This document shows positions 1 to 53,800 of a stretch of 53,800 bases of DNA, piece by piece. Numbering within the stretch: position 1 is the first letter of the stretch; the number at the start of each line of letters is the position of its first letter. A program made the translations under genes and the position numbers. Under the pieces are notes generated by a model. The model saw only the letters and a program-made list of their open reading frames with translations. It was not told the origin of the DNA and ran no database searches. Origin of the DNA: a virus; the IMG/VR virus record IMGVR_UViG_3300031963_000202, positions 1 through 53,800 of that record; one strand, 5' to 3'.

Positions 1-377
1 TAACAACTGCTCCTGGCGGTGTTACATCTGCACAGTTCACAGGTCTACCAAAGCGTGTACGTCCAACAGTTCGCTGGAAGAATGACAAGAACGTCATCAT
101 TCGTGAAGACCGCCCTCCATTTGATATCCAGTTCTCAGGTACAAACACTGTCACCTACCTAGGTGCTTCAGGTGCTACATCTGGTTTCTGGCAGACTCTT
201 GTAGCTCCAGAAGGTGCTTCTTACTTCGATGTTACATGGGAGTTCCTATACATGGATGCAGGCGACGTAGTTGACGTTGACCTCGCAGGTTGCCAGTACT
301 ACGCATTCCAGTCATTTGGTGGAAACGGCGCAGATGGTTACGCTATGATTCGCTGGTTCGACAAGGCAGTACTCTAG
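1..377 (+). CDS. Virion structural protein, C-terminal part (5' end outside window)
   Basis: The reading frame is open from base 3 to the TAG at 375-377 and encodes about 124 residues with no start in the window. The translation is rich in Thr, Gly, Tyr, Phe and Asp and looks all-beta, ending in FDKAVL. It lies 10 bases before two small virion-type genes on the same strand and upstream of the tail module, so a head, decoration or fibre protein is likely. It could be the tail of the capsid gene, but I do not recognise capsid motifs. The structural role is inference from composition and neighbours. Confidence 0.7.
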   Translation, partial: TTAPGGVTSAQFTGLPKRVRPTVRWKNDKNVIIREDRPPFDIQFSGTNTVTYLGASGATSGFWQTLVAPEGASYFDVTWEFLYMDAGDVVDVDLAGCQYYAFQSFGGNGADGYAMIRWFDKAVL

Positions 378-387
378 GAGGAAATGA

Positions 388-660
388 ATGGCTAAATACG
401 CACTAGTAGATAACAACCTAATCACTCAGGTTCAGGTTGCAGAGAGCGAAGATGCTCTCGGTCCTCTGGCACTGCTTTTCGAAGTAGTTCAGATTGACGG
501 TCTTAACCCAGAACCAGCACGTGACTGGGAGCGAGTAAACGGTACATGGTGCCCTCCTGGGGTCCCAGAAGCCGCTAAAGCTCTTTGGAACGGTACTGGC
601 TTTGAAGGAGCTGCAGAAATTGAAGCTCCTGAAGAAGAGGAAGAAGAGGAAGATAAGTAA
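388..660 (+). CDS. Small acidic-tailed phage protein, unknown function
   Basis: This 90-residue protein has a strong ribosome site (AGGAGG) before ATG 388. The N-terminal half (MAKYALVDNNLITQVQV) and the region around WERVNGTWCPPG resemble small phage proteins found near fibres and head-decoration genes. The last 15 residues are almost all Glu and Asp. Its stop overlaps the next ATG by one base (TAATG), so the two are probably coupled. No enzymatic motif is visible. The structural or assembly role is inference. Confidence 0.75.
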   Translation: MAKYALVDNNLITQVQVAESEDALGPLALLFEVVQIDGLNPEPARDWERVNGTWCPPGVPEAAKALWNGTGFEGAAEIEAPEEEEEEEDK

Positions 661-1043
661 TGGCTATCTCCTCACAACCAACGGTACTGGCACAGTCTAA
701 CGACGCTTACATTAACGTAGGTGTTACAGGACGTCTTCAGACCTTTTCAGCAGCAACTGGAACACTTACCATCAACCCAACTAGCGGTTCGTTTATCCGA
801 ATCACTAACTTGGTTGGTGCAGTAACAGTAAACTGGACAGGCGTTCCAGCTGGTTACGGAACTCGCTGGCAGGTAGAAGTAAGAAACCGTGGCGCTAACG
901 CAGTTGCGTTCAATGGTGTTACATGGGACGGCGGCTCAACCCCTACCATCGCATCAGGCACTGCAGCCTCTGTTCTAAACTTCTATTCACCAGACGGCGG
1001 AGTTACTATCTTCGGACGTCTAGAGTTTGCAACCGTAGCTTAA
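660..1043 (+). CDS. Small beta-rich virion-type protein
   Basis: A 127-residue protein rich in Thr, Val, Gly and Asn with alternating hydrophobic residues and no cysteine, as expected of a beta-sandwich decoration or fibre subunit. There are no catalytic motifs. It overlaps the preceding gene by one base and is followed within 20 bases by a strong terminator, so it closes the first transcription unit. The family was not recognised; the structural role is inferred from composition and context. Confidence 0.75.
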   Translation: MAISSQPTVLAQSNDAYINVGVTGRLQTFSAATGTLTINPTSGSFIRITNLVGAVTVNWTGVPAGYGTRWQVEVRNRGANAVAFNGVTWDGGSTPTIASGTAASVLNFYSPDGGVTIFGRLEFATVA

Positions 1044-1061
1044 TATAGATTAGAAATAGCT

Positions 1062-1094
1062 CCCCGCCGTCCTCAGGGACTGGCGGGGCTTTTC
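1062..1094 (+). terminator. Rho-independent terminator
   Basis: CCCCGCC (1062-1068) pairs with GGCGGGG (1082-1088), followed by a T-rich run. It separates the structural genes on the left from the glycosyltransferase gene. Confidence 0.85.
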
Positions 1095-1104
1095 TATTTA
1101 AGGA

Positions 1105-1116
1105 TACAATTAGATT
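1105..1116 (+). promoter_or_regulatory. Candidate leaderless promoter: -10 TACAAT six bases before ATG
   Basis: TACAAT (1105-1110) is followed by exactly six bases and then ATG 1117. Transcription would start at or next to the start codon. The only Shine-Dalgarno-like bases overlap the -10 and sit too far upstream. It follows a terminator directly, where a new promoter is needed. No good -35 is seen. Confidence 0.55.
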
Positions 1117-2175
1117 ATGAAAATAGCCGTATACACCATCGCATTAAATGAAGCACAGTTTGTAGAACGCTGGTATGAGTCTGCAAAAGAAGCAGACTAC
1201 CTAATGATTGCCGACACTGGCTCAGCAGACGGTACCGTGGAGAAAGCCCGAGAACTAGGTATCACTGTCCACACAATAAGCGTACGTCCATGGCGATTTG
1301 ATGATGCTCGTAACGCGGCCCTTGCCCTACTTCCAGATGATATTGATTACTGCATCTCTCTAGATATGGATGAGGTATTAGAACCTGGTTGGCGCAATGA
1401 GATGGAAAAGATACCCGTAGGTTCTACACGTATACGCTACAACTACACCTGGAACTTTAATCCTGATGGAACTCCTGGTCTTACATTTGCTGGAGATAAG
1501 ATTCACGCACGCCACGGATACCGATGGCAACACCCTGTGCATGAGTGTTTATATACAGACCGTTTAGTTGAGAAAGAATACTGGAGCCAACTAGGTCTAT
1601 GGCATAAAGCAGATGACTCTAAGTCTCGTGGGCAATACCTCCCACTACTTAAACTATCTGTAGAAGAGGACCCACACAACGACCGCAACGCCTACTACTA
1701 CGCACGTGAGTTGTTCTTCCATGGTCAGATAGAAGAAGCTTTGGTTCAATTTAAACGACACCTATCTTTACCTAAAGCTGTATGGAAAGCAGAGCGAGCG
1801 TCCTCCATGCGTTATATAGCTAAGTGCTCTACAGATGAAGCAGAGAAACTTAAGTGGTGGAAGCTTGCTGTTCAAGAGGAGCCTGCTAAAAGAGAAGCTT
1901 ACGTAGAGCTGGCACAGTATCACTACGACAGTGGCCGTATTGAAGAGTGTTATATGTGGGCTAAGAAGGCAGTTAATATTAAAAACAAAAGCATGGACTA
2001 TTTAAATGAGGCATTTGCCTGGGGAGCAACTCCCTATGACCTAGCTGCTGTATGTGCATTCTGGCTAGGGGAAAGAGACAAAGCCCTTGAATACGGAACC
2101 ATTGCAGCAGAGTTAAGCCCTACAGATGAGCGCATAATCGGTAACCTTGAACTCTACAAGAAGGCGGTAGAATGA
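1117..2175 (+). CDS. Glycosyltransferase family 2 with C-terminal helical repeats
   Basis: 352 residues. The N-terminal 100 residues have the GT-A pattern of family 2 transferases: IALNEAQFVERW near the start, IADTGSADGT at 31-40 and the metal-binding DMD at 83-85. Residues from about 160 onward are helical and TPR-like (for example the segment around 265-285). Such proteins transfer a sugar from a nucleotide-sugar donor. Its place between virion genes suggests glycosylation of virion or cell-surface components, which is inference. It is probably transcribed as a leaderless message and its end overlaps the next gene (ATGA). Confidence 0.85.
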   Translation: MKIAVYTIALNEAQFVERWYESAKEADYLMIADTGSADGTVEKARELGITVHTISVRPWRFDDARNAALALLPDDIDYCISLDMDEVLEPGWRNEMEKIPVGSTRIRYNYTWNFNPDGTPGLTFAGDKIHARHGYRWQHPVHECLYTDRLVEKEYWSQLGLWHKADDSKSRGQYLPLLKLSVEEDPHNDRNAYYYARELFFHGQIEEALVQFKRHLSLPKAVWKAERASSMRYIAKCSTDEAEKLKWWKLAVQEEPAKREAYVELAQYHYDSGRIEECYMWAKKAVNIKNKSMDYLNEAFAWGATPYDLAAVCAFWLGERDKALEYGTIAAELSPTDERIIGNLELYKKAVE

Positions 2176-2702
2176 GAGCTCACGCACCAGGTGGTCGCTT
2201 TGACGCAGACTTTGAAACCAATAAAGTATTAGAGGGCGTAGACGCAGACCTTAAAAGGCCTGTAGGAACAAAAGCCCAGTGGTTTATCTGGGACCCAATT
2301 GCTACTGTACTTGACCCTATCTATGATGTAGGACAAGACCTATCTACTGCAACTGGTGGTCGTATGTGGCGAGGCCCATTTGAATTGCCTGTAGTAAGAG
2401 CTGTCATTAAGCAGGGCGGTGTAAAGAATAGTCAACGTGGTTACTACGGAGCTGACTCTCTACACCTAACCCTTAACGCTGAAGACGTAGAGAAAATAGC
2501 CCCAGGAGTTATTGGTAACCCAGACCTTCAAGCACGTGGCCGTATTCTTTGGAAGGGCCAGGTTTATCGCCCTTATTACATCCAACAGGCTGGCATTGTT
2601 GCTGAAAGATTCACACTCTTGGTTGTAGAATGTATGCAGGTAATGGCCGATGAAATGGTCAACGACCCACAGTTCCTGGAACTTGCTGGGTATATTAAGT
2701 AG
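2172..2702 (+). CDS. Phage structural protein, possibly neck or connector
   Basis: 176 residues with no cysteine-rich or enzymatic motif. It has an early disordered stretch (residues 1-35) and a compact C-terminal half ending in GYIK. It overlaps the glycosyltransferase gene by four bases (ATGA) and is followed nine bases later by another structural-type gene. The gene order, before the tail terminator and sheath, fits a head-to-tail connector or neck protein, but I do not recognise the family. The role is inference from position. Confidence 0.65.
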   Translation: MRAHAPGGRFDADFETNKVLEGVDADLKRPVGTKAQWFIWDPIATVLDPIYDVGQDLSTATGGRMWRGPFELPVVRAVIKQGGVKNSQRGYYGADSLHLTLNAEDVEKIAPGVIGNPDLQARGRILWKGQVYRPYYIQQAGIVAERFTLLVVECMQVMADEMVNDPQFLELAGYIK

Positions 2703-2710
2703 AGGACAAC

Positions 2711-3934
2711 ATGCCACACTCAGGTGACTTACACTCCGCTCCAGTAGAATCCGTTATTAACGCAGAGACGTTTACATCTAAAGACAGACTTAAGGTATCT
2801 AACATTGAGACTACCTTTTATAGCAGCTTTCAATTTGGAAAAGACGTTTTGTGGGACGAGTCCGTATCTAACGGCGGCTCTGCCGTGTGGGATTCCAATG
2901 CAGCAGTTGTAGACCTTACAGCAGAAAGTACTTTAAACTCGCAGGTTCTGTACCAGTCTAAAAACGTTATGCGTTATATCCCTGGTAGAGCCTCTTCTGT
3001 AGCTGGCGCTTATCGCCTTTCTGCAATTAAAGCTGGCATGCGTTACCGCTGGGGCTTGTTTGACGAAAACAACGGCGCCTATTTTGAAGTAGATGGCAAC
3101 GAGATGTACTGTGTAGTAAGAACTAAGACTACTGGAACTATCGTTGAGAACCGTGTCCCAAGAAGTTTATGGAATGGCGATAAGCTAAACGGTGAAGGCC
3201 GTAGCGGTCTTAACATCGACCTTACAAAACAACAGCTTCTAACTATTGATTATGAGTGGTACGGCGCTGGTGAAATTAAGTATTACTTTGTTATTGATGG
3301 TAGACGACGCTTAGTTCATACAACTAGCCACGCTAACCATATCTCTACTGTCTGGTCGGCTACCCCGTTCCTTCCAATTAGAATGGAAGTCAAGAACACC
3401 ACTGGCGTAACTGGTGGAGGAAAGCTACACGTAGGCTCTATCTCATACGCTGTAGAAGGTAACTCTGCTTATCAGGGTGCGGTTAACAATATGACTACGC
3501 CTATCGCTGGTGTCGATACTACGACGGCTAACGTCTTCTATCCTATTATCAGTGGACGGTTGAAATCAACCGCTCTTCAAGCTGTGGTTGTTCCCCTATC
3601 CTTCCAGATAGCTACCCTTGATAACGTCTCTTTGCACTATAAGGTTTTTATAAACGCAACCCTCACAGGCGGGACATGGGTAGATACCTTAAACCCAGAA
3701 CCTATTACTCAGTACAACTACTCAGCCACTGCCTTAAGTGGTGGGGTAGAAATCTACGGTGGGTTCCAAGTTGCTGGAAGCGGAGCTCCTCAGGTTGTGT
3801 TTGACCCTGGAGTAAATGCCCAGCTAGGACGAACATCCCTGGGAACCGTATCGGACACATTTACTATTGCTGCAGCAACAACTACTGGTAATAAAAAGGT
3901 AGTCTGTTCAGTTAACTGGTTAGAACAAAGATAA
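2711..3934 (+). CDS. Beta-rich tail or fibre protein
   Basis: 407 residues, almost wholly beta by composition (many Thr, Val, Tyr, Gly). Residues about 90-250 look like a jelly-roll or concanavalin-like sandwich (for example RWGLFDENNGAYFEVDG and later YYFVIDGRRRLVH). Such domains often bind carbohydrate on phage fibres or caps. It has a ribosome site (AGAGGACA) before ATG 2711. The family is not firmly recognised; a host-recognition or decoration role is inference. Confidence 0.7.
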   Translation: MPHSGDLHSAPVESVINAETFTSKDRLKVSNIETTFYSSFQFGKDVLWDESVSNGGSAVWDSNAAVVDLTAESTLNSQVLYQSKNVMRYIPGRASSVAGAYRLSAIKAGMRYRWGLFDENNGAYFEVDGNEMYCVVRTKTTGTIVENRVPRSLWNGDKLNGEGRSGLNIDLTKQQLLTIDYEWYGAGEIKYYFVIDGRRRLVHTTSHANHISTVWSATPFLPIRMEVKNTTGVTGGGKLHVGSISYAVEGNSAYQGAVNNMTTPIAGVDTTTANVFYPIISGRLKSTALQAVVVPLSFQIATLDNVSLHYKVFINATLTGGTWVDTLNPEPITQYNYSATALSGGVEIYGGFQVAGSGAPQVVFDPGVNAQLGRTSLGTVSDTFTIAAATTTGNKKVVCSVNWLEQR

Positions 3935-3947
3935 AACAGGTAGCATA

Positions 3948-4091
3948 ATGGCAAAAGATACTAACCCTTGTTGGGATGGCTACGTTCAAGTAGGCATGAA
4001 GACTAAGGGTGGCAAGAAGGTTCCGAACTGCGTCCCTGCAGGTTCTGGAAAGAGTAAGGTCTCTAAACCTAAAAAGAAAGCGAGTAAATAA
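3948..4091 (+). CDS. 47-residue Lys-rich protein with a GGKKVPNCVP motif
   Basis: ATG 3948 to TAA 4089-4091. The protein starts MAKDTNPCWDGYVQVG and continues with MKTKGGKKVPNCVP, a short signature I recall from many marine and freshwater phage proteins, then ends in a Lys-rich tail. It is the first of four tiny, very basic proteins encoded back to back. No function is known to me. Basic charge suggests nucleic-acid or capsid-interior binding, as inference. Confidence 0.75.
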   Translation: MAKDTNPCWDGYVQVGMKTKGGKKVPNCVPAGSGKSKVSKPKKKASK

Positions 4092-4092
4092 T

Positions 4093-4260
4093 ATGTGCGC
4101 TACATGTGGATGCATGGGCAAGAAGAAGAAGGCTGCTAAGAAGGTTGCTAAGAAGGCTGCTCCAAAGGGTATGTCATCTAAGCAGAAGAAGCTTGATGTA
4201 GACAAAGACGGCAAGCTAGAAGGCTCAGACTTTGCCGCCCTACGTAAGAAGAAGAAGTAA
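4093..4260 (+). CDS. 55-residue Cys/Lys-rich protein with an EF-hand-like loop
   Basis: ATG 4093 is chosen because it directly follows the previous stop and gives MCATCGC, which is repeated at the start of the next gene; the frame is open further upstream but overlaps the preceding gene. After the Cys cluster (C2, C5, C7) come Lys/Ala repeats (KKAAKKVAKKAAPK) and then DVDKDGKLEGSD, which has the Asp-x-Asp-x-Asp-Gly layout of a calcium-binding EF-hand loop. The stop overlaps the next ATG (TAATG). The function is unknown. Confidence 0.7.
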   Translation: MCATCGCMGKKKKAAKKVAKKAAPKGMSSKQKKLDVDKDGKLEGSDFAALRKKKK

Positions 4261-4400
4261 TGTGCGCTACCTGTGGCTGCGGTAAGCCAAAGGATAAGCA
4301 CGGCATGAAGACCCTTCAAGCGGCTAACAAGAAGTTTGCTAAGAAGGCTGCCCCAGCAAAGGGCAAGAAGTCATCTATGGTAAGAAAGAAAGGCATGTAA
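4260..4400 (+). CDS. 46-residue Cys/Lys-rich protein, paralogue of its neighbour
   Basis: ATG 4260 overlaps the preceding stop by one base, and its own stop overlaps the next ATG 4400 in the same way. The N-terminus MCATCGC is identical to that of the preceding protein, and KKFAKKAAPAKGKK resembles that protein's Lys/Ala repeat, so the two probably arose by duplication. The C2/C5/C7 cluster could bind a metal. Function unknown. Confidence 0.7.
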   Translation: MCATCGCGKPKDKHGMKTLQAANKKFAKKAAPAKGKKSSMVRKKGM

Positions 4401-4600
4401 TGGCCACCTTTAATTTTGGTAAGTATACAGAAGCCAAGGATAAGAAGAAGGACGCCAAGATGACCAAGGGTATGACCCCTGCTCAGAAGGCTAAGTTTGA
4501 GAAGGCTGACAAGGCTCACGGAGCTAAGAAGAAGCCTAAGACCATGGCTGAAGATAAGAAGATTGACGCCAAGATTATCAAGAAGATTAAAAAGAAGTAA
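4400..4600 (+). CDS. 66-residue Lys-rich protein
   Basis: The last of four tiny basic genes. About 40 percent of residues are Lys, with a central MTPAQKAKFEKADKAHG that is probably helical. It overlaps the previous gene by one base and is followed by a strong terminator nine bases after its stop. No enzymatic motif is present. A nucleic-acid-binding or head-interior role would fit the charge, as inference. Confidence 0.7.
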   Translation: MATFNFGKYTEAKDKKKDAKMTKGMTPAQKAKFEKADKAHGAKKKPKTMAEDKKIDAKIIKKIKKK

Positions 4601-4608
4601 TACGCTTA

Positions 4609-4632
4609 GGGCCCCGAAAGGGGCCCTTTGCT
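4609..4632 (+). terminator. Rho-independent terminator
   Basis: GGGCCCC (4609-4615), loop GAAA, GGGGCCC (4620-4626), then TTTGCTTT. A perfect seven-base stem with a stable GNRA loop. It closes the cluster of basic proteins. Confidence 0.9.
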
Positions 4633-4707
4633 TTATCCTTATAGTGAATCCATGCGGGATTCAAAGCTTCACCCCCTGCGTTGTACCTTGCGAAATCTAG
4701 GATGGAC

Positions 4708-4869
4708 ATGCCTAAAAAAGTATCCTCAGCATCTGACACAGACTTCAGACGCGAGATTAATAAGGCCATTCCTGGTAATGCTGTCACTGCAGCTTTGGGA
4801 GCTTTGACTGTCGCAAATGTACTACTGGGGAGACACGTTGCTAAGCGTAGACAATCTCGTAGAGGCTAA
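4708..4869 (+). CDS. Small protein with one hydrophobic segment
   Basis: 53 residues from ATG 4708, chosen for the AGGA five bases upstream; ATG 4702 and TTG 4681 in the same frame are alternatives. Residues about 20-37 (AVTAALGALTVANVLLG) form a possible membrane segment and the C-terminus is very basic (AKRRQSRRG). It is the first gene after a terminator and before the tail module. A small membrane-associated or head-tail protein is possible; I do not recognise it. Confidence 0.5.
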   Translation: MPKKVSSASDTDFRREINKAIPGNAVTAALGALTVANVLLGRHVAKRRQSRRG

Positions 4870-4891
4870 GGCCTCCGAAGGTTCATCAGAA

Positions 4892-5158
4892 ATGACTGCA
4901 GCTCTTCGTGAGCGTGCAGTAGCTGCTGGCTGGCCATCAGATGTAATCCCCCAAATGTCAGTTAATTTTGACGGCTCTAATTTAAACTACAACGTCCCCG
5001 ATAAAGCATGGGACCTAGAATACGGCGAGCCTAATAAGTCCGCCCCAACCTCTGTTATGCGAGGTTTGAATTACCGACTATCTGGTTTTATGGATGAAAT
5101 AATTGACCACGAACTCCTTGACCGTATGGTTATGGAAGACGAGGTGTTCCATGGGTAG
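4892..5158 (+). CDS. Phage head-tail connector-type protein
   Basis: 88 residues from ATG 4892; the frame is open to ATG 4817, which would overlap the upstream gene by 53 bases. The start MTAALRERAVAAGWPSDVIPQM looks like a helical N-terminus followed by a short beta segment. It ends eight bases into the next gene. Position directly before the tail terminator and sheath suggests a connector or neck protein; the family is not recognised. Confidence 0.6.
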   Translation: MTAALRERAVAAGWPSDVIPQMSVNFDGSNLNYNVPDKAWDLEYGEPNKSAPTSVMRGLNYRLSGFMDEIIDHELLDRMVMEDEVFHG

Positions 5159-5819
5159 CCCATTTATCATTGCGGAAGATGAGGCAATCAAGAACTACCT
5201 GCAGGGTATGGTGGTAGCTGATGAGAAGTCTGCTGCAAATAACGGCCCTACTGAAACTCTTAAGACCCGTCCTGTAAAGGTCTGGTTCGGGTATCCAGAT
5301 GTAGAAGCCCGCGCACAAGAGTTTCCTTTTGTCACAATAGATTTGATTGATGTTGTTCCAGCTAACGACCGACAGGTTCAGGGAAAGCTACACGACGGAG
5401 ACTACCGTGGAACTATCACAGCTGTGCCAGGCCTAGCTTACGAGTATGACTACCCAATTGCTTACGACCTTATTTATCAGCTTACAACATATGCAAGACA
5501 CCCACGACATGACAGAGCTATCCTGTTTCAGATGTGGAATAAGTTTCCATCCAAGTACGGCGTCCTGCCTGTAAGTAATCAGTTAGGAACTGAATACAGC
5601 AAGCGGTCTATGTTCGTGGATGGATATGCAAAGCGAGATACGTTTGAGGATGCGGAAAGTGGAAACCGACGCCTCCTACGTAACGTCTTTACATTAAGGG
5701 TGGTTAGCGAAATGACTCCAGCAACAGCAGCCGCAGCAATACCTGCAGTTACTACTGTCAATCTTAACCTTCCAGTAAACAACCAGACGTCTATCCCTTC
5801 GGTCTACGAAATCTTGTAA
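5151..5819 (+). CDS. Tail terminator / tail completion-type protein
   Basis: 222 residues from ATG 5151, which overlaps the preceding stop by eight bases; the frame is open upstream to 5103. The central part (VKVWFGYPDVEARAQEFPF through LIDVV) and YPIAYDLIYQLTTYARH match the alpha/beta layout of tail terminator proteins, which cap the tube and sheath at the neck. It is followed by the sheath gene, the usual order. It has an Ala/Thr/Val-rich C-terminus. Assignment rests on layout and position. Confidence 0.65.
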   Translation: MGSPFIIAEDEAIKNYLQGMVVADEKSAANNGPTETLKTRPVKVWFGYPDVEARAQEFPFVTIDLIDVVPANDRQVQGKLHDGDYRGTITAVPGLAYEYDYPIAYDLIYQLTTYARHPRHDRAILFQMWNKFPSKYGVLPVSNQLGTEYSKRSMFVDGYAKRDTFEDAESGNRRLLRNVFTLRVVSEMTPATAAAAIPAVTTVNLNLPVNNQTSIPSVYEIL

Positions 5820-5841
5820 TAAACGGAACCTACGTAAAATC

Positions 5842-5855
5842 TATCTAAGGAGATA
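5842..5855 (+). promoter_or_regulatory. Ribosome site in the loop of a small hairpin (sheath gene)
   Basis: TATCT (5842-5846), AAGG (5847-5850), AGATA (5851-5855) form a perfect five-base stem with the core of the Shine-Dalgarno in the tetraloop, seven bases before ATG 5862. The same layout occurs before 20099 and, in weaker form, before 38197. Confidence 0.5.
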
Positions 5856-5861
5856 ATCTAA

Positions 5862-7364
5862 ATGGCATTTCAACGCCCTGGGGTATACGTTCAAGAAACG
5901 TTAAACCCTGTACAGCCAATCGCTGGCACCAACTCAGAGTTTATTACAGCTTTTGTTGGTGAAGACGACCGTGGCCCTATTAACACCCCTACACTTGTAA
6001 CATCTTGGAACCAGTACGTAACACTATTTGGTTCTTGGAACTCTTACACTAACAATGATGTACCACTTGCAGTTTATATGTTTTTCTCAAATGGGGGAAG
6101 CCAGCTTTACGTAACACGTGTTGCAGCAAGCCCAGGTCTTTCTACACGCTCACTTAATGACCGAGCTGTTAGCGCTTCAGCAACTCTTCAGGTAGCTGCT
6201 AAGAACCCAGGTCGTTGGGGTAACGATTTAAACATTTCTATCTCTAACTCTATTGAGACTGGCTACTTTGACCTAGTTGTCTATAGCGGCGGTACAACAG
6301 ACTCTAACGTTGTAGAGACATTCACTCAGCTATCAATGACAGCATCTGACGCACGCTACGCACCAACAAATGTTAACGTGGTATCTAACTACGTAACTTT
6401 GACAGACCTAAACTCTTCAAACACTGGAACCACAAGAAACCCAGCTGTTGTTGTTAACCAGCCACTTGCTGGTGGTTCAGTCGGAAACGCAGTTTCAGTT
6501 ACTGAATACTCAGCAGGACTTGCAGCACATGATACTGTCCTTCAGTCTTTGGTTCTTAACTTGCCAGGTCAGACAGCTGTGAACATTGTCAACGCTGCAA
6601 TCAGCTACGCTGAAGGTCGCGATGATGTGTTTGTAGTTGTTGATGGAATTGACAACACTCCAGCAGACCAACTTGTACGTTCTGGTCAATACACACCAAG
6701 CTCTCTAGCTGCTGTTTACTACCCACCTCTTACTATTACAGACCCAACTTTAGCTCCTGGAGCTACCACTGGTAGAACTTTAACTGTGGGTGCGGGAGCT
6801 GCTGTAGCAGGTCTCATCTCTACTACTGATAACTCTCGTGGAGTTTACAAGGCGCCCGCTGGTTTGCAGGCTCGTCTTGCTGGTGTTGTATCAACACGTC
6901 AGCTTACAAATGCAAATCTTGACTCTCTTAACACAGCTGCAGCACCTGTAAACGCTATCCGTTTTATCCCAGGTTCAGGCTATGTGGTAATGGGAGCAAG
7001 AACTCTTAAGGCAGGCTACATTGATAAGTACGTACCAGTACGTCGTTCGCTTATCTACTTACGTAAGTCTCTTACAGACCTTACTCAGTTTGCTATCTTT
7101 GAGCCAAACAACGAAGGATTGTGGCGTCGTCTAGATGCAACAGTGTCTTCATTCCTAACACAGTTCTGGTCACAGGGAGGCCTACGCGGCACTACTCCTA
7201 GCCAGGCATTCTTTGTCAAGGTTGATGCTGAGAACAACCCTCAGTACCTAATCGACCAAGGCCAAGTAAACATTGAAGTTGGCGTTGCCCTACAGCGTCC
7301 AGCCGAATTCGTAATCATCAAAATTGGCCAGTTTGACGGTGGAACCACCGTTACTGTTGCGTAA
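5862..7364 (+). CDS. Contractile tail sheath protein
   Basis: 500 residues. The N-terminus (FQRPGVYVQETLNPVQP) and the following AGTNSEFITAFVGEDDRGP segment are typical of sheath subunits. The C-terminal domain (SQAFFVKVDAENNPQYLIDQ to QRPAEFVIIKIGQF) is the conserved part that links subunits around the tube. Variable insertion domains lie in the middle, about residues 90-330. The sheath surrounds the tail tube and contracts on infection. It is followed at once by the tube gene. The ribosome site AAGGAG lies in a hairpin loop. Confidence 0.97.
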   Translation: MAFQRPGVYVQETLNPVQPIAGTNSEFITAFVGEDDRGPINTPTLVTSWNQYVTLFGSWNSYTNNDVPLAVYMFFSNGGSQLYVTRVAASPGLSTRSLNDRAVSASATLQVAAKNPGRWGNDLNISISNSIETGYFDLVVYSGGTTDSNVVETFTQLSMTASDARYAPTNVNVVSNYVTLTDLNSSNTGTTRNPAVVVNQPLAGGSVGNAVSVTEYSAGLAAHDTVLQSLVLNLPGQTAVNIVNAAISYAEGRDDVFVVVDGIDNTPADQLVRSGQYTPSSLAAVYYPPLTITDPTLAPGATTGRTLTVGAGAAVAGLISTTDNSRGVYKAPAGLQARLAGVVSTRQLTNANLDSLNTAAAPVNAIRFIPGSGYVVMGARTLKAGYIDKYVPVRRSLIYLRKSLTDLTQFAIFEPNNEGLWRRLDATVSSFLTQFWSQGGLRGTTPSQAFFVKVDAENNPQYLIDQGQVNIEVGVALQRPAEFVIIKIGQFDGGTTVTVA

Positions 7365-7379
7365 AGGAGAGCCAAATAA

Positions 7380-8045
7380 ATGACAACCCCTTCAAGTATC
7401 ATCAATCGCTTCTCAAAGTTAGCGACTGACCCGCTACGCTCGTTCCGATTTTATGCACAGTTTACACCCGCAGCAGGTGGCGCACCGTTCACTGATAAAA
7501 TCCTAACTGGCTCAAGCACAGAACCAGCAACCTCTGGTGTCTCTACTAGCTGGATTGGCGGTTTCTCACAAATCTCTGGTCTAAGCATTAACACACAGTC
7601 AATCCAGTACCGTGAAGGTGGCTACAACACCACTGTTCACCAGGTACCAGGTATGACTACTTTCAGCCCAATTACTATGCAGCGTGGTGTCCTTTACGGA
7701 AACGACCAAGCTATTACTTGGATGCGTGGACTGTTTGCTACATCTTCAGGTGAAGGTATTGCAATGCGTCAGGCTGGAGTGGACAAGAACTTCCGCGTAG
7801 ACATCACTGTCTATGTTATGGACCACCCAAACACTGCTACAAACGCAGCAACCACAACTGTAAATGACAACACACCACGTATGGGATTCAAGATTCATAA
7901 CGCTTGGATTACTACGCTAAACTATACAGACCTAAATGCTGCTGACGGAGCGATTCTTTATGAGTCAATGTCACTAGTTCACGAAGGTCTATCAGTATTC
8001 TTTACTGGTGATGATTACAAGCGTAAGGATACTGGAAAGCTTTAA
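7380..8045 (+). CDS. Tail tube protein (gp19-like)
   Basis: 221 residues. The DPLRSFRFYAQF start, GGFSQISGLSINTQSIQYREGG and the PGMTTFSPITMQRGVL strand pair are the hallmarks of gp19-type tube subunits that stack as hexameric rings inside the sheath. Good ribosome site (GGAG) before ATG 7380. It lies between sheath and chaperone genes, the canonical order. Confidence 0.95.
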   Translation: MTTPSSIINRFSKLATDPLRSFRFYAQFTPAAGGAPFTDKILTGSSTEPATSGVSTSWIGGFSQISGLSINTQSIQYREGGYNTTVHQVPGMTTFSPITMQRGVLYGNDQAITWMRGLFATSSGEGIAMRQAGVDKNFRVDITVYVMDHPNTATNAATTTVNDNTPRMGFKIHNAWITTLNYTDLNAADGAILYESMSLVHEGLSVFFTGDDYKRKDTGKL

Positions 8046-8066
8046 ACCGACTAATAGGAGTATAAA

Positions 8067-8861
8067 ATGTCAGACATTATTACCGATGCACAATTACTAC
8101 AACAGTTCGCTGAAAAGATTTCAGAGGAGCCCGCGCCGAAGATTAAGACGCGGGCGCCTTCTGAGTCAGAGGTAGAACTGCCTGGTGGTTTTGTTGACCT
8201 TAAGGGTGAACTGCACACTTCGGCAGAGGTTAGGGAACTAACAGGAGCAGATGAAGAAGCTGTAGCTAAGTCAGGCTCTTCAGGAAAAGCTCTTAACGTT
8301 CTACTAGCCAGAGGCTTGGTTAAGCTTGGAGACAAGGAAGCCACAGCCGACGACCTAGATATGCTGCTATCGGGAGACCGTGACGCAATCCTTCTAGGTA
8401 TTAGAAGAGTTACATTTGGACAGACATCTAACCTAATGGTTAAGTGTTTCTCTTGCCAAGACGAGCATGAGACAACAATTGACTTAACAGAAGATGTCCC
8501 TGTTGTTAGATTGAAAGACCCAGTGGGAGACCGCGTATGGGTTATGGATACTAAGCAAGGTCCAGTAACTGTGGCTCTTCCAAACGGAATAACACAAAAA
8601 AGGCTGATGGAAAACTACGACAAGACATCAGCTGAGATTAATACACTCTTACTATCTGGATGTATTGTTTCAATAAACGGTGAACCATCTGTTGGAGCTG
8701 GTACTGCACTATCCCTTGGTATGGCAGACCGCACCCGCGTAATCGACGAGATTATCAAACGCAACCCAGGCCCTCGCCTTGGGGAGGTGAAGAAAGCTTG
8801 CAAGGCATGCGGTGAAGATATTTCTCTACCGCTTAGCTTGCTAGATTTGTTTCGTATATAG
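8067..8861 (+). CDS. Tail assembly chaperone / T4 gp26-like baseplate-hub assembly protein, zero-frame product
   Basis: 264 residues. The protein has a disordered N-terminal third, a helical centre (MLLSGDRDAILLGIRRVTFG) and two Cys pairs, CFSC near 128-131 and CKAC near 248-251, which probably share one zinc. This layout resembles the gp26-type baseplate family and fits the chaperone that sits between tube and tape measure genes in myoviruses. Beyond its stop a second frame stays open and is conserved-looking (see 8854-9009). The stretch TAATAGGAGTAT before ATG 8067 recurs before the SpoVS-like gene at 37372. Confidence 0.8.
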   Translation: MSDIITDAQLLQQFAEKISEEPAPKIKTRAPSESEVELPGGFVDLKGELHTSAEVRELTGADEEAVAKSGSSGKALNVLLARGLVKLGDKEATADDLDMLLSGDRDAILLGIRRVTFGQTSNLMVKCFSCQDEHETTIDLTEDVPVVRLKDPVGDRVWVMDTKQGPVTVALPNGITQKRLMENYDKTSAEINTLLLSGCIVSINGEPSVGAGTALSLGMADRTRVIDEIIKRNPGPRLGEVKKACKACGEDISLPLSLLDLFRI

Positions 8862-9009
8862 CGAACCAGATTACGAAGAGCTACTTGACCAGTATGAAGT
8901 TCTAACAAGAGCTTTTACTGGTTGGACACTCGCAGACATACGCGCCTTATCAGTTCGTGAAAGACAGAACTGGTTAGAACGTTCCCAACGATATCAACCT
9001 AGAGGATAG
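8854..9009 (+). CDS. Probable +1 frameshift extension of the tail assembly chaperone
   Basis: The +1 frame is open only from 8845 (a TAG lies at 8842-8844) to the TAG at 9007-9009, and contains no ATG, GTG or TTG, so it cannot start alone. It encodes VYSEPDYEELLDQYEVLTRA, then FTGWTLADIRALSVRERQNW, a protein-like sequence resembling second-frame domains of tail chaperones. At 8850-8853, UUU C lets a Phe tRNA slip from UUU to UUC, skipping one base. The fused protein would have 313 residues. Frameshifting is inferred; the frame geometry is seen. Confidence 0.75.
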   Translation, partial: VYSEPDYEELLDQYEVLTRAFTGWTLADIRALSVRERQNWLERSQRYQPRG

Positions 9010-9011
9010 TG

Positions 9012-11285
9012 ATGGCAAGAGAAGACCTTAACATGGGTAGCTCTAACGCTGCCGCGTTTATCTCATCCCTAAGAACTGGCCTGTCCTCACTGCGACAGGA
9101 GATGAACCTCCTAAAGCAAGACACGGGAGGTTGGTCAAGCCTACTCGGTGGAGCGATGGGAAAGCTGGGTGGCCGCGGCGGTGGTTACGGACAGCCTGGT
9201 AACAATCTTGTTGCTCCTGTACCAGTATTTAATGTAACAACCCTAGGTGACACATCACAGGGTTACATGTACGAACAGTCTGGTCATAACCGACTGTTTA
9301 ATGCTCCTGGTATAGAACCATACCGCCCTCTACCTACATACTACACAGGCGCACCGACAGGTGCGGGTGGTGGCGGTGGGGGCATGTCTCCTGCTATGCA
9401 GCGCGGTTTAATGGGCGGTGCTGTTGGTGGTATAGCTGCAATGCCTACCGCAAAAGAAGCTGTTGAATATGAACTTGCTACTCAAAGAATGGTGTTCTAT
9501 CAACAGCAAGCCTCTTATCAGCCTGGTGGAAGAATCAGACCTTTCTCTAATTTAATCCCAGGTAACCCAGACCCTAACAGCGACTACGCAAGAGCAACTG
9601 CTCTACTCCAACAACTAGGACGTAGTGGAACAACTACAGGTAAGTTTGACACTGTACAAGCAATGGAAGCTGCACGACAGCTTGGTATTGGTGGACCTAA
9701 CTTTGCAAGCGTAGCGCTAGGCACAGCGCAGATGTCTAACATCACTCCTGGTATTGGTGTTGAAGGTTCAATGAGAGCATACGGCGCACTACAACAGGGT
9801 CGTAACGTTAATATGCTTCGCGGTATTGGTATTCGTATTCGTGGTGAAGATGGTTCTATGAAACCTATGCCACAAATTATTGACGAAATTTGGTCTAAGT
9901 TAATGAGAGAAAAGATGGGTAACGAACCCATCACTGTACAAGATGTTCAGATATCTCTACAGCCTGGTAACGCTCTTGCATCTATGCTTGACCAGTACTT
10001 TGGAAACGACCCGTTACTTCGTAAGCAAGTAGAAGATGGACTTATGCTTAAAGCCAGAAGCGGCGGTGTAGGGTTTGCTGGTAGAGACCTTAAAAAACTG
10101 GGAGAAAAATACGGAGCTACTACACCTGCAGTCAGCTCTTTAAGTCAGAGAATTACTGAGTCTACTAGAAACTTACAACAAGCAGCCCCCGCTATGTCTG
10201 ACGCGTTTACAGCAGCGAACCGTGTTGTTAGTTACTTCACTGGATTTATGAATTTAATTGATAGGTTTACTGGGTTGTTCTCTGGGTTAAGCGCAATTAA
10301 AAGCGGCGTTACTACGCTGGGGTCTAGCGGTCTTGGCAGTATCCTATCTGGAGCTGTTAACTTTGCTGCGGGCCCACTGCTAGGCGGTTTGCTTGGCAAC
10401 ATGTTTAAAGCAGAGGGCGGACCTGTTGGTGGAAAGATGCCATATGTTGTAGGTGAGCAGGGTCCTGAGCTATTCGTCCCTGAACAGCCAGGCATTATTG
10501 TTCCTAACCACGAGTTAAAGAACCACCCATTCCGACATGCGGGTGGCCCTGCATACCCAGGACACCCACACAATGGGGAGTTTACAGGACCTAAGGGTTC
10601 TGGAGCACAGCAGTTAAGCCCAGATGAGTTAAAGAAAGTTTTAGAAAGAGCAGGATTTGAAGGACAAGGATTAGCAAACGCATTAAAAATTGCGGGAGCT
10701 GAATCTGGTAGACGCCCATATGCATTTAACCCACACGGTGGAGACCTCTCTTATGGTCTATTCCAAATTAACATGCTCGGCGACCTTATGAATGAACGCC
10801 TAAATAAATCTTGGAAAGCTGCAGACGGCAAGACTTTTAAACTAGGTTCAGTAAATGACCTATATGATGCAGAGACAAACGCACGAGTTGCCTATCACAT
10901 GTCTCAAAAGGGTTATAACTGGAGCTCTTGGTCTACTAAGTCTGTACTTGGTAACAACAATCCAGAAGGTGAGGGTGGTTCAGATAGGTCTACTTTTGCC
11001 TCTGCCTCAAAGAACAAAGGCGGGGATGATACAAAGTTTAGTTGGTCTAAGTTGTTCACTCAAGATGGGACAAGTAACAAAAACTTAATATCAGACTTAC
11101 TAAAGGGCTTTACCTCTATGTCAAGCCCAGCATTAAAGACTACATCTCAAGTAGGCGCAACCACATACAACTATGGCGGTGTTACCGTAAACCTATCAGG
11201 TGGAGGAAGCCCATCAGACAATATTGCAGCCCTAAAGGCGGCTCTATCAAACTCAGAGACTCTAGATAAGGCGGCTAAAAACTAA
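9012..11285 (+). CDS. Tape measure protein with C-terminal lytic transglycosylase-like domain
   Basis: 757 residues from ATG 9012 (GAGGA five bases upstream; GTG 9009 is an alternative). The N-terminal half is helical and Gly/Gln-rich; residues about 440-475 are Gly/Ala-rich and hydrophobic. GEQGPELFVPEQPG near 480-495 is the common C-terminal tape-measure signature. Residues about 540-650 form a lysozyme-like domain with AESGRR (catalytic Glu near 563) and SYGLFQIN. The protein sets tail length and probably helps the tail penetrate peptidoglycan. It overlaps the next gene by one base. Confidence 0.9.
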   Translation: MAREDLNMGSSNAAAFISSLRTGLSSLRQEMNLLKQDTGGWSSLLGGAMGKLGGRGGGYGQPGNNLVAPVPVFNVTTLGDTSQGYMYEQSGHNRLFNAPGIEPYRPLPTYYTGAPTGAGGGGGGMSPAMQRGLMGGAVGGIAAMPTAKEAVEYELATQRMVFYQQQASYQPGGRIRPFSNLIPGNPDPNSDYARATALLQQLGRSGTTTGKFDTVQAMEAARQLGIGGPNFASVALGTAQMSNITPGIGVEGSMRAYGALQQGRNVNMLRGIGIRIRGEDGSMKPMPQIIDEIWSKLMREKMGNEPITVQDVQISLQPGNALASMLDQYFGNDPLLRKQVEDGLMLKARSGGVGFAGRDLKKLGEKYGATTPAVSSLSQRITESTRNLQQAAPAMSDAFTAANRVVSYFTGFMNLIDRFTGLFSGLSAIKSGVTTLGSSGLGSILSGAVNFAAGPLLGGLLGNMFKAEGGPVGGKMPYVVGEQGPELFVPEQPGIIVPNHELKNHPFRHAGGPAYPGHPHNGEFTGPKGSGAQQLSPDELKKVLERAGFEGQGLANALKIAGAESGRRPYAFNPHGGDLSYGLFQINMLGDLMNERLNKSWKAADGKTFKLGSVNDLYDAETNARVAYHMSQKGYNWSSWSTKSVLGNNNPEGEGGSDRSTFASASKNKGGDDTKFSWSKLFTQDGTSNKNLISDLLKGFTSMSSPALKTTSQVGATTYNYGGVTVNLSGGGSPSDNIAALKAALSNSETLDKAAKN

Positions 11286-12625
11286 TGCCATACTTTGTTC
11301 CACCACAGGCACTTCAAAAAAAGAAAGCTACTGTAAAAAAAGATACAGTTAAAACTACATCTTCTTTAAAAAGAATTAACAACTTAGCTAACGCTAGCGT
11401 TGCAGCAACTACGGCTGGAAGTATTGCGTCATCAGCAGCCCCCACAGTTGCTGTTGCTGCGGCTGCCTCTACGGTTGCTGGCTCTGGACTTAACCGTCAA
11501 GCTGTTGGTGTCGCCCTTAGTAGAGCAGGTAAGGTTGTAAGAGTAGGTGGATTACCTGGACTCGGTGTTGGACTAGGGCTAACTCTTATTGGAAAAGCGT
11601 TAGAGAAAACAGCTGTGAAAGAATATGGTGACTTGGTAGGTAACAACACTCCAGATACAAAGCCTAACAAATCATTTCCTCCAAGAGATTATGACTACAA
11701 CTTACCACCACATAAGTGGAGTCTGCCTGTAAGACCACACCGTGTAGACGGTACTGAAGGTCAAGGAAATACTGCACAGAATAATCATGAAGGTGACTTC
11801 CACAGACTACGTAGAGGTGTCATTTGGCACTGGAGTAACGGAAGCGATATTTCTGCTGTTAAAGAAGAAAACGGTCAAACAGTAGTCACAAGCGCCGCTC
11901 AGATACAAGCGAAGGCCAAAGGAGATGCAGCAAATAAACTATTAAAGCAGAGCTCTGGAAAAGAAAACAACTATAAATATGGTTTTCAATTCTTATGGAA
12001 CCCAGAAACAATTTCGTCTTCTATTGCACGAAACATGGACGTAACCCCATCATCAGCTGACCGATTCCGTTCAGTAGCTGGTGCCTTCCCTGGGCAAGAG
12101 ACTTATCAATTTCAAATTATGTTAGACCGTGTAAATGACTTTGCAGCTTTTAGAAGTATGGCTGGGGATACATACGCAAACTCAATGAACCATCCAAAAG
12201 CTGTAGAGGTAAACGCAAACAGCCCACAGGTTAGAGAGAGTAGGTATTCCAAGATACCAACTAGTGCTATGAGCTATTACCCGTCTGCACTTGGGTCTGT
12301 AAATATGGAGAAAATTAATGACCTAATGAAGTTTGGAACCATGGCTGACCTTGAGTATTTGTTCAAGGCCCTAAACGGAAACGGTGCTAATCAAGGCTCT
12401 GGTGAGTGGGCAACCCTTATGCTTAAGAAGACAGCTAACATTGGGTTCCTATCTCCGAGCCTTCTTGGTTTCAGATTTGGCCCTAATGCTCAGCAGCAAC
12501 TTTCTTTTGTTGGATGGATAACAAACATGTCAATTAATCACACCTACTTTACAGAAGACATGATTCCTTTACGCACAACCGTATCGTTTAGCTGTGACGC
12601 CTTTGCTGGCTCTACAGTAGTTTAG
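11285..12625 (+). CDS. Baseplate/tail-tip protein
   Basis: 446 residues. Residues about 30-110 are Ala/Thr/Val/Gly-rich with two possible membrane-inserting stretches. The C-terminal half (YGFQFLWNPETIS, then DVTPSSADRFRSVAGAFPG, and later GWITNMSINHTYFTEDMIPL) resembles XkdP-like tail proteins that link the tape measure to the hub. It is followed by a short LysM-type gene. The family is recognised only by pattern; it sits between tape measure and hub, as XkdP-type genes do. Confidence 0.7.
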   Translation: MPYFVPPQALQKKKATVKKDTVKTTSSLKRINNLANASVAATTAGSIASSAAPTVAVAAAASTVAGSGLNRQAVGVALSRAGKVVRVGGLPGLGVGLGLTLIGKALEKTAVKEYGDLVGNNTPDTKPNKSFPPRDYDYNLPPHKWSLPVRPHRVDGTEGQGNTAQNNHEGDFHRLRRGVIWHWSNGSDISAVKEENGQTVVTSAAQIQAKAKGDAANKLLKQSSGKENNYKYGFQFLWNPETISSSIARNMDVTPSSADRFRSVAGAFPGQETYQFQIMLDRVNDFAAFRSMAGDTYANSMNHPKAVEVNANSPQVRESRYSKIPTSAMSYYPSALGSVNMEKINDLMKFGTMADLEYLFKALNGNGANQGSGEWATLMLKKTANIGFLSPSLLGFRFGPNAQQQLSFVGWITNMSINHTYFTEDMIPLRTTVSFSCDAFAGSTVV

Positions 12626-12633
12626 GAGGAAAC

Positions 12634-12915
12634 ATGACTATATATTTAGGTTCTAGATACGAGCCGTCTTTTGTTGACTTTGTTTCTACCGTCCCAAACG
12701 GGGACGAGAATCCTATTGTCTTTTACGATTTTCCTGATATAGGAACGCTTACCTATTACGAGCACACCTATAAAGAGGGGGAGCGCTTAGACCAGCTAGG
12801 TAATAAGTACTACAACCGTTCAAGCATGTGGTGGATTATATTGGACCATAACCCTGAAATTAAAGACATCCTTAACATTCCAGCTGGAACTGTGCTGAGG
12901 ATTCCACGTGTTTAA
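12634..12915 (+). CDS. LysM-type baseplate protein (gp53/gpX-like)
   Basis: 93 residues with a clear LysM-like module at 45-93: YKEGERLDQLGNKYY, then WWIILDHNPEI and IPAGTVLRIPRV. Short LysM proteins at this place in the gene order (T4 gp53, P2 gpX) join the hub to the wedges or tube. Strong ribosome site (AGGAGG) before ATG 12634. Its last eight bases overlap the hub gene. Confidence 0.8.
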   Translation: MTIYLGSRYEPSFVDFVSTVPNGDENPIVFYDFPDIGTLTYYEHTYKEGERLDQLGNKYYNRSSMWWIILDHNPEIKDILNIPAGTVLRIPRV

Positions 12916-14242
12916 ATTTGTAAGTGTTTCTTTTCCAGACTCTCCTGAAGGCCCAACGTCTGTGTATAAAGCCGTACTCATGCAAAAAACATATGAACAT
13001 GAGCTATTGGTTTTAACGTTTAAAGATTGGGACCCTAAGTACGAGTCGATTAGGCCAGGAACCCCTATTGAAGTTAAGCTGTCCTCAAACACTACACCTA
13101 GAGATTTTTTTGGGTACATTCATCACATTACCCCATCCGCTACTCCAGGCAAAATGTTTACAGAAGTTGTATGCATAGGTGGCTCATTCCCCCTTAAGCA
13201 AGCTTCCCAACAGACCTATAGAGATTGCACCGCGGACCAAGTTATAAAAGAAATTTGTATTAAACACAGTTTGCGTTTTATAGGAAAGCCTCACCCTAGA
13301 GTTTACGAAATGGTATCTCAAGCTGGGTATACCGACTGGCAACTTGCAGTGCGGTTAGCAAAGCAGATTGGGTACACCCTGCGTGGAGAAAACACTGATA
13401 TCTATTTTGAACCTATCTTGAGTGACTACGAGCTGTATAAGGATGCGGCAAAGGTCTTTATAATGAAAGACGCTAGTGATTCTACTGGCTCTACCTTATA
13501 TGCCTTTCAGCCTTCTATTGGTGAGTCTATTGAGTATGACGGAGAGATGAAGTCCGCTGTAGCTATTAGTGGTGTAGACAGGTTCTCTAAAGCTGCTATG
13601 GCTGAAACTAAACAAAAGAGAAATAAGACTACAAAAACAAAACGCCAAGACGAGTTCTTTGACCGTTTTAACTCTTTAGTTGTAGCGCCGAACTCTCAGA
13701 TTGCAACGTATGAAGCAGAAGCAGCTGAGGCTAGGAACTCTTTCCCATATAGAGGTACTGCTAGTGTGCTTGGTGACCCTACCTTGAGGCCTAATATGCC
13801 CGTATACCTAGCGGGTATTGGGGCTACCTACTCTGGCTATTGGACAATTTTATCTACAGAACACGTAATGATTGAGACTGAAAGAAATGTACCGACCTAT
13901 GTTACTAACATTGTTGTAGGCACTGACTCTCTTGGCTCTGTAAACGGCGTGGCTGGACTAGAGATTGCAGTACCTGGAAGCCCAAAAAGGAAGATAAAAC
14001 CTGGTATGGCCTCTGGTAAACCAAAGACTAGCAAGCCTCTTATAAAGAGTTCAGCCCGTAGAAGTGGTGCCCAAAATAAAGGAAGCTTTGGAAAAATTGG
14101 CAACCGACAAAAGGTTACTGCAAAAATTAAACAACCATCTACCTGGGTTGCTGATAAAAAAACTACTAGGGTAACCTTTACTCCTAAGAAGATTAAGTCA
14201 CCTACCGTGGCTAACAGGGTAAGGAGCAACGCCGTTCGATGA
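12908..14242 (+). CDS. Baseplate hub protein (gp27 / gpD-like)
   Basis: 444 residues from GTG 12908. It has the beta-barrel pattern of late-control gpD and gp27 proteins: FFGYIHHITPSA near 72-83, the TYRDCTADQVIKEICIKHSL helix near 108-127, and YTDWQLAVRLAKQIGYTLRG. The C-terminal 90 residues are Lys/Pro/Ser-rich and probably disordered. The hub trimer forms the base of the tube and holds the spike encoded next. The end overlaps the spike gene by four bases (ATGA). Confidence 0.85.
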   Translation: MFKFVSVSFPDSPEGPTSVYKAVLMQKTYEHELLVLTFKDWDPKYESIRPGTPIEVKLSSNTTPRDFFGYIHHITPSATPGKMFTEVVCIGGSFPLKQASQQTYRDCTADQVIKEICIKHSLRFIGKPHPRVYEMVSQAGYTDWQLAVRLAKQIGYTLRGENTDIYFEPILSDYELYKDAAKVFIMKDASDSTGSTLYAFQPSIGESIEYDGEMKSAVAISGVDRFSKAAMAETKQKRNKTTKTKRQDEFFDRFNSLVVAPNSQIATYEAEAAEARNSFPYRGTASVLGDPTLRPNMPVYLAGIGATYSGYWTILSTEHVMIETERNVPTYVTNIVVGTDSLGSVNGVAGLEIAVPGSPKRKIKPGMASGKPKTSKPLIKSSARRSGAQNKGSFGKIGNRQKVTAKIKQPSTWVADKKTTRVTFTPKKIKSPTVANRVRSNAVR

Positions 14243-14793
14243 TAGACGATAAAAGATTTTATGGAATCTACCTAGGCATATGCGTAGATGTGGAGGATGA
14301 TGAGAAAGACAACCGTATTCGTTTACAGGTACCTCAGGTACTAGGTCAGTCAGAAACTGGCTGGGCACGGGCATGTCTCCCTGTTACATCCAATAGCAAT
14401 CACCCTGACCATAAAAAGCATTTGGCATCAGAGGTTGCGGCTTTGTTACAGGCTCATGCTACCCACGCAACACATAGTGAGACAATTACCTCAGGACCAG
14501 CAACGGTTAGTACGTTTGGCTCTCACACCCACACCGTAGCCATCAGCCTTGCACACGACGCTCATACCAATAACCACACAGGTAAGACCCCAGACTCTAC
14601 GTGGAACTTAGACCATGAACATGAAGAAGATGAGAACACAGATAACAAGTGGAATGATGACCAAGAGCAGACGATTGCCAGTACAGCCGAGCACACACCG
14701 CATAGACTAGTACCTAAGCTTGGCCAAAAGGTCTGGGTTATGTTTGAGGGTGGAGACCCTAATTTTCCAGTATGGATGGGAGTTGAGCTGTGA
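14239..14793 (+). CDS. Baseplate spike with OB domain and His-rich insert
   Basis: 184 residues. The ends match the gp5/gpV OB domain: FYGIYLGICVDVEDDE and RIRLQVPQV at the start, and LVPKLGQKVWVMFEGGDPN then FPVWMGVEL at the end. Between them, residues about 55-155, lies an insert with fifteen His residues in the region (for example HATHATHS, SHTHTV, DHEHEED), far more than usual for this fold. The spike pierces the cell envelope; the His residues could bind metal ions, as known for some phage spikes. No lysozyme domain is present; the lytic domain is in the tape measure. Confidence 0.85.
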   Translation: MIDDKRFYGIYLGICVDVEDDEKDNRIRLQVPQVLGQSETGWARACLPVTSNSNHPDHKKHLASEVAALLQAHATHATHSETITSGPATVSTFGSHTHTVAISLAHDAHTNNHTGKTPDSTWNLDHEHEEDENTDNKWNDDQEQTIASTAEHTPHRLVPKLGQKVWVMFEGGDPNFPVWMGVEL

Positions 14794-15191
14794 TAGAGAG
14801 AGCTATAGCGCTGCCGTTTTCTTTTAATTCAGCAGGGGAACTATCCTATACAAACGATGAAAAAAAGATTATCCAGGACAGGCTTGTGCTAGCAATCATG
14901 ACCCGTCCAGGCGAGAGGGTGATGCGCCCAAGCTTTGGAAGCGCAGTTTATGAGACACTATTTGAAGATGAAAATACTGCCATAGCAGTTGCTACTGAGG
15001 CAGTAGCTGCATGTTTTACAGAGTTCTTTCCTTACCTAGAGTTTATAGAAGCAGTCCCAAACCTAGATAGTGGTGGAACCCTAGAGTTAGATATTAAGTA
15101 TAGAAAGTCCCAACAGACACTAACAGAGTCTTTAAGTATAAAGACTAAGATATTCTCCAGAGCTGGAGAGGTAATACAGGAGGTCCGATAA
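14790..15191 (+). CDS. Baseplate wedge protein (gp25 / gpW-like)
   Basis: 133 residues from GTG 14790, overlapping the spike gene by four bases. The sequence has the gp25 layout: ILVL-type helix at KKIIQDRLVLAIMTRPGERV, then MRPSFGSAVYETLFED and a helical centre before a beta C-terminus. These proteins start sheath assembly on the baseplate. The stop overlaps the next ATG by one base. Confidence 0.92.
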   Translation: MIERAIALPFSFNSAGELSYTNDEKKIIQDRLVLAIMTRPGERVMRPSFGSAVYETLFEDENTAIAVATEAVAACFTEFFPYLEFIEAVPNLDSGGTLELDIKYRKSQQTLTESLSIKTKIFSRAGEVIQEVR

Positions 15192-16963
15192 TGGCAAATG
15201 AAAACTATGTCCCACAAGTAGATTACACCTCTCGTGACTACCTATCCCTTAAAGAGGAGATGCAAGCTTTAATCCCATACTTTGCACCTAACTGGACCAA
15301 CCGTGACCCAGCAGATTTTGGTATGACGTTAATTGAGTTGTTTGCCTATATGGGTGACCAGCTTAACTACTATATTGACCGCTCTCTAAATGAGGCGTTC
15401 ATTACCACCTCTAGTCAAAGAGACAACGTTTTAAAAATTGCACGACTTCTTGGGTATACACCTACAGAGTCTACGGCTGCAAAAGTTCTATTGACTTTTC
15501 AAAACTCAACAGGTAGCACTATTACCGTACCAAAAAGAACTCAGGTAGCAACTACCGTTGTTAACAGCGGTTCTACAACCCAAATTATTTTTGAAACTGA
15601 TAGCGCAGTTACCGTGCCTGCAAAGGTATCAACAGTTAATGGTTCTATTACAGTAACTGCGACCCAAGGTGAGACTGTCGGATATGACCCAGTAACACGT
15701 CCTGAGGATGGGGAGATAGGCGTATCTGGTGGTGCGGCTAATCAGTTCTATCCACTTCCAGAATCTCCAGTAATTGCGGGAAGTATTGAGATAGATGTAT
15801 CTGGAGTTAAGTACTCTTACGTACCGTTTTTAATTGACTACCAAGATTACGACCCAGTTTTTACTACCTTTACAGATGCTGAAGGAACAACCTATGTTCA
15901 ATTTGGTGACGGCATCAGCGGTCGCATCCCAGCGAACCAGGCTTCAATTAGAGCTACGTACAGAATTGGCGGCGGAAAATTTGGTAACGTTGCAGCCAAT
16001 ACTATTAAGTTTATTAAAACCAATTCCACTATTGGCCTTAGCGTAAACAACCAAGATGTTGGACAGACCTCTGGTGCCGCCTCAGGTGGAGCAGACCCAG
16101 AGACCACAGACTCTATTCGTATCAACGCCCCTAGAAGCGTCAGAGCACTTAACCGCGCTGTGTCGTTGTCTGACTACTCTAATATCGCTATTCAAGTACC
16201 AAACGTGGCAAAGGCAAACTCTATCTCAGATGTATACAGCAGTGTAACTATCTTTATTGCACCGTTTGGTGACTCTGGACTACAGGCAGACGGACAGACA
16301 GCATCAGATGTATTTAATAACTTAGCGGTTGATATTGGTAAGTTCTTTGAAGATAAGACACCTCCAGGAACTTCAATCACACTTCAACCACCTGCTTACG
16401 TAGACGTACGACTTAAGCTAGAGTGTGTGATATTGCCACAGTTTAGAAATGCCCAGGTAACGGCTTCAATTCAAGAGGCTATTGCTGAGCTATTTGATTT
16501 TGATAACGTATCTTTTAATGACCGCATAACTACGGCAGACGTTTTAGGAGTCATCAAAGAAGTAGATGGCGTTTCTCGCGTGTCTATGAGTAAGATGATT
16601 AGAAAAGATGAAGACAAGGTATGGAGCATCAATAACAAGGTTCTACTAAATAACGTAGCCACGCTTACAACTACAGCAACTCACAACCTTCAAGTTGGAG
16701 AGACTGTATTGGTAAGTGGCGTTACCGCTCCTTTTGATGGCACTTTTGTTGTTACCGCTGTAGCCCCTACTACTTTTAACTACGCGGTTATTAGTACAAA
16801 CGTTCCTACAGCTGCTGTATCTCCTGTTGGAAAAGTATCCCTATTAGCTGTAAAAGATATTATCTGTTCAGTTAATGAGCTCCCTCAGCTAGAGACAACC
16901 AAGGCTGCTGGAGTAACCACCGTTGTAGGAATAGACCTAACAACAAGCGGAGGCATTAGTTAA
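15191..16963 (+). CDS. Baseplate wedge protein (gp6 / gpJ-like)
   Basis: 590 residues. The N-terminus (VDYTSRDYLSLKEEMQALIP, then NRDPADFGMTLIELFAYMGD and QLNYYIDRSLNEAFI) is diagnostic of gp6/J-type wedge proteins. A middle domain (about 260-460) carries the conserved GGGKFGNVAANTI and PRSVRALNRAVSLSDYSNIA segments. Residues about 485-530 hold a small beta module that also occurs in the next protein. Wedges form the ring that triggers sheath contraction. It overlaps its neighbours by one base. Confidence 0.93.
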   Translation: MANENYVPQVDYTSRDYLSLKEEMQALIPYFAPNWTNRDPADFGMTLIELFAYMGDQLNYYIDRSLNEAFITTSSQRDNVLKIARLLGYTPTESTAAKVLLTFQNSTGSTITVPKRTQVATTVVNSGSTTQIIFETDSAVTVPAKVSTVNGSITVTATQGETVGYDPVTRPEDGEIGVSGGAANQFYPLPESPVIAGSIEIDVSGVKYSYVPFLIDYQDYDPVFTTFTDAEGTTYVQFGDGISGRIPANQASIRATYRIGGGKFGNVAANTIKFIKTNSTIGLSVNNQDVGQTSGAASGGADPETTDSIRINAPRSVRALNRAVSLSDYSNIAIQVPNVAKANSISDVYSSVTIFIAPFGDSGLQADGQTASDVFNNLAVDIGKFFEDKTPPGTSITLQPPAYVDVRLKLECVILPQFRNAQVTASIQEAIAELFDFDNVSFNDRITTADVLGVIKEVDGVSRVSMSKMIRKDEDKVWSINNKVLLNNVATLTTTATHNLQVGETVLVSGVTAPFDGTFVVTAVAPTTFNYAVISTNVPTAAVSPVGKVSLLAVKDIICSVNELPQLETTKAAGVTTVVGIDLTTSGGIS

Positions 16964-19776
16964 TGGCACGGTATGGTCTTGATTACTACAGCGCGTTAAG
17001 CTTCCCTCTAAGTTACTATGGTAGTGATAACGCTCTTAATTACGACGCTAACCCCGTCTTTGCTTTGTCCTCTGGGTATAACCAGTTAACCTTATTTTGG
17101 ACAAGCCCAGTAGGTGCGTGGGTTAAGTTGCGTCTGGTAAGAAGCCCATACGGATTCCCTGTAAACGTAACCGATGGAGATAATGTATTTGAAACTACTA
17201 GACGAGCAGACCCTCAGTTCTATGTAGATAAAACCTCCCTTACAAATGCAGAGTCAAAGGTCTTCTTCTATTCTATTTTTGTATTTGACTCTGTACAACT
17301 GACATGGGTATTAGCTGGACGAATGTCTGGTATGTCAGTAAAGAACTACGGCACAGCTGACAAGATGTACAGCTACTTGCCACAGATTTATAAGCTAACA
17401 ACACCTTACATCGCATCTGAAGCTACAGATAACAATGATTTATATAATTTCCTATCCCTATTTGCCTATGAGTTAGACCACACAAGGGCGCTAGCTGAAA
17501 TTATTACAGACCGTTATAACTTTGAAAGAATTTCAGCAACCTCTATTCCCTTGCTGTTAAATCAGTTTGGACTTAAGTACGAGCCAGAGATTGGTTTCCA
17601 ACAGTCTCGTATCCTTGTTAGAGACTCTGTTCAGCTAACAAAAGAAAAGGGCTCATCACAGGGTCTACGAGAGTACATAAAGGGATTTACAGGGTGGGCT
17701 TGCCCGTCCCCTGTCGAAGGAACCCCTAACCCAACACTTGAAGGTTTACAGGTAAGTCACAACCTGATGTTGGATTACAACGACTCTTCATTTGAAGAAG
17801 GCATTGGACACTGGACAACCCCAGATAGCACAGCATTATTATCTCAACTAGGTGCAAAGTCTGTTACCAAATACCAAGTTAATAATAATAACCTTCGTAT
17901 GATTGTAGGAGCTCACGGCTACAAAATTGGGGATAAAATTACTATTAGTGGATTTAAGTCCCCTGGTTACAACGCCAGCACTCCTGTGGCTATCACAGGT
18001 GTTGACCCACTTAGCTACATAGAGATTATTGTTTCTAGTCCAGACATTGCTTTAGTTGATGCATTTAATCAAGAAGCAGATGCCTATCCAACAGTTCTGC
18101 CATACCCAACCCCTTATGCAGAACCTACAACCCTTGCTCTATATCCAAATAAACGAAAAGGTATTCTTTCTGTTGCAAACTCAACAGGTTCCCCACAAGT
18201 TGTTACCATTTCCTGTGGAAGCGCATCACCAAGAACCTTGGGTATCCCTATTATTTCTGGAGACACTTATACCTTCAGCATCTATAGCGCAGCCTTATCA
18301 ACAGCTCGAAGTTTTACAGCAGGCATAAGTTGGTACGACCGCTTTGGAACGTTCATGTCTACTACTACAGGTAACCCTACAACAAATGCCACAGGAGCCC
18401 TATCTACAAGAGCGGTAGTAACCGCTCAAGGTCCCTGCAACATTACGTTAAATCCTTTCTTTGCTACAGGCGGTTCTGGCTATACCGATGGCGTTTATAC
18501 AGGCGTTCCATTAACCAGAGTTAGCGGCAAAGCGTTTACGACAGCCCCAATAGCAAACATTGCTATTTCTGGTGGGTCAGTGTCTTCTGTGTCTATTACT
18601 AACGGTGGCAAAGGCTCAGATACCACAACCATATTCTCTTTTGATAAGGCGTCTATCGGTAGCGCAGGGGGTTCTGGCTTCCTAGCCACCGTTAACCGTG
18701 TCCAAGAGTCTTACTACGCAGCACCTACAATTTCTGTATCTAGCGTTGCTAACGCCAACAGCGGTGAGCGCCACTACTTTGATGCAGCGCAGTTTGAAAA
18801 GGCTGGAGCTGTTACAGATTTTGATGAGGCTCGCCAGGTGCACATCACCATGAAGGCTAGCCGAATTAATGAAATTAAAAACCCAACCTTTAATAGTGCA
18901 AATAGCTTTGCACCTTGGGGTTTTACAAACGGAACAGCAACAGCTTCAAGTGCTCAAACTGACCCTATTGATGACCTACTAATTATTGAAGGCTATCAAC
19001 AGACTGGTGGAACTGCAGAAATTTCTTTGTCAACAGTTCACGCTTATAAAGTTAACGATGTTGTTGTAGTAGCAGGGTTGCCTGCAGCATACAACGGTGT
19101 GCAGACCATTACTGCAGTTACAGATTTTACAATTAGTTACACAGTAAGCCCTACCGCAACTGTTGCGTTTACTGCTGATGCAGGGACGATTGCTAAAGCT
19201 GGAAGCTCTTGTTTAGTAACTAAGCCTGCAACTGGCAATACAGAAGTTCGAGCAGCAGCCTCTTCTGCTAACTACATGGACATTCACTACCCATCTACCA
19301 ACTACACCTTTAGTGTGTATGTAAGACGAGTTACTGGAACCGCTGCCCCAACTGTGCGACCAATTATTTACTGGTATGACAGCACCAAGACAGCTATCTC
19401 TAGCACCTTGGCTGACCTTGTAACAATTAGTAGCTCTACAGACTGGTCAAGAATTAACACATCATCTGTTGCACCTGAGAATGCTGCCTATGCAAGCGTT
19501 TCTATCCTATGGACTAATGGTGCGGTTAATGACTCAATCGCATTAGATAATGCTTTGTTTGAGAACAGCCCCTTTGTTCTTCGATACTTTGATGGAAGCC
19601 AGGGCTTTGGCTCTACTGCTGAATTGTTCTGGGAGGGCTCAGTCCCTAACCTAGCCCGTAGCCACTACTACAGGAACCGAGTAGCTATCGCTGACCGCCT
19701 TGCAAAAGGTGCCCTAGATGACTGGCTTGTAAGCGGGTCTACCTACGCCCTATACCTAGCACAGCCAAAGACGTAG
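16963..19776 (+). CDS. Large baseplate/tail-fibre protein with beta modules
   Basis: 937 residues. Residues about 125-260 (SYLPQIYKLTTPYI, FLSLFAYELDHTRALAEII, then SQGLREYIKGFTG) resemble tail protein I, which attaches fibres to the baseplate. The rest is all-beta, with two carbohydrate-binding-like modules (around 415-480 and 760-850, each with a YTFSIY or YTFSVY strand) and two short modules at about 307-350 and 690-735 related to one in the preceding wedge protein. It probably binds the host surface. It is the last tail gene. Confidence 0.8.
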   Translation: MARYGLDYYSALSFPLSYYGSDNALNYDANPVFALSSGYNQLTLFWTSPVGAWVKLRLVRSPYGFPVNVTDGDNVFETTRRADPQFYVDKTSLTNAESKVFFYSIFVFDSVQLTWVLAGRMSGMSVKNYGTADKMYSYLPQIYKLTTPYIASEATDNNDLYNFLSLFAYELDHTRALAEIITDRYNFERISATSIPLLLNQFGLKYEPEIGFQQSRILVRDSVQLTKEKGSSQGLREYIKGFTGWACPSPVEGTPNPTLEGLQVSHNLMLDYNDSSFEEGIGHWTTPDSTALLSQLGAKSVTKYQVNNNNLRMIVGAHGYKIGDKITISGFKSPGYNASTPVAITGVDPLSYIEIIVSSPDIALVDAFNQEADAYPTVLPYPTPYAEPTTLALYPNKRKGILSVANSTGSPQVVTISCGSASPRTLGIPIISGDTYTFSIYSAALSTARSFTAGISWYDRFGTFMSTTTGNPTTNATGALSTRAVVTAQGPCNITLNPFFATGGSGYTDGVYTGVPLTRVSGKAFTTAPIANIAISGGSVSSVSITNGGKGSDTTTIFSFDKASIGSAGGSGFLATVNRVQESYYAAPTISVSSVANANSGERHYFDAAQFEKAGAVTDFDEARQVHITMKASRINEIKNPTFNSANSFAPWGFTNGTATASSAQTDPIDDLLIIEGYQQTGGTAEISLSTVHAYKVNDVVVVAGLPAAYNGVQTITAVTDFTISYTVSPTATVAFTADAGTIAKAGSSCLVTKPATGNTEVRAAASSANYMDIHYPSTNYTFSVYVRRVTGTAAPTVRPIIYWYDSTKTAISSTLADLVTISSSTDWSRINTSSVAPENAAYASVSILWTNGAVNDSIALDNALFENSPFVLRYFDGSQGFGSTAELFWEGSVPNLARSHYYRNRVAIADRLAKGALDDWLVSGSTYALYLAQPKT

Positions 19777-19788
19777 TATGATGCTCCC
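19777..19788 (+). promoter_or_regulatory. Candidate leaderless promoter: -10 TATGAT six bases before ATG
   Basis: TATGAT (19777-19782) is followed by six bases and ATG 19789, with no ribosome site. It lies in the 12-base gap after the last tail gene. Confidence 0.5.
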
Positions 19789-20067
19789 ATGCTGGAGCTA
19801 ATACTCGTTGGTTGCTTTACTGGGTTCTTCCTGGCTACAGTGCGGAATCTAGTAGACGTGTTAAGTATTTTTATACCTACTTCCGTAATTAATGCCGTAC
19901 TTTCAATTATATTTGCAGGCGTAGCTGTGTACTTAGTTGAAGTTTCAACTACTAAGCAGGCCATCCTGTGGACAGTCGCTGGAGCATTTCTGGGGGCAGC
20001 GCTCCTTGCAATTGTTGAGCGGATGTCTACCTATAAACCCGCAGTTGTTAACACCGCCCGAGATTAG
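19789..20067 (+). CDS. Small membrane protein, holin candidate
   Basis: 92 residues with three hydrophobic segments at about 3-18, 28-50 and 58-77, and a polar C-terminus. Size, topology and position just after the tail genes fit a holin, but no endolysin gene is adjacent and the lytic domain seen so far is inside the tape measure. It may instead be another phage membrane protein. It appears to be read from its own leaderless promoter. Confidence 0.55.
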   Translation: MLELILVGCFTGFFLATVRNLVDVLSIFIPTSVINAVLSIIFAGVAVYLVEVSTTKQAILWTVAGAFLGAALLAIVERMSTYKPAVVNTARD

Positions 20068-20081
20068 TGATAGGGTAATAG

Positions 20082-20097
20082 GGACCTAAGGAGGTCC
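20082..20097 (+). promoter_or_regulatory. Ribosome site in the loop of a perfect hairpin
   Basis: GGACCT (20082-20087), AAGG (20088-20091), AGGTCC (20092-20097) form a perfect six-base stem that ends one base before ATG 20099. The Shine-Dalgarno AAGGAGG spans the loop and the right arm, so folding would compete with ribosome binding. Confidence 0.6.
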
Positions 20098-20098
20098 T

Positions 20099-20761
20099 AT
20101 GAGCAAATATTATGTTCTAGTGGCTGGTAAAGGAGCCACCAGTAGACAAAACGTTGAAGCGTTAATGGAAGACCATTACTACGCAAAAGGCGATGGCGGT
20201 ACTGTTGTTATCGCTATTGAAAAACATGCAACACCATCACAGGTATTCGTTGCACAGTTTGCTAAAGATAAAAACAAAGAGATAGTTCTGGTAGCAAAGC
20301 CAGAGGCTGACTTGGGCAGTATGCCTGCTGCATCAGTAGTTCATGATGATGAGCCAATTAAAAAATCTGTAGAGATAGTTGCTGGAGCAGACGCGTCTGC
20401 GTTCCTTCTTTGGGACGATGGTGACGAAGCCTCGCTTGCAGTATTAGCGTCCTGTAAAAAAGCTAACATCCCGTGCTATGACCTGATTAATGGGTTATCA
20501 GAGATAACCCCATCTGAAACCCTTCAGGAGCCAGAGGCAACCCTATTCCCCAAAGCTGAGATGGTCACAGAGAGTGAGGAGACCGATGAGGAGGAAGAAG
20601 AAGTCGACGAGGAAGAAGACGACGACGAAGAGTACGACGACGAAGAAGAAGAAGACTCCGAAGACCTTGAAGATATCTATGCGGGAGTCGAAGCGATAGC
20701 CCGAGTCTTCGCCCGAGTCTTTATTGAGGAGTGGAAGGCCCAAGGTGGCCCTAAGTCCTAA
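20099..20761 (+). CDS. Protein with Rossmann-like N-terminus and long acidic tract
   Basis: 220 residues. Residues 1-135 alternate strands and helices (YYVLVAGKGATSRQNVEALM, TVVIAIEKHATPSQVFVAQF, EIVLVAKPEADLG, ADASAFLLWDDGDEASLAVL), which suggests a Rossmann-like nucleotide-binding fold similar to phage SLOG-type proteins. Residues about 160-195 are nearly all Glu and Asp. The last 25 residues are helical. The acidic tract could mimic DNA or bind basic proteins; both are inference. It opens the replication operon and its translation start lies in a hairpin. Confidence 0.65.
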   Translation: MSKYYVLVAGKGATSRQNVEALMEDHYYAKGDGGTVVIAIEKHATPSQVFVAQFAKDKNKEIVLVAKPEADLGSMPAASVVHDDEPIKKSVEIVAGADASAFLLWDDGDEASLAVLASCKKANIPCYDLINGLSEITPSETLQEPEATLFPKAEMVTESEETDEEEEEVDEEEDDDEEYDDEEEEDSEDLEDIYAGVEAIARVFARVFIEEWKAQGGPKS

Positions 20762-21674
20762 GACTCTAGGTGTACTCCTAGAGATAGCCGTTTATGGGGC
20801 TCCAGAGGGCGTTAAGGGCCTTTCTAAGGAGCTTGGGGTAGGTCGCGTACAGATTGACTCTGCCCTGGCTGAGCTGGCCTCTATAGGCCTTGTACGGCTT
20901 TCCAACGGTAAAACGGCAAAAGGGACATTCTGGTACAAAGTGGAACTTACCCCAGAGGGTGTAGCCTACGCCCATAACTGGATGACTGGTAAGAAACCGT
21001 TAGCGGTTTTACCGAACGGTGAAACCAGCATCTACATATCACTGAATAGCAATATAGCTGATACCTATAAAGCAGATATCCCATATAGCAAAGAGCAGTA
21101 TGGCTTATATGCTAATTCAGTTAACAAAAGTGCGGAACAGAGTTCCGCACTGAACGGGAAAGAAAACATAGGAGGAATCATGAGCTTGGGCTCAACGCCG
21201 ATAGACCCAGATGACTTAGCAGATGAGATGAAGAAGGACAGGGAGCGCAAGAAGCAAGAGCGCAAGGAACAGTCGGAGGCTCATTACCGCGACCGACAGC
21301 GCATCCGCTCTAGTCGCGCTGTGGTTGACTGGTCCCCAGCCGATGTCGTCAACCATTTCTCCGAACAGGTTAAGTTAATCTGGAACGTAGAGAACGTGGC
21401 GTTAACCCAACGGCCTAAGTTGGTTAGGGCTATGGACCTGTTCCGTATAGACAACGACACCAACGGTGAGATTGATAAATATCTTATTGATACTTACATC
21501 TCGACAAAAAAGTTTGATAAGACTAAGTTATATAACCCAGAGGAAATCTTCTGGGGTTTTATAAACTGGGCTCCGACAAAGGTTGGCGAAGCCAAGCGTT
21601 CTGTAAAGGCAGAGGACTTAGATGCTGTTGCCGTTGCACGAGCAAAGAACCGAAAGCTGTTAGGGTTGGACTAA
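20745..21674 (+). CDS. Winged-helix DNA-binding protein, candidate replication initiator
   Basis: 309 residues from GTG 20745, chosen for GGAAGG seven bases upstream; TTG 20724 in the same frame lacks a ribosome site. Residues about 4-75 are a winged helix (LLEIAVYGAPEGVKGLSKEL, recognition-helix region RVQIDSALAELASIGLVRL, then a wing). A charged linker (about 165-195) leads to a helical C-terminus (WSPADVVNHFSEQV and later). It overlaps the acidic protein by 17 bases and the DnaC-like gene by one. In phages such a protein next to a helicase loader usually binds the origin; this role is inference. Confidence 0.65.
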   Translation: MALSPKTLGVLLEIAVYGAPEGVKGLSKELGVGRVQIDSALAELASIGLVRLSNGKTAKGTFWYKVELTPEGVAYAHNWMTGKKPLAVLPNGETSIYISLNSNIADTYKADIPYSKEQYGLYANSVNKSAEQSSALNGKENIGGIMSLGSTPIDPDDLADEMKKDRERKKQERKEQSEAHYRDRQRIRSSRAVVDWSPADVVNHFSEQVKLIWNVENVALTQRPKLVRAMDLFRIDNDTNGEIDKYLIDTYISTKKFDKTKLYNPEEIFWGFINWAPTKVGEAKRSVKAEDLDAVAVARAKNRKLLGLD

Positions 21675-22360
21675 TGTACAAAGTAGAAGAGCAAAAAGTT
21701 CGTCGTAAGATGTGGATTAAATCTTCCAACATCCCTAAGGCACGCCTTGGTTGGGAACTGGATGACTGCGTTGATACCGACCCAGAAGACATCGAACAGA
21801 TACGTGGTTGGATTAGTTTGCTAGACCAAGGTGTTAACGTTAGAGCTTCTGGTAGCAGGCACTGTGGCAAAGGTCTAATGATTGCGGGTAAACCTGGCCG
21901 CGGTAAATCAACGGTGGCTGTTGCAACCATCCAAGATATCATGAGGCTATCACCCCCGTCTGCCTTTGACGTAGAGGACGGCCTAACCCTTATACGTCCT
22001 TGTTACTTTATGACCTTTAATGATGTGCTTTCTTTATCAGGTCGCATGATGGATAGCCCGACAGACTGGGAGGAGGTCCTCTACTATGGTCTCTTAGGTG
22101 AAGCGCACGACTCCTACAACATCCGAGTCCTAGTGATTGATGACGTAGGCAAGGAGCACGCTAGCCTAAGTGGGTGGCAGAAGAACGTTTTGCATCATGT
22201 ACTACGTACACGATTCAATCTTGGACTGCCAACCATAGTAACCACTAACGTCAGTCTTGACGACTGGGGTAGTCTTTACGGCGATGCTACCGAGAGTTTT
22301 GCTAAGGAAGCGTTTATGTATTTGCCAATGGTTACTAACAAAGGAGACCTACGAGAATGA
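21674..22360 (+). CDS. DnaC-like AAA+ helicase loader
   Basis: 228 residues. Walker A is GKPGRGKST near residues 73-81; Walker B is VLVIDDVGKEHA near 151-162; the sensor segment is LPTIVTTNVSLDDWG. This is the IstB/DnaC type of ATPase that loads the replicative helicase on DNA. It sits between the winged-helix protein and the SWIM and DnaB-like helicase genes, which supports the role. It overlaps both neighbours by one to four bases. Confidence 0.88.
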   Translation: MYKVEEQKVRRKMWIKSSNIPKARLGWELDDCVDTDPEDIEQIRGWISLLDQGVNVRASGSRHCGKGLMIAGKPGRGKSTVAVATIQDIMRLSPPSAFDVEDGLTLIRPCYFMTFNDVLSLSGRMMDSPTDWEEVLYYGLLGEAHDSYNIRVLVIDDVGKEHASLSGWQKNVLHHVLRTRFNLGLPTIVTTNVSLDDWGSLYGDATESFAKEAFMYLPMVTNKGDLRE

Positions 22361-22665
22361 GCAAGGTAATGGAAACTAAACTAGTACAAGTGTTTCTTAG
22401 TCAAACACAGTCACCTGGTCCTGGTATCTATGAAGTATCAGTGGACGATAGTAACAAGCTGTACTGCACCTGCCCTGGTTATCGTGGTCGCAATACTTGC
22501 AAGCATGTTAAGTTTGTAAGCGCACGCATCAAAGCAAACGGTGGCGATAATTATCCGTTAGAGTTTTCTAGCCGTGCGTCCAAGGACGATATCAGTAATG
22601 CCCGTTCATCAAAGGAAGCCTTCAGGGAGTTTGTAATAAACTTCGGCAAGATAGAAGTCTTTTAA
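22357..22665 (+). CDS. SWIM zinc-finger protein
   Basis: 102 residues. LYCTCPGYRGRNTCKHVKFV gives the SWIM pattern Cys-x-Cys ... Cys-x-His with C37, C39, C48 and H50. SWIM domains bind DNA or protein and are common in recombination accessory factors. The protein has no other domain. It lies between helicase loader and DnaB-like helicase, so a replication or recombination role is likely, as inference. Confidence 0.8.
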   Translation: MSKVMETKLVQVFLSQTQSPGPGIYEVSVDDSNKLYCTCPGYRGRNTCKHVKFVSARIKANGGDNYPLEFSSRASKDDISNARSSKEAFREFVINFGKIEVF

Positions 22666-23075
22666 TGAAGAAGGGGGATATCAGTAACGAACTCCCCAGA
22701 AGGATATTAGTTACCACAGACATTATTATGGATGTGGAGATGACAGTAAAGCGTAAGCTTCTTGTCATCCCATCCGTACAAATAAATAAAAAGTTTAGAC
22801 GTGATGCTTTGTCCTATTTGTACATTTTTACAACTAGGGCTGGCTTCACGCTTGAGTTAGTATCGTTTGAGCTAGATGATGATGGTTTGTCAGAGACCAT
22901 GGATGAGCTTGACAAGAACGGTACTAACCCATTTAGATACTACACGGCGTATGAATCGGACAAACACTTGCTCAGCGAACTTCCCTATCGACCTGAAGTA
23001 GTTGGTGTAGTTGATGTAGACTCTCGCCTCTTACGTTACGGACACTGGGGAAGGACATTCGCTGACTTACAATGA
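22665..23075 (+). CDS. Unknown protein of the replication operon
   Basis: 136 residues, alpha/beta by composition, with no cysteine and no clear motif. The C-terminal part RPEVVGVVDVDSRLLRYGHW has two close Asp residues after a hydrophobic strand and resembles part of a HAD-type site, but the first half lacks the rest of it. It overlaps both neighbours. Position suggests a replication accessory role; I do not recognise the family. Confidence 0.65.
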   Translation: MKKGDISNELPRRILVTTDIIMDVEMTVKRKLLVIPSVQINKKFRRDALSYLYIFTTRAGFTLELVSFELDDDGLSETMDELDKNGTNPFRYYTAYESDKHLLSELPYRPEVVGVVDVDSRLLRYGHWGRTFADLQ

Positions 23076-24298
23076 ACAACGAACTACGACTATTAAGTAA
23101 AGTATTAGAGAGCCGCGACCTCGCCCCATTATTTGACCGTGGTGTTAAAGACGCATGGTTTGTAGACGGTGAAGTAAGACGTGTATGGGTTTTTGTACGC
23201 GACCATTTCTCTAAGTATGCAGAGTGTCCAAGCCTTGAGGTAGTAACACAGAACTTCCCATCATGGAAACAGCATGAGTCTGCTGACGCCTTAGAGTATT
23301 TAATTGACAGCGTTGTTGCTACACGTCGTTCTTCTTCATTCTTAAAGATGTTGGAGTCTGCCGCTGCCACATATGGTTCTACTAAAGACCACGAAGAAGG
23401 ACTACGTATAGTTCAAGCTGGCATCATTGGTTTAGAAGAGGACGGGCTAGGTAAGACTAGCGATGTAAACCTTATTGATGAACCACAGAAGCGTTGGGAC
23501 GAATACACCTTCCGTAAAAACAACCCAGGGTTACTTGGAACAGCAACAGGGTTTCCTAGTGTTGACCAAGTTACTGGTGGTCTACAGCCTGGTCAGTTAA
23601 TTGTAATTGTTGCTCCACCTAAGACTGGTAAGTCAACTGTTGCTTTGCAGTTTGCACAGAACGTTCACCTACAGGACAAGTCAGTTATGTTCCAGTCATT
23701 TGAAATGAGTAACCACGAACAGCAGACTCGTTACGACGCTATGCGAGCACGCATCTCACACTCACGTCTTATCAATGGTTTGCTAGATAACGAAGAAGAA
23801 GCAAGGTATCAAGCAAAGCTTCGTTCTATGGAGAACATGCGTAAGCCATTCTGGTTAGTTGACTCAGCCAATGGTTCTACAGTCTCTGGTATAGCTAGTA
23901 AGTTGTCAGTGCTACATCCAGAGATTGTATTTATTGACGGTGTTTATTTAATGATTGACGAACAGACTGGGGAAGCTAACACCCCACAGGCTATTACTAA
24001 CATCACTCGTTCCCTAAAGCGCATGGCTCAGAAGTACAAGGTGCCAGTTGTTATTACAACTCAGGTTCTTAACTGGAAGATGCGTAAAGGTCAAGTAACT
24101 GCCGACTCTATTGGTTACTCATCATCCTTCCACCAAGATGCTGACGTCATCTTTGGTCTACAGCGTGAAGATGAGAACGTAGACGACACTCGTATCTTGA
24201 AGGTGCTAGAAAGCCGTAACTCTGGACGTATGGAGATATCGCTTATCTGGGATTGGAGCACAGGTACCTTTAGAGAGATTGACGTAAATGACATCTAG
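23072..24298 (+). CDS. Replicative DNA helicase, DnaB-like
   Basis: 408 residues. Residues 1-130 form a helical N-terminal domain. The RecA-like core begins with TGFPSVDQVTGGLQPGQLIV and Walker A APPKTGKST near 181-189; Walker B is PEIVFIDGVYLM near 287-298; the later VPVVITTQVLNW and ADVIFGLQRE match the DnaB/DnaB-like core. The protein unwinds DNA ahead of the polymerase. A loader and primase are encoded next to it. It overlaps the primase gene by 11 bases. Confidence 0.9.
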   Translation: MNNELRLLSKVLESRDLAPLFDRGVKDAWFVDGEVRRVWVFVRDHFSKYAECPSLEVVTQNFPSWKQHESADALEYLIDSVVATRRSSSFLKMLESAAATYGSTKDHEEGLRIVQAGIIGLEEDGLGKTSDVNLIDEPQKRWDEYTFRKNNPGLLGTATGFPSVDQVTGGLQPGQLIVIVAPPKTGKSTVALQFAQNVHLQDKSVMFQSFEMSNHEQQTRYDAMRARISHSRLINGLLDNEEEARYQAKLRSMENMRKPFWLVDSANGSTVSGIASKLSVLHPEIVFIDGVYLMIDEQTGEANTPQAITNITRSLKRMAQKYKVPVVITTQVLNWKMRKGQVTADSIGYSSSFHQDADVIFGLQREDENVDDTRILKVLESRNSGRMEISLIWDWSTGTFREIDVNDI

Positions 24299-25199
24299 CA
24301 TCGAAGACACACTAGAAGTCCTTGGTCTTAAGATTGTTTCTATTAGGAACAGTGAGATACAACTGCACTGCCCCGCTCATAAAGAACGTACAGGTAAAGA
24401 AGATAACAACCCGTCCTTTTGGATTAATGGAGAGAACGGTTTATTTATTTGTTTTTCTTGTGACTGGAAGGGTGGCTTACAAACCTTAGTCAACTACTTA
24501 GGTGGGACTATCGACGCCACCATAGATGTAGATGTAACAGTGACTAGATTAGCTGCTCGTATAAAGCAGTTAATCGAAGGTGAGAAGCCTAAGCAAGAAG
24601 AGTACGCGCCTATTCATGAGTCGATGCTTCACGCTTTCAGACAGGTACCCGACGATATTTCCCTGAGCAGAGGTTTATTACCTGAGGCAGTAGCTAAATA
24701 TGGAGTGAAGTGGAACCATAATCAGAGCAACTGGATTATTCCTATTAGAGACCCGATTACTAATAAACTTTTAGGATGGCAAGAGAAGGGCCACAAGACC
24801 AGGTTCTTTAGAAACACCACTGGTGTTAAAAAAAGCGAAGCCTTGTTTGGATATGAGCACTACAAAGGTGGGGACATGATTGTTGTTGAGTCCCCCTTAG
24901 ATGTTATTCGCTTAGCTTCTTTAGGTATAGAGGGGGCTGTCGCCACTTATGGGTGCGCCGTCTCACATACTCAGTGGAGCATGATTAGGGGAGCGACTAG
25001 ACCTATTTTTGCTTTAGACAATGACGACGCTGGCAGGTCTTGCACCGAAGAGTTAAGGTTTAAGGCTATGGATATCGGTCTGTCTTCTTGGTTCTTTAAC
25101 TACGCACAGACTGACCAGAAAGATGTCGGCGGGATGTCTCGTAAAGAGATTGAGTGGGGTTTGCAAAACGCAAGACACATACTAGGGTATATGCCATGA
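24288..25199 (+). CDS. DNA primase, DnaG-like
   Basis: 303 residues. The N-terminal zinc-binding domain has LHCPAHK near 25-31 and ICFSCDWKG near 53-61 (CHC2 type). A Toprim domain follows with IVVESPLDVIRLASLGIEGA near 197-216 (the metal-binding Glu) and FALDNDDAGRSC near 240-251 (the two Asp). The protein is short for a primase and has no helicase-interaction domain of its own. It makes RNA primers for the DnaB-like helicase encoded just before. Confidence 0.9.
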   Translation: MTSSIEDTLEVLGLKIVSIRNSEIQLHCPAHKERTGKEDNNPSFWINGENGLFICFSCDWKGGLQTLVNYLGGTIDATIDVDVTVTRLAARIKQLIEGEKPKQEEYAPIHESMLHAFRQVPDDISLSRGLLPEAVAKYGVKWNHNQSNWIIPIRDPITNKLLGWQEKGHKTRFFRNTTGVKKSEALFGYEHYKGGDMIVVESPLDVIRLASLGIEGAVATYGCAVSHTQWSMIRGATRPIFALDNDDAGRSCTEELRFKAMDIGLSSWFFNYAQTDQKDVGGMSRKEIEWGLQNARHILGYMP

Positions 25200-25390
25200 G
25201 CAGCAGCGCTAAGTGGATGGACGCGGGCCCTCTGCGCGATTACCTAGAGAAGGTATCAGCAGAGAACAAGGAACGTGCTAAGTATTGTTCTTTCTGTGAT
25301 AAGCCTACTGCAGACCATTGGGAAGCGCTAAGGGGTTCAGCCACTTTAATAAGAGCATGTAAAGAGTGTTGTCCAGAGGAGCATGAATGA
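25196..25390 (+). CDS. Small zinc-finger protein
   Basis: 64 residues from ATG 25196, overlapping the primase stop by four bases (ATGA); the frame is open further upstream inside the primase gene. KYCSFCDKPTADHW and RACKECCPEEHE give two Cys pairs that could form one zinc ribbon. Function unknown; the place between primase and nucleotide kinase suggests a replication-associated role. Confidence 0.7.
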   Translation: MSSSAKWMDAGPLRDYLEKVSAENKERAKYCSFCDKPTADHWEALRGSATLIRACKECCPEEHE

Positions 25391-25923
25391 TTATCGGATT
25401 AACAGGCTACGCACAGTCAGGTAAAGACACATTGGCTGAGATACTAGTTCAAAAGTATGGTTACACACGCGTTGCGTTTGCTGACCCTATCCGCGAACTG
25501 CTTTACGAGATGAACCCTGCAGTCAAAGACGGGGGCTACAGACTTCAAGGTGTTGTAGATGGCTATGGCTGGGATGTGGCAAAGACTGCGTTTCCAGAGG
25601 TTCGCAACCTTCTACAGAACTTAGGTGTAGGCGCTCGCAAAACATTCGGTGAGACCTTCTGGATACAGCAAGCATTACGTAAGGTTCACTTTGAAGGTAA
25701 CTTTGTTATTACTGATGTGCGTTTTCCTAATGAAGCTGCCGCTATCCGTAAGTACGACAACTCCCAGATATGGCGTATCAAGCGCCCTGGAGTAGGTGCC
25801 GTTAACCCTCACGTATCAGAGACAGCCATGGACGGAGAGCGGGTTGACCAGATATTTGTTAACAGTGGTACGCTTGAAGACCTAGAGGTCTTAATTGCTA
25901 CAAGGATGAGAGCATACGTATGA
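25387..25923 (+). CDS. Deoxynucleoside monophosphate kinase
   Basis: 178 residues. IIGLTGYAQSGKDTLAEILV at the start is the P-loop with its typical variant, followed by RVAFADPIRELLYEMNP and LLQNLGVGARKTFGETFWI, as in T4 gp1-like dNMP kinases. The enzyme phosphorylates dNMPs to dNDPs to feed DNA synthesis. It fits the ribonucleotide reductase at 46664. It overlaps neighbours by four bases. Confidence 0.88.
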   Translation: MIIGLTGYAQSGKDTLAEILVQKYGYTRVAFADPIRELLYEMNPAVKDGGYRLQGVVDGYGWDVAKTAFPEVRNLLQNLGVGARKTFGETFWIQQALRKVHFEGNFVITDVRFPNEAAAIRKYDNSQIWRIKRPGVGAVNPHVSETAMDGERVDQIFVNSGTLEDLEVLIATRMRAYV

Positions 25924-26144
25924 TTGACTATCAGTATTGGTCTTGGTTACTAGCCGCTATTGGCGTAACTGGTATCTTTTTCGTAGGTAGAAAAACTATT
26001 TGGGGATGGTTAATCCTATGTCTCAATGAGTGTCTTTGGATTGTCTACGCTTTAATAACAAACCAGTATGGGTTTATTGTTGCTGCTGTTGCCTACGGGA
26101 TTGTTTACATTCGCTCTTATCTTCACTGGAGGAGAGACGCTTGA
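25920..26144 (+). CDS. Small membrane protein with three helices
   Basis: 74 residues. Hydrophobic segments lie at about 8-22, 28-45 and 50-65, with GRKTIWGWLILCLNECLWIV in the middle. The Trp/Tyr-rich pattern recalls small actinophage membrane proteins and the PnuC or SWEET-type folds, but the protein is too short for a full transporter. It overlaps the helicase start. Function unknown. Confidence 0.7.
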   Translation: MIDYQYWSWLLAAIGVTGIFFVGRKTIWGWLILCLNECLWIVYALITNQYGFIVAAVAYGIVYIRSYLHWRRDA

Positions 26145-27733
26145 CCTTTACAGGCACCCTTCTACCCTACCAACCAGAAGCCGTCGATAAGATGTGCGAG
26201 CGCGGTAGGGTTTTAGTTGCCTACGACTTGGGACTAGGCAAGACTGTCTTAACCATCGCCGCTATAGAAAGACTGATGGATACCAAGAAAGTAAAGGAGC
26301 CTGGTCTTATAATTTGTCTATCCTCATTGAAGTATCAGTGGGCTGGACAGATTGAGAAATTTACAGGTGGAACTTCAAAAGCTTTGGTTATTGATGGAAC
26401 GCCGAAGAAGCGTGCAGAACAATACGCCGAAGCAATGGACTGGCGGAATACAGGGATTGATTACATTATCCTTAACTATGAGCAAGTTGTTAACGACTGG
26501 GATTTCATCAAAGACTTACCACGAGGATTCGTTATCCTTGACGAAGCCACAGCCATCAAGTCCTTCAAATCCAAACGTTCCCGAGCAGTAAAGAAGTTAA
26601 TCAATGCGCCATATAGATTTGCACTCACTGGTACTCCGATTGAAAATGGTAAGCCTGAAGAGCTGTATAGCATTATGCAGTTCGTTGACGCCAGCGTACT
26701 TGGTCGGTTTGATATCTTTGATGCTGCTTTTATCGTAAGAAACTCTTGGGGAGCACCCCAGTACTACCGCAACCTATCTACCCTTCACACTAAGATGAAG
26801 GAGGCCTCTGTACGTAAAGCGCAGAAAGACCCAGACGTTGCCCCATACTTACCTGACACTATCCACAAAGACCCAGTAAAGATTGTCTTTGATAGAGCCT
26901 GCTCAAAACTATACACACGTATATCACAAGACTTGTTATCAGACCTTGACGAGGCTCAAGACTTATTTGGTTCTAACTTTAATATCATGGCTCACTATGG
27001 GATGGAGTCCCGTCGCGGTGGCCCTGAGGACGAGATGCGCGGTAAGATTATGTCTAAGATTGGAGCATTAAAGATGCTCTGTTCTCATCCCGAACTACTA
27101 CGTAGTAGTGCAGCTAAGTTTAAACAAATGAATGGAGAGGGTTCTGCTTATGTCACTGAACTGGTTGATGGGGGTCTTCTTGATAGTGTTAATAACTCGC
27201 CTAAGCTTGACTATCTTACTCAGTACGTTAAAGACTTCTTGGAGCAGAATCAAGAAAACAAAGTAGTTATCTTTGCTACCTACGTAGACATGCTTGACAA
27301 GATTGCTGCGGCTTTAGGACCAGAGCAGTGCCGACTATACTCAGGGAAGTTAGATGCTAAAACTAAAGAAGATAACAAGGTTGCTTTTAATAACGACCCT
27401 AGTGTTCGTGTTCTTATTTCTTCCGATGCTGGTGGTTACGGGGTAGACCTGCCTGCAGCCAACATGTTGGTTAACTATGACCTGCCGTGGTCATCGGGCA
27501 CAGCCACACAGCGTAACGGCCGTATTAAGAGAGCATCCTCAACCTGGCCCTCTATCGTAATTCAAGATATAGTTATCTCAGGGTCCGTTGAGGAACGTCA
27601 ATGGGAAGCCCTACAACAGAAGAGTTCTATTGCTAATGCCATCATGGATGGTGAAGGAGTAGATAATGATGAAACTAAGGTGTCAATGTCTGTAGGGAGC
27701 CTTAAGGCTTACCTTCAGTCATCTAACGTCTAA
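26141..27733 (+). CDS. SNF2-type DNA helicase
   Basis: 530 residues from TTG 26141, chosen for GGAGGAGAG just upstream and the TTGA overlap with the preceding stop; the frame is open far upstream but the extra residues look random. Helicase motifs are LLPYQPEAV (Q-like), YDLGLGKT (29-35), LDEATAIK near 132, LTGTPIENGKPEELY, IFATYVDMLD, LISSDAGGYGVDLPAAN and ATQRNGRIKRASS. Such phage proteins are used for branch migration or fork remodelling, like T4 UvsW in effect. Confidence 0.9.
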   Translation: MTFTGTLLPYQPEAVDKMCERGRVLVAYDLGLGKTVLTIAAIERLMDTKKVKEPGLIICLSSLKYQWAGQIEKFTGGTSKALVIDGTPKKRAEQYAEAMDWRNTGIDYIILNYEQVVNDWDFIKDLPRGFVILDEATAIKSFKSKRSRAVKKLINAPYRFALTGTPIENGKPEELYSIMQFVDASVLGRFDIFDAAFIVRNSWGAPQYYRNLSTLHTKMKEASVRKAQKDPDVAPYLPDTIHKDPVKIVFDRACSKLYTRISQDLLSDLDEAQDLFGSNFNIMAHYGMESRRGGPEDEMRGKIMSKIGALKMLCSHPELLRSSAAKFKQMNGEGSAYVTELVDGGLLDSVNNSPKLDYLTQYVKDFLEQNQENKVVIFATYVDMLDKIAAALGPEQCRLYSGKLDAKTKEDNKVAFNNDPSVRVLISSDAGGYGVDLPAANMLVNYDLPWSSGTATQRNGRIKRASSTWPSIVIQDIVISGSVEERQWEALQQKSSIANAIMDGEGVDNDETKVSMSVGSLKAYLQSSNV

Positions 27734-27806
27734 TGCCCCATAGCTCAGTTGGCAGAGCATCGCACTGTTAATGCGAGTGTCCCTGGTTCGAGTCCAGGTG
27801 GGGCAG
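27734..27806 (+). tRNA. tRNA-Asn (anticodon GTT)
   Basis: Acceptor stem TGCCCCA (27734-27740) pairs with TGGGGCA (27799-27805). The D arm has AGCTCAGTTGG, the anticodon stem TCGCA/TGCGA encloses loop CTGTTAA, and the T loop is TTCGAGT. No CCA is encoded. It starts right after the helicase stop. Confidence 0.95.
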
Positions 27807-27810
27807 CGAT

Positions 27811-27886
27811 GCGGTTGTAGCTCAGTTGGTAGAGCGGCACCTTGCCAAGGTGCAGGTCGCGAGTTCGAGCCTCGTCAACCGCTCCA
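27811..27886 (+). tRNA. tRNA-Gly (anticodon GCC)
   Basis: Acceptor stem GCGGTTG (27811-27817) pairs with CAACCGC (27876-27882). The anticodon stem GCACC/GGTGC encloses TTGCCAA. After the discriminator T, CCA is encoded at 27884-27886, unlike the other two tRNAs of the cluster. Confidence 0.95.
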
Positions 27887-27887
27887 A

Positions 27888-27959
27888 TCTCCCTTCGTCT
27901 AATTGGCAAGACTGCGGATTCTGGTTCCGCCTATCGAGGTTCGAGTCCTTGGGGGAGAG
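27888..27959 (+). tRNA. tRNA-Gln (anticodon CTG)
   Basis: Acceptor stem TCTCCCT (27888-27894) pairs with GGGGAGA (27952-27958, one G-T pair). The anticodon stem GCGGA/TCCGC encloses TTCTGGT. The T arm is intact and no CCA is encoded. It decodes CAG, a frequent codon in these genes. Confidence 0.93.
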
Positions 27960-27966
27960 CTTTACA

Positions 27967-27985
27967 CCCAACGATTATCGTTGGG
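27967..27985 (+). repeat. Palindrome upstream of the ribbon-helix-helix gene (candidate operator)
   Basis: CCCAACGA (27967-27974) and TCGTTGGG (27978-27985) form a perfect eight-base inverted repeat around TTA. It lies between tRNA-Gln and the -10 at 27990, about where a -35 would be. No T-run follows, so it is not a typical terminator. Confidence 0.5.
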
Positions 27986-27989
27986 CATG

Positions 27990-28001
27990 TACACTTATAG
28001 G
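27990..28001 (+). promoter_or_regulatory. Candidate leaderless promoter: -10 TACACT six bases before ATG
   Basis: TACACT (27990-27995) is followed by TATAGG and ATG 28002. There is no usable ribosome site. This supports 28002 rather than ATG 27987 as the start. Confidence 0.5.
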
Positions 28002-28151
28002 ATGCCTAACTCGCCTAAGACCCCTACGCGTACTATCCGCGTATCAGACCAGCTGTGGACAGCGGTCCAGAAGAAAGCTGCAGCTGATAAGGTTACAGTG
28101 ACCAGCATTATTATCGAAGCCCTTGAAGATTATATTAAAGTAGATAATTAA
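28002..28151 (+). CDS. Ribbon-helix-helix DNA-binding protein
   Basis: 49 residues from ATG 28002 (ATG 27987 is in frame). PTRTIRVSDQLWTAVQKKAA is the beta strand plus first helix, followed by VTVTSIIIEALEDYIK as the second helix, the CopG/Arc layout. Such proteins bind DNA as dimers of strands and often repress their own promoter; the palindrome at 27967 is a possible target. The regulatory role is inferred. Confidence 0.75.
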   Translation: MPNSPKTPTRTIRVSDQLWTAVQKKAAADKVTVTSIIIEALEDYIKVDN

Positions 28152-28295
28152 ATGGGGAAGCATCACGACAAGATTGCTAAAGCTCTAGCTCAGCGCCAGG
28201 CAGCAGCTCCTAACGGAGCTGGCTACAAGAAGCCAGGCTCTATGAACAAGAAGAAGACTGGCTACCGCGGCGTAAAAGCCAATAACGCAAAGTAA
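28152..28295 (+). CDS. 47-residue basic protein
   Basis: ATG 28152 to TAA 28293-28295, right after the ribbon-helix-helix gene. The sequence starts MGKHHDKIAKALAQRQAAAP and ends GYRGVKANNAK; Lys, Ala and Gly dominate. It resembles the tiny basic proteins at 3948-4600 in composition but lacks cysteine. Function unknown. Confidence 0.65.
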   Translation: MGKHHDKIAKALAQRQAAAPNGAGYKKPGSMNKKKTGYRGVKANNAK

Positions 28296-28296
28296 C

Positions 28297-28348
28297 TTGA
28301 CAGCCATCTAGTCATCCATTAAGTTTTACCTAACAGCTAAACGTTAGG
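28297..28348 (+). promoter_or_regulatory. Sigma70-like promoter and overlapping hairpin
   Basis: TTGACA (28297-28302), a 17-base spacer, and TAAGTT (28320-28325) resemble a vegetative promoter. Just after it, CCTAAC (28329-28334) and GTTAGG (28343-28348) form an inverted repeat whose right arm runs into the ribosome site AGGA before ATG 28355. The -10 is weak. Confidence 0.45.
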
Positions 28349-28354
28349 AAACTT

Positions 28355-28762
28355 ATGAACACAGATGCCATCAAAGAAGATATACGCCAGTTCAAGGCGT
28401 TAAAAGATAATGTAGAACTGCTGACAAAACGTCAGACAGAAATTAAAAAAAGACTCACAGAGTGTATCGATGAGTTTGGTACTGAAGACGAGCGCGGACA
28501 CATTGTTCTTGCAGTAGAAGATGCAGAACAGATTATGAAACAGAAGCGCGTAATTAAAAACCTAGATATCAATGCAGCAGAGATTATCCTTAATAAAAAG
28601 GGTATTAAAGACACATGCATTAAGATGGTTCCAACATTAGATGAGTCAGCAATTATGGCTGCATTTTATAACGGACACCTTACTGAAGAAGATATCGATA
28701 CAATGTTCCCACAAAAAGTTTCTTACGCATTTATTGTAGGTAAGAGCAGTGGACGAGATTGA
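28355..28762 (+). CDS. Unknown phage protein with helical N-terminus
   Basis: 135 residues. Residues 1-40 are strongly helical and charged (IRQFKALKDNVELLTKRQTE), likely a coiled coil, followed by an alpha/beta C-terminal half with one Cys. Similar proteins occur in actinophage genomes without known role. It may be read from the TTGACA promoter and overlaps the next gene by 14 bases. Function not recognised. Confidence 0.7.
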   Translation: MNTDAIKEDIRQFKALKDNVELLTKRQTEIKKRLTECIDEFGTEDERGHIVLAVEDAEQIMKQKRVIKNLDINAAEIILNKKGIKDTCIKMVPTLDESAIMAAFYNGHLTEEDIDTMFPQKVSYAFIVGKSSGRD

Positions 28763-29213
28763 TAACCTATTCTCTGACTTAGACACTTACTATCCAGGTA
28801 GTAAGAGAAAACGTAGAGAGACAAAACCAAAAAATAAACGCACAGTAAAAGATGGTTCCGATTGGACATCCACTGTTGTGTTTAGAAAACTCCCGTCGGG
28901 AGAACTACACGAGTTTTATCAGGTAGGTGCTTTGGCACAGGCATTGGGTAGACCTCTTGTAACAATCCGTTACTGGATTAAACAAGAGTACATACCTCAG
29001 GCTCCATATCGCCTGTCTGATAAAGAAACAAAAAATGGCGAAAAGATGAGAGGGCGTAGGTTATACTCACGTGCTCAAATCGAGGCGATAGTTGAACTGT
29101 TTGGAAAGGCTGGACTCCTAGATAAAACTAGGATACAATGGCCTAACCAGCAATTGACTAACGCAATAGCTGAGGCTTGGGAGAACATAAAGTCTGCCGA
29201 GCTTAACCGATGA
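28749..29213 (+). CDS. MerR-type helix-turn-helix DNA-binding protein
   Basis: 154 residues from GTG 28749. A basic N-terminus (SKRKRRETKPKNKR) precedes a MerR/excisionase-like fold: FYQVGALAQALGRPLVTIRY, WIKQEYIPQAPYRL, then GRRLYSRAQIEAIVELFGKA. This is the binding unit of phage regulators and terminase- or excisionase-like proteins. Target unknown. It lies just before the SSB-like gene. Confidence 0.75.
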   Translation: MDEIDNLFSDLDTYYPGSKRKRRETKPKNKRTVKDGSDWTSTVVFRKLPSGELHEFYQVGALAQALGRPLVTIRYWIKQEYIPQAPYRLSDKETKNGEKMRGRRLYSRAQIEAIVELFGKAGLLDKTRIQWPNQQLTNAIAEAWENIKSAELNR

Positions 29214-29241
29214 ATCAAACGAAACTAAGGAGAAATGCCAT

Positions 29242-29904
29242 ATGGCAATCGACCGTACCGACGAGTACATGCCAGTAACAGACGCGTTTTCAACAACAGC
29301 TGTTGATGACCGTCCAGCAACACCAAGCAGCAATGCAGTTCAATCAGGTTGGGCAGCAGCAGAACAGCTGACAACCGCATCAGGTGACTTCCCAACTGAG
29401 TTTAAGTTCAGTGATGGCGAGTTCACCGTTATCAAGTTCATTGACCAAACTGGTCCCTTTGCTATCTACAAGCAACACTTCCTACAACAGAAGACTGTTG
29501 GCAAGAAGTCGTACGTCTCACTTGGACCCAACGACCCACTGTGCACAAAGCTCGGAAGCAAGCCTGAAGATAAGCGTGCTTTCACCATCGCAGTTATCAC
29601 CCCGTCAGGCGTAGTACGTCAGATGTTGGTTGCAAGTCCACGTCTATATAAGACCCTACACTCAGCAGAGTTTTCCCCACAGGGACCTTTGACTAAGAAC
29701 TACTGGGCTATTAGCCGTACTGGAAAGATGCAACAGACTGTCTACCATCTACAGGCAATCAAGTCTCGCGACCTTGCAGAAGATTGGGGCATTGACCCAG
29801 CTTTTGCTGAGGCAGAAGTGGCAAAGATTGAGCCTTACACACGCTCCATTATTAAGGAGCACTCATGGGAAGAGCTAGAAGAAATCGCTAATTCCCTTCT
29901 TTAA
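29242..29904 (+). CDS. Single-stranded DNA-binding protein (inferred)
   Basis: 220 residues with a strong ribosome site (AAGGAG). The core EFKFSDGEFTVIKFIDQTGP, FAIYKQHFL, KKSYVSLGPNDPLCTKLGSK and RAFTIAVITPSGVVRQML form an OB-like barrel as in actinophage ssDNA-binding proteins. The C-terminus is acidic (SWEELEEIANSLL), as in many SSBs. Followed by a terminator and the DNA polymerase. The role is based on pattern and position, not on a diagnostic motif. Confidence 0.7.
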   Translation: MAIDRTDEYMPVTDAFSTTAVDDRPATPSSNAVQSGWAAAEQLTTASGDFPTEFKFSDGEFTVIKFIDQTGPFAIYKQHFLQQKTVGKKSYVSLGPNDPLCTKLGSKPEDKRAFTIAVITPSGVVRQMLVASPRLYKTLHSAEFSPQGPLTKNYWAISRTGKMQQTVYHLQAIKSRDLAEDWGIDPAFAEAEVAKIEPYTRSIIKEHSWEELEEIANSLL

Positions 29905-29916
29905 TCAATAGTGTTA

Positions 29917-29962
29917 GGCTGGGGGCAACACGTGCTAAGACCCCCAGCCTTCACTTATTTTT
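29917..29962 (+). terminator. Rho-independent terminator
   Basis: GGCTGGGGG (29917-29925) pairs perfectly with CCCCCAGCC (29941-29949), followed by TTCACTTATTTTT. It ends the unit with the SSB-like gene. Confidence 0.9.
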
Positions 29963-29970
29963 AGGATGCG

Positions 29971-31938
29971 ATGAATATAATAACTACTAAAGAGCAACTC
30001 GATGAGATGGTTGCCTATTATCTAAAACAAGATGCCTTTGCTTTTGACTGCGAAACTGTCGGACCCCGTAGAGGTGTGTCCGTTGTTAATGAGATTATGT
30101 GGCTTAGCTTTGCTACATATGGTCGCGGTGATGTTATTCCTTTAGGTCACCCAAACGGTGAACTGTCTGAGGTTATTAAACCTCTTACTGGACAGGGAGC
30201 TAAGAAGGCTGAAAAAGGCTTAAAACTTAACGACGTAGACTACTCAAAGAATAAGAAGTTACACACTCACGTCTTTACAGAACCTCCTAAACAACTACAT
30301 CCAGCAGAGGTGTTCTCTGCACTACGTCCTTTATTTTTTAGTGACATGCTAAAGGTTGGTCATAACCTAGTGTTTGACCTTTGTTCTATAACTAAATATT
30401 TTGATGGTCAGGTTCCTAGCGCACCATACTTTGACACGATGGTTGGTTCTTTTATTTACGATAACCGTAATAAAAACCGTTGCGGTCTAGACGACTGCTT
30501 AAAGCGAGAGCTTGGGTATGAGATGGAGAAGGGTGTAGGCGCTGAGGTAGAGGTTCATCCCTTCAGCGTTGTTGCCAAGTACGCCTACCTAGATGCTAAG
30601 TACACCTTTATGTTATGGAAGGTTGTTAAAGAGAAGATTGCAAAGGCTGGCGTAGAAAACATCATGGCATTAGAGATGGATGTTCTACGAGTGCTATGTG
30701 ATATGAAACTTGCTGGGGCACCTATTGACCAGGATGCTTTGGCTTCACTGCACGTGCAGTTAGAGGCAGACATTGAGAAAGCAAGAGAAGATATCTATAG
30801 AACTGCTGGTGTTGTGTTTAATATTAACTCCAACAGAGAGAAGCAGTACCTCTTGTATTCCCCACAGCCTTCAGGTCGTGGGTTAAAACCAAAGATTTAT
30901 ACAGGTAAAGGCATGAAGAAAGAAGCAGAGGGTAAAGAGTTAACCGTAGAGGATTACTCTGTATCAGCCGAAGCACTTGAACCGTATAGAGATAAGGACC
31001 CACTTGTTAAGGCGATGCTTGAGTACGCAGACCTTAATAAGTTGTTAACTACATACGTAATCCCATACCTAGGAGGCGAAGTTGTTAGAACTACAGGCGG
31101 TAAATCAAAGGTCGAGTATAGAGATAGTCTCCTCGTCAACGGTAAAGTACACGGTGACTTCATCCAGCACGGAGCGGAGACAGGAAGATTCTCGAGTCGT
31201 AACCCTAACCTACAGAACGTCCCCAACCCAGCCACCGCGCATGGTAAAGCTATCCGAAACCTCTTCTACGCTCCAGAAGGTTACAAGCTGGTAGTCGCTG
31301 ACTACTCACAGATTGAACCTAGAGTGATTGCGTCCATGTCTAATGACCCTATTATGAAGAAGAACTACCTAGAAGGTGGGGATATCTATACAACTGTAGG
31401 TGACGTGATGGGAGTAAACCGCGCAGCAGGTAAGGTGCTTGTTCTTTCTATGGCGTACGGCGTAGGTCCAGACAAGATTGCTCGTTCTATCGGGTGCTCT
31501 ATCACCGAGGCTAGAGGTTTGTTAAGTAACTTCGGTGAGAAGTTTCAGAACGTCAGTGCTTATCGAGCCAAGGTTATTGGAGTTACTAGGAAGGCTGGAT
31601 TTGTATCCACCGTCCTAGGTCGTAAGCGTTACCTACCAGAGATAAATAGCAGAAACATAGGTGAGCGTGCTGGTGCTGAGCGTCAGGCGTTCAATACCCG
31701 TATCCAAGGGTCTGCTGCAGACATCATGAAGCTTGCTATGATTAGAGCGCATGACTTAATACCAGAAGGCGCCAGCCTCCTTCTCACTGTTCATGATGAG
31801 TTGGTGACTATAGCTCCTGATAACTTAGTTGAAGAGACTAGAGAGGCAATTAGAGAAGCTATGGAAGGCATCAATTTATTGGATATCCCGCTTATCGCGG
31901 ACATTGCAGTTGTGCAAAGATGGGGAGAGGCTAAATGA
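29971..31938 (+). CDS. DNA polymerase I-like (family A) replicative polymerase
   Basis: 655 residues. The 3'-5' exonuclease begins with FAFDCETVGPRRG near 23-35 and continues with KVGHNLVFDLCSI and KYAYLDAKYTFML. The polymerase has motif A VVADYSQIEPRVIA near 437-450, motif B around GKVLVLSMAYGVGP and motif C LLTVHDELV near 603-611. There is no 5'-3' exonuclease domain, usual in phage enzymes. Helicase, primase, SSB and recombinase genes surround it. It overlaps the next gene by four bases. Confidence 0.95.
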   Translation: MNIITTKEQLDEMVAYYLKQDAFAFDCETVGPRRGVSVVNEIMWLSFATYGRGDVIPLGHPNGELSEVIKPLTGQGAKKAEKGLKLNDVDYSKNKKLHTHVFTEPPKQLHPAEVFSALRPLFFSDMLKVGHNLVFDLCSITKYFDGQVPSAPYFDTMVGSFIYDNRNKNRCGLDDCLKRELGYEMEKGVGAEVEVHPFSVVAKYAYLDAKYTFMLWKVVKEKIAKAGVENIMALEMDVLRVLCDMKLAGAPIDQDALASLHVQLEADIEKAREDIYRTAGVVFNINSNREKQYLLYSPQPSGRGLKPKIYTGKGMKKEAEGKELTVEDYSVSAEALEPYRDKDPLVKAMLEYADLNKLLTTYVIPYLGGEVVRTTGGKSKVEYRDSLLVNGKVHGDFIQHGAETGRFSSRNPNLQNVPNPATAHGKAIRNLFYAPEGYKLVVADYSQIEPRVIASMSNDPIMKKNYLEGGDIYTTVGDVMGVNRAAGKVLVLSMAYGVGPDKIARSIGCSITEARGLLSNFGEKFQNVSAYRAKVIGVTRKAGFVSTVLGRKRYLPEINSRNIGERAGAERQAFNTRIQGSAADIMKLAMIRAHDLIPEGASLLLTVHDELVTIAPDNLVEETREAIREAMEGINLLDIPLIADIAVVQRWGEAK

Positions 31939-32417
31939 GTTTTCTTGGTAGATGGTTTAATAAACGTGACGAACAGTTTGATGTTGAGTACTTTAAGAAA
32001 GATATACCCCTGAGTACTATCGCTAGGTGGTATGTCTACGACACCGAACTAGGTGAGCCTAATGAGGTTGTGGAGTTCATCGGCCTTAATAAGGCTAGCG
32101 CTGAGGGCGATGAGAAAGAGCGTGAGGATAGCGACCTTCGTTTAGACAACATTGAGTACCTGCTGCCTTACCTACACGCGATTGCTGATGTTGCAGCAGA
32201 CGTTATTACTGGGGTGCAAGTTGATGAGATTGTAAAAAAGAACCCCAACGATAAAGAAGAAATTGAACGTGAACTAGATACTATGCGGGTGCTGTATAAG
32301 GTTGTCAGTTTATCCGCTATTATTGGGGCCTTCGCTTCTGCTATGGAGATTGGCTTAATTGAGCCAGGCGAAATACAGGAAGCGGAATGGGAGAAAAGGA
32401 TATTAGATGAGCAGTAA
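31935..32417 (+). CDS. Unknown mostly helical protein
   Basis: 160 residues, acidic, mostly helical. A short basic N-terminus (FLGRWFNKRD) precedes long helices (VVSLSAIIGAFASAMEIGLI is the most hydrophobic and could touch a membrane). No motif recognised. It overlaps the polymerase by four bases and the next gene by 11, so it is part of the replication operon. Confidence 0.65.
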   Translation: MSFLGRWFNKRDEQFDVEYFKKDIPLSTIARWYVYDTELGEPNEVVEFIGLNKASAEGDEKEREDSDLRLDNIEYLLPYLHAIADVAADVITGVQVDEIVKKNPNDKEEIERELDTMRVLYKVVSLSAIIGAFASAMEIGLIEPGEIQEAEWEKRILDEQ

Positions 32418-32769
32418 TTGGTGGGCAAACAAGTTAGGTACTCCAGCACCTCAACAGCCACAACGACAAGGTGTTGTACAACCGCAACCAGCAACGTACG
32501 TTCAGTCGCCACAGCCACAGTATCCACCGACGCAACAAGCGACGCCTCAAGCAGAGCGTTGTCCTGGTTGCGGTAGTAATAACTACGGTGGGGCTACTCC
32601 AGAATCTAGAAAACGATGTTACGATTGCGGATACCCAATCGTCCAATCAGGTAGTGGTATGGGTAGAGGCATTGTCTCAGGACAGCAAAGTGCAGGTGCC
32701 CCACAACCAGCTAAACAAGTAAATGCAGGCGGATGGAATCCAACAACAATTATCGGAAAGATTGAATAA
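32407..32769 (+). CDS. Zinc-ribbon protein with Pro/Gln-rich N-terminus
   Basis: 120 residues. Residues 10-50 are mostly Pro, Gln, Ala and Thr and probably disordered. C52/C55 (CPGC) and C71/C74 (CYDC) form a zinc ribbon. The C-terminus is Gly/Ala/Gln-rich. It is encoded between the polymerase region and the RecA-like gene and overlaps both neighbours. Possibly a protein- or nucleic-acid-binding adaptor; not recognised further. Confidence 0.7.
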   Translation: MSSNWWANKLGTPAPQQPQRQGVVQPQPATYVQSPQPQYPPTQQATPQAERCPGCGSNNYGGATPESRKRCYDCGYPIVQSGSGMGRGIVSGQQSAGAPQPAKQVNAGGWNPTTIIGKIE

Positions 32770-33818
32770 TGAAAAATGCAGAACTAATTAAAACTATTGC
32801 AAACATTAATAAAAAGTATGGAGATGGAACTGTTGTATTAGGTTCAGACATTATTGAACAGCCGCCTCGTTTTACCTCAGGCTCTTTAGCTTTAGACGTA
32901 TCTCTTGGCGGTGGGTGGCCCGCTAACCAGTGGCACGAGTTAATTGGCGAAGCCAGTAATGGCAAGACCGCTATTGCATTAAAGACTGTAGCAGCAAACC
33001 AAAAAGCAAACCCAGACTTTACTACTGTATGGGTAGCAGCTGAGCAGTGGGTAGATAGTTACGCAACTATGTGTGGCGTAGATACTTCACGAGTCTACGT
33101 AGTATCAACTAATATTATGGAGGAAGCTTATGAAGCCGTTATCCAACTTACAGAAAGTAGAGCGGTCGATTGTATTGTTCTTGATTCGCTACCTGCCTTG
33201 GTCCCTACAGCAGAAGACGATAAAGAGATGGAGGAATCTACTGTAGGTCGCGGAGCCCTCCTTACTAACAAGTTCTTCCGTAAGGTAGGCAAAGCCTCTA
33301 AGCGCTCCCTAGTAGAGGAAGAGCGCCCATTTATTGGCATCATTATTAACCAGTGGCGTTCAAAGATTGGCGTCATGTACGGCGACCCTCGCACCACCCC
33401 AGGCGGTCTAGGCAAGGACTACGCCTTCTTTACCCGCTGTGAGGTGCGTAGAGATGAGTGGATTGAGGCTGGTACAGGGCAAGAAAAGCGTCGTATTGGC
33501 CAGTCAATTAAGGTCCGCGTATTAAAAAACAAGTCTGCAGCCCCTTCACAGGTATCTGTTTTTGACTTCTATTTTGCTGACGGTGGCCACATCCCAGCAG
33601 GTGAGATTGATTTTGCCAAAGAGATTATGGCTATGGGTATCCTTAATAAGGTCATCAAGCGCACTGGCGCCTACTACAACTATGGGGATAGAAAATGGAT
33701 GGGACAAGATGCTATGCTTAGCGCTATACGGGAAGAGATTGACCTTAAGGAACTGCTTGAGCGCGACGTACTAGATGCCCTACGGGCAGGTTCTAAGTTC
33801 GTAGCCGATGAGGAGTAA
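32769..33818 (+). CDS. RecA-like recombinase
   Basis: 349 residues. GSLALDVSLGGGWPANQW leads to Walker A GEASNGKTA (60-68), AAEQWVDSYATMCGVD, Walker B DCIVLDSLPALVPT and PFIGIIINQWRSKIGVMYGD. This is the phage type of RecA/UvsX strand-exchange ATPase. The C-terminal domain is short. It overlaps the nuclease gene that follows by 11 bases, which supports a recombination operon. Confidence 0.9.
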   Translation: MKNAELIKTIANINKKYGDGTVVLGSDIIEQPPRFTSGSLALDVSLGGGWPANQWHELIGEASNGKTAIALKTVAANQKANPDFTTVWVAAEQWVDSYATMCGVDTSRVYVVSTNIMEEAYEAVIQLTESRAVDCIVLDSLPALVPTAEDDKEMEESTVGRGALLTNKFFRKVGKASKRSLVEEERPFIGIIINQWRSKIGVMYGDPRTTPGGLGKDYAFFTRCEVRRDEWIEAGTGQEKRRIGQSIKVRVLKNKSAAPSQVSVFDFYFADGGHIPAGEIDFAKEIMAMGILNKVIKRTGAYYNYGDRKWMGQDAMLSAIREEIDLKELLERDVLDALRAGSKFVADEE

Positions 33819-34149
33819 GGGCCAAAAGGAATCTAAGAAGCACGAGGAGCGATTGGCAAAGCTTGTTGGTGGTCAGCGTAGTGCTGCCAGTGGCGCGTTT
33901 TGGAGTCGCAAGGGTGATGTTAGGTCTAAGGACTTGTTAATAGAACACAAGTGGACTGGCAAAACTCAGGTAACTGTCAAGGCAGCAGTACTAGAAAAGA
34001 TTGTTAACGAAGCCATCGTTGACAGTCGGACTCCCGTCCTCGGTTTCAGTTTAAACAATAATAATTACGTATTGCTTACTGAAGATGACTTTCTGGAAAT
34101 GCGCCAGAATATTCAGGAGCATAATTGTTCAACGACGCAGGGCACGTAG
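33808..34149 (+). CDS. PD-(D/E)xK nuclease, resolvase-like
   Basis: 113 residues. GAFWSRKGDVRSKDLLIEHK contains the nuclease core with Asp37 and the Glu46-x-Lys48 pair; VTVKAAVLEKIVNEAI is the following helix. Small nucleases of this layout cut branched DNA or act as Holliday-junction resolvases. It is encoded right after RecA. It overlaps the WhiB gene by 25 bases. Confidence 0.75.
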   Translation: MRSKGQKESKKHEERLAKLVGGQRSAASGAFWSRKGDVRSKDLLIEHKWTGKTQVTVKAAVLEKIVNEAIVDSRTPVLGFSLNNNNYVLLTEDDFLEMRQNIQEHNCSTTQGT

Positions 34150-34442
34150 AGGGCTGGCGACACAACGCTAAGTGTCGTGGTTTGGATACGGAACTTTGGT
34201 TCCCCCCACGTGACAAAACTAAATATAGAAAAATAGCAGAAGTATCTAAAGGCGTATGCTTTGGTAAAGATGGTTTACCAGAGTGCCCTGTACGCAGGGA
34301 GTGCCTACTTTACTCTGACCAGATGGATGAACAGCACGGTATCTGGGGTGGCCTTAGCCACCGCGAACGTAACGCACTAAAACGTAAACTAAAAAAAGAT
34401 GGAACAACTTTAAAGGAACACCTATTTGATGATAAGGTCTAG
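34125..34442 (+). CDS. WhiB-like iron-sulfur transcription factor
   Basis: 105 residues from TTG 34125 with AGGAG five bases upstream. WhiB hallmarks are all present: WRHNAKCRG with C17, C45, and C54/C60 in ECPVRREC (four cluster ligands), then GIWGGLSHRER near 72-82 and a basic C-terminus (NALKRKLKK). WhiB proteins occur in actinobacteria and their phages and act with the main sigma factor. It probably redirects host transcription. It is the strongest host marker in the window. Confidence 0.93.
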   Translation: MFNDAGHVEGWRHNAKCRGLDTELWFPPRDKTKYRKIAEVSKGVCFGKDGLPECPVRRECLLYSDQMDEQHGIWGGLSHRERNALKRKLKKDGTTLKEHLFDDKV

Positions 34443-34444
34443 GG

Positions 34445-35302
34445 ATGAAAGCATCGAAACCACAAGAAGTAACAGGGGCACTAAAGGCGTTTGTCAACGT
34501 GTCTAGAAAAAAAACACGCGTACTAGGTTCCTTGGAAAGACATTTAATATCAAGGCCTAAAGACCAAAGCCGTCGTACCGACGTGCTTCATCCCTCTGAC
34601 ATGGTTAAAAAAGAGTGGTGCCACAGAGCTTCTTACTACCATTTAATGGGTAAGGCACCAGTATCTAATCGCACTATGACTTTGCGTACAGCATCTATCT
34701 TTGCCGAAGGTCATGCTATCCACGCTAAGTGGCAGAAGTGGTTCCAGGAAATGGGAACGCTGTACGGTAAGTGGTACTGCATTGAGTGTGGAGAGATGTT
34801 CTGGGGCGGTTCAGATTGCCACGAGGGCCCATTAGATTATCGAGAAGTCCCACTGTTTTATGAGCCGTTGAGAATCTATGGTCACTCAGATGGCCTACTC
34901 GTAAACTTGGGCGAGCCATTGATGCTAGAGATTAAGTCTATTGGTGCTGGAACTATCCGTTGGGAAGACCCGTCGTTGTTCATGGAACACAACGGGGACC
35001 TAGACAAGATGTTTGCAGCAATTAAGGCTCCGTTTGAGTCTCACATTAATCAGGTGCAGATATACATGAAGCTTGCAGAATTACTTAACCTAGAGTATGT
35101 TCCGCAAGAGGCCGTAATCATCTACGAGAATAAGGCATCACAAGAACCTAAAGAGTTCGTGATACCAAAGAGTGATTTCTCGATTGCACCGTTGTTTGAG
35201 GCAGCTGCTAAGATTGTAGAAGCAGTGAAGAACCAAACACCACCAGCGTGCAATATTGATGGTTGGGGTAATTGCGAGCGATGCGGAGGATACAATGACT
35301 GA
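34445..35302 (+). CDS. Cas4/RecB-like exonuclease
   Basis: 285 residues. Nuclease motifs: IYGHSDGLLV near 146-155, LMLEIKSIG near 160-168, HINQVQIYMKLAEL for the Gln motif. One Cys at about 59 (EWCHRAS) and a C-terminal cluster (CNIDGWGNCERC near 272-283) fit the iron-sulfur Cas4/AddB arrangement. An extra Cys pair (CIECGEMFWGG) lies in the middle. No CRISPR array is seen; such phage proteins usually work in recombination or DNA degradation. Confidence 0.85.
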   Translation: MKASKPQEVTGALKAFVNVSRKKTRVLGSLERHLISRPKDQSRRTDVLHPSDMVKKEWCHRASYYHLMGKAPVSNRTMTLRTASIFAEGHAIHAKWQKWFQEMGTLYGKWYCIECGEMFWGGSDCHEGPLDYREVPLFYEPLRIYGHSDGLLVNLGEPLMLEIKSIGAGTIRWEDPSLFMEHNGDLDKMFAAIKAPFESHINQVQIYMKLAELLNLEYVPQEAVIIYENKASQEPKEFVIPKSDFSIAPLFEAAAKIVEAVKNQTPPACNIDGWGNCERCGGYND

Positions 35303-35789
35303 ACTATCAGCTACAGGTATAAGCGAACAGGTATTAAAACAACTAGAAGAGCAGGGCTTACCTTTTAAGCGCTCGCTTAAACTAGAGTTGCCAGACTTCC
35401 CCAGTGATATCACATTAGTAGATGACACCGAGCTTATGGGTATGGCAAGCAAGTATATTGAGAACATGAACTTCCTTCGTACTCAGGCTGCTTGCGCTGA
35501 GTTGGCTGAGATGGAGGCCGAGGCTTTCTATAGCGAGTCTGTAAATGCTGGATTGCTATCCAAGACCTCAGGTAAAGCCTCAGAAAAAGCCACGCTACTT
35601 AGAGCTCAGGTAGAAGCAGAGCCAGAGGTCAAGGCACTTTCAGATGCTTACTCTTATGCCCGCGCCTATCACAAGATGGTTCGCACCTACCTAGATAACA
35701 TTGAGCGGTACTACTCACTGACTAGCCGTGAACTAACACGTAGAACATCTAGCGGCCGTGTCACTGGGTTTAACAGGTATGCCCCTTAA
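35295..35789 (+). CDS. Unknown helical protein of the recombination operon
   Basis: 164 residues from ATG 35295, with GGAGGA upstream; it overlaps the exonuclease gene by eight bases. The protein is helical, and the C-terminus (AYHKMVRTYLDNIERYYSLT, then SRELTRRTSSGR) recalls the end of UvsY-like recombination mediators in size and charge, but that is a weak likeness. Position between exonuclease and resolvase supports a recombination role. Not recognised with confidence. Confidence 0.65.
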   Translation: MTELSATGISEQVLKQLEEQGLPFKRSLKLELPDFPSDITLVDDTELMGMASKYIENMNFLRTQAACAELAEMEAEAFYSESVNAGLLSKTSGKASEKATLLRAQVEAEPEVKALSDAYSYARAYHKMVRTYLDNIERYYSLTSRELTRRTSSGRVTGFNRYAP

Positions 35790-36324
35790 AAAAATTGAAG
35801 GAGGACTGGACCTCACCGACAGTAGCCCAGTTTACTTAGGTATAGACCAGTCCTTTACAGGATTTGCCATGTGTGCGTATAAAGACAATACGTATTACGC
35901 AGAGGTATACAAGTCAACTAATAAAGGAATGCCACGTATGTTAGATATACGTGCGTTTATTCGTGATTGGATATCTAGGGTAGAAATCCTTGATGTAGCC
36001 ATGGAGGGCTACGCAATGGGAGCCAAGGGCAAGGTATTTCATCTAGGAGAGCTTGGTGGCCTAGTTAAGATGGAGTTGGCAGATATTGACAAGTACCCAC
36101 TAATAATCCCACCAACCACGCTTAAGAAGTACGTAACTGGCGCTGGTTCAGGTCAGAAGAACCAGATGATTTTGCATACCTACAAAAAGTGGGGCCAGAC
36201 GTTTACCGACGACAACGCCTGTGATGCGTATGGGCTTGCGCGGCTATGCTCAGGGGATGGTACGCTTGCGTATGAAAAGGCTGTTTACCAACAAGTACAG
36301 AGCCCAGACTATCGGGAGATTTAA
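35779..36324 (+). CDS. RuvC-like Holliday junction resolvase
   Basis: 181 residues from ATG 35779 (GTG 35758 in frame is an alternative; neither has a good ribosome site, and the start overlaps the upstream gene by 11 bases). The RNase H-like fold shows LGIDQSFTGFAM with Asp23, DVAMEGYAMGAKGKVFHLGE with Glu76, and TDDNACDAYGLARL near 145-158 for the last acidic pair. Such enzymes cut four-way junctions during recombination or before packaging. Confidence 0.85.
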   Translation: MPLKKIEGGLDLTDSSPVYLGIDQSFTGFAMCAYKDNTYYAEVYKSTNKGMPRMLDIRAFIRDWISRVEILDVAMEGYAMGAKGKVFHLGELGGLVKMELADIDKYPLIIPPTTLKKYVTGAGSGQKNQMILHTYKKWGQTFTDDNACDAYGLARLCSGDGTLAYEKAVYQQVQSPDYREI

Positions 36325-36492
36325 ATGCCAAAATACGATTTTACATGTATGAAGTGCGACCGCACTGTAGAAATGCATTTTGCATTTGATGCTACACAAC
36401 GTCCTACCTGCGATGGCTGCGGTGAATTTATGATTAAGTCGTATACACCACCATCTGTGCAGTTTAAAGGCGGAGGGTGGGGTGGCCAATGA
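36325..36492 (+). CDS. FmdB-type zinc-ribbon protein
   Basis: 55 residues, ATG directly after the resolvase stop. YDFTCMKCDRTVEM and RPTCDGCGEFMIKS give C8, C11, C29 and C32, and the tail ends GGGWGGQ. This is the FmdB-like small zinc ribbon common in actinophages and bacteria. Its precise role is unknown; a regulatory function is proposed for the bacterial family. It overlaps the next gene by four bases. Confidence 0.85.
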   Translation: MPKYDFTCMKCDRTVEMHFAFDATQRPTCDGCGEFMIKSYTPPSVQFKGGGWGGQ

Positions 36493-36674
36493 CCAAACTT
36501 ATGTTTCCAGGTATGTATAACATTGGAACTGATTTACCAGTATTAGTAGCTGATGATGACTTTATTGAGCATCTTCACGAAGAGGGTTTTGACCATACTA
36601 TAGATATTAACGACCTTATATTTGAGTGGATTGACTGGGCTAAGGAGAACATCGATGAGCAAAACACAAGATAA
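36489..36674 (+). CDS. Small acidic protein, unknown
   Basis: 61 residues from ATG 36489 (ATGA overlap with the stop before). Acidic throughout (VADDDFIEHLHEEGFD and IFEWIDWAKENIDEQN), no Cys. No motif recognised. Part of the tightly packed operon. Confidence 0.65.
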   Translation: MTKLMFPGMYNIGTDLPVLVADDDFIEHLHEEGFDHTIDINDLIFEWIDWAKENIDEQNTR

Positions 36675-36903
36675 AAGAGCACAGCGTAAAGCAGAAGCAG
36701 CAGCTTTTGTTAAACAGCGTCGACTACAGGAACTCCAGGTCCTAGAAGCTCAGTTTGCTTATGGTTTAAAACTATATGAAGAAGGTAAAGATAAACTATC
36801 TGCAGAAGAGATTGAGCAGATGGAAGAGTCAAAAAACAAGTTTACGGAAACCCTATTCCGATTTAAAAAGGAGCACGGCCTTGCCGAAAACACACAAGGA
36901 TAA
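36655..36903 (+). CDS. Coiled-coil-type small protein, unknown
   Basis: 82 residues from ATG 36655, with AAGGAG upstream and a 20-base overlap with the previous gene. Almost entirely helical and charged (RKAEAAAFVKQRRLQELQVL), probably a coiled coil. No function recognised. Confidence 0.7.
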   Translation: MSKTQDKRAQRKAEAAAFVKQRRLQELQVLEAQFAYGLKLYEEGKDKLSAEEIEQMEESKNKFTETLFRFKKEHGLAENTQG

Positions 36904-37108
36904 AGACCTTATCGAAGATGGTTGGATGACCATCGATGAATTTATGGCAAGGCTGACCCCAGGACTTACAGAGTATTTAAAGTCTAACTGGGGCATGGGC
37001 GGGGAAACCGCCCTTCATCACCCTACAGATTTGTTTACAACGGCTTCAATTTATATGGATATAGCCTATCGAGTATCTAACGACTTCCTAGACTGCAAAC
37101 ATGACTAA
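36881..37108 (+). CDS. Small protein, unknown
   Basis: 75 residues from TTG 36881, chosen for AAGGAG about nine bases upstream; ATG 36776 in the same frame would put a poor, basic N-terminus in front. The protein has a helical middle (DEFMARLTPGLTEYLKSNWG) and one Cys near the end. It overlaps both neighbours. Not recognised. Confidence 0.6.
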   Translation: MPKTHKDKDLIEDGWMTIDEFMARLTPGLTEYLKSNWGMGGETALHHPTDLFTTASIYMDIAYRVSNDFLDCKHD

Positions 37109-37322
37109 AAGTATTAGAGAGCTAAAGCCCGATTTTAGTGGGTCTATGGCCTATGAAAACCAGGTTTTACATGAGTGCCCTGTCTGTGACTCGGGTCTTT
37201 GGAACATAAAAGCCAGCTTTCAAGACTATGAGATATCCCAATATTTACTGGATATGGAGTGCTCCATCTGTGGGACTTACGCCAAGGCCCCTACCCCTTT
37301 AGACAGACCAAATTTAATTTAG
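37101..37322 (+). CDS. Zinc-ribbon protein
   Basis: 73 residues with two Cys pairs, C26/C29 (HECPVCDSG) and C54/C57 (MECSICGTY), separated by a beta-rich middle. A typical small zinc ribbon. Last gene of the operon. Function unknown. Confidence 0.75.
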   Translation: MTKSIRELKPDFSGSMAYENQVLHECPVCDSGLWNIKASFQDYEISQYLLDMECSICGTYAKAPTPLDRPNLI

Positions 37323-37331
37323 AATAGATAA

Positions 37332-37371
37332 TTAATACTCCGATAACAAGTACCACTAATAGGAGTATTAA
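37332..37371 (+). promoter_or_regulatory. 10-base inverted repeat that buries the ribosome site of the SpoVS-like gene
   Basis: TTAATACTCC (37332-37341) is the exact complement of GGAGTATTAA (37362-37371), which ends at the base before ATG 37372 and includes the Shine-Dalgarno GGAG. In the RNA the site would be fully paired. The right-hand part resembles the leader of 8067 (TAATAGGAGTAT). Confidence 0.65.
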
Positions 37372-37653
37372 ATGTCAGAAGAACAAAAAGACGACCAGGT
37401 TCTACGCGTAAGCGCGGGGTCTAACCCACAAGCCGTAGCATCAGCCATTGCTCATAGTATCTATGAGACCCGTGCCTGCAAGATTCGTGCGGTAGGAGCT
37501 GGGGCTATCAACCAGGCCGTGAAGGCCATCGCCATTGCACGTGGGTACACAGCCCCTAGAGGCATGGATTTAATCTGTATTCCAGGATTTACGAGCATTG
37601 AAAGCCATGACGGCCAGATATCAGCCATTATCTTCGATGTCAGTGCACGTTAA
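37372..37653 (+). CDS. SpoVS-like protein (Alba-type fold)
   Basis: 93 residues. LRVSAGSNPQAVASAIAHSI, CKIRAVGAGAINQAVKAIAI and GYTAPRGMDLICIPGF match stage V sporulation protein S, a small Alba-like fold. In bacteria it affects sporulation and division; in phages its role is not known. The fold can bind nucleic acid, so it could regulate its own leader, which hides the ribosome site in a 10-base stem. That is inference. Confidence 0.85.
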   Translation: MSEEQKDDQVLRVSAGSNPQAVASAIAHSIYETRACKIRAVGAGAINQAVKAIAIARGYTAPRGMDLICIPGFTSIESHDGQISAIIFDVSAR

Positions 37654-37712
37654 CCCTGTATTTCCCAAGTAAATACTTTACCCTTTTTATACCTTCGGCC
37701 AAAGGATTGTAA

Positions 37713-38054
37713 ATGACAAAAGATACATCAAAGAACTCGGCGCCCCTAGCTCCGACTTCATCCTCCGCATCTAATGCGACGGGCGCAAAGCCAGCTAAAG
37801 TAGCTAAAGCCTTGAAAGGCACATTAGTTAAGAAGACTGGTAACGCCAAGGGAGCAACAGACCCATACAAGCAAGCAAAGCCTTCTCGCAGCTTCGTAAC
37901 TGCGACTGGTGGAGCTCGCTACGGTATTAAGGTCAACTTCCAGAAGACAACTGCACCAGAAGCGACATCCACCCAGGCAAATGGGCGTATCATTGCTCCT
38001 GCTGTGAATCGTGTAAAGCCAAACTTCTCTGATGGTACGGCTGACCACAACTAA
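37713..38054 (+). CDS. Ala/Lys/Thr-rich protein, unknown
   Basis: 113 residues, low complexity in the first half (SAPLAPTSSSASNATGAKPA) and basic after it (KGTLVKKTGNAKGATDPYKQ). The second half (FVTATGGARYGIKVNFQ) is more ordered. It is followed by a strong terminator. Function unknown; basic and disordered proteins of this type may bind DNA or the virion. Confidence 0.7.
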   Translation: MTKDTSKNSAPLAPTSSSASNATGAKPAKVAKALKGTLVKKTGNAKGATDPYKQAKPSRSFVTATGGARYGIKVNFQKTTAPEATSTQANGRIIAPAVNRVKPNFSDGTADHN

Positions 38055-38067
38055 AACTGAATAGCGC

Positions 38068-38098
38068 AAAAGCCCCCTGGCACGTACAGGGGGCTTTT
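38068..38098 (+). terminator. Rho-independent terminator
   Basis: GCCCCCTG (38072-38079) pairs with CAGGGGGC (38087-38094), extended by AAAA on the left and TTTT on the right. It could work in both directions. Confidence 0.92.
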
Positions 38099-38132
38099 GG
38101 CATTTATGGGAATAATCTAATTTAGATTGCGT

Positions 38133-38196
38133 TACAATAGTGTTGACCGCTCACTCGGAGGGTCACAAAAAGTTATATCGTCTAAGGAGATATATT
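38133..38196 (+). promoter_or_regulatory. Hsp20 leader: -10 TACAAT and a hairpin around the ribosome site
   Basis: TACAAT (38133-38138) could start a transcript near 38145. The leader has TGACC/GGTCA (38144-38148 with 38161-38165) and a second hairpin, TATATC (38174-38179) with GATATA (38189-38194), whose loop carries AAGGA just before ATG 38197. A weak, AT-rich stem at the start of a small heat-shock gene is the layout of an RNA thermometer. Confidence 0.5.
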
Positions 38197-38718
38197 ATGG
38201 CTTCAGGCTACATCAATGGCGGCTATCCAAAAGGTTCACCTCACGAACCATGGGATAAGCCTAAAACAGTTCAGCAATTCCAAACACTAAAACCAACCAT
38301 CCAAGACCCCTTTTCAGCGTTGCAAAATATGCTGTCGCCGTGGACTTTTGGGTTTGACCGTCAACTAGATATGTTTAAAGAGCTAGAAGACGCACGTATT
38401 AAAAGCACTTATCCACCCTACAATATTAAGCATCTGCCCGATGATAAGGCGCAGATTGAGCTTGCTATTGCGGGGTTCAAGAAGGATGATGTTAAGATTA
38501 CGTACAAAGAGAACATCATCACCGTTGAGGGCAACCGCGGAGAGGACGACGCTGACTACGCATACAAGGGTATTGCAGCACGTAACTTCGTACAGAAGTT
38601 TGCCATTGCGGATGACGTTATCGTAGGAGATGCAAAGCTTGAGGATGGTTTCCTAACCATTTCCCTAGAGCGTATCATCCCCGAAGAGAAGAAAGAAAAA
38701 GTAGTTAAAATTAAGTAG
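38197..38718 (+). CDS. Small heat-shock protein (Hsp20 family)
   Basis: 173 residues from ATG 38197 with a strong AAGGAG site (upstream codons in frame are probably untranslated). The alpha-crystallin domain spans about 75-165: PYNIKHLPDDKAQIELAIAG, FKKDDVKITYKENIITVEGN, then FVQKFAIADDVIV and LEDGFLTISLERIIP. Residues 1-70 are the variable arm. It is a holdase chaperone, found in T4-type and cyanophages too, where it may stabilise virion proteins. Confidence 0.92.
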   Translation: MASGYINGGYPKGSPHEPWDKPKTVQQFQTLKPTIQDPFSALQNMLSPWTFGFDRQLDMFKELEDARIKSTYPPYNIKHLPDDKAQIELAIAGFKKDDVKITYKENIITVEGNRGEDDADYAYKGIAARNFVQKFAIADDVIVGDAKLEDGFLTISLERIIPEEKKEKVVKIK

Positions 38719-38719
38719 G

Positions 38720-38739
38720 ACTATAACCCAGGTTATAGT
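38720..38739 (+). repeat. 20-base palindrome
   Basis: ACTATAACC (38720-38728), CA, GGTTATAGT (38731-38739): a perfect nine-base inverted repeat that starts two bases after the Hsp20 stop. It may act as a small hairpin or an operator for the downstream promoter. Confidence 0.6.
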
Positions 38740-38746
38740 GCGACTC

Positions 38747-38768
38747 CACTGACGTCCACTGACGTCCA
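38747..38768 (+). repeat. Tandem 10-base repeat
   Basis: CCACTGACGT occurs twice in a row, followed by CCA, between the palindrome and the terminator. Non-coding. Confidence 0.7.
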
Positions 38769-38793
38769 CCTTGCAATCACGATAACAAGGTCA

Positions 38794-38824
38794 AACACCC
38801 ACGATAAAAATCGTGGGTGTTTTG
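38794..38824 (+). terminator. Rho-independent terminator
   Basis: AACACCCACGA (38794-38804) pairs with TCGTGGGTGTT (38811-38821), followed by TTTG. An 11-base perfect stem that ends the Hsp20 unit. Together with the palindrome and the tandem repeat it fills the 172-base gap before 38891, which holds no gene. Confidence 0.9.
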
Positions 38825-38890
38825 CTATACAAACACCTTATGTGTGATAGGCTATTGGACGGAATCATCCTTTAATCAGAGAGAGGTCGT

Positions 38891-39148
38891 ATGCCAAAGG
38901 ATACAGTAGGGTCTATATTAGATGGGTTTATTGCTGATGCAAAACTTCCAAAAAAATGTAAGACACAGAAGTGGGTAATTACATTATCTAAAGATGACCA
39001 AGAAAAATTTAATAGCCTAAAAAATGAAAATAGAAGCGTAGATATTAAGAACCTATTTGAAGCGTTGCAAGAAGCTGGCGTCAATTTACCTATGGGACTT
39101 ACTGCCTTTCGCTCACACTTTAAGGAGTATTGCACATGCCAGAAGTAA
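38891..39148 (+). CDS. Small helix-rich protein, unknown
   Basis: 85 residues with AGAGAGG upstream. TQKWVITLSKDDQEKFNSLK, then VDIKNLFEALQEAGVNLPMG and LTAFRSHFKEYC suggest a compact helical, possibly winged-helix DNA-binding unit. Three Cys. It is the first gene after a terminator and overlaps the phosphoesterase by 13 bases. Function not recognised. Confidence 0.65.
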   Translation: MPKDTVGSILDGFIADAKLPKKCKTQKWVITLSKDDQEKFNSLKNENRSVDIKNLFEALQEAGVNLPMGLTAFRSHFKEYCTCQK

Positions 39149-40155
39149 ATGAAACGTTATCATCCATATTTGATAGGGTTGCTATTAAGTCTAAAACTGA
39201 TTGGTCCTGGCCACCAATTCAACCAGCAAAACCTACAGTAATTAAGCCTGCTACTTATAAAGAGCGCAAAGGTAAAAAAGATGGACGACTAATTATGTTC
39301 GTCCCAGACCCACAGATTGGGTACCGTAAATACGAAGATGGAACAATGGACCCATTCCATGATGAAGCGGCAATTGAGGTTCATTTTCAACTACTAGCGT
39401 ACTTGGAAGAGAAGTACGGTGTAGATGAGATTATTCACTTAGGTGATTATCTAGACCTACCAACAATGGGTAAGTACGCACAAGAAGAAATGTTTGCACA
39501 CACTGTGCAGCCAGCACTTGACTACGGTCATCAGCTATTGGCTAAGCAACGCGCTACCTGTCCAGATGCAAAGATTACTTTGCTAGAAGGAAACCACGAC
39601 TGTCGTATGCAGCGTTATGTAGTAATGAACGCCATGGCATCAAAAGGTATTAAACGAGCTAACGCCACCCCAGATGAGTGGCCTGTAATGTCTATTCAAT
39701 ACCTACTCCGTCTTGAAGAACTTAATGTTAACTACGTGGGTGCCTACCCAGCGGGCGAGTACTGGATTACTCCACACCTTCGCGCTATCCACGGAACCAC
39801 CGTCCGTTCCAATGGTTCAACAGCTTCAGCGTATGTAAACAAGAATCCACACGTTTCCACAGTATTTGGTCACGCACACCGTCAGGAACTTCAGTACAAG
39901 ACTGTGGCTAATGGCGACGGCCCTATCCGCTCAGTATCAGGTTCCCCAGGTTGCCTATGCCGTGTAGATGGCGCAGTTCCTTCCTATGGTTCTGGGTTAA
40001 ACGACAACGGTCGTCCAGTAAAGCACTGGGAAGACTGGCAACAGGGCGTTATGATTGGCTGGGTAAGACCAGACGATTCCTTTACTTTGCAGCCAATTCA
40101 CATTATGGATGGCTGGACCCTTTACGAAGGCCACGAGTTTAAGGCGTCCAACTAA
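39136..40155 (+). CDS. Calcineurin-like metallophosphoesterase
   Basis: 339 residues from ATG 39136 (AAGGAG eight bases upstream). Metal-binding motifs in order: FVPDPQIGY (58-60 region), IHLGDYLDLP near 97-106, LLEGNHDCRM near 149-158 and VFGHAHRQEL near 245-254. These hydrolases act on nucleic acids, nucleotides or phosphoproteins; the phage substrate is unknown. No nearby partner such as an SbcC-like ATPase is encoded. Confidence 0.88.
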   Translation: MPEVNETLSSIFDRVAIKSKTDWSWPPIQPAKPTVIKPATYKERKGKKDGRLIMFVPDPQIGYRKYEDGTMDPFHDEAAIEVHFQLLAYLEEKYGVDEIIHLGDYLDLPTMGKYAQEEMFAHTVQPALDYGHQLLAKQRATCPDAKITLLEGNHDCRMQRYVVMNAMASKGIKRANATPDEWPVMSIQYLLRLEELNVNYVGAYPAGEYWITPHLRAIHGTTVRSNGSTASAYVNKNPHVSTVFGHAHRQELQYKTVANGDGPIRSVSGSPGCLCRVDGAVPSYGSGLNDNGRPVKHWEDWQQGVMIGWVRPDDSFTLQPIHIMDGWTLYEGHEFKASN

Positions 40156-40166
40156 CCTACTAGGCG

Positions 40167-40178
40167 TATCATTTAGGT
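40167..40178 (+). promoter_or_regulatory. Candidate leaderless promoter: -10 TATCAT six bases before ATG
   Basis: TATCAT (40167-40172) is followed by TTAGGT and ATG 40179, with no well-spaced ribosome site. It precedes an operon of seven overlapping or abutting genes. Confidence 0.55.
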
Positions 40179-40718
40179 ATGTCTAACCCACATCAAAATA
40201 CACAGAACCTAGGCGCCAGTGGTTTATACGGTACGTATACAAACTACGGTGGCGGTGGTGTTCCTGTTGCTCGTAATGAGCTTGATGAACTTCGGTTAGG
40301 CGTAGGTCGAGCACCACAAGCAGAATATCCAGATGGATACTTAGGCACTATCCGCACACGTCGTGATGACCGCGGTCGCCCTAACGGAGCGTCTGAAAAT
40401 GTGCTCGACTCACTTAAAGTTAGAATAGGACAGCGTTCATATCAACGTGGCGTTCACAAAGGTGAGCGCATTGACCAACAGGGTTACTACTACCCAGCTG
40501 GTCTTGAACCACATTCTGGCATTATGCGTCAAATGAATGCCGTTAAAGATGGAAACCTTTACAGAAGTCCTCGCCACGTATTTATGGCAGACATTGCACC
40601 AGCACCGCATCTACCTAATGATGGTAAGGCTGGCCCAACTGTAAAGAGCGATTCACCAATGTATGTAAACAATGCACGCCAAGACCAAATGGCACGCATG
40701 CGACCACAGTGGAAGTAA
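40179..40718 (+). CDS. Unknown protein, first of a seven-gene cluster
   Basis: 179 residues, Gly/Asn/Tyr/Arg-rich, apparently with little fixed structure at the start (TNYGGGGVPVARNELDELRL) and a patterned, basic centre (RIGQRSYQRGVHKGERIDQQ). No catalytic motif. It begins a run of small unknown genes that could be virion-associated or late host-takeover proteins. Its start follows a leaderless-type promoter. Confidence 0.7.
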   Translation: MSNPHQNTQNLGASGLYGTYTNYGGGGVPVARNELDELRLGVGRAPQAEYPDGYLGTIRTRRDDRGRPNGASENVLDSLKVRIGQRSYQRGVHKGERIDQQGYYYPAGLEPHSGIMRQMNAVKDGNLYRSPRHVFMADIAPAPHLPNDGKAGPTVKSDSPMYVNNARQDQMARMRPQWK

Positions 40719-40721
40719 AAA

Positions 40722-41099
40722 ATGCCAGGTAAATATTCAGATGGTACCTACGGTCGTAGACCGTGGACTAATGATGGGCGCAAGCCTTATCACACACCAG
40801 AAGAGGCTGCGTTTCCCCCACAGGAATACCTTGGACCTTTTCAGTCTAACCAAGACCGTTTACTTAATCAGGCGCTCGCTACTTGGACTATGAGTGGCGC
40901 AGAACTACAGGAATACGTACGACCAAACTTGCCGCAGATTAATCTATTTCCAGACCGATACGGGTATACTGATGTAGAGTTAGGTCTAGAAGATATTGTT
41001 CGTATGCCAAGAGGCAAAGAGCAGCGTGTAGAGTCTGACTTTAGCCAGACCCCTAATACTACCCAGTCTACGAGCCGCAACACGTTAGGAAACGTATGA
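40722..41099 (+). CDS. Unknown protein
   Basis: 125 residues, Pro/Gln/Tyr-rich, starting MPGKYSDGTYGRRPWTNDGR. It includes PPQEYLGPFQSNQDRLLNQA and a Ser/Thr/Asn-rich tail. No motif recognised. It lies four bases after the previous gene and overlaps the next (ATGA). Confidence 0.7.
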   Translation: MPGKYSDGTYGRRPWTNDGRKPYHTPEEAAFPPQEYLGPFQSNQDRLLNQALATWTMSGAELQEYVRPNLPQINLFPDRYGYTDVELGLEDIVRMPRGKEQRVESDFSQTPNTTQSTSRNTLGNV

Positions 41100-41308
41100 G
41101 CAAAGACCCAGGATTATTCACTGATAGCACAGGCGAAGGCATGGCTGGGGCTACAGATGTACGCCTTGAGACCATTTATAACGGTACTAAGGCCTGTAAA
41201 GCCTGTGGTTCTCACATGAATCCAGTAGAATCGTTACGAGACCAGGACGTCTGCCCTAAGTGCAACCGTATCAAGGCCTCAAGACTAGTAAAAGGACGGA
41301 TGGCATAA
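41096..41308 (+). CDS. Zinc-ribbon protein
   Basis: 70 residues with Cys pairs KACKACGSHM and QDVCPKCNRI, a typical zinc ribbon, and a basic C-terminus (KASRLVKGRMA). Function unknown. Its stop overlaps the next ATG by one base. Confidence 0.75.
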   Translation: MSKDPGLFTDSTGEGMAGATDVRLETIYNGTKACKACGSHMNPVESLRDQDVCPKCNRIKASRLVKGRMA

Positions 41309-41517
41309 TGGCAACTAATCAATCACGTTCCCTCAATGGCGACATGACAGAGGGCGCAACAGACGGCAAGTACCGCAAGCGTCGTCCAAACACAACCGTA
41401 CAACCAGGCATGGGAGACCAGACCGTTGCTGCTAACCGCGCAGGTCTACACCCATACATGAACTACGGCTTTATTAACTCAGAAGAGACAAACAAAGTAA
41501 ACCCAGCGGGTAACTAA
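41308..41517 (+). CDS. Small basic protein, unknown
   Basis: 69 residues from ATG 41308 (TAATG overlap), starting MATNQSRSLNGDMTEGATDG and followed by a basic stretch (KYRKRRPNTTV). It appears unstructured. It overlaps the next gene by one base. Function unknown. Confidence 0.65.
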   Translation: MATNQSRSLNGDMTEGATDGKYRKRRPNTTVQPGMGDQTVAANRAGLHPYMNYGFINSEETNKVNPAGN

Positions 41518-41873
41518 TGTCTGCGCCACGTAGAGAGTACGACCCAGCGCGTCGTCCAAATATCTTTTATAAAAACGACCCTGCAAGTAACGAAGAGCTA
41601 AGCAACCGTGCACATGCACGTGGACAAGCTTATTCTTCAAACAACAGCATTAGTGACGCGGTATCCGACAGACTTGGCTACGACATGGCGACTGGGGATA
41701 ACGACGGTCCAACCATTTCTAAAAAGGGTACGCATTTAAAAAACGTTAGCCTGATTGAAGGCGGCAAAAAACTTAAGGATGCGGCTATGGTTTCAGGTGC
41801 CACCATGTCCAATGTTTCAATAAGTGGTACTGTTTTGGGTAAAACAAAGGGAATTATGCAGGGTAAAGGATAA
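41517..41873 (+). CDS. APRRE-type protein A, unknown
   Basis: 118 residues starting MSAPRREYDPARRPNIFYK, then LSNRAHARGQAYSSNNSISD and a Gly/Ser-rich, beta-like C-terminus (VSGATMSNVSISGTVLGKTK). The first residues resemble the start of the next protein (MPAPRRER), so the two may be related. No motif recognised. TAATG overlaps on both sides. Confidence 0.7.
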   Translation: MSAPRREYDPARRPNIFYKNDPASNEELSNRAHARGQAYSSNNSISDAVSDRLGYDMATGDNDGPTISKKGTHLKNVSLIEGGKKLKDAAMVSGATMSNVSISGTVLGKTKGIMQGKG

Positions 41874-42280
41874 TGCCAGCACCACGTAGAGAGCGCGATA
41901 CTAATAGGGTTTATCAAACCCCTAAAAGTAATGTAAACGTTTTAAGAAACCTTTCAGCCAACGGTACAATTACATCCCCTGATTTTAAAGGTAGTCAGTT
42001 TTCCCTAACCCCTTCCTTAGGTAGCGGCCGTGCGTCACTAAACAAGTGGCTCAATGAGGGTAAGCCTGAAGTTACCGCCCATATGGGACGTTCAGTTAAG
42101 AAAGCAACTGGAGAGACAACCTCAGAGGCTCGTCAAAAAGCTTACAACGCTGCATCTACAGAGCACACTGAAAACCTTAAGAGTGGAAAGTATGCACAGC
42201 AAGAGATGAATTCCACATTTGTAGGAACGAATAAGCAGCCTGCAATTAAGATTAATACAGACCCAGCAAAGGGCAAGTAA
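41873..42280 (+). CDS. APRRE-type protein B, unknown
   Basis: 135 residues starting MPAPRRERDTNRVYQTPKSN. The middle (GSQFSLTPSLGSGRASLNKW) and the helical C-terminus (EARQKAYNAASTEHTENLKS) show no known motif. The N-terminus is shared with the preceding protein. It ends directly before the next ATG. Confidence 0.7.
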   Translation: MPAPRRERDTNRVYQTPKSNVNVLRNLSANGTITSPDFKGSQFSLTPSLGSGRASLNKWLNEGKPEVTAHMGRSVKKATGETTSEARQKAYNAASTEHTENLKSGKYAQQEMNSTFVGTNKQPAIKINTDPAKGK

Positions 42281-42778
42281 ATGGCTAAAGAATACGAGCT
42301 TTCCTTAGACCCTAACAAAAAGCAACCAAAAATTGATACTAAAAAGGCTGCTAAAAAGTCTGCGGATAATGAGGCTAAGCGTCTACAGGAAATGCGTGAC
42401 AACCCTAGAGACACCAGCAAAGATTTTAGATTTAGGTACGATAGCAACAACCAAGACCACAAGGCCCTTTTAGGTCACCTTATGAACAACGGTTTGGCTG
42501 ACGATATCGTTATCCACCCAAATGGTGACGCGTCCTTCCCACGTCGTACTTTTATTCAACAAGATAACAAGGAAGTCCTGCAGCCAATTATGCAGAAGAT
42601 GGTGGCAGCTAATCTAGCCAAGCGTCCGTCAAATAAGACTGCCCCAATTGGAACACGTCCAACCGCTCCTGGTATGCGACCACCTGCCCCACTTCCACCA
42701 CGTGGCGCGGCTAAAAAAGAGAGCAACCCACTGATTGAAGACAAAGCCGAGGTAATGCGTAACCTGTTCGGCAAATAG
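42281..42778 (+). CDS. Unknown protein with basic N-terminus and Pro-rich linker
   Basis: 165 residues. Residues 1-35 are Lys-rich and helical, 45-105 form a small folded unit (FRFRYDSNNQDHKALLGHLM, then DDIVIHPNGDASFPRRTF), and 120-150 are Pro/Arg-rich (MRPPAPLPPRGAAKK). No motif recognised. It ends the seven-gene cluster. Confidence 0.7.
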   Translation: MAKEYELSLDPNKKQPKIDTKKAAKKSADNEAKRLQEMRDNPRDTSKDFRFRYDSNNQDHKALLGHLMNNGLADDIVIHPNGDASFPRRTFIQQDNKEVLQPIMQKMVAANLAKRPSNKTAPIGTRPTAPGMRPPAPLPPRGAAKKESNPLIEDKAEVMRNLFGK

Positions 42779-42783
42779 TGTGC

Positions 42784-42795
42784 TAGTCTTATCTA
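42784..42795 (+). promoter_or_regulatory. Candidate leaderless promoter: -10 TAGTCT six bases before ATG
   Basis: TAGTCT (42784-42789) is followed by six bases and ATG 42796, with no ribosome site. It is the weakest match of the leaderless series. Confidence 0.4.
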
Positions 42796-43359
42796 ATGGT
42801 ACTAGACCTTTCTAAATTAAATCCAAAAGAAGACCCAAAAGACCGTCCTAAGGTACTTTTATTAGCTTGCTATGACTGCAAAAGCGTAGACGAGATTCCG
42901 TATGATGACCGCTTCCCGTTTGATGGCAAGCCTGGTCACGACCAAAACCAAAACCCTTTCCTACACCAGATGGTAGAGCGTCACCCTAACCACAGAGGTA
43001 TGCTTGCAGATGCTGACCTACTAGTTTGGCAACATCCAGACGGTAAGAAACAGATTGTTGACCAGTTCCAAAAGGGCGGTTCGCCTGGATTAGACGTATT
43101 TGGTACTAATTTTTACGAGACTAAGGCTAACTTTTCAGCCGATGCTATGACGTGCTACGCCCAACACAACCGTCCACAGGGACAATGCAGCGATTACAAG
43201 ACCGATAAGAAGATATTAACGGCAGGTACATCTGCAGAACGTAAGCAGGCTGGTCTAGATTCTAGCAAGGCGCCAAAGATGCACCTCTGCGACTTCTGCC
43301 CAGTCAAGTCCTACAACATGATGAGGCATAACAAGGCCAAGGGTCTGTACACCAAATAG
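42796..43359 (+). CDS. Cys-containing phage protein, unknown
   Basis: 187 residues. LLLACYDCKSVDEIPYDDRF, GQCSDYKTDK and MHLCDFCPVKSYNMM carry Cys groups that could bind zinc or an iron-sulfur cluster, joined by a long centre with WQHPDGKKQIVDQFQ. The family looks like those seen in actinophages but has no known role. It appears to be leaderless and is followed by a 100-base gap. Confidence 0.7.
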   Translation: MVLDLSKLNPKEDPKDRPKVLLLACYDCKSVDEIPYDDRFPFDGKPGHDQNQNPFLHQMVERHPNHRGMLADADLLVWQHPDGKKQIVDQFQKGGSPGLDVFGTNFYETKANFSADAMTCYAQHNRPQGQCSDYKTDKKILTAGTSAERKQAGLDSSKAPKMHLCDFCPVKSYNMMRHNKAKGLYTK

Positions 43360-43462
43360 GCTTATTAGCTCAAAATAGCCAAAAACCCACCCGCATACAC
43401 TAGACATTAGCCCGTACAGCAGCGGTATACTGTATGTACAAAACTAGGGATAGGTGGCGGTC

Positions 43463-43690
43463 GTGGCTTTCATCGAAATGACATGCAAGTGTGAGTGTAG
43501 TTTCCAGGCTGATGTTGCAGAAGTTGGAAATGAAACACTAGTCATTATGTGGGCAACCCAATTTGTTAATTCACATGCCGCTTGTGGCTTTATGAACACA
43601 GTAAAGACTGATGTACCAGAGACCCATCGCATAATTGAGTGGGATAGCGACGTTAAGTACAAAGAAAGTCACAAAAAAGATATAGACTAG
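43463..43690 (+). CDS. Small CKCEC protein, unknown
   Basis: 75 residues from GTG 43463 (AGGTGG seven bases upstream); GTG 43454 is an alternative. The start has FIEMTCKCECSFQADV, a tight Cys cluster, and a further Cys near the middle (SHAACGFM). Function unknown. A TATACT -10-like sequence lies at 43426-43431 with a poor -35. Confidence 0.6.
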   Translation: MAFIEMTCKCECSFQADVAEVGNETLVIMWATQFVNSHAACGFMNTVKTDVPETHRIIEWDSDVKYKESHKKDID

Positions 43691-43694
43691 GAAC

Positions 43695-44624
43695 ATGGAT
43701 TACTACAAGGCACTGGTTGAGAAGGCTAAGCCAGTATCGGTAGAGCCCTCAGAGACATCCTACTTCGCAGCTCCGTCAGCTGGTTTAGACCCTAGACTGT
43801 TTAGAAATGGGAAGATTATCCCATCTACCAGGGCATCTATATTAAGAATCCTACTTACGCATTTAAAAACACAATTTAAGAACCCAGAGGCCTACTGCCA
43901 CGTCTGGCTAGCTGGTTCAGCTGTGAGCTACCAATGGACTGCAGCTCGCAAACCAGCTGACCTAGACTGTTTAATTGGGGTTAATTATTTAATATTTAGG
44001 CAATCTAATCCAGAGTACAGAGGGCTTAGCGATAAAGAAATCGCCAAAACCTTCAACGACCTCCTGCGAGAGATTCACCCAAGCACTGCAAACTTCCTTG
44101 ACATATTTGAGTTGACGTTCTATGTTAACGCTCAGTCAGATATACGGTCAATCAAACCGTATGCTGCCTACTCGTTAACCGCAGATGACTGGACAGTACA
44201 ACCAGAAGTTCGCGGCGTACCAACTAACAAAATGTGGGAACGAAAGGTTGCACAAGATACGTCAATGGCTACAGAAATTTTAAGTAGGTATGCGGATGCA
44301 TTAACTAAGATAGGTGCAGCAACAACAGACGTTGCACGTAGAAATGCAGAAGCAGCATTAAAATTAGCAGTAGAACAAGGCGCATCATTATTTGAAGATA
44401 TACACCAAGGTAGAAAGTATGCGTTTAGTGCAAGCGGGCAAGGCTATGCAGATGTGCATAACTACCGCTGGCAATCTGGCAAGGCCAGTGGTATTGTCCA
44501 GGCACTAAAGCAGATGAAAGAAATTGCCGCAGATTCTAAAGCAGAATTTGAAAAGCAAACCTATGGTATGGAACTACCAACAACGGATGTATTAATTAGG
44601 CGGGCCTTAATTAACAAAAAGTAG
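43695..44624 (+). CDS. Nucleotidyltransferase-fold protein
   Basis: 309 residues. CHVWLAGSAVSYQWTAARKP followed by ADLDCLIGVN gives the GS ... DxD pattern of the polymerase-beta nucleotidyltransferase fold, with Gly-Ser near 74-75 and the Asp pair near 88-90. The C-terminal half is helical. Such enzymes transfer nucleotides to RNA, proteins or small molecules; the substrate here is unknown. It starts an operon with a HAD-like and a TGT-like protein. Confidence 0.8.
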   Translation: MDYYKALVEKAKPVSVEPSETSYFAAPSAGLDPRLFRNGKIIPSTRASILRILLTHLKTQFKNPEAYCHVWLAGSAVSYQWTAARKPADLDCLIGVNYLIFRQSNPEYRGLSDKEIAKTFNDLLREIHPSTANFLDIFELTFYVNAQSDIRSIKPYAAYSLTADDWTVQPEVRGVPTNKMWERKVAQDTSMATEILSRYADALTKIGAATTDVARRNAEAALKLAVEQGASLFEDIHQGRKYAFSASGQGYADVHNYRWQSGKASGIVQALKQMKEIAADSKAEFEKQTYGMELPTTDVLIRRALINKK

Positions 44625-44639
44625 TAGGAGAACTAAGAC

Positions 44640-45110
44640 GTGGCAATACTTGTATTTATGGATGAGGTTCTGCGTAACCACAAAAAGCATCCAATAGTTG
44701 AGGGCCTTAAGTTTTATCGAACACTAAAAGAAAAACACAGAGTTTTAATTTTATGTGAAGATAGAGAAAAGTCAGACCACTGGCTTCGCCAGCAACGCAT
44801 CAATAACTTTGACGACCTCGTACCTTTGGAAGATGTGCCGTTTCCAGGCGATGACCCAAAACTAAGACACATAGAGTGGGTTCGTTCACAGGGGCCAGTC
44901 GAGTATGTAGTTACCTCAGACCCAGATTTGGCAGTTAAACTGCTAGTGCGTGGCATAACAACGATTATGTTTATGCACCCAATCTATACTAATGAGAACT
45001 TCAGACCAGATAGCCTAAAGCGTGGATTTAAGTCCTGGGCAGATATCGAGGCCGAACTAGTTAGACAACAGGACGAATACGACAACGACTCCCGTAGAGA
45101 CCGTCTGTAA
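44640..45110 (+). CDS. HAD-like small protein (possible nucleotidase)
   Basis: 156 residues from GTG 44640 with AGGAG nine bases upstream. LVFMDEVLRN, LKEKHRVLILCEDREKSDHW and VEYVVTSDPDLAVKLLVRGI follow a Rossmann-like HAD layout, but the usual DxDxT is reduced to MDE, so activity is uncertain. It overlaps the next gene by one base and may process a substrate shared with its neighbours. Confidence 0.6.
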   Translation: MAILVFMDEVLRNHKKHPIVEGLKFYRTLKEKHRVLILCEDREKSDHWLRQQRINNFDDLVPLEDVPFPGDDPKLRHIEWVRSQGPVEYVVTSDPDLAVKLLVRGITTIMFMHPIYTNENFRPDSLKRGFKSWADIEAELVRQQDEYDNDSRRDRL

Positions 45111-46555
45111 TGCGTATTGTCTATATGGGATGTGAAGTCCCTAGCAATCGAACCCTTCTGGAAACCACTACGGCTAACCACCTGGGCATCAGTTTCCACG
45201 GTTTGGTGCGTCGAGGCCTGCCCAAGACCAAGCCCTATTTAATAGATAACTACTTCCCAAAAGACTCCTATGTATATTTATATCCAGGAATCCCTATGTC
45301 TGCCAAGATGGGACGTCTTGAGCTGGAGGAGTTCGCCGCAGCTTACGAGCAGTTTGTAGCCATGAACATCGATAGATTAACTTTATTTGCCGAACTTAAT
45401 TATGGATTTGTAGACCCAGCCTTCGTTGAGGAACAGCGCCGCACAGCTTGGGCCCAGGTGCCGCCAGGTAAGTTCTTACCCGTCTGGAACCCCGACTTAG
45501 GTTTAGATAACCTCAACAGGCTCATAAATAACTATTTAGATATCGGCATACCAGGGGCAGCCATTGAGTCAGAGACCAGGTTGGCCTCCACCACCAGAAC
45601 CGCCACCAAGCGTCAGGGAACTAGGTTTCATGCGCTAGGATGTGCCAAGCCAGACAACCTTCGCTCAATCCAAGCCGAGACTGCCCATACCCTTTCGTGG
45701 CTATCGCCCATGACTCATGGGGAGACAATCGTGTGGGATGGCACTAGGCTTATGCGCTACCCCAAGCGTATGAAAGAGCAATCCCGTTCAAGGTATAACC
45801 ATGTTTATACCAAGGCTGGAATCGACGCCGACCTTATTGCCGAGGACGACAACAAAGAGGTTTGCCGCTTAGCGGTGTGGTCTTACGAACGTTTCGAAGA
45901 GAGGATAAACAAAGTGGGAGAGTCTTATTATCAGGATGAGGCGGGTACGCCAAACACCGAAATCACCCCTACAGATGCTGATAATAAGGGGGTAGATATG
46001 CGGAAACTTATGCCACGTAACCCCGATGAAATCATCAATTTACCAGTGTTCGGATACGAGGTTAAGACCGATGTAGATGGCGATGGCGTCATCACCGACA
46101 ACGTGCATGTTACCTCGCAATCAGGTACGTTGCGCCAGTGCGATACCTGTTTCGTAGCCGCTAACTGCCCCGCTTTTAAGCCTCAATCTATGTGTGCTTT
46201 CAAGTTACCAGTCGAGGTAAAGAGCAAAGACCAACTCAAGAGCCTCATCAATGCCATCATCGAAATGCAGGGCCAAAGGGTTGCTTTTATGCGTTTTAGC
46301 GAAGAAATGAACGGTGGATACGCTGACCCGAACGTTTCCCAAGAGATAGATAGACTGTTTAAATTAATAAAGACGGTCAAGGAATTGGACGACTCAAGGG
46401 AGTTTATTCGCATGACTGTCGAGCGACAAGGCTCGTCTGGAGTCCTATCTTCTATCTTCGGAGACAAGGCTCAAGTGCTAAAAGAACTACCTAACAACGG
46501 TCTAAATGAGGCCGAAACTACCAAGGTTATTAAAGATTTAACTGAGGATAAGTAG
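45110..46555 (+). CDS. TGT/DpdA-like TIM-barrel protein with C-terminal Cys cluster
   Basis: 481 residues. Residues about 85-215 have the flow of queuine tRNA-guanine transglycosylase and DpdA proteins: LTLFAELNYGFVDP, KFLPVWNPDLGLDNLNRLIN, NYLDIGIPGAAIES, FHALGCAKPDNL (HALG at 174-177), then HTLSWLSPMTHGETIVWDG. Residues about 344-362 carry four Cys (CDTCFVAANC to SMC). DpdA inserts 7-deazaguanine into DNA; whether this protein does so is unknown, as the catalytic Asp residues are not clear to me. No preQ0 synthesis genes are in the window. Confidence 0.5.
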   Translation: MRIVYMGCEVPSNRTLLETTTANHLGISFHGLVRRGLPKTKPYLIDNYFPKDSYVYLYPGIPMSAKMGRLELEEFAAAYEQFVAMNIDRLTLFAELNYGFVDPAFVEEQRRTAWAQVPPGKFLPVWNPDLGLDNLNRLINNYLDIGIPGAAIESETRLASTTRTATKRQGTRFHALGCAKPDNLRSIQAETAHTLSWLSPMTHGETIVWDGTRLMRYPKRMKEQSRSRYNHVYTKAGIDADLIAEDDNKEVCRLAVWSYERFEERINKVGESYYQDEAGTPNTEITPTDADNKGVDMRKLMPRNPDEIINLPVFGYEVKTDVDGDGVITDNVHVTSQSGTLRQCDTCFVAANCPAFKPQSMCAFKLPVEVKSKDQLKSLINAIIEMQGQRVAFMRFSEEMNGGYADPNVSQEIDRLFKLIKTVKELDDSREFIRMTVERQGSSGVLSSIFGDKAQVLKELPNNGLNEAETTKVIKDLTEDK

Positions 46556-46663
46556 TTTTACTTATCCTGATAATAGCGCTACCACACAACTAAATATACA
46601 CAGTCTGAAATAGGCTGTAACTCATCACTAGACTAACACCCCCCGCCGATAAAGGAGAATCAA

Positions 46664-48691
46664 ATGCCCCTATCTTTCAGACTAACCGAGGACTTCCTAA
46701 AGGAGTATCGAAACAAGAAAGTACCTTGGGGTTATAAAGATGCGGGCGGTAATTCGGTTGGTGAAATCACTTTCCTTCGCACCTACTCTAGATTAAAAGA
46801 GGATGGAACTAAGGAGACTTGGGTAGATGTTTGCCAGCGCGTAATCGAGGGCATGTACTCCTTACAAAAAGACCACTGCAAAACCAGTCGACTACCTTGG
46901 AACGATACCAGGGCCCAGGCTTCTGCTAAAGAGGCATTTGACCGCCTGTTTAATTTAAAGTGGACCCCACCAGGCCGAGGTCTGTGGGTTATGGGTACCC
47001 CACTTGTCAATGAGCTCAAGAACTCGGCAGCACTGCAGAACTGTGCTTTCGTATCTACTTCTAGCATGTCTAAATTAGACCCCGCCAAGCCGTTTGCTTT
47101 TCTAATGGAAGCATCAATGTTGGGCGTAGGCGTTGGCTTTGACGACAAGGGCGCAGACAAGGACTTTACAATCTACGACCCTTCCCGCGATGAATCTAAT
47201 GTTCAGACTTGGGAAATCCCAGATACCCGCGAAGGATGGGTGGACTCAGTGAGTATGCTCATCAACTCCTACTTAAAACCAGACCAACCTAGATGGGTAT
47301 TTGATTACACACTTATTCGCCCAGCGGGTGCGCCTATCAAAACGTTCGGCGGCACGTCTGCTGGCCCAGAGCCACTAGCCAAACTACACGACTATATCTA
47401 TAACCTATTTGAAGGTCGGGCTACTCAAAAGTTAACTCGCAAGGATGTTGCCGATATCGGTAATTTAATAGGCGTCTGTGTGGTCAGTGGCAATGTGCGC
47501 CGCTCTGCTGAGCTGCTCATGGGCAGACTAGACGACAAGGACTTCTTAAATTTAAAGAACCCTGCCGTATATCCTGAGCGCAACTCCTACGATGCTGCAG
47601 CACCTGGTTGGGCCTGGATGTCTAACAACTCTGTTGAGGTATCAGTGGGTTCTAATTTAGACCATATCGTTGAGGGTATTGCTCTCAATGGTGAGCCTGG
47701 AGTTATCTGGATGGATGTTACTCGTAAATACGGACGTCTTATCGACCCACCTAATAATAAAGACCACCGAGCCGCTGGTTACAACCCTTGCGCTGAGCAA
47801 TCACTTGAATCCTTCGAGTGCTGTACTTTGGTTGAAACTTACCTCAACCGCCACGACTCTAAAGAAGATTACATACGTACTCTAAAGTTTGCGTACCTGT
47901 ATGCAAAAACTGTGACATTACTGCCTACCCACTGGGAAGAAACAAATGCGATTATGCAACGTAATCGTCGTATTGGAACTTCAATGTCTGGTGTGGCGAA
48001 CTTCGCAGACCGCGTAGGTATGCCTATCCTTCGTGAGTGGATGGACGCTGGTTACAAGGTTATCCAAGACTACGACCACACATACTCAGAGTGGCTAGGT
48101 ATCCGCGAATCTATTAAGACTACTACTGTGAAGCCAAGCGGAACTGTATCTATCCTTGCTGGAGAATCTCCTGGGGTTCACTGGACACCTGGGGGACAGT
48201 ACTTCCTTCGTGCAATTCGCTTCTCTAATGAAGACCCAATGCTACCTTTGTTTAAAGCGTCGGGTTATAAAATAGAAAAGGCTTCCGAGTCTCCAAAAAC
48301 TACTAGCGTAGTGTTCTTCCCAATCCAGAGTCAGGCTCTCCGCTCAGAGAAAGATGTTTCTATCTTTGAAAAGATGTCGCTTGCCTCTACTGCCCAACGC
48401 CACTGGTCTGATAACTCTGTATCTGTGACCGTCTCCTTCAATGCCGAAACTGAAAAGGACGCCGTAGGAACTGTGCTTCACATGTTTGACGGACAACTCA
48501 AAACCGTTTCCTTCCTACCAATGGGGAACGCGACTTATCCGCAAATGCCATATACGCAAATAACTAAAGATGAATATGATAAATATACATTTAAATTGCT
48601 TCCTATTGACTTCACAGACGTCTATGCAGGAATGGCAGCGGATGCTATCGGTGAGAAATACTGCTCTAACGACAACTGTTTAATACCGTAA
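46664..48691 (+). CDS. nrdJ: Class II (adenosylcobalamin-dependent) ribonucleotide reductase
   Basis: 675 residues, preceded by AAAGGAG. The barrel motifs are those of the monomeric B12-dependent enzyme: SAALQNCAFVSTS with C127, PAGAPIKTFGGTSAGPEPL, GYNPCAEQSLESFECCTL near 371-388 for the catalytic Cys, and TVKPSGTVSILAGESPG. The C-terminus ends with the redox pair C667/C672 (YCSNDNCLIP). It reduces ribonucleotides to deoxynucleotides and needs cobalamin from the host. The gap upstream (46556-46663) holds no clear B12 riboswitch. Confidence 0.93.
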   Translation: MPLSFRLTEDFLKEYRNKKVPWGYKDAGGNSVGEITFLRTYSRLKEDGTKETWVDVCQRVIEGMYSLQKDHCKTSRLPWNDTRAQASAKEAFDRLFNLKWTPPGRGLWVMGTPLVNELKNSAALQNCAFVSTSSMSKLDPAKPFAFLMEASMLGVGVGFDDKGADKDFTIYDPSRDESNVQTWEIPDTREGWVDSVSMLINSYLKPDQPRWVFDYTLIRPAGAPIKTFGGTSAGPEPLAKLHDYIYNLFEGRATQKLTRKDVADIGNLIGVCVVSGNVRRSAELLMGRLDDKDFLNLKNPAVYPERNSYDAAAPGWAWMSNNSVEVSVGSNLDHIVEGIALNGEPGVIWMDVTRKYGRLIDPPNNKDHRAAGYNPCAEQSLESFECCTLVETYLNRHDSKEDYIRTLKFAYLYAKTVTLLPTHWEETNAIMQRNRRIGTSMSGVANFADRVGMPILREWMDAGYKVIQDYDHTYSEWLGIRESIKTTTVKPSGTVSILAGESPGVHWTPGGQYFLRAIRFSNEDPMLPLFKASGYKIEKASESPKTTSVVFFPIQSQALRSEKDVSIFEKMSLASTAQRHWSDNSVSVTVSFNAETEKDAVGTVLHMFDGQLKTVSFLPMGNATYPQMPYTQITKDEYDKYTFKLLPIDFTDVYAGMAADAIGEKYCSNDNCLIP

Positions 48692-48707
48692 TCGCTACTT
48701 AAATAGT

Positions 48708-48744
48708 GAAGCCCCCTAGCCAAGTCTAGGGGGCTTCTTTATTT
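48708..48744. terminator. Terminator at the strand switch
   Basis: GAAGCCCCCTAG (48708-48719) pairs perfectly with CTAGGGGGCTTC (48726-48737), then TTTATTT. It separates the rightward genes from the leftward block and may stop transcription from both sides. The remaining bases to 48841 hold no gene I can support. Confidence 0.9.
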
Positions 48745-48841
48745 AGTAAGGCGCAGGTCTATCTCAGCCGAAGGGGTTGGCTTCATGGATAGCCTTAGCG
48801 GGAGAGTGAACCAATAACCGCTTTGACGCCTGTATTAAGTT

Positions 48842-48991
48842 TTAGCATGAGGAACACTTGGTATCTACTCTTATGTTTCTCTTATCTACGATAAAAGGAC
48901 GACCGCAGTGATGGCAATTAATTAGTTTGATACGGCTATTACGCTTATAAAGTTTAACTAGGGTATCTAAGTTTAGTTTATTCGTCGTCAT
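48842..48991 (-). CDS. 49-residue zinc-ribbon protein
   Basis: Read leftward from ATG at 48991, inside the end of the next gene upstream (14-base overlap). The frame is open further upstream but the extra residues are the shadow of that gene. INCHHCGRPFIVDKRNIRVD and TKCSSC at the end give two Cys pairs. Function unknown. Confidence 0.6.
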   Translation of the reverse strand: MTTNKLNLDTLVKLYKRNSRIKLINCHHCGRPFIVDKRNIRVDTKCSSC

Positions 48992-49082
48992 CGTCGTCGT
49001 CGTCGTAAATCTCTTCATCTGGGATGTGCGGGCTAGGGCGCCCCCACTCTGGGTCTGGAACGATAGGGTCAATGAAACTCAT
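48978..49082 (-). CDS. 34-residue acidic protein
   Basis: ATG at 49082 with CAGGAG upstream. The peptide is MSFIDPIVPDPEWGRPSPHI, then PDEEIY and an Asp run ending in Glu. It overlaps the zinc-ribbon gene at its end. Its ribosome site and clean start make it a credible tiny gene. Acidic tracts in phages may mimic DNA or bind basic proteins; the role here is unknown. Confidence 0.6.
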   Translation of the reverse strand: MSFIDPIVPDPEWGRPSPHIPDEEIYDDDDDDDE

Positions 49083-49084
49083 AT

Positions 49085-49390
49085 TTAAATCTCCTGCTTA
49101 TAAATTAGAGTGCCCGAAATCTTAATAGGTTTGCCGTTTTCGTCCTCTGACGTAACTTCGAGCTTCACGCTCTTTCGTGGTGTGAGGCTTTGGACTCTCT
49201 CCTTAATCCAACGCTTACCTGCACTAGCGTTAGACCACGCGGTTGTAATGTTATCAATTTCTACGTCGTCATAACTACCTAGACCGTTCTGTCGGAGTTC
49301 AGTAATTGTGTAAGTAACCTTCCACGCGCCACCCTTTTCCATGTTCTTGATAAGGGTCGCCTTGAAGGTGCGCTCTGCTTTTTTAGCCAT
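49085..49390 (-). CDS. Unknown basic protein
   Basis: 101 residues from ATG at 49390, chosen for AAAGGAG upstream. It is basic with beta strands (WKVTYTITELRQNGLGSYDD) and a Lys-rich C-terminus (KPIKISGTLIYKQEI). No motif recognised. It overlaps the start of the glycosylase-like gene by eight bases. Confidence 0.7.
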   Translation of the reverse strand: MAKKAERTFKATLIKNMEKGGAWKVTYTITELRQNGLGSYDDVEIDNITTAWSNASAGKRWIKERVQSLTPRKSVKLEVTSEDENGKPIKISGTLIYKQEI

Positions 49391-49811
49391 GTAAGTTCTC
49401 CTTTGTAATAGGCCAATGATAGGGCATAGTTTCATCTACTGTGGGAAAGTGTATCCTATAGTGTTCAGGTAACTTTCGCACTAGGTTTGCTTGGTGCGAT
49501 ATATGTATCCGCTCGTCGCCTAGCCACGCTGGCATGTCGGGCGCGGGTTTGTGCTGGAAGTGGGTAATAAGGTTATCGTTATACCCACGACGTATCCACT
49601 CTAGGCATATCTCTCTCCCGTAGGACTTGAGTGCGTCGAGGTTATCTCTCCACATGAGAACGGCAGGGTGGTTATGCCATGCGTTGCTCTGTTGAGTTCC
49701 GTCTAACACTCTTACTATTTGATAAGCCTCGACTCTCTGCTTGCCTAGTCGTCGGTAATCTAATACGAGTGCAGTTTCTTTGAAGTCTGCATAGGGCAGG
49801 AAGGTTTGCAC
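49383..49811 (-). CDS. MSMEG_6728-like protein (pyrimidine-dimer glycosylase-related)
   Basis: 142 residues from GTG at 49811. MQTFLPYADFKETALVLDYR, RLGKQRVEAYQIVRVLDG, AWHNHPAVLMWRDNLDALKS and YGREICLEWIRRGY are the conserved blocks of the MSMEG_6728 family, related to the T4 endonuclease V-type fold, often found in actinobacteria and phages. It may act on damaged DNA or be a nuclease; activity was not tested here. It starts at the stop of the preceding gene (TAGTG). Confidence 0.8.
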   Translation of the reverse strand: MQTFLPYADFKETALVLDYRRLGKQRVEAYQIVRVLDGTQQSNAWHNHPAVLMWRDNLDALKSYGREICLEWIRRGYNDNLITHFQHKPAPDMPAWLGDERIHISHQANLVRKLPEHYRIHFPTVDETMPYHWPITKENLHG

Positions 49812-49921
49812 TAACTAACGCCGTCCATTTCAGATACGACTTTCTTTTCTATCTGTATGCCGTCCTTCTTACCACAACCGCAACTACCGCAACCGCAGGT
49901 AGGCTCTGTTGTTTCGTCCAT
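49811..49921 (-). CDS. 36-residue protein with CGCGSCGCG
   Basis: ATG at 49921 with GGAGAGAG upstream. The peptide begins MDETTEPTCGCGSCGCGKKD, so four Cys lie in nine residues, then continues as a charged helix (IQIEKKVVSEMDGVS). This looks like a metal-binding microprotein. It ends where the glycosylase-like gene starts. Function unknown. Confidence 0.6.
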   Translation of the reverse strand: MDETTEPTCGCGSCGCGKKDGIQIEKKVVSEMDGVS

Positions 49922-49930
49922 AACTCTCTC

Positions 49931-50077
49931 CTAAACTTGGGCAGGGTTCCCTGCTGGTGGCACGCACATCACGCAGAATCCTAGACCTATCTCGCTGGCT
50001 TCGTCAAGGGCACTCTCGTCGATAGGGGCGATTACCTCTCCGTTATCGTATTCAATAAAACACTTGGCACACTTCAT
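49931..50077 (-). CDS. 48-residue zinc-finger-like protein
   Basis: ATG at 50077 with AGGAGAGA upstream. MKCAKCFIEYDNGEVIAPID and GLGFCVMCVPPAG give two Cys pairs. It is a short zinc ribbon. Function unknown. Confidence 0.65.
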   Translation of the reverse strand: MKCAKCFIEYDNGEVIAPIDESALDEASEIGLGFCVMCVPPAGNPAQV

Positions 50078-50086
50078 GGTTCTCTC

Positions 50087-50197
50087 CTATTTCTCTATTC
50101 CATATTTATCAAGGCACTCATCACACATTTTGCCTCTGCACCTACACACGATTTCTTCGCTGCGGGGTTCTTCAGGGTTGCTGTTGCTCGTCGTCAT
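50087..50197 (-). CDS. 36-residue Cys-containing protein
   Basis: ATG at 50197. The peptide reads MTTSNSNPEEPRSEEIV, then CRCRGKMCDECLDKYGIEK with four Cys. It overlaps the end of the next gene upstream by 26 bases. The ribosome site is a weak GAGAG. A credible tiny gene, function unknown. Confidence 0.5.
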   Translation of the reverse strand: MTTSNSNPEEPRSEEIVCRCRGKMCDECLDKYGIEK

Positions 50198-50609
50198 TTC
50201 TCTCTACTTCTGTATTTACTTCTGTATTTGTTTCTGTTTCTAACTTTAACTCTGTGCCATAACCTTGATATATAACTACGCCCTCAGCGTCCTTAATCGT
50301 GACGACTTCGCGCTCGCTGGTAATAAACTGGTGCAGGTGGTGGCTCTCCACGATAGTTTCAACGCTGGCGGTATTTGCGCCTTTGTATGAAGTTCCTTCG
50401 GGGAGTGTAATAATCGTATTAAAGTCGCCGTCGTTGGCGTATTCGATAGCCCTAATACAGGTATCGACCATGCTTACTGGGATAGGTGGATTATGGTTAC
50501 TCTGTAAGTGGAAGGCGATTAGTTTCCAATAATCGCTAGGTTCATCAAACACTTCGTCGTAACTCTCGCTAATAATCTCCGCGTCGTAGATTTCCTCATT
50601 GTTGTCCAT
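50172..50609 (-). CDS. Acidic protein, unknown
   Basis: 145 residues, Glu/Asp/Thr-rich (DNNEEIYDAEIISESYDEVF and the ending TETNTEVNTEVERNDDEQQ). The centre (FHLQSNHNPPIPVSMVDTCI) seems folded. No motif recognised. It overlaps the neighbouring tiny genes on both sides. Confidence 0.7.
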   Translation of the reverse strand: MDNNEEIYDAEIISESYDEVFDEPSDYWKLIAFHLQSNHNPPIPVSMVDTCIRAIEYANDGDFNTIITLPEGTSYKGANTASVETIVESHHLHQFITSEREVVTIKDAEGVVIYQGYGTELKLETETNTEVNTEVERNDDEQQQP

Positions 50610-50736
50610 TTAAGTCCTTATCTCTATGTTTAACTTTCCTAGTGTATCGCTTTTTATTGCGAATAGGAACGGAAGCATTACTCCGCCGTAGTTCTAATAT
50701 ACGGCGGAGTTGCTCTCTCGTCTTTGATAGTTTCAT
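50596..50736 (-). CDS. 46-residue very basic protein
   Basis: ATG at 50736. The peptide is MKLSKTREQLRRILELRRSN, then ASVPIRNKKRYTRKVKHRDK and ends DLNGQQ, with 17 Lys/Arg. The stop overlaps the next gene (14 bases). An 11-base inverted repeat lies inside it (50680-50710). Ribosome site poor. Could bind RNA or DNA, as inference. Confidence 0.45.
   Translation of the reverse strand: MKLSKTREQLRRILELRRSNASVPIRNKKRYTRKVKHRDKDLNGQQ
50680..50710 (-). repeat. 11-base perfect inverted repeat
   Basis: ACTCCGCCGTA (50680-50690) and TACGGCGGAGT (50700-50710) with a nine-base loop, inside the tiny basic gene. On the leftward message it makes a strong hairpin with no T-run after it. Confidence 0.7.
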
Positions 50737-50745
50737 AAGCCTATC

Positions 50746-51048
50746 TTACTCTGCGTAGCCGTTCTCTAAGTCACGCTCATCTAACTCGTCCATAAGTGGC
50801 GCTCTTAGACCTAAGGCTTCCATGCGTGGCTCGATACTGTCTATGGCTTCATCTATCTCACCACGCACTTCGTGGTAGTCAAGGTATTCCTCTACACGCT
50901 CGTCCTTGTGGCTTCGTATGAAGCATAGGTCAAGGCTTGCACCGATAGCGCTATCTAATAGTGCTATTGCGTCGGGGTCGCCATTTATATATTTAAGTGC
51001 GAGGTCGTTGTATTGTCCTGTCTTGGGTAGGAAGTTTGTGCTGGTCAT
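50746..51048 (-). CDS. Unknown acidic protein
   Basis: 100 residues. MTSTNFLPKTGQYNDLALKY and a helical, acidic C-terminus (RGEIDEAIDSIEPRMEALGL, then MDELDERDLENGYAE). One Cys. The start overlaps the stop of the next gene upstream (ATGA). Function not recognised. Confidence 0.7.
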   Translation of the reverse strand: MTSTNFLPKTGQYNDLALKYINGDPDAIALLDSAIGASLDLCFIRSHKDERVEEYLDYHEVRGEIDEAIDSIEPRMEALGLRAPLMDELDERDLENGYAE

Positions 51049-51200
51049 TTGCTGGTGTCCTCTAGGTAGAATAGATAGTCGGTGGCGGTATCTAGTAGGT
51101 TTATTAGATACTCGTTGGTTGAGTTGTGTGCTTCTACATGACCCTTCGCTTCTGCGAGTAGGGCGCGTAGCCGTTCTTTGTAGTCTAGTGCTTGTTCCAT
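51045..51200 (-). CDS. Small helical protein, unknown
   Basis: 51 residues from ATG at 51200, chosen for GAGGAACTA upstream. MEQALDYKERLRALLAEAKG and later YLINLLDTATDYLFYLEDTS suggest two helices. Function unknown. It overlaps the following gene by four bases. Confidence 0.65.
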   Translation of the reverse strand: MEQALDYKERLRALLAEAKGHVEAHNSTNEYLINLLDTATDYLFYLEDTSK

Positions 51201-51234
51201 ATTTAGTTCCTCTACTTCCGTATTTAAGTCGGTC

Positions 51235-51259
51235 GCCCTGCCCTTGTATCGGGCAGGGC
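51235..51259 (-). other. Intercistronic hairpin after the von Willebrand gene
   Basis: GCCCTGCCC (51235-51243) and GGGCAGGGC (51251-51259) form a perfect nine-base stem between the von Willebrand gene and the small genes. There is no T-run, so it could be a weak terminator, an RNA-stabilising or a processing hairpin. Confidence 0.6.
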
Positions 51260-51288
51260 TTCCGAACACTTGTTCGTAGGTTGTTCAG

Positions 51289-53160
51289 TTAGTGACGGGC
51301 ACTCATGGTCGCTTTGACGATATCTTTAGCGACTAGCACCATTTGATTAGGTTCCTCGACCTCGCGGAAGTGCTTAGCACCATGACGATAGCGCTCGCAA
51401 CGGTTCTCGTATTCCTCTCGGTCAAACTCGCCCCAACCCTTGAGGCTACCTAGATAGACTACCGAAGTCTGCACTCCGTCCTTAGTAAGGTCTGCAATAA
51501 CCTTATTATTTTCCTCGGACATATCCCACTCGCCGTCGGTCACGATAAATAGCATACGCACTCCACGCTTGCTATTCATTAGGTGGCGACGTGCTTCTAA
51601 TAGGGCTTTGTAAGGGTTAGTGCCACCGCTACTATTGACGTAGCGATACTCGGTTGGTTGAGCCTTATCAGTTGCAGAGTAGATAAGCCTACTATCGTGG
51701 TTAAACTTATAGACGGATACTCGACCGTTGATACGCTCGATACCGCGCTTGATTACCCACGCACTTTCCATAGTGCGTTGAATCTGCCACGACATACTGC
51801 CCGAAGTATCTACTAGGACTATCGCGTCGATATCATTGTTGGAGTTACCTTCACTCCAACGGTCAAACACTTTGTCCATATCGTTGATATCGGCTCTCAT
51901 GGCACGTCCTATATTTAAGCGACCCATAGGTTGCTCTAACTCCCACGCAGGGTCGTTATCGATACGGACACGCTCTAGGGCTACGCCGAAGGCTCGAGCG
52001 CTCGCAGATACCTGTGCAGATACCTGTTGGTTGGAGTAAGCGCCCTGCTTAATAGCACTACGACGTTCATTGTTATCGTTGATAGCCTTACGCACTTCCT
52101 TAGTAGTGCGTTGCACTTCGTCGTTCTTGCTAAGGTTATCTAGTCGTTCTTGGATATCTTTGCGTAGCACGTTGTCGTCGGCTTCGTCCTTGCCCTTGCT
52201 ACCGAAACTGGTGCTACTGCGGTCGTTATCGGTATTTGTGTCGGCAGGGTCGTCTAGTCGCTCGTTACCTGCGCCGTCGCCTGACTCGTTATTGGTAGCC
52301 TTATCTTGTTGGGCTTTCTGTTCTTTATCGCCCTTCATGCGACCCTTATCCTGCACTTCGCGGTCGGTATGACCGCCGTTACCGTTAGGGATAATAGGCT
52401 TACCATTAACTTCGTTGGTGTTCTCATGCCCGATAATATCGGCGAAGGCACGCAGTAAATCTAGCCCTCTGTTGAAGTCGCGTGGATAGACTAGGGTGCG
52501 ATACTCATGCACGATAGTCGCAATAGCAACGGCTAAATCTACGCCGAAGTCTTTAATAAACCTATCTGCAATTTCCTGTCGCAATTCTATATCTAAATAC
52601 TTACGACCCGTAAATAGTGGGAAGTAACTACCAAACTCGGCAGAGTCACCCTTGAGTAGATACTCTAGGCATGACGCTTCCATGAACGGTGCGACCGACG
52701 GATACTTTGCGATTAGTAAGCGTTCTATACGAGCGTCCTCTAGGACGTTGAAGGCTTTGCCTAACTGCTCGCGCTTAACTGTCTTACCAAACTCGCTACC
52801 GCCTCTAGGGGTATAAAGGATATGACCGACCTCATGGTAGTTGAATCCATTGAGGGAGATAATAGTCTTATCATCTATGTCCTCGATAAGGTGAGCATTG
52901 AATACGATATTCTTGCCGTCGTTATAGGCGGTCGTATCCATTTCTTTATTGTCCTCGACCCTGACCTCTACTGGCTCGGCGGTGAGGATACGGTCGGTGC
53001 GACCATAGACCGCACCGACGCTCTGTAACTTATTGATATGTTCCTCTAGGCGCTCGGCTTCGAGTTCCTTGTCGTATTCAATATCGTCACGCCAATTAGC
53101 CTCGCGTGTCTGTGCAATAAGCCTATCGAGTAGGTCGTCGTGTCCGTCGAAGCGACCCAT
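51289..53160 (-). CDS. CobT-like von Willebrand A protein with gluzincin-like signature
   Basis: 623 residues from ATG at 53160. Residues 100-150 contain FNYHEVGHILYTP (HEVGH at 109-113) and later AFNVLEDARIERLL with N138 and E141-D142, the HExxH ... NxxED spacing of gluzincin peptidases. A long charged, probably disordered part spans about 240-340. The von Willebrand domain starts near 445 with IVLVDTSGSMSWQI (MIDAS), NSSGGTNPYKALLE and FIVTDGEWDMS. It pairs with the ATPase gene upstream (CobS/MoxR type). It could be a metal chelatase subunit or a protease or chaperone; I cannot decide. Confidence 0.85.
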   Translation of the reverse strand: MGRFDGHDDLLDRLIAQTREANWRDDIEYDKELEAERLEEHINKLQSVGAVYGRTDRILTAEPVEVRVEDNKEMDTTAYNDGKNIVFNAHLIEDIDDKTIISLNGFNYHEVGHILYTPRGGSEFGKTVKREQLGKAFNVLEDARIERLLIAKYPSVAPFMEASCLEYLLKGDSAEFGSYFPLFTGRKYLDIELRQEIADRFIKDFGVDLAVAIATIVHEYRTLVYPRDFNRGLDLLRAFADIIGHENTNEVNGKPIIPNGNGGHTDREVQDKGRMKGDKEQKAQQDKATNNESGDGAGNERLDDPADTNTDNDRSSTSFGSKGKDEADDNVLRKDIQERLDNLSKNDEVQRTTKEVRKAINDNNERRSAIKQGAYSNQQVSAQVSASARAFGVALERVRIDNDPAWELEQPMGRLNIGRAMRADINDMDKVFDRWSEGNSNNDIDAIVLVDTSGSMSWQIQRTMESAWVIKRGIERINGRVSVYKFNHDSRLIYSATDKAQPTEYRYVNSSGGTNPYKALLEARRHLMNSKRGVRMLFIVTDGEWDMSEENNKVIADLTKDGVQTSVVYLGSLKGWGEFDREEYENRCERYRHGAKHFREVEEPNQMVLVAKDIVKATMSARH

Positions 53161-53161
53161 G

Positions 53162-53800
53162 TTAGTTATCGCCCTTGAGGATATCGACTAGCGTGTTAAA
53201 CGCCTTCTGTGTGTCGTTGAGGTCGGGGGTCGCAAACTCTGTTGCTACTTCCATGCCGTCAATTTGAGCGCCTACTTCTGTATTTAATAGGGCTTGTTCG
53301 GTATTTGAATTGCCGAAGGTAGCCTTATTAGTAAGTGTAGGTAGTCCGAAGTCACTAGCGATATTGTCGCGGTGCGTGGTGAGTAATAGTCTTACTGCAC
53401 TACGTTCCTCATCTCCCTCGAAGGAGTTGATATAGCAATAGGTGGCAAACTCCATACCGAGCGCCTTAGCGTTATCTGCGAAGGCTACTAGATTACGGGT
53501 AGAGATAGGGGTGGATATAGTGCCCTTATCAAACTCTGTGCGGAGTTGGTTCGCCATATCTAATAGGGCTTTGCTACCGAGTAACTTCTGTTCAATAGCA
53601 TTATCGTATGGGAATACTAGGCGCTCGGGGAATCGGTCGGCTAGTGCTTGGTTGAGTGGGCGTGTGCCTCGGTAGTCAGGGTTCATGTCTGCCACGATAA
53701 GTAGGTCAGGGTGAGCCTTGATAACCTCGCCACCATTTTCCATGAGTTGAATCTCACGACGGTAATCTAATAGGCTAAAGATAAAGGTGAGAAAACGCTC
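53162..53800 (-). CDS. MoxR/CobS-like AAA+ ATPase, C-terminal part (5' end outside window)
   Basis: The frame is open to the window edge; the visible part has about 212 residues. LDYRREIQLMENGGEVIKAH, then LIVADMNPDYRGTRPLNQAL and ADRFPERLVFPYDN is the sensor-1 to arginine-finger part of MoxR/CobS ATPases, and ISTRNLVAFADNAKALGMEF is in the lid domain. The Walker A and B parts lie outside. It stops one base before the von Willebrand gene, the usual ATPase-vWA pair. Confidence 0.85.
   Translation of the reverse strand, partial: ERFLTFIFSLLDYRREIQLMENGGEVIKAHPDLLIVADMNPDYRGTRPLNQALADRFPERLVFPYDNAIEQKLLGSKALLDMANQLRTEFDKGTISTPISTRNLVAFADNAKALGMEFATYCYINSFEGDEERSAVRLLLTTHRDNIASDFGLPTLTNKATFGNSNTEQALLNTEVGAQIDGMEVATEFATPDLNDTQKAFNTLVDILKGDN

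What the first reader, a model, noticed from the sequence alone, without database searches (positions are those of the whole stretch)
8845..9009. Probable +1 programmed frameshift in the tail assembly chaperone gene
The zero frame ends at 8859-8861. The +1 frame is open only from 8845 to 9009, has no usable start codon, and encodes a 51-residue protein-like sequence with no other explanation. UUU C at 8850-8853 lets a Phe tRNA slip from UUU to UUC. Tail assembly chaperones of many phages use frameshifts, mostly -1; -2 and +1 cases are rarer, so this one would be of interest. The fusion would have 313 residues and add the second-frame domain to a zinc-ribbon protein.
Basis: partly seen in the sequence, partly recalled or inferred. 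Interest (0 to 1): 0.75.

Follow-up and report, generated by a model that had tools for sequence, protein, structure and literature searches.

The report
+1 ribosomal frameshift in phage tail gene
This phage very probably makes a longer version of its tail-assembly helper protein by letting some ribosomes skip one base at UUU-C, a site kept in every intact relative examined and the same site influenza A virus uses, which makes a proposed class of frameshift signals testable in bacteria.

Summary
The finding is real. Window 8067-8861 encodes a T4 gp26-type tail assembly chaperone (Pfam T4_baseplate) between tail tube and tape measure genes. UUU_CGU lies at 8850-8855, the zero-frame stop one codon later; the +1 frame runs on to 9009 without a start codon. 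In 153 distinct homologous junctions (71 below 85% nucleotide identity; proteins down to about 31% identity) all keep UUU followed by C, a zero-frame stop 6 or 9 nt after UUU, and an open +1 domain. UUU holds even in GC-rich loci that prefer UUC. The +1 domain is under purifying selection (pN/pS 0.26) and resembles the frameshifted domain of phage P2 E+E'. Best explanation: +1 programmed frameshifting, P-site tRNA-Phe slipping from UUU to UUC, giving short and long chaperones. The site (UUU_C, CGN preferred) is that of influenza PA-X and amalgaviruses; I also see UUU_CGC in haloarchaeal virus chaperone genes, and a -1 arrangement at UUUUUUCG in T4-like cyanophages, KVP40 and Atu_ph07. No stimulator was found; no fusion peptide has been seen. 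Chaperone frameshifting is known; UUU_C as a deeply conserved +1 site in bacterial phages appears new, but one key paper (Vladimirov 2022) could not be read.

The parts
7380..8045 (+). tail tube gene upstream (context)
   Evidence: phrog_4542 tail tube protein, E 2e-21
8067..8861 (+). zero-frame gene: short chaperone TAC-N, 264 aa, T4 gp26-type with split CxxC pair
   Evidence: PF12322 T4_baseplate E 3e-8, above curated cutoff; phrog_150 in 57 of 57 members; AlphaFold model pLDDT 89, best viral matches T4-like baseplate hub assembly proteins
8847..8855 (+). shift site UUG_UUU_CGU (E, P and A site codons at the moment of slip)
   Evidence: UUU_C in 71 of 71 representatives; CGN in 57 of 71; UUG or CUG in 62 of 71
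8850..8853 (+). slip tetranucleotide UUU_C: tRNA-Phe moves from UUU 8850-8852 to UUC 8851-8853
   Evidence: invariant in 153 distinct junctions; synonymous UUC never seen although it is 60% of other Phe codons in these ORFs
8859..8861 (+). zero-frame stop TAG
   Evidence: stop 6 nt (40 reps) or 9 nt (31 reps) after UUU
8854..9009 (+). +1-frame extension, C-terminal domain TAC-C (51 aa) with stop
   Evidence: pN/pS 0.26; PF06528 Phage_P2_GpE in 23 of 61 members at E below 1, best 0.0046; hhalign with P2 E' E 8.4e-5; three-helix model pLDDT 86.5
9012..11285 (+). tape measure gene downstream (context)
   Evidence: phrog_10574 tail length tape measure protein E 1.2e-6
8763..8789 (+). block of near-invariant synonymous codons 60-87 nt before the slip site, containing GGAGGTG; relation to the frameshift unknown
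   Evidence: codon conservation in 30 freshwater-clade representatives; single occurrence in the window

Best explanation
The gene at 8067-9009 encodes a tail assembly chaperone made in two lengths. Most ribosomes stop at 8859 and make TAC-N (264 aa). A minority, with tRNA-Phe in the P site on UUU 8850-8852 and CGU waiting in the A site, slip forward one base so that the tRNA pairs with UUC 8851-8853; translation goes on at GUA 8854 and yields TAC-NC (313 aa) with a P2 E'-like C-terminal domain. By analogy with lambda G/GT and P2 E/E+E', TAC-N would bind the tape measure protein and the C domain would recruit tail tube subunits. Shown here: invariance of the slip tetranucleotide, selection on the +1 domain, absence of a conserved start, gene neighbourhood and family matches. 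Inferred: the slippage itself, its direction and efficiency, and the chaperone function.
For: UUU_C in 153 of 153 distinct junctions with a complete homologous end, from 31% to 100% protein identity and in both AT- and GC-rich viruses; in 23 GC-rich loci the other Phe codons are 27 TTT to 147 TTC, and expected TTT at the site from each ORF's own usage is 34 of 71 (sequences not independent). Second frame open in all, 69 of 69 complete ones at least 40 codons. pN/pS 0.26 in the +1 frame. No start codon in the window and many relatives. Second domain like P2 E', which is itself made by frameshifting. Same UUU_CGU shown to shift +1 in influenza by peptide sequencing (PMC3498833). Same layout in isolated Streptomyces phages.
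Against: No protein evidence. No stimulator found: no SD-like element just upstream, no conserved downstream structure, CGU is not rare in this phage (17 per 1000). UUU_CGG occurs early in the tail tube gene of several relatives, so UUU_CGN is not by itself strongly disruptive everywhere. L271 lacks the junction and Listeria LIS04, a distant relative, has the +1/-2 frame without UUU_C.
Confidence: 0.92

Rival explanations
1. -2 frameshifting into the same frame, as in phage Mu.
For: It reaches the same frame; a natural -2 case is known in phage Mu's chaperone gene (PMC3498833).
Against: None of the P-site codons in the window's overlap re-pairs acceptably two bases back (UUU to UGU, CGU to UUC, AUA to GUA). 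-2 would not explain why the C after UUU and the UUU spelling are invariant.
Confidence: 0.03
2. The second frame is a separate small gene started from a non-standard codon or by translational coupling.
For: Several relatives have a TTG, GTG or ATG upstream of or inside the frame, and Streptomyces phage records annotate the second part as a separate hypothetical protein.
Against: Window and many close relatives have none; 14 of 71 representatives have none that leaves 20 residues. Annotated starts cut off the conserved first residues. It does not explain invariant UUU_C.
Confidence: 0.03
3. Sequencing or assembly indel, or a decayed gene.
For: A frame break in a single metagenome contig is a common artefact.
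Against: Same arrangement in 153 distinct junctions from independent assemblies, isolated phages and bacterial genomes, with purifying selection on both sides.
Confidence: 0.005
4. Transcriptional slippage instead of ribosomal slippage.
For: Would also give two products from one gene.
Against: Needs a long run of one base; here only three U in a row, and in most relatives likewise.
Confidence: 0.01

Closest known systems
Phage P2 E / E+E' (Phage_P2_GpE) chaperone frameshift
   Same: two-length chaperone before the tape measure gene; C-terminal domain matches by profile
   Different: P2 shifts -1 (annotated in the record); its N part is not the T4 gp26 type
T4-like TAC genes gp26/gp51 and relatives (Vladimirov et al. 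2022, cited in PMC12846349)
   Same: TAC-N belongs to the same Pfam family PF12322
   Different: T4 uses two separate genes; P-SSM2, S-SM2, KVP40 and Atu_ph07 show a -1 arrangement at U_UUU_UUC
Haloarchaeal myovirus HSTV-2 chaperone (+1 'very likely', PMC5009743)
   Same: +1 second frame before the tape measure; I find UCC_UUU_CGC in HSTV-2 and AAG_UUU_CGC_AGA_UAG in HRTV-8 and Hardygib1
   Different: neither half matches Pfam; archaeal hosts; whether its shift site was already named in print could not be checked
Influenza A PA-X and amalgavirus UUU_CGN +1 sites (PMC3498833)
   Same: UUU_CGN, P-site slip UUU to UUC, no evident stimulator
   Different: eukaryotic ribosomes; E-site UCC in influenza, UUG or CUG here; other C-starting A-site codons are tolerated here
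Bacterial RF2 (prfB) and Listeria PSA +1 frameshifts
   Same: +1 direction on a bacterial ribosome

Membership tests
Tailed-phage chaperone genes expressed by frameshifting (lambda G/GT type) | location between tail tube and tape measure genes | tested here: met
Tailed-phage chaperone genes expressed by frameshifting (lambda G/GT type) | conserved overlapping second frame without its own start | tested here: met
Tailed-phage chaperone genes expressed by frameshifting (lambda G/GT type) | sequence or fold similarity to known chaperones | tested here: met
   T4_baseplate and P2 GpE matches; HK97 chaperone 2ob9 is the top PDB match but not significant (E 1.1)
Tailed-phage chaperone genes expressed by frameshifting (lambda G/GT type) | minor long product made by frameshifting; short product binds tape measure | not testable with these tools
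   needs proteomics and binding assays
UUU_CGN class of +1 shift sites | UUU_C in the P site with CGN in the A site | tested here: met
   window and 57 of 71 representatives; UUU_C in 71 of 71, with CAG, CAA, CTC, CTT or CCG in the rest
UUU_CGN class of +1 shift sites | +1 direction proven by junction peptide | not testable with these tools
   shown for influenza (PMC3498833), not here
[quoted passage not shown]
   A-site codon is CGU, stop one codon later; no SD-like sequence in the 30 nt before the slip site
-1 heptamer (X_XXY_YYZ) frameshift | slippery heptamer and a -1 open frame | tested here: not met
   -1 frame closes 44 nt after the stop in the window and is not conserved

The most novel reading that the evidence does not exclude
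UUU_C, best with CGN behind it, is an intrinsically +1-prone sequence that viruses of bacteria, archaea and eukaryotes have recruited independently, without rare-codon starvation or RNA structure; and within the T4-type chaperone family the same UUUCGYAU bases serve a +1 shift in one branch and a -1 shift in another, so the direction of frameshifting flipped during evolution.
Probability: 0.45. Interest if true: 0.78.

Novelty: new variant of a known kind. Interest (0 to 1): 0.62.

Why it matters
It extends the UUU_CGN class of +1 frameshift sites, proposed in 2012 from eukaryotic RNA viruses, to a large family of bacterial phages that includes isolated Streptomyces phages. Because CGU and CGC are ordinary codons here, the rare-codon idea offered for influenza can be tested cleanly in bacterial translation. 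It also explains a small 'hypothetical' gene, or an empty gap, before the tape measure gene in hundreds of viral contigs, and shows T4 gp26-type chaperones using the opposite shift direction from their cyanophage relatives.

Tried and rejected
Genome-wide avoidance of UUU_CGN: once in 15,371 window codons against 12.8 expected looked striking, but pooled relatives show that T-ending codons before C are depleted in general, so it is not used as evidence. Downstream RNA structure: the window has a hairpin at 8887-8923 (z -2.95), but pairing across homologues is barely above shuffled columns (80.9% against 79.3%) and RNAalifold finds nothing. Rfam: no match. Promoter scan near the site: nothing. 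Fold search of the +1 domain: no significant match. Solved-structure sequence search with the fusion profile: none. T4 gp51 C-terminus against the +1 domain: only weak similarity (hhalign E 0.014, probability 3%). L059 has an early zero-frame stop, but the junction on the same contig (L147) is intact.

Full report
Observation. The zero frame 8067-8861 and the +1 frame 8845-9009 are as described. The slip site sits in GAT TTG TTT CGT ATA TAG. After a +1 slip on UUU the product is 313 aa. The window is a 53.8 kb virus record. The gene lies between tail tube and tape measure genes.

Conservation, near clade. A first scan of viral contigs gave 80 loci. Two are cut by a contig end; L059 has an early zero-frame stop, but the same contig read as L147 has an intact junction. 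In the other 77 and the window, the zero frame ends one or two codons after the slip-site CGN codon and the +1 frame continues. In 46 distinct sequences TTTCG is present in 46 and the preceding codon is TTG in 45; many second frames, the window's included, contain no ATG, GTG or TTG.

Conservation, wide. Scans with profiles led by the window and by Streptomyces phage BRock brought in soil viruses and loci in Saccharothrix, Streptomyces and Terracoccus genomes, with zero-frame identity to the window down to about 31%. Every one with a complete homologous gene end has zero-frame TTT followed by C, and a stop that begins 6 or 9 nt after it; L271 is the one exception, with a different gene end. 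After removing duplicates there are 153 distinct junctions and 71 representatives below 85% identity. Their A-site codons are CGC 34, CGT 15, CGA 6, CGG 2, CAG 6, CTC 4, CAA 2, CTT 1, CCG 1. So UUU_C is the invariant and CGN a preference. The sequences are related, so the counts are not independent trials; still, in the 23 GC-rich loci the other Phe codons of the same ORFs are 27 TTT to 147 TTC.

Selection. Across 22 representatives pN/pS is 0.26 in the +1 domain, 0.33 in the zero-frame gene, and 0.96 and 2.11 when the +1 region is read in the other two frames. Variation in the +1 frame is concentrated at third codon positions.

Families and fold. TAC-N matches PF12322 T4_baseplate above its cutoff and phrog_150. 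All 57 fusion members match phrog_150, and two match phrog_508, tail assembly chaperone. The +1 domain matches Phage_P2_GpE weakly but repeatedly and P2 E' itself by profile comparison (E 8.4e-5, probability 60%). The AlphaFold model of TAC-N (pLDDT 89) best matches T4-like baseplate hub assembly proteins (E 2.8e-21); in the PDB the top match, not significant, is the HK97 tail assembly chaperone. The +1 domain's top viral match and one of the strong TAC-N matches come from the same phage, Myoviridae ctgXL3.

Mechanism. UUU to UUC is the one re-pairing in the window's overlap that improves codon-anticodon fit. Influenza PA-X uses the same UUU_CGU and was shown by peptide sequencing to shift +1 (PMC3498833); that paper proposed a class of UUU_C sites with CGN preferred, all its examples being viruses of eukaryotes. 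No stimulator was found here: no SD-like element just upstream, no conserved structure downstream. CGU is common in this phage, so slow decoding through rarity is unlikely. Genome-wide depletion of UUU_CGN turned out to be a general codon-context effect.

Context. The review PMC5009743 states that chaperone frameshifting is widely conserved except in T4 and is very likely +1 in haloarchaeal HSTV-2. [quoted passage not shown] from memory it assigns gp26 and gp51. I find T4-like relatives P-SSM2, S-SM2, KVP40 and Atu_ph07 to have a -1 arrangement at UUUUUUCG; Bacillus phage SP-15 and Streptococcus phage GXN1 to have a +1 frame with UUU_CAC and UUU_CGU; uncultured phage LR756508 a +1 frame with UUU_CUA; Listeria LIS04 a +1/-2 frame without UUU_C; and haloarchaeal HSTV-2, HRTV-8 and Hardygib1 to have UUU_CGC. 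The shared UUUCGYAU bases, read in swapped frames in the -1 and +1 branches, suggest a change of direction during evolution; the protein alignment does not fix base-level homology there, so this stays a suggestion.

Novelty. Chaperone frameshifting, +1 included, is a known kind (PMC5009743; PMC10885494 used 350 forward sites in its phage training set). A search of open papers for UUU_CGU with phage and frameshift returned only the influenza paper. I therefore call it a new variant of a known kind.

Verdict. A real, deeply conserved +1 frameshift of a known functional kind with an unusual site. The slippage and the long product remain to be shown at the bench.

Noticed in passing
L277, L278, L279, L280 (P-SSM2, S-SM2, Atu_ph07, KVP40), end of gp26 gene: All four end in TTT TTC GTA/GCA stop with a chaperone-type second frame in -1, a classic U_UUU_UUC arrangement; the bases resemble the +1 site of the window with frames swapped.
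   Followed up: partly
L281 15440-15515, L282 about 1040-1053, L283 about 1040-1053: Haloarchaeal virus chaperone genes carry UUU_CGC in the overlap with their +1 frame: UCC_UUU_CGC in HSTV-2, AAG_UUU_CGC_AGA_UAG in the other two.
   Followed up: partly
window 8763-8789: Nine codons (NPGPRLGEV) with almost no synonymous variation in the freshwater clade, containing a GGAGGTG anti-SD match, 60-87 nt before the slip site; not conserved in the Streptomyces/soil clade.
   Followed up: partly
L081 4848-5030, L082 4872-5027, L083 4755-4952: Streptomyces phages BRock, LuckySocke and GiJojo annotate the second frame as a separate hypothetical protein with an internal start; these look like unannotated frameshift products.
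   Followed up: yes
window and G001, G003, G004, G006, G007, G010: Asp codon GAT is almost never followed by a codon starting with C (75 GAT to 1143 GAC before C, against about 60% GAT before A or G), so GATC seems strongly avoided in this clade, as if under restriction pressure.
   Followed up: no
window 27734-27960: Three adjacent tRNA genes: Asn(gtt), Gly(gcc), Gln(ctg); none is Phe or Arg.
   Followed up: no
L271: Streptomyces sp. AP-93 locus with a homologous N part but a different gene end and no UUU_C junction.
   Followed up: no
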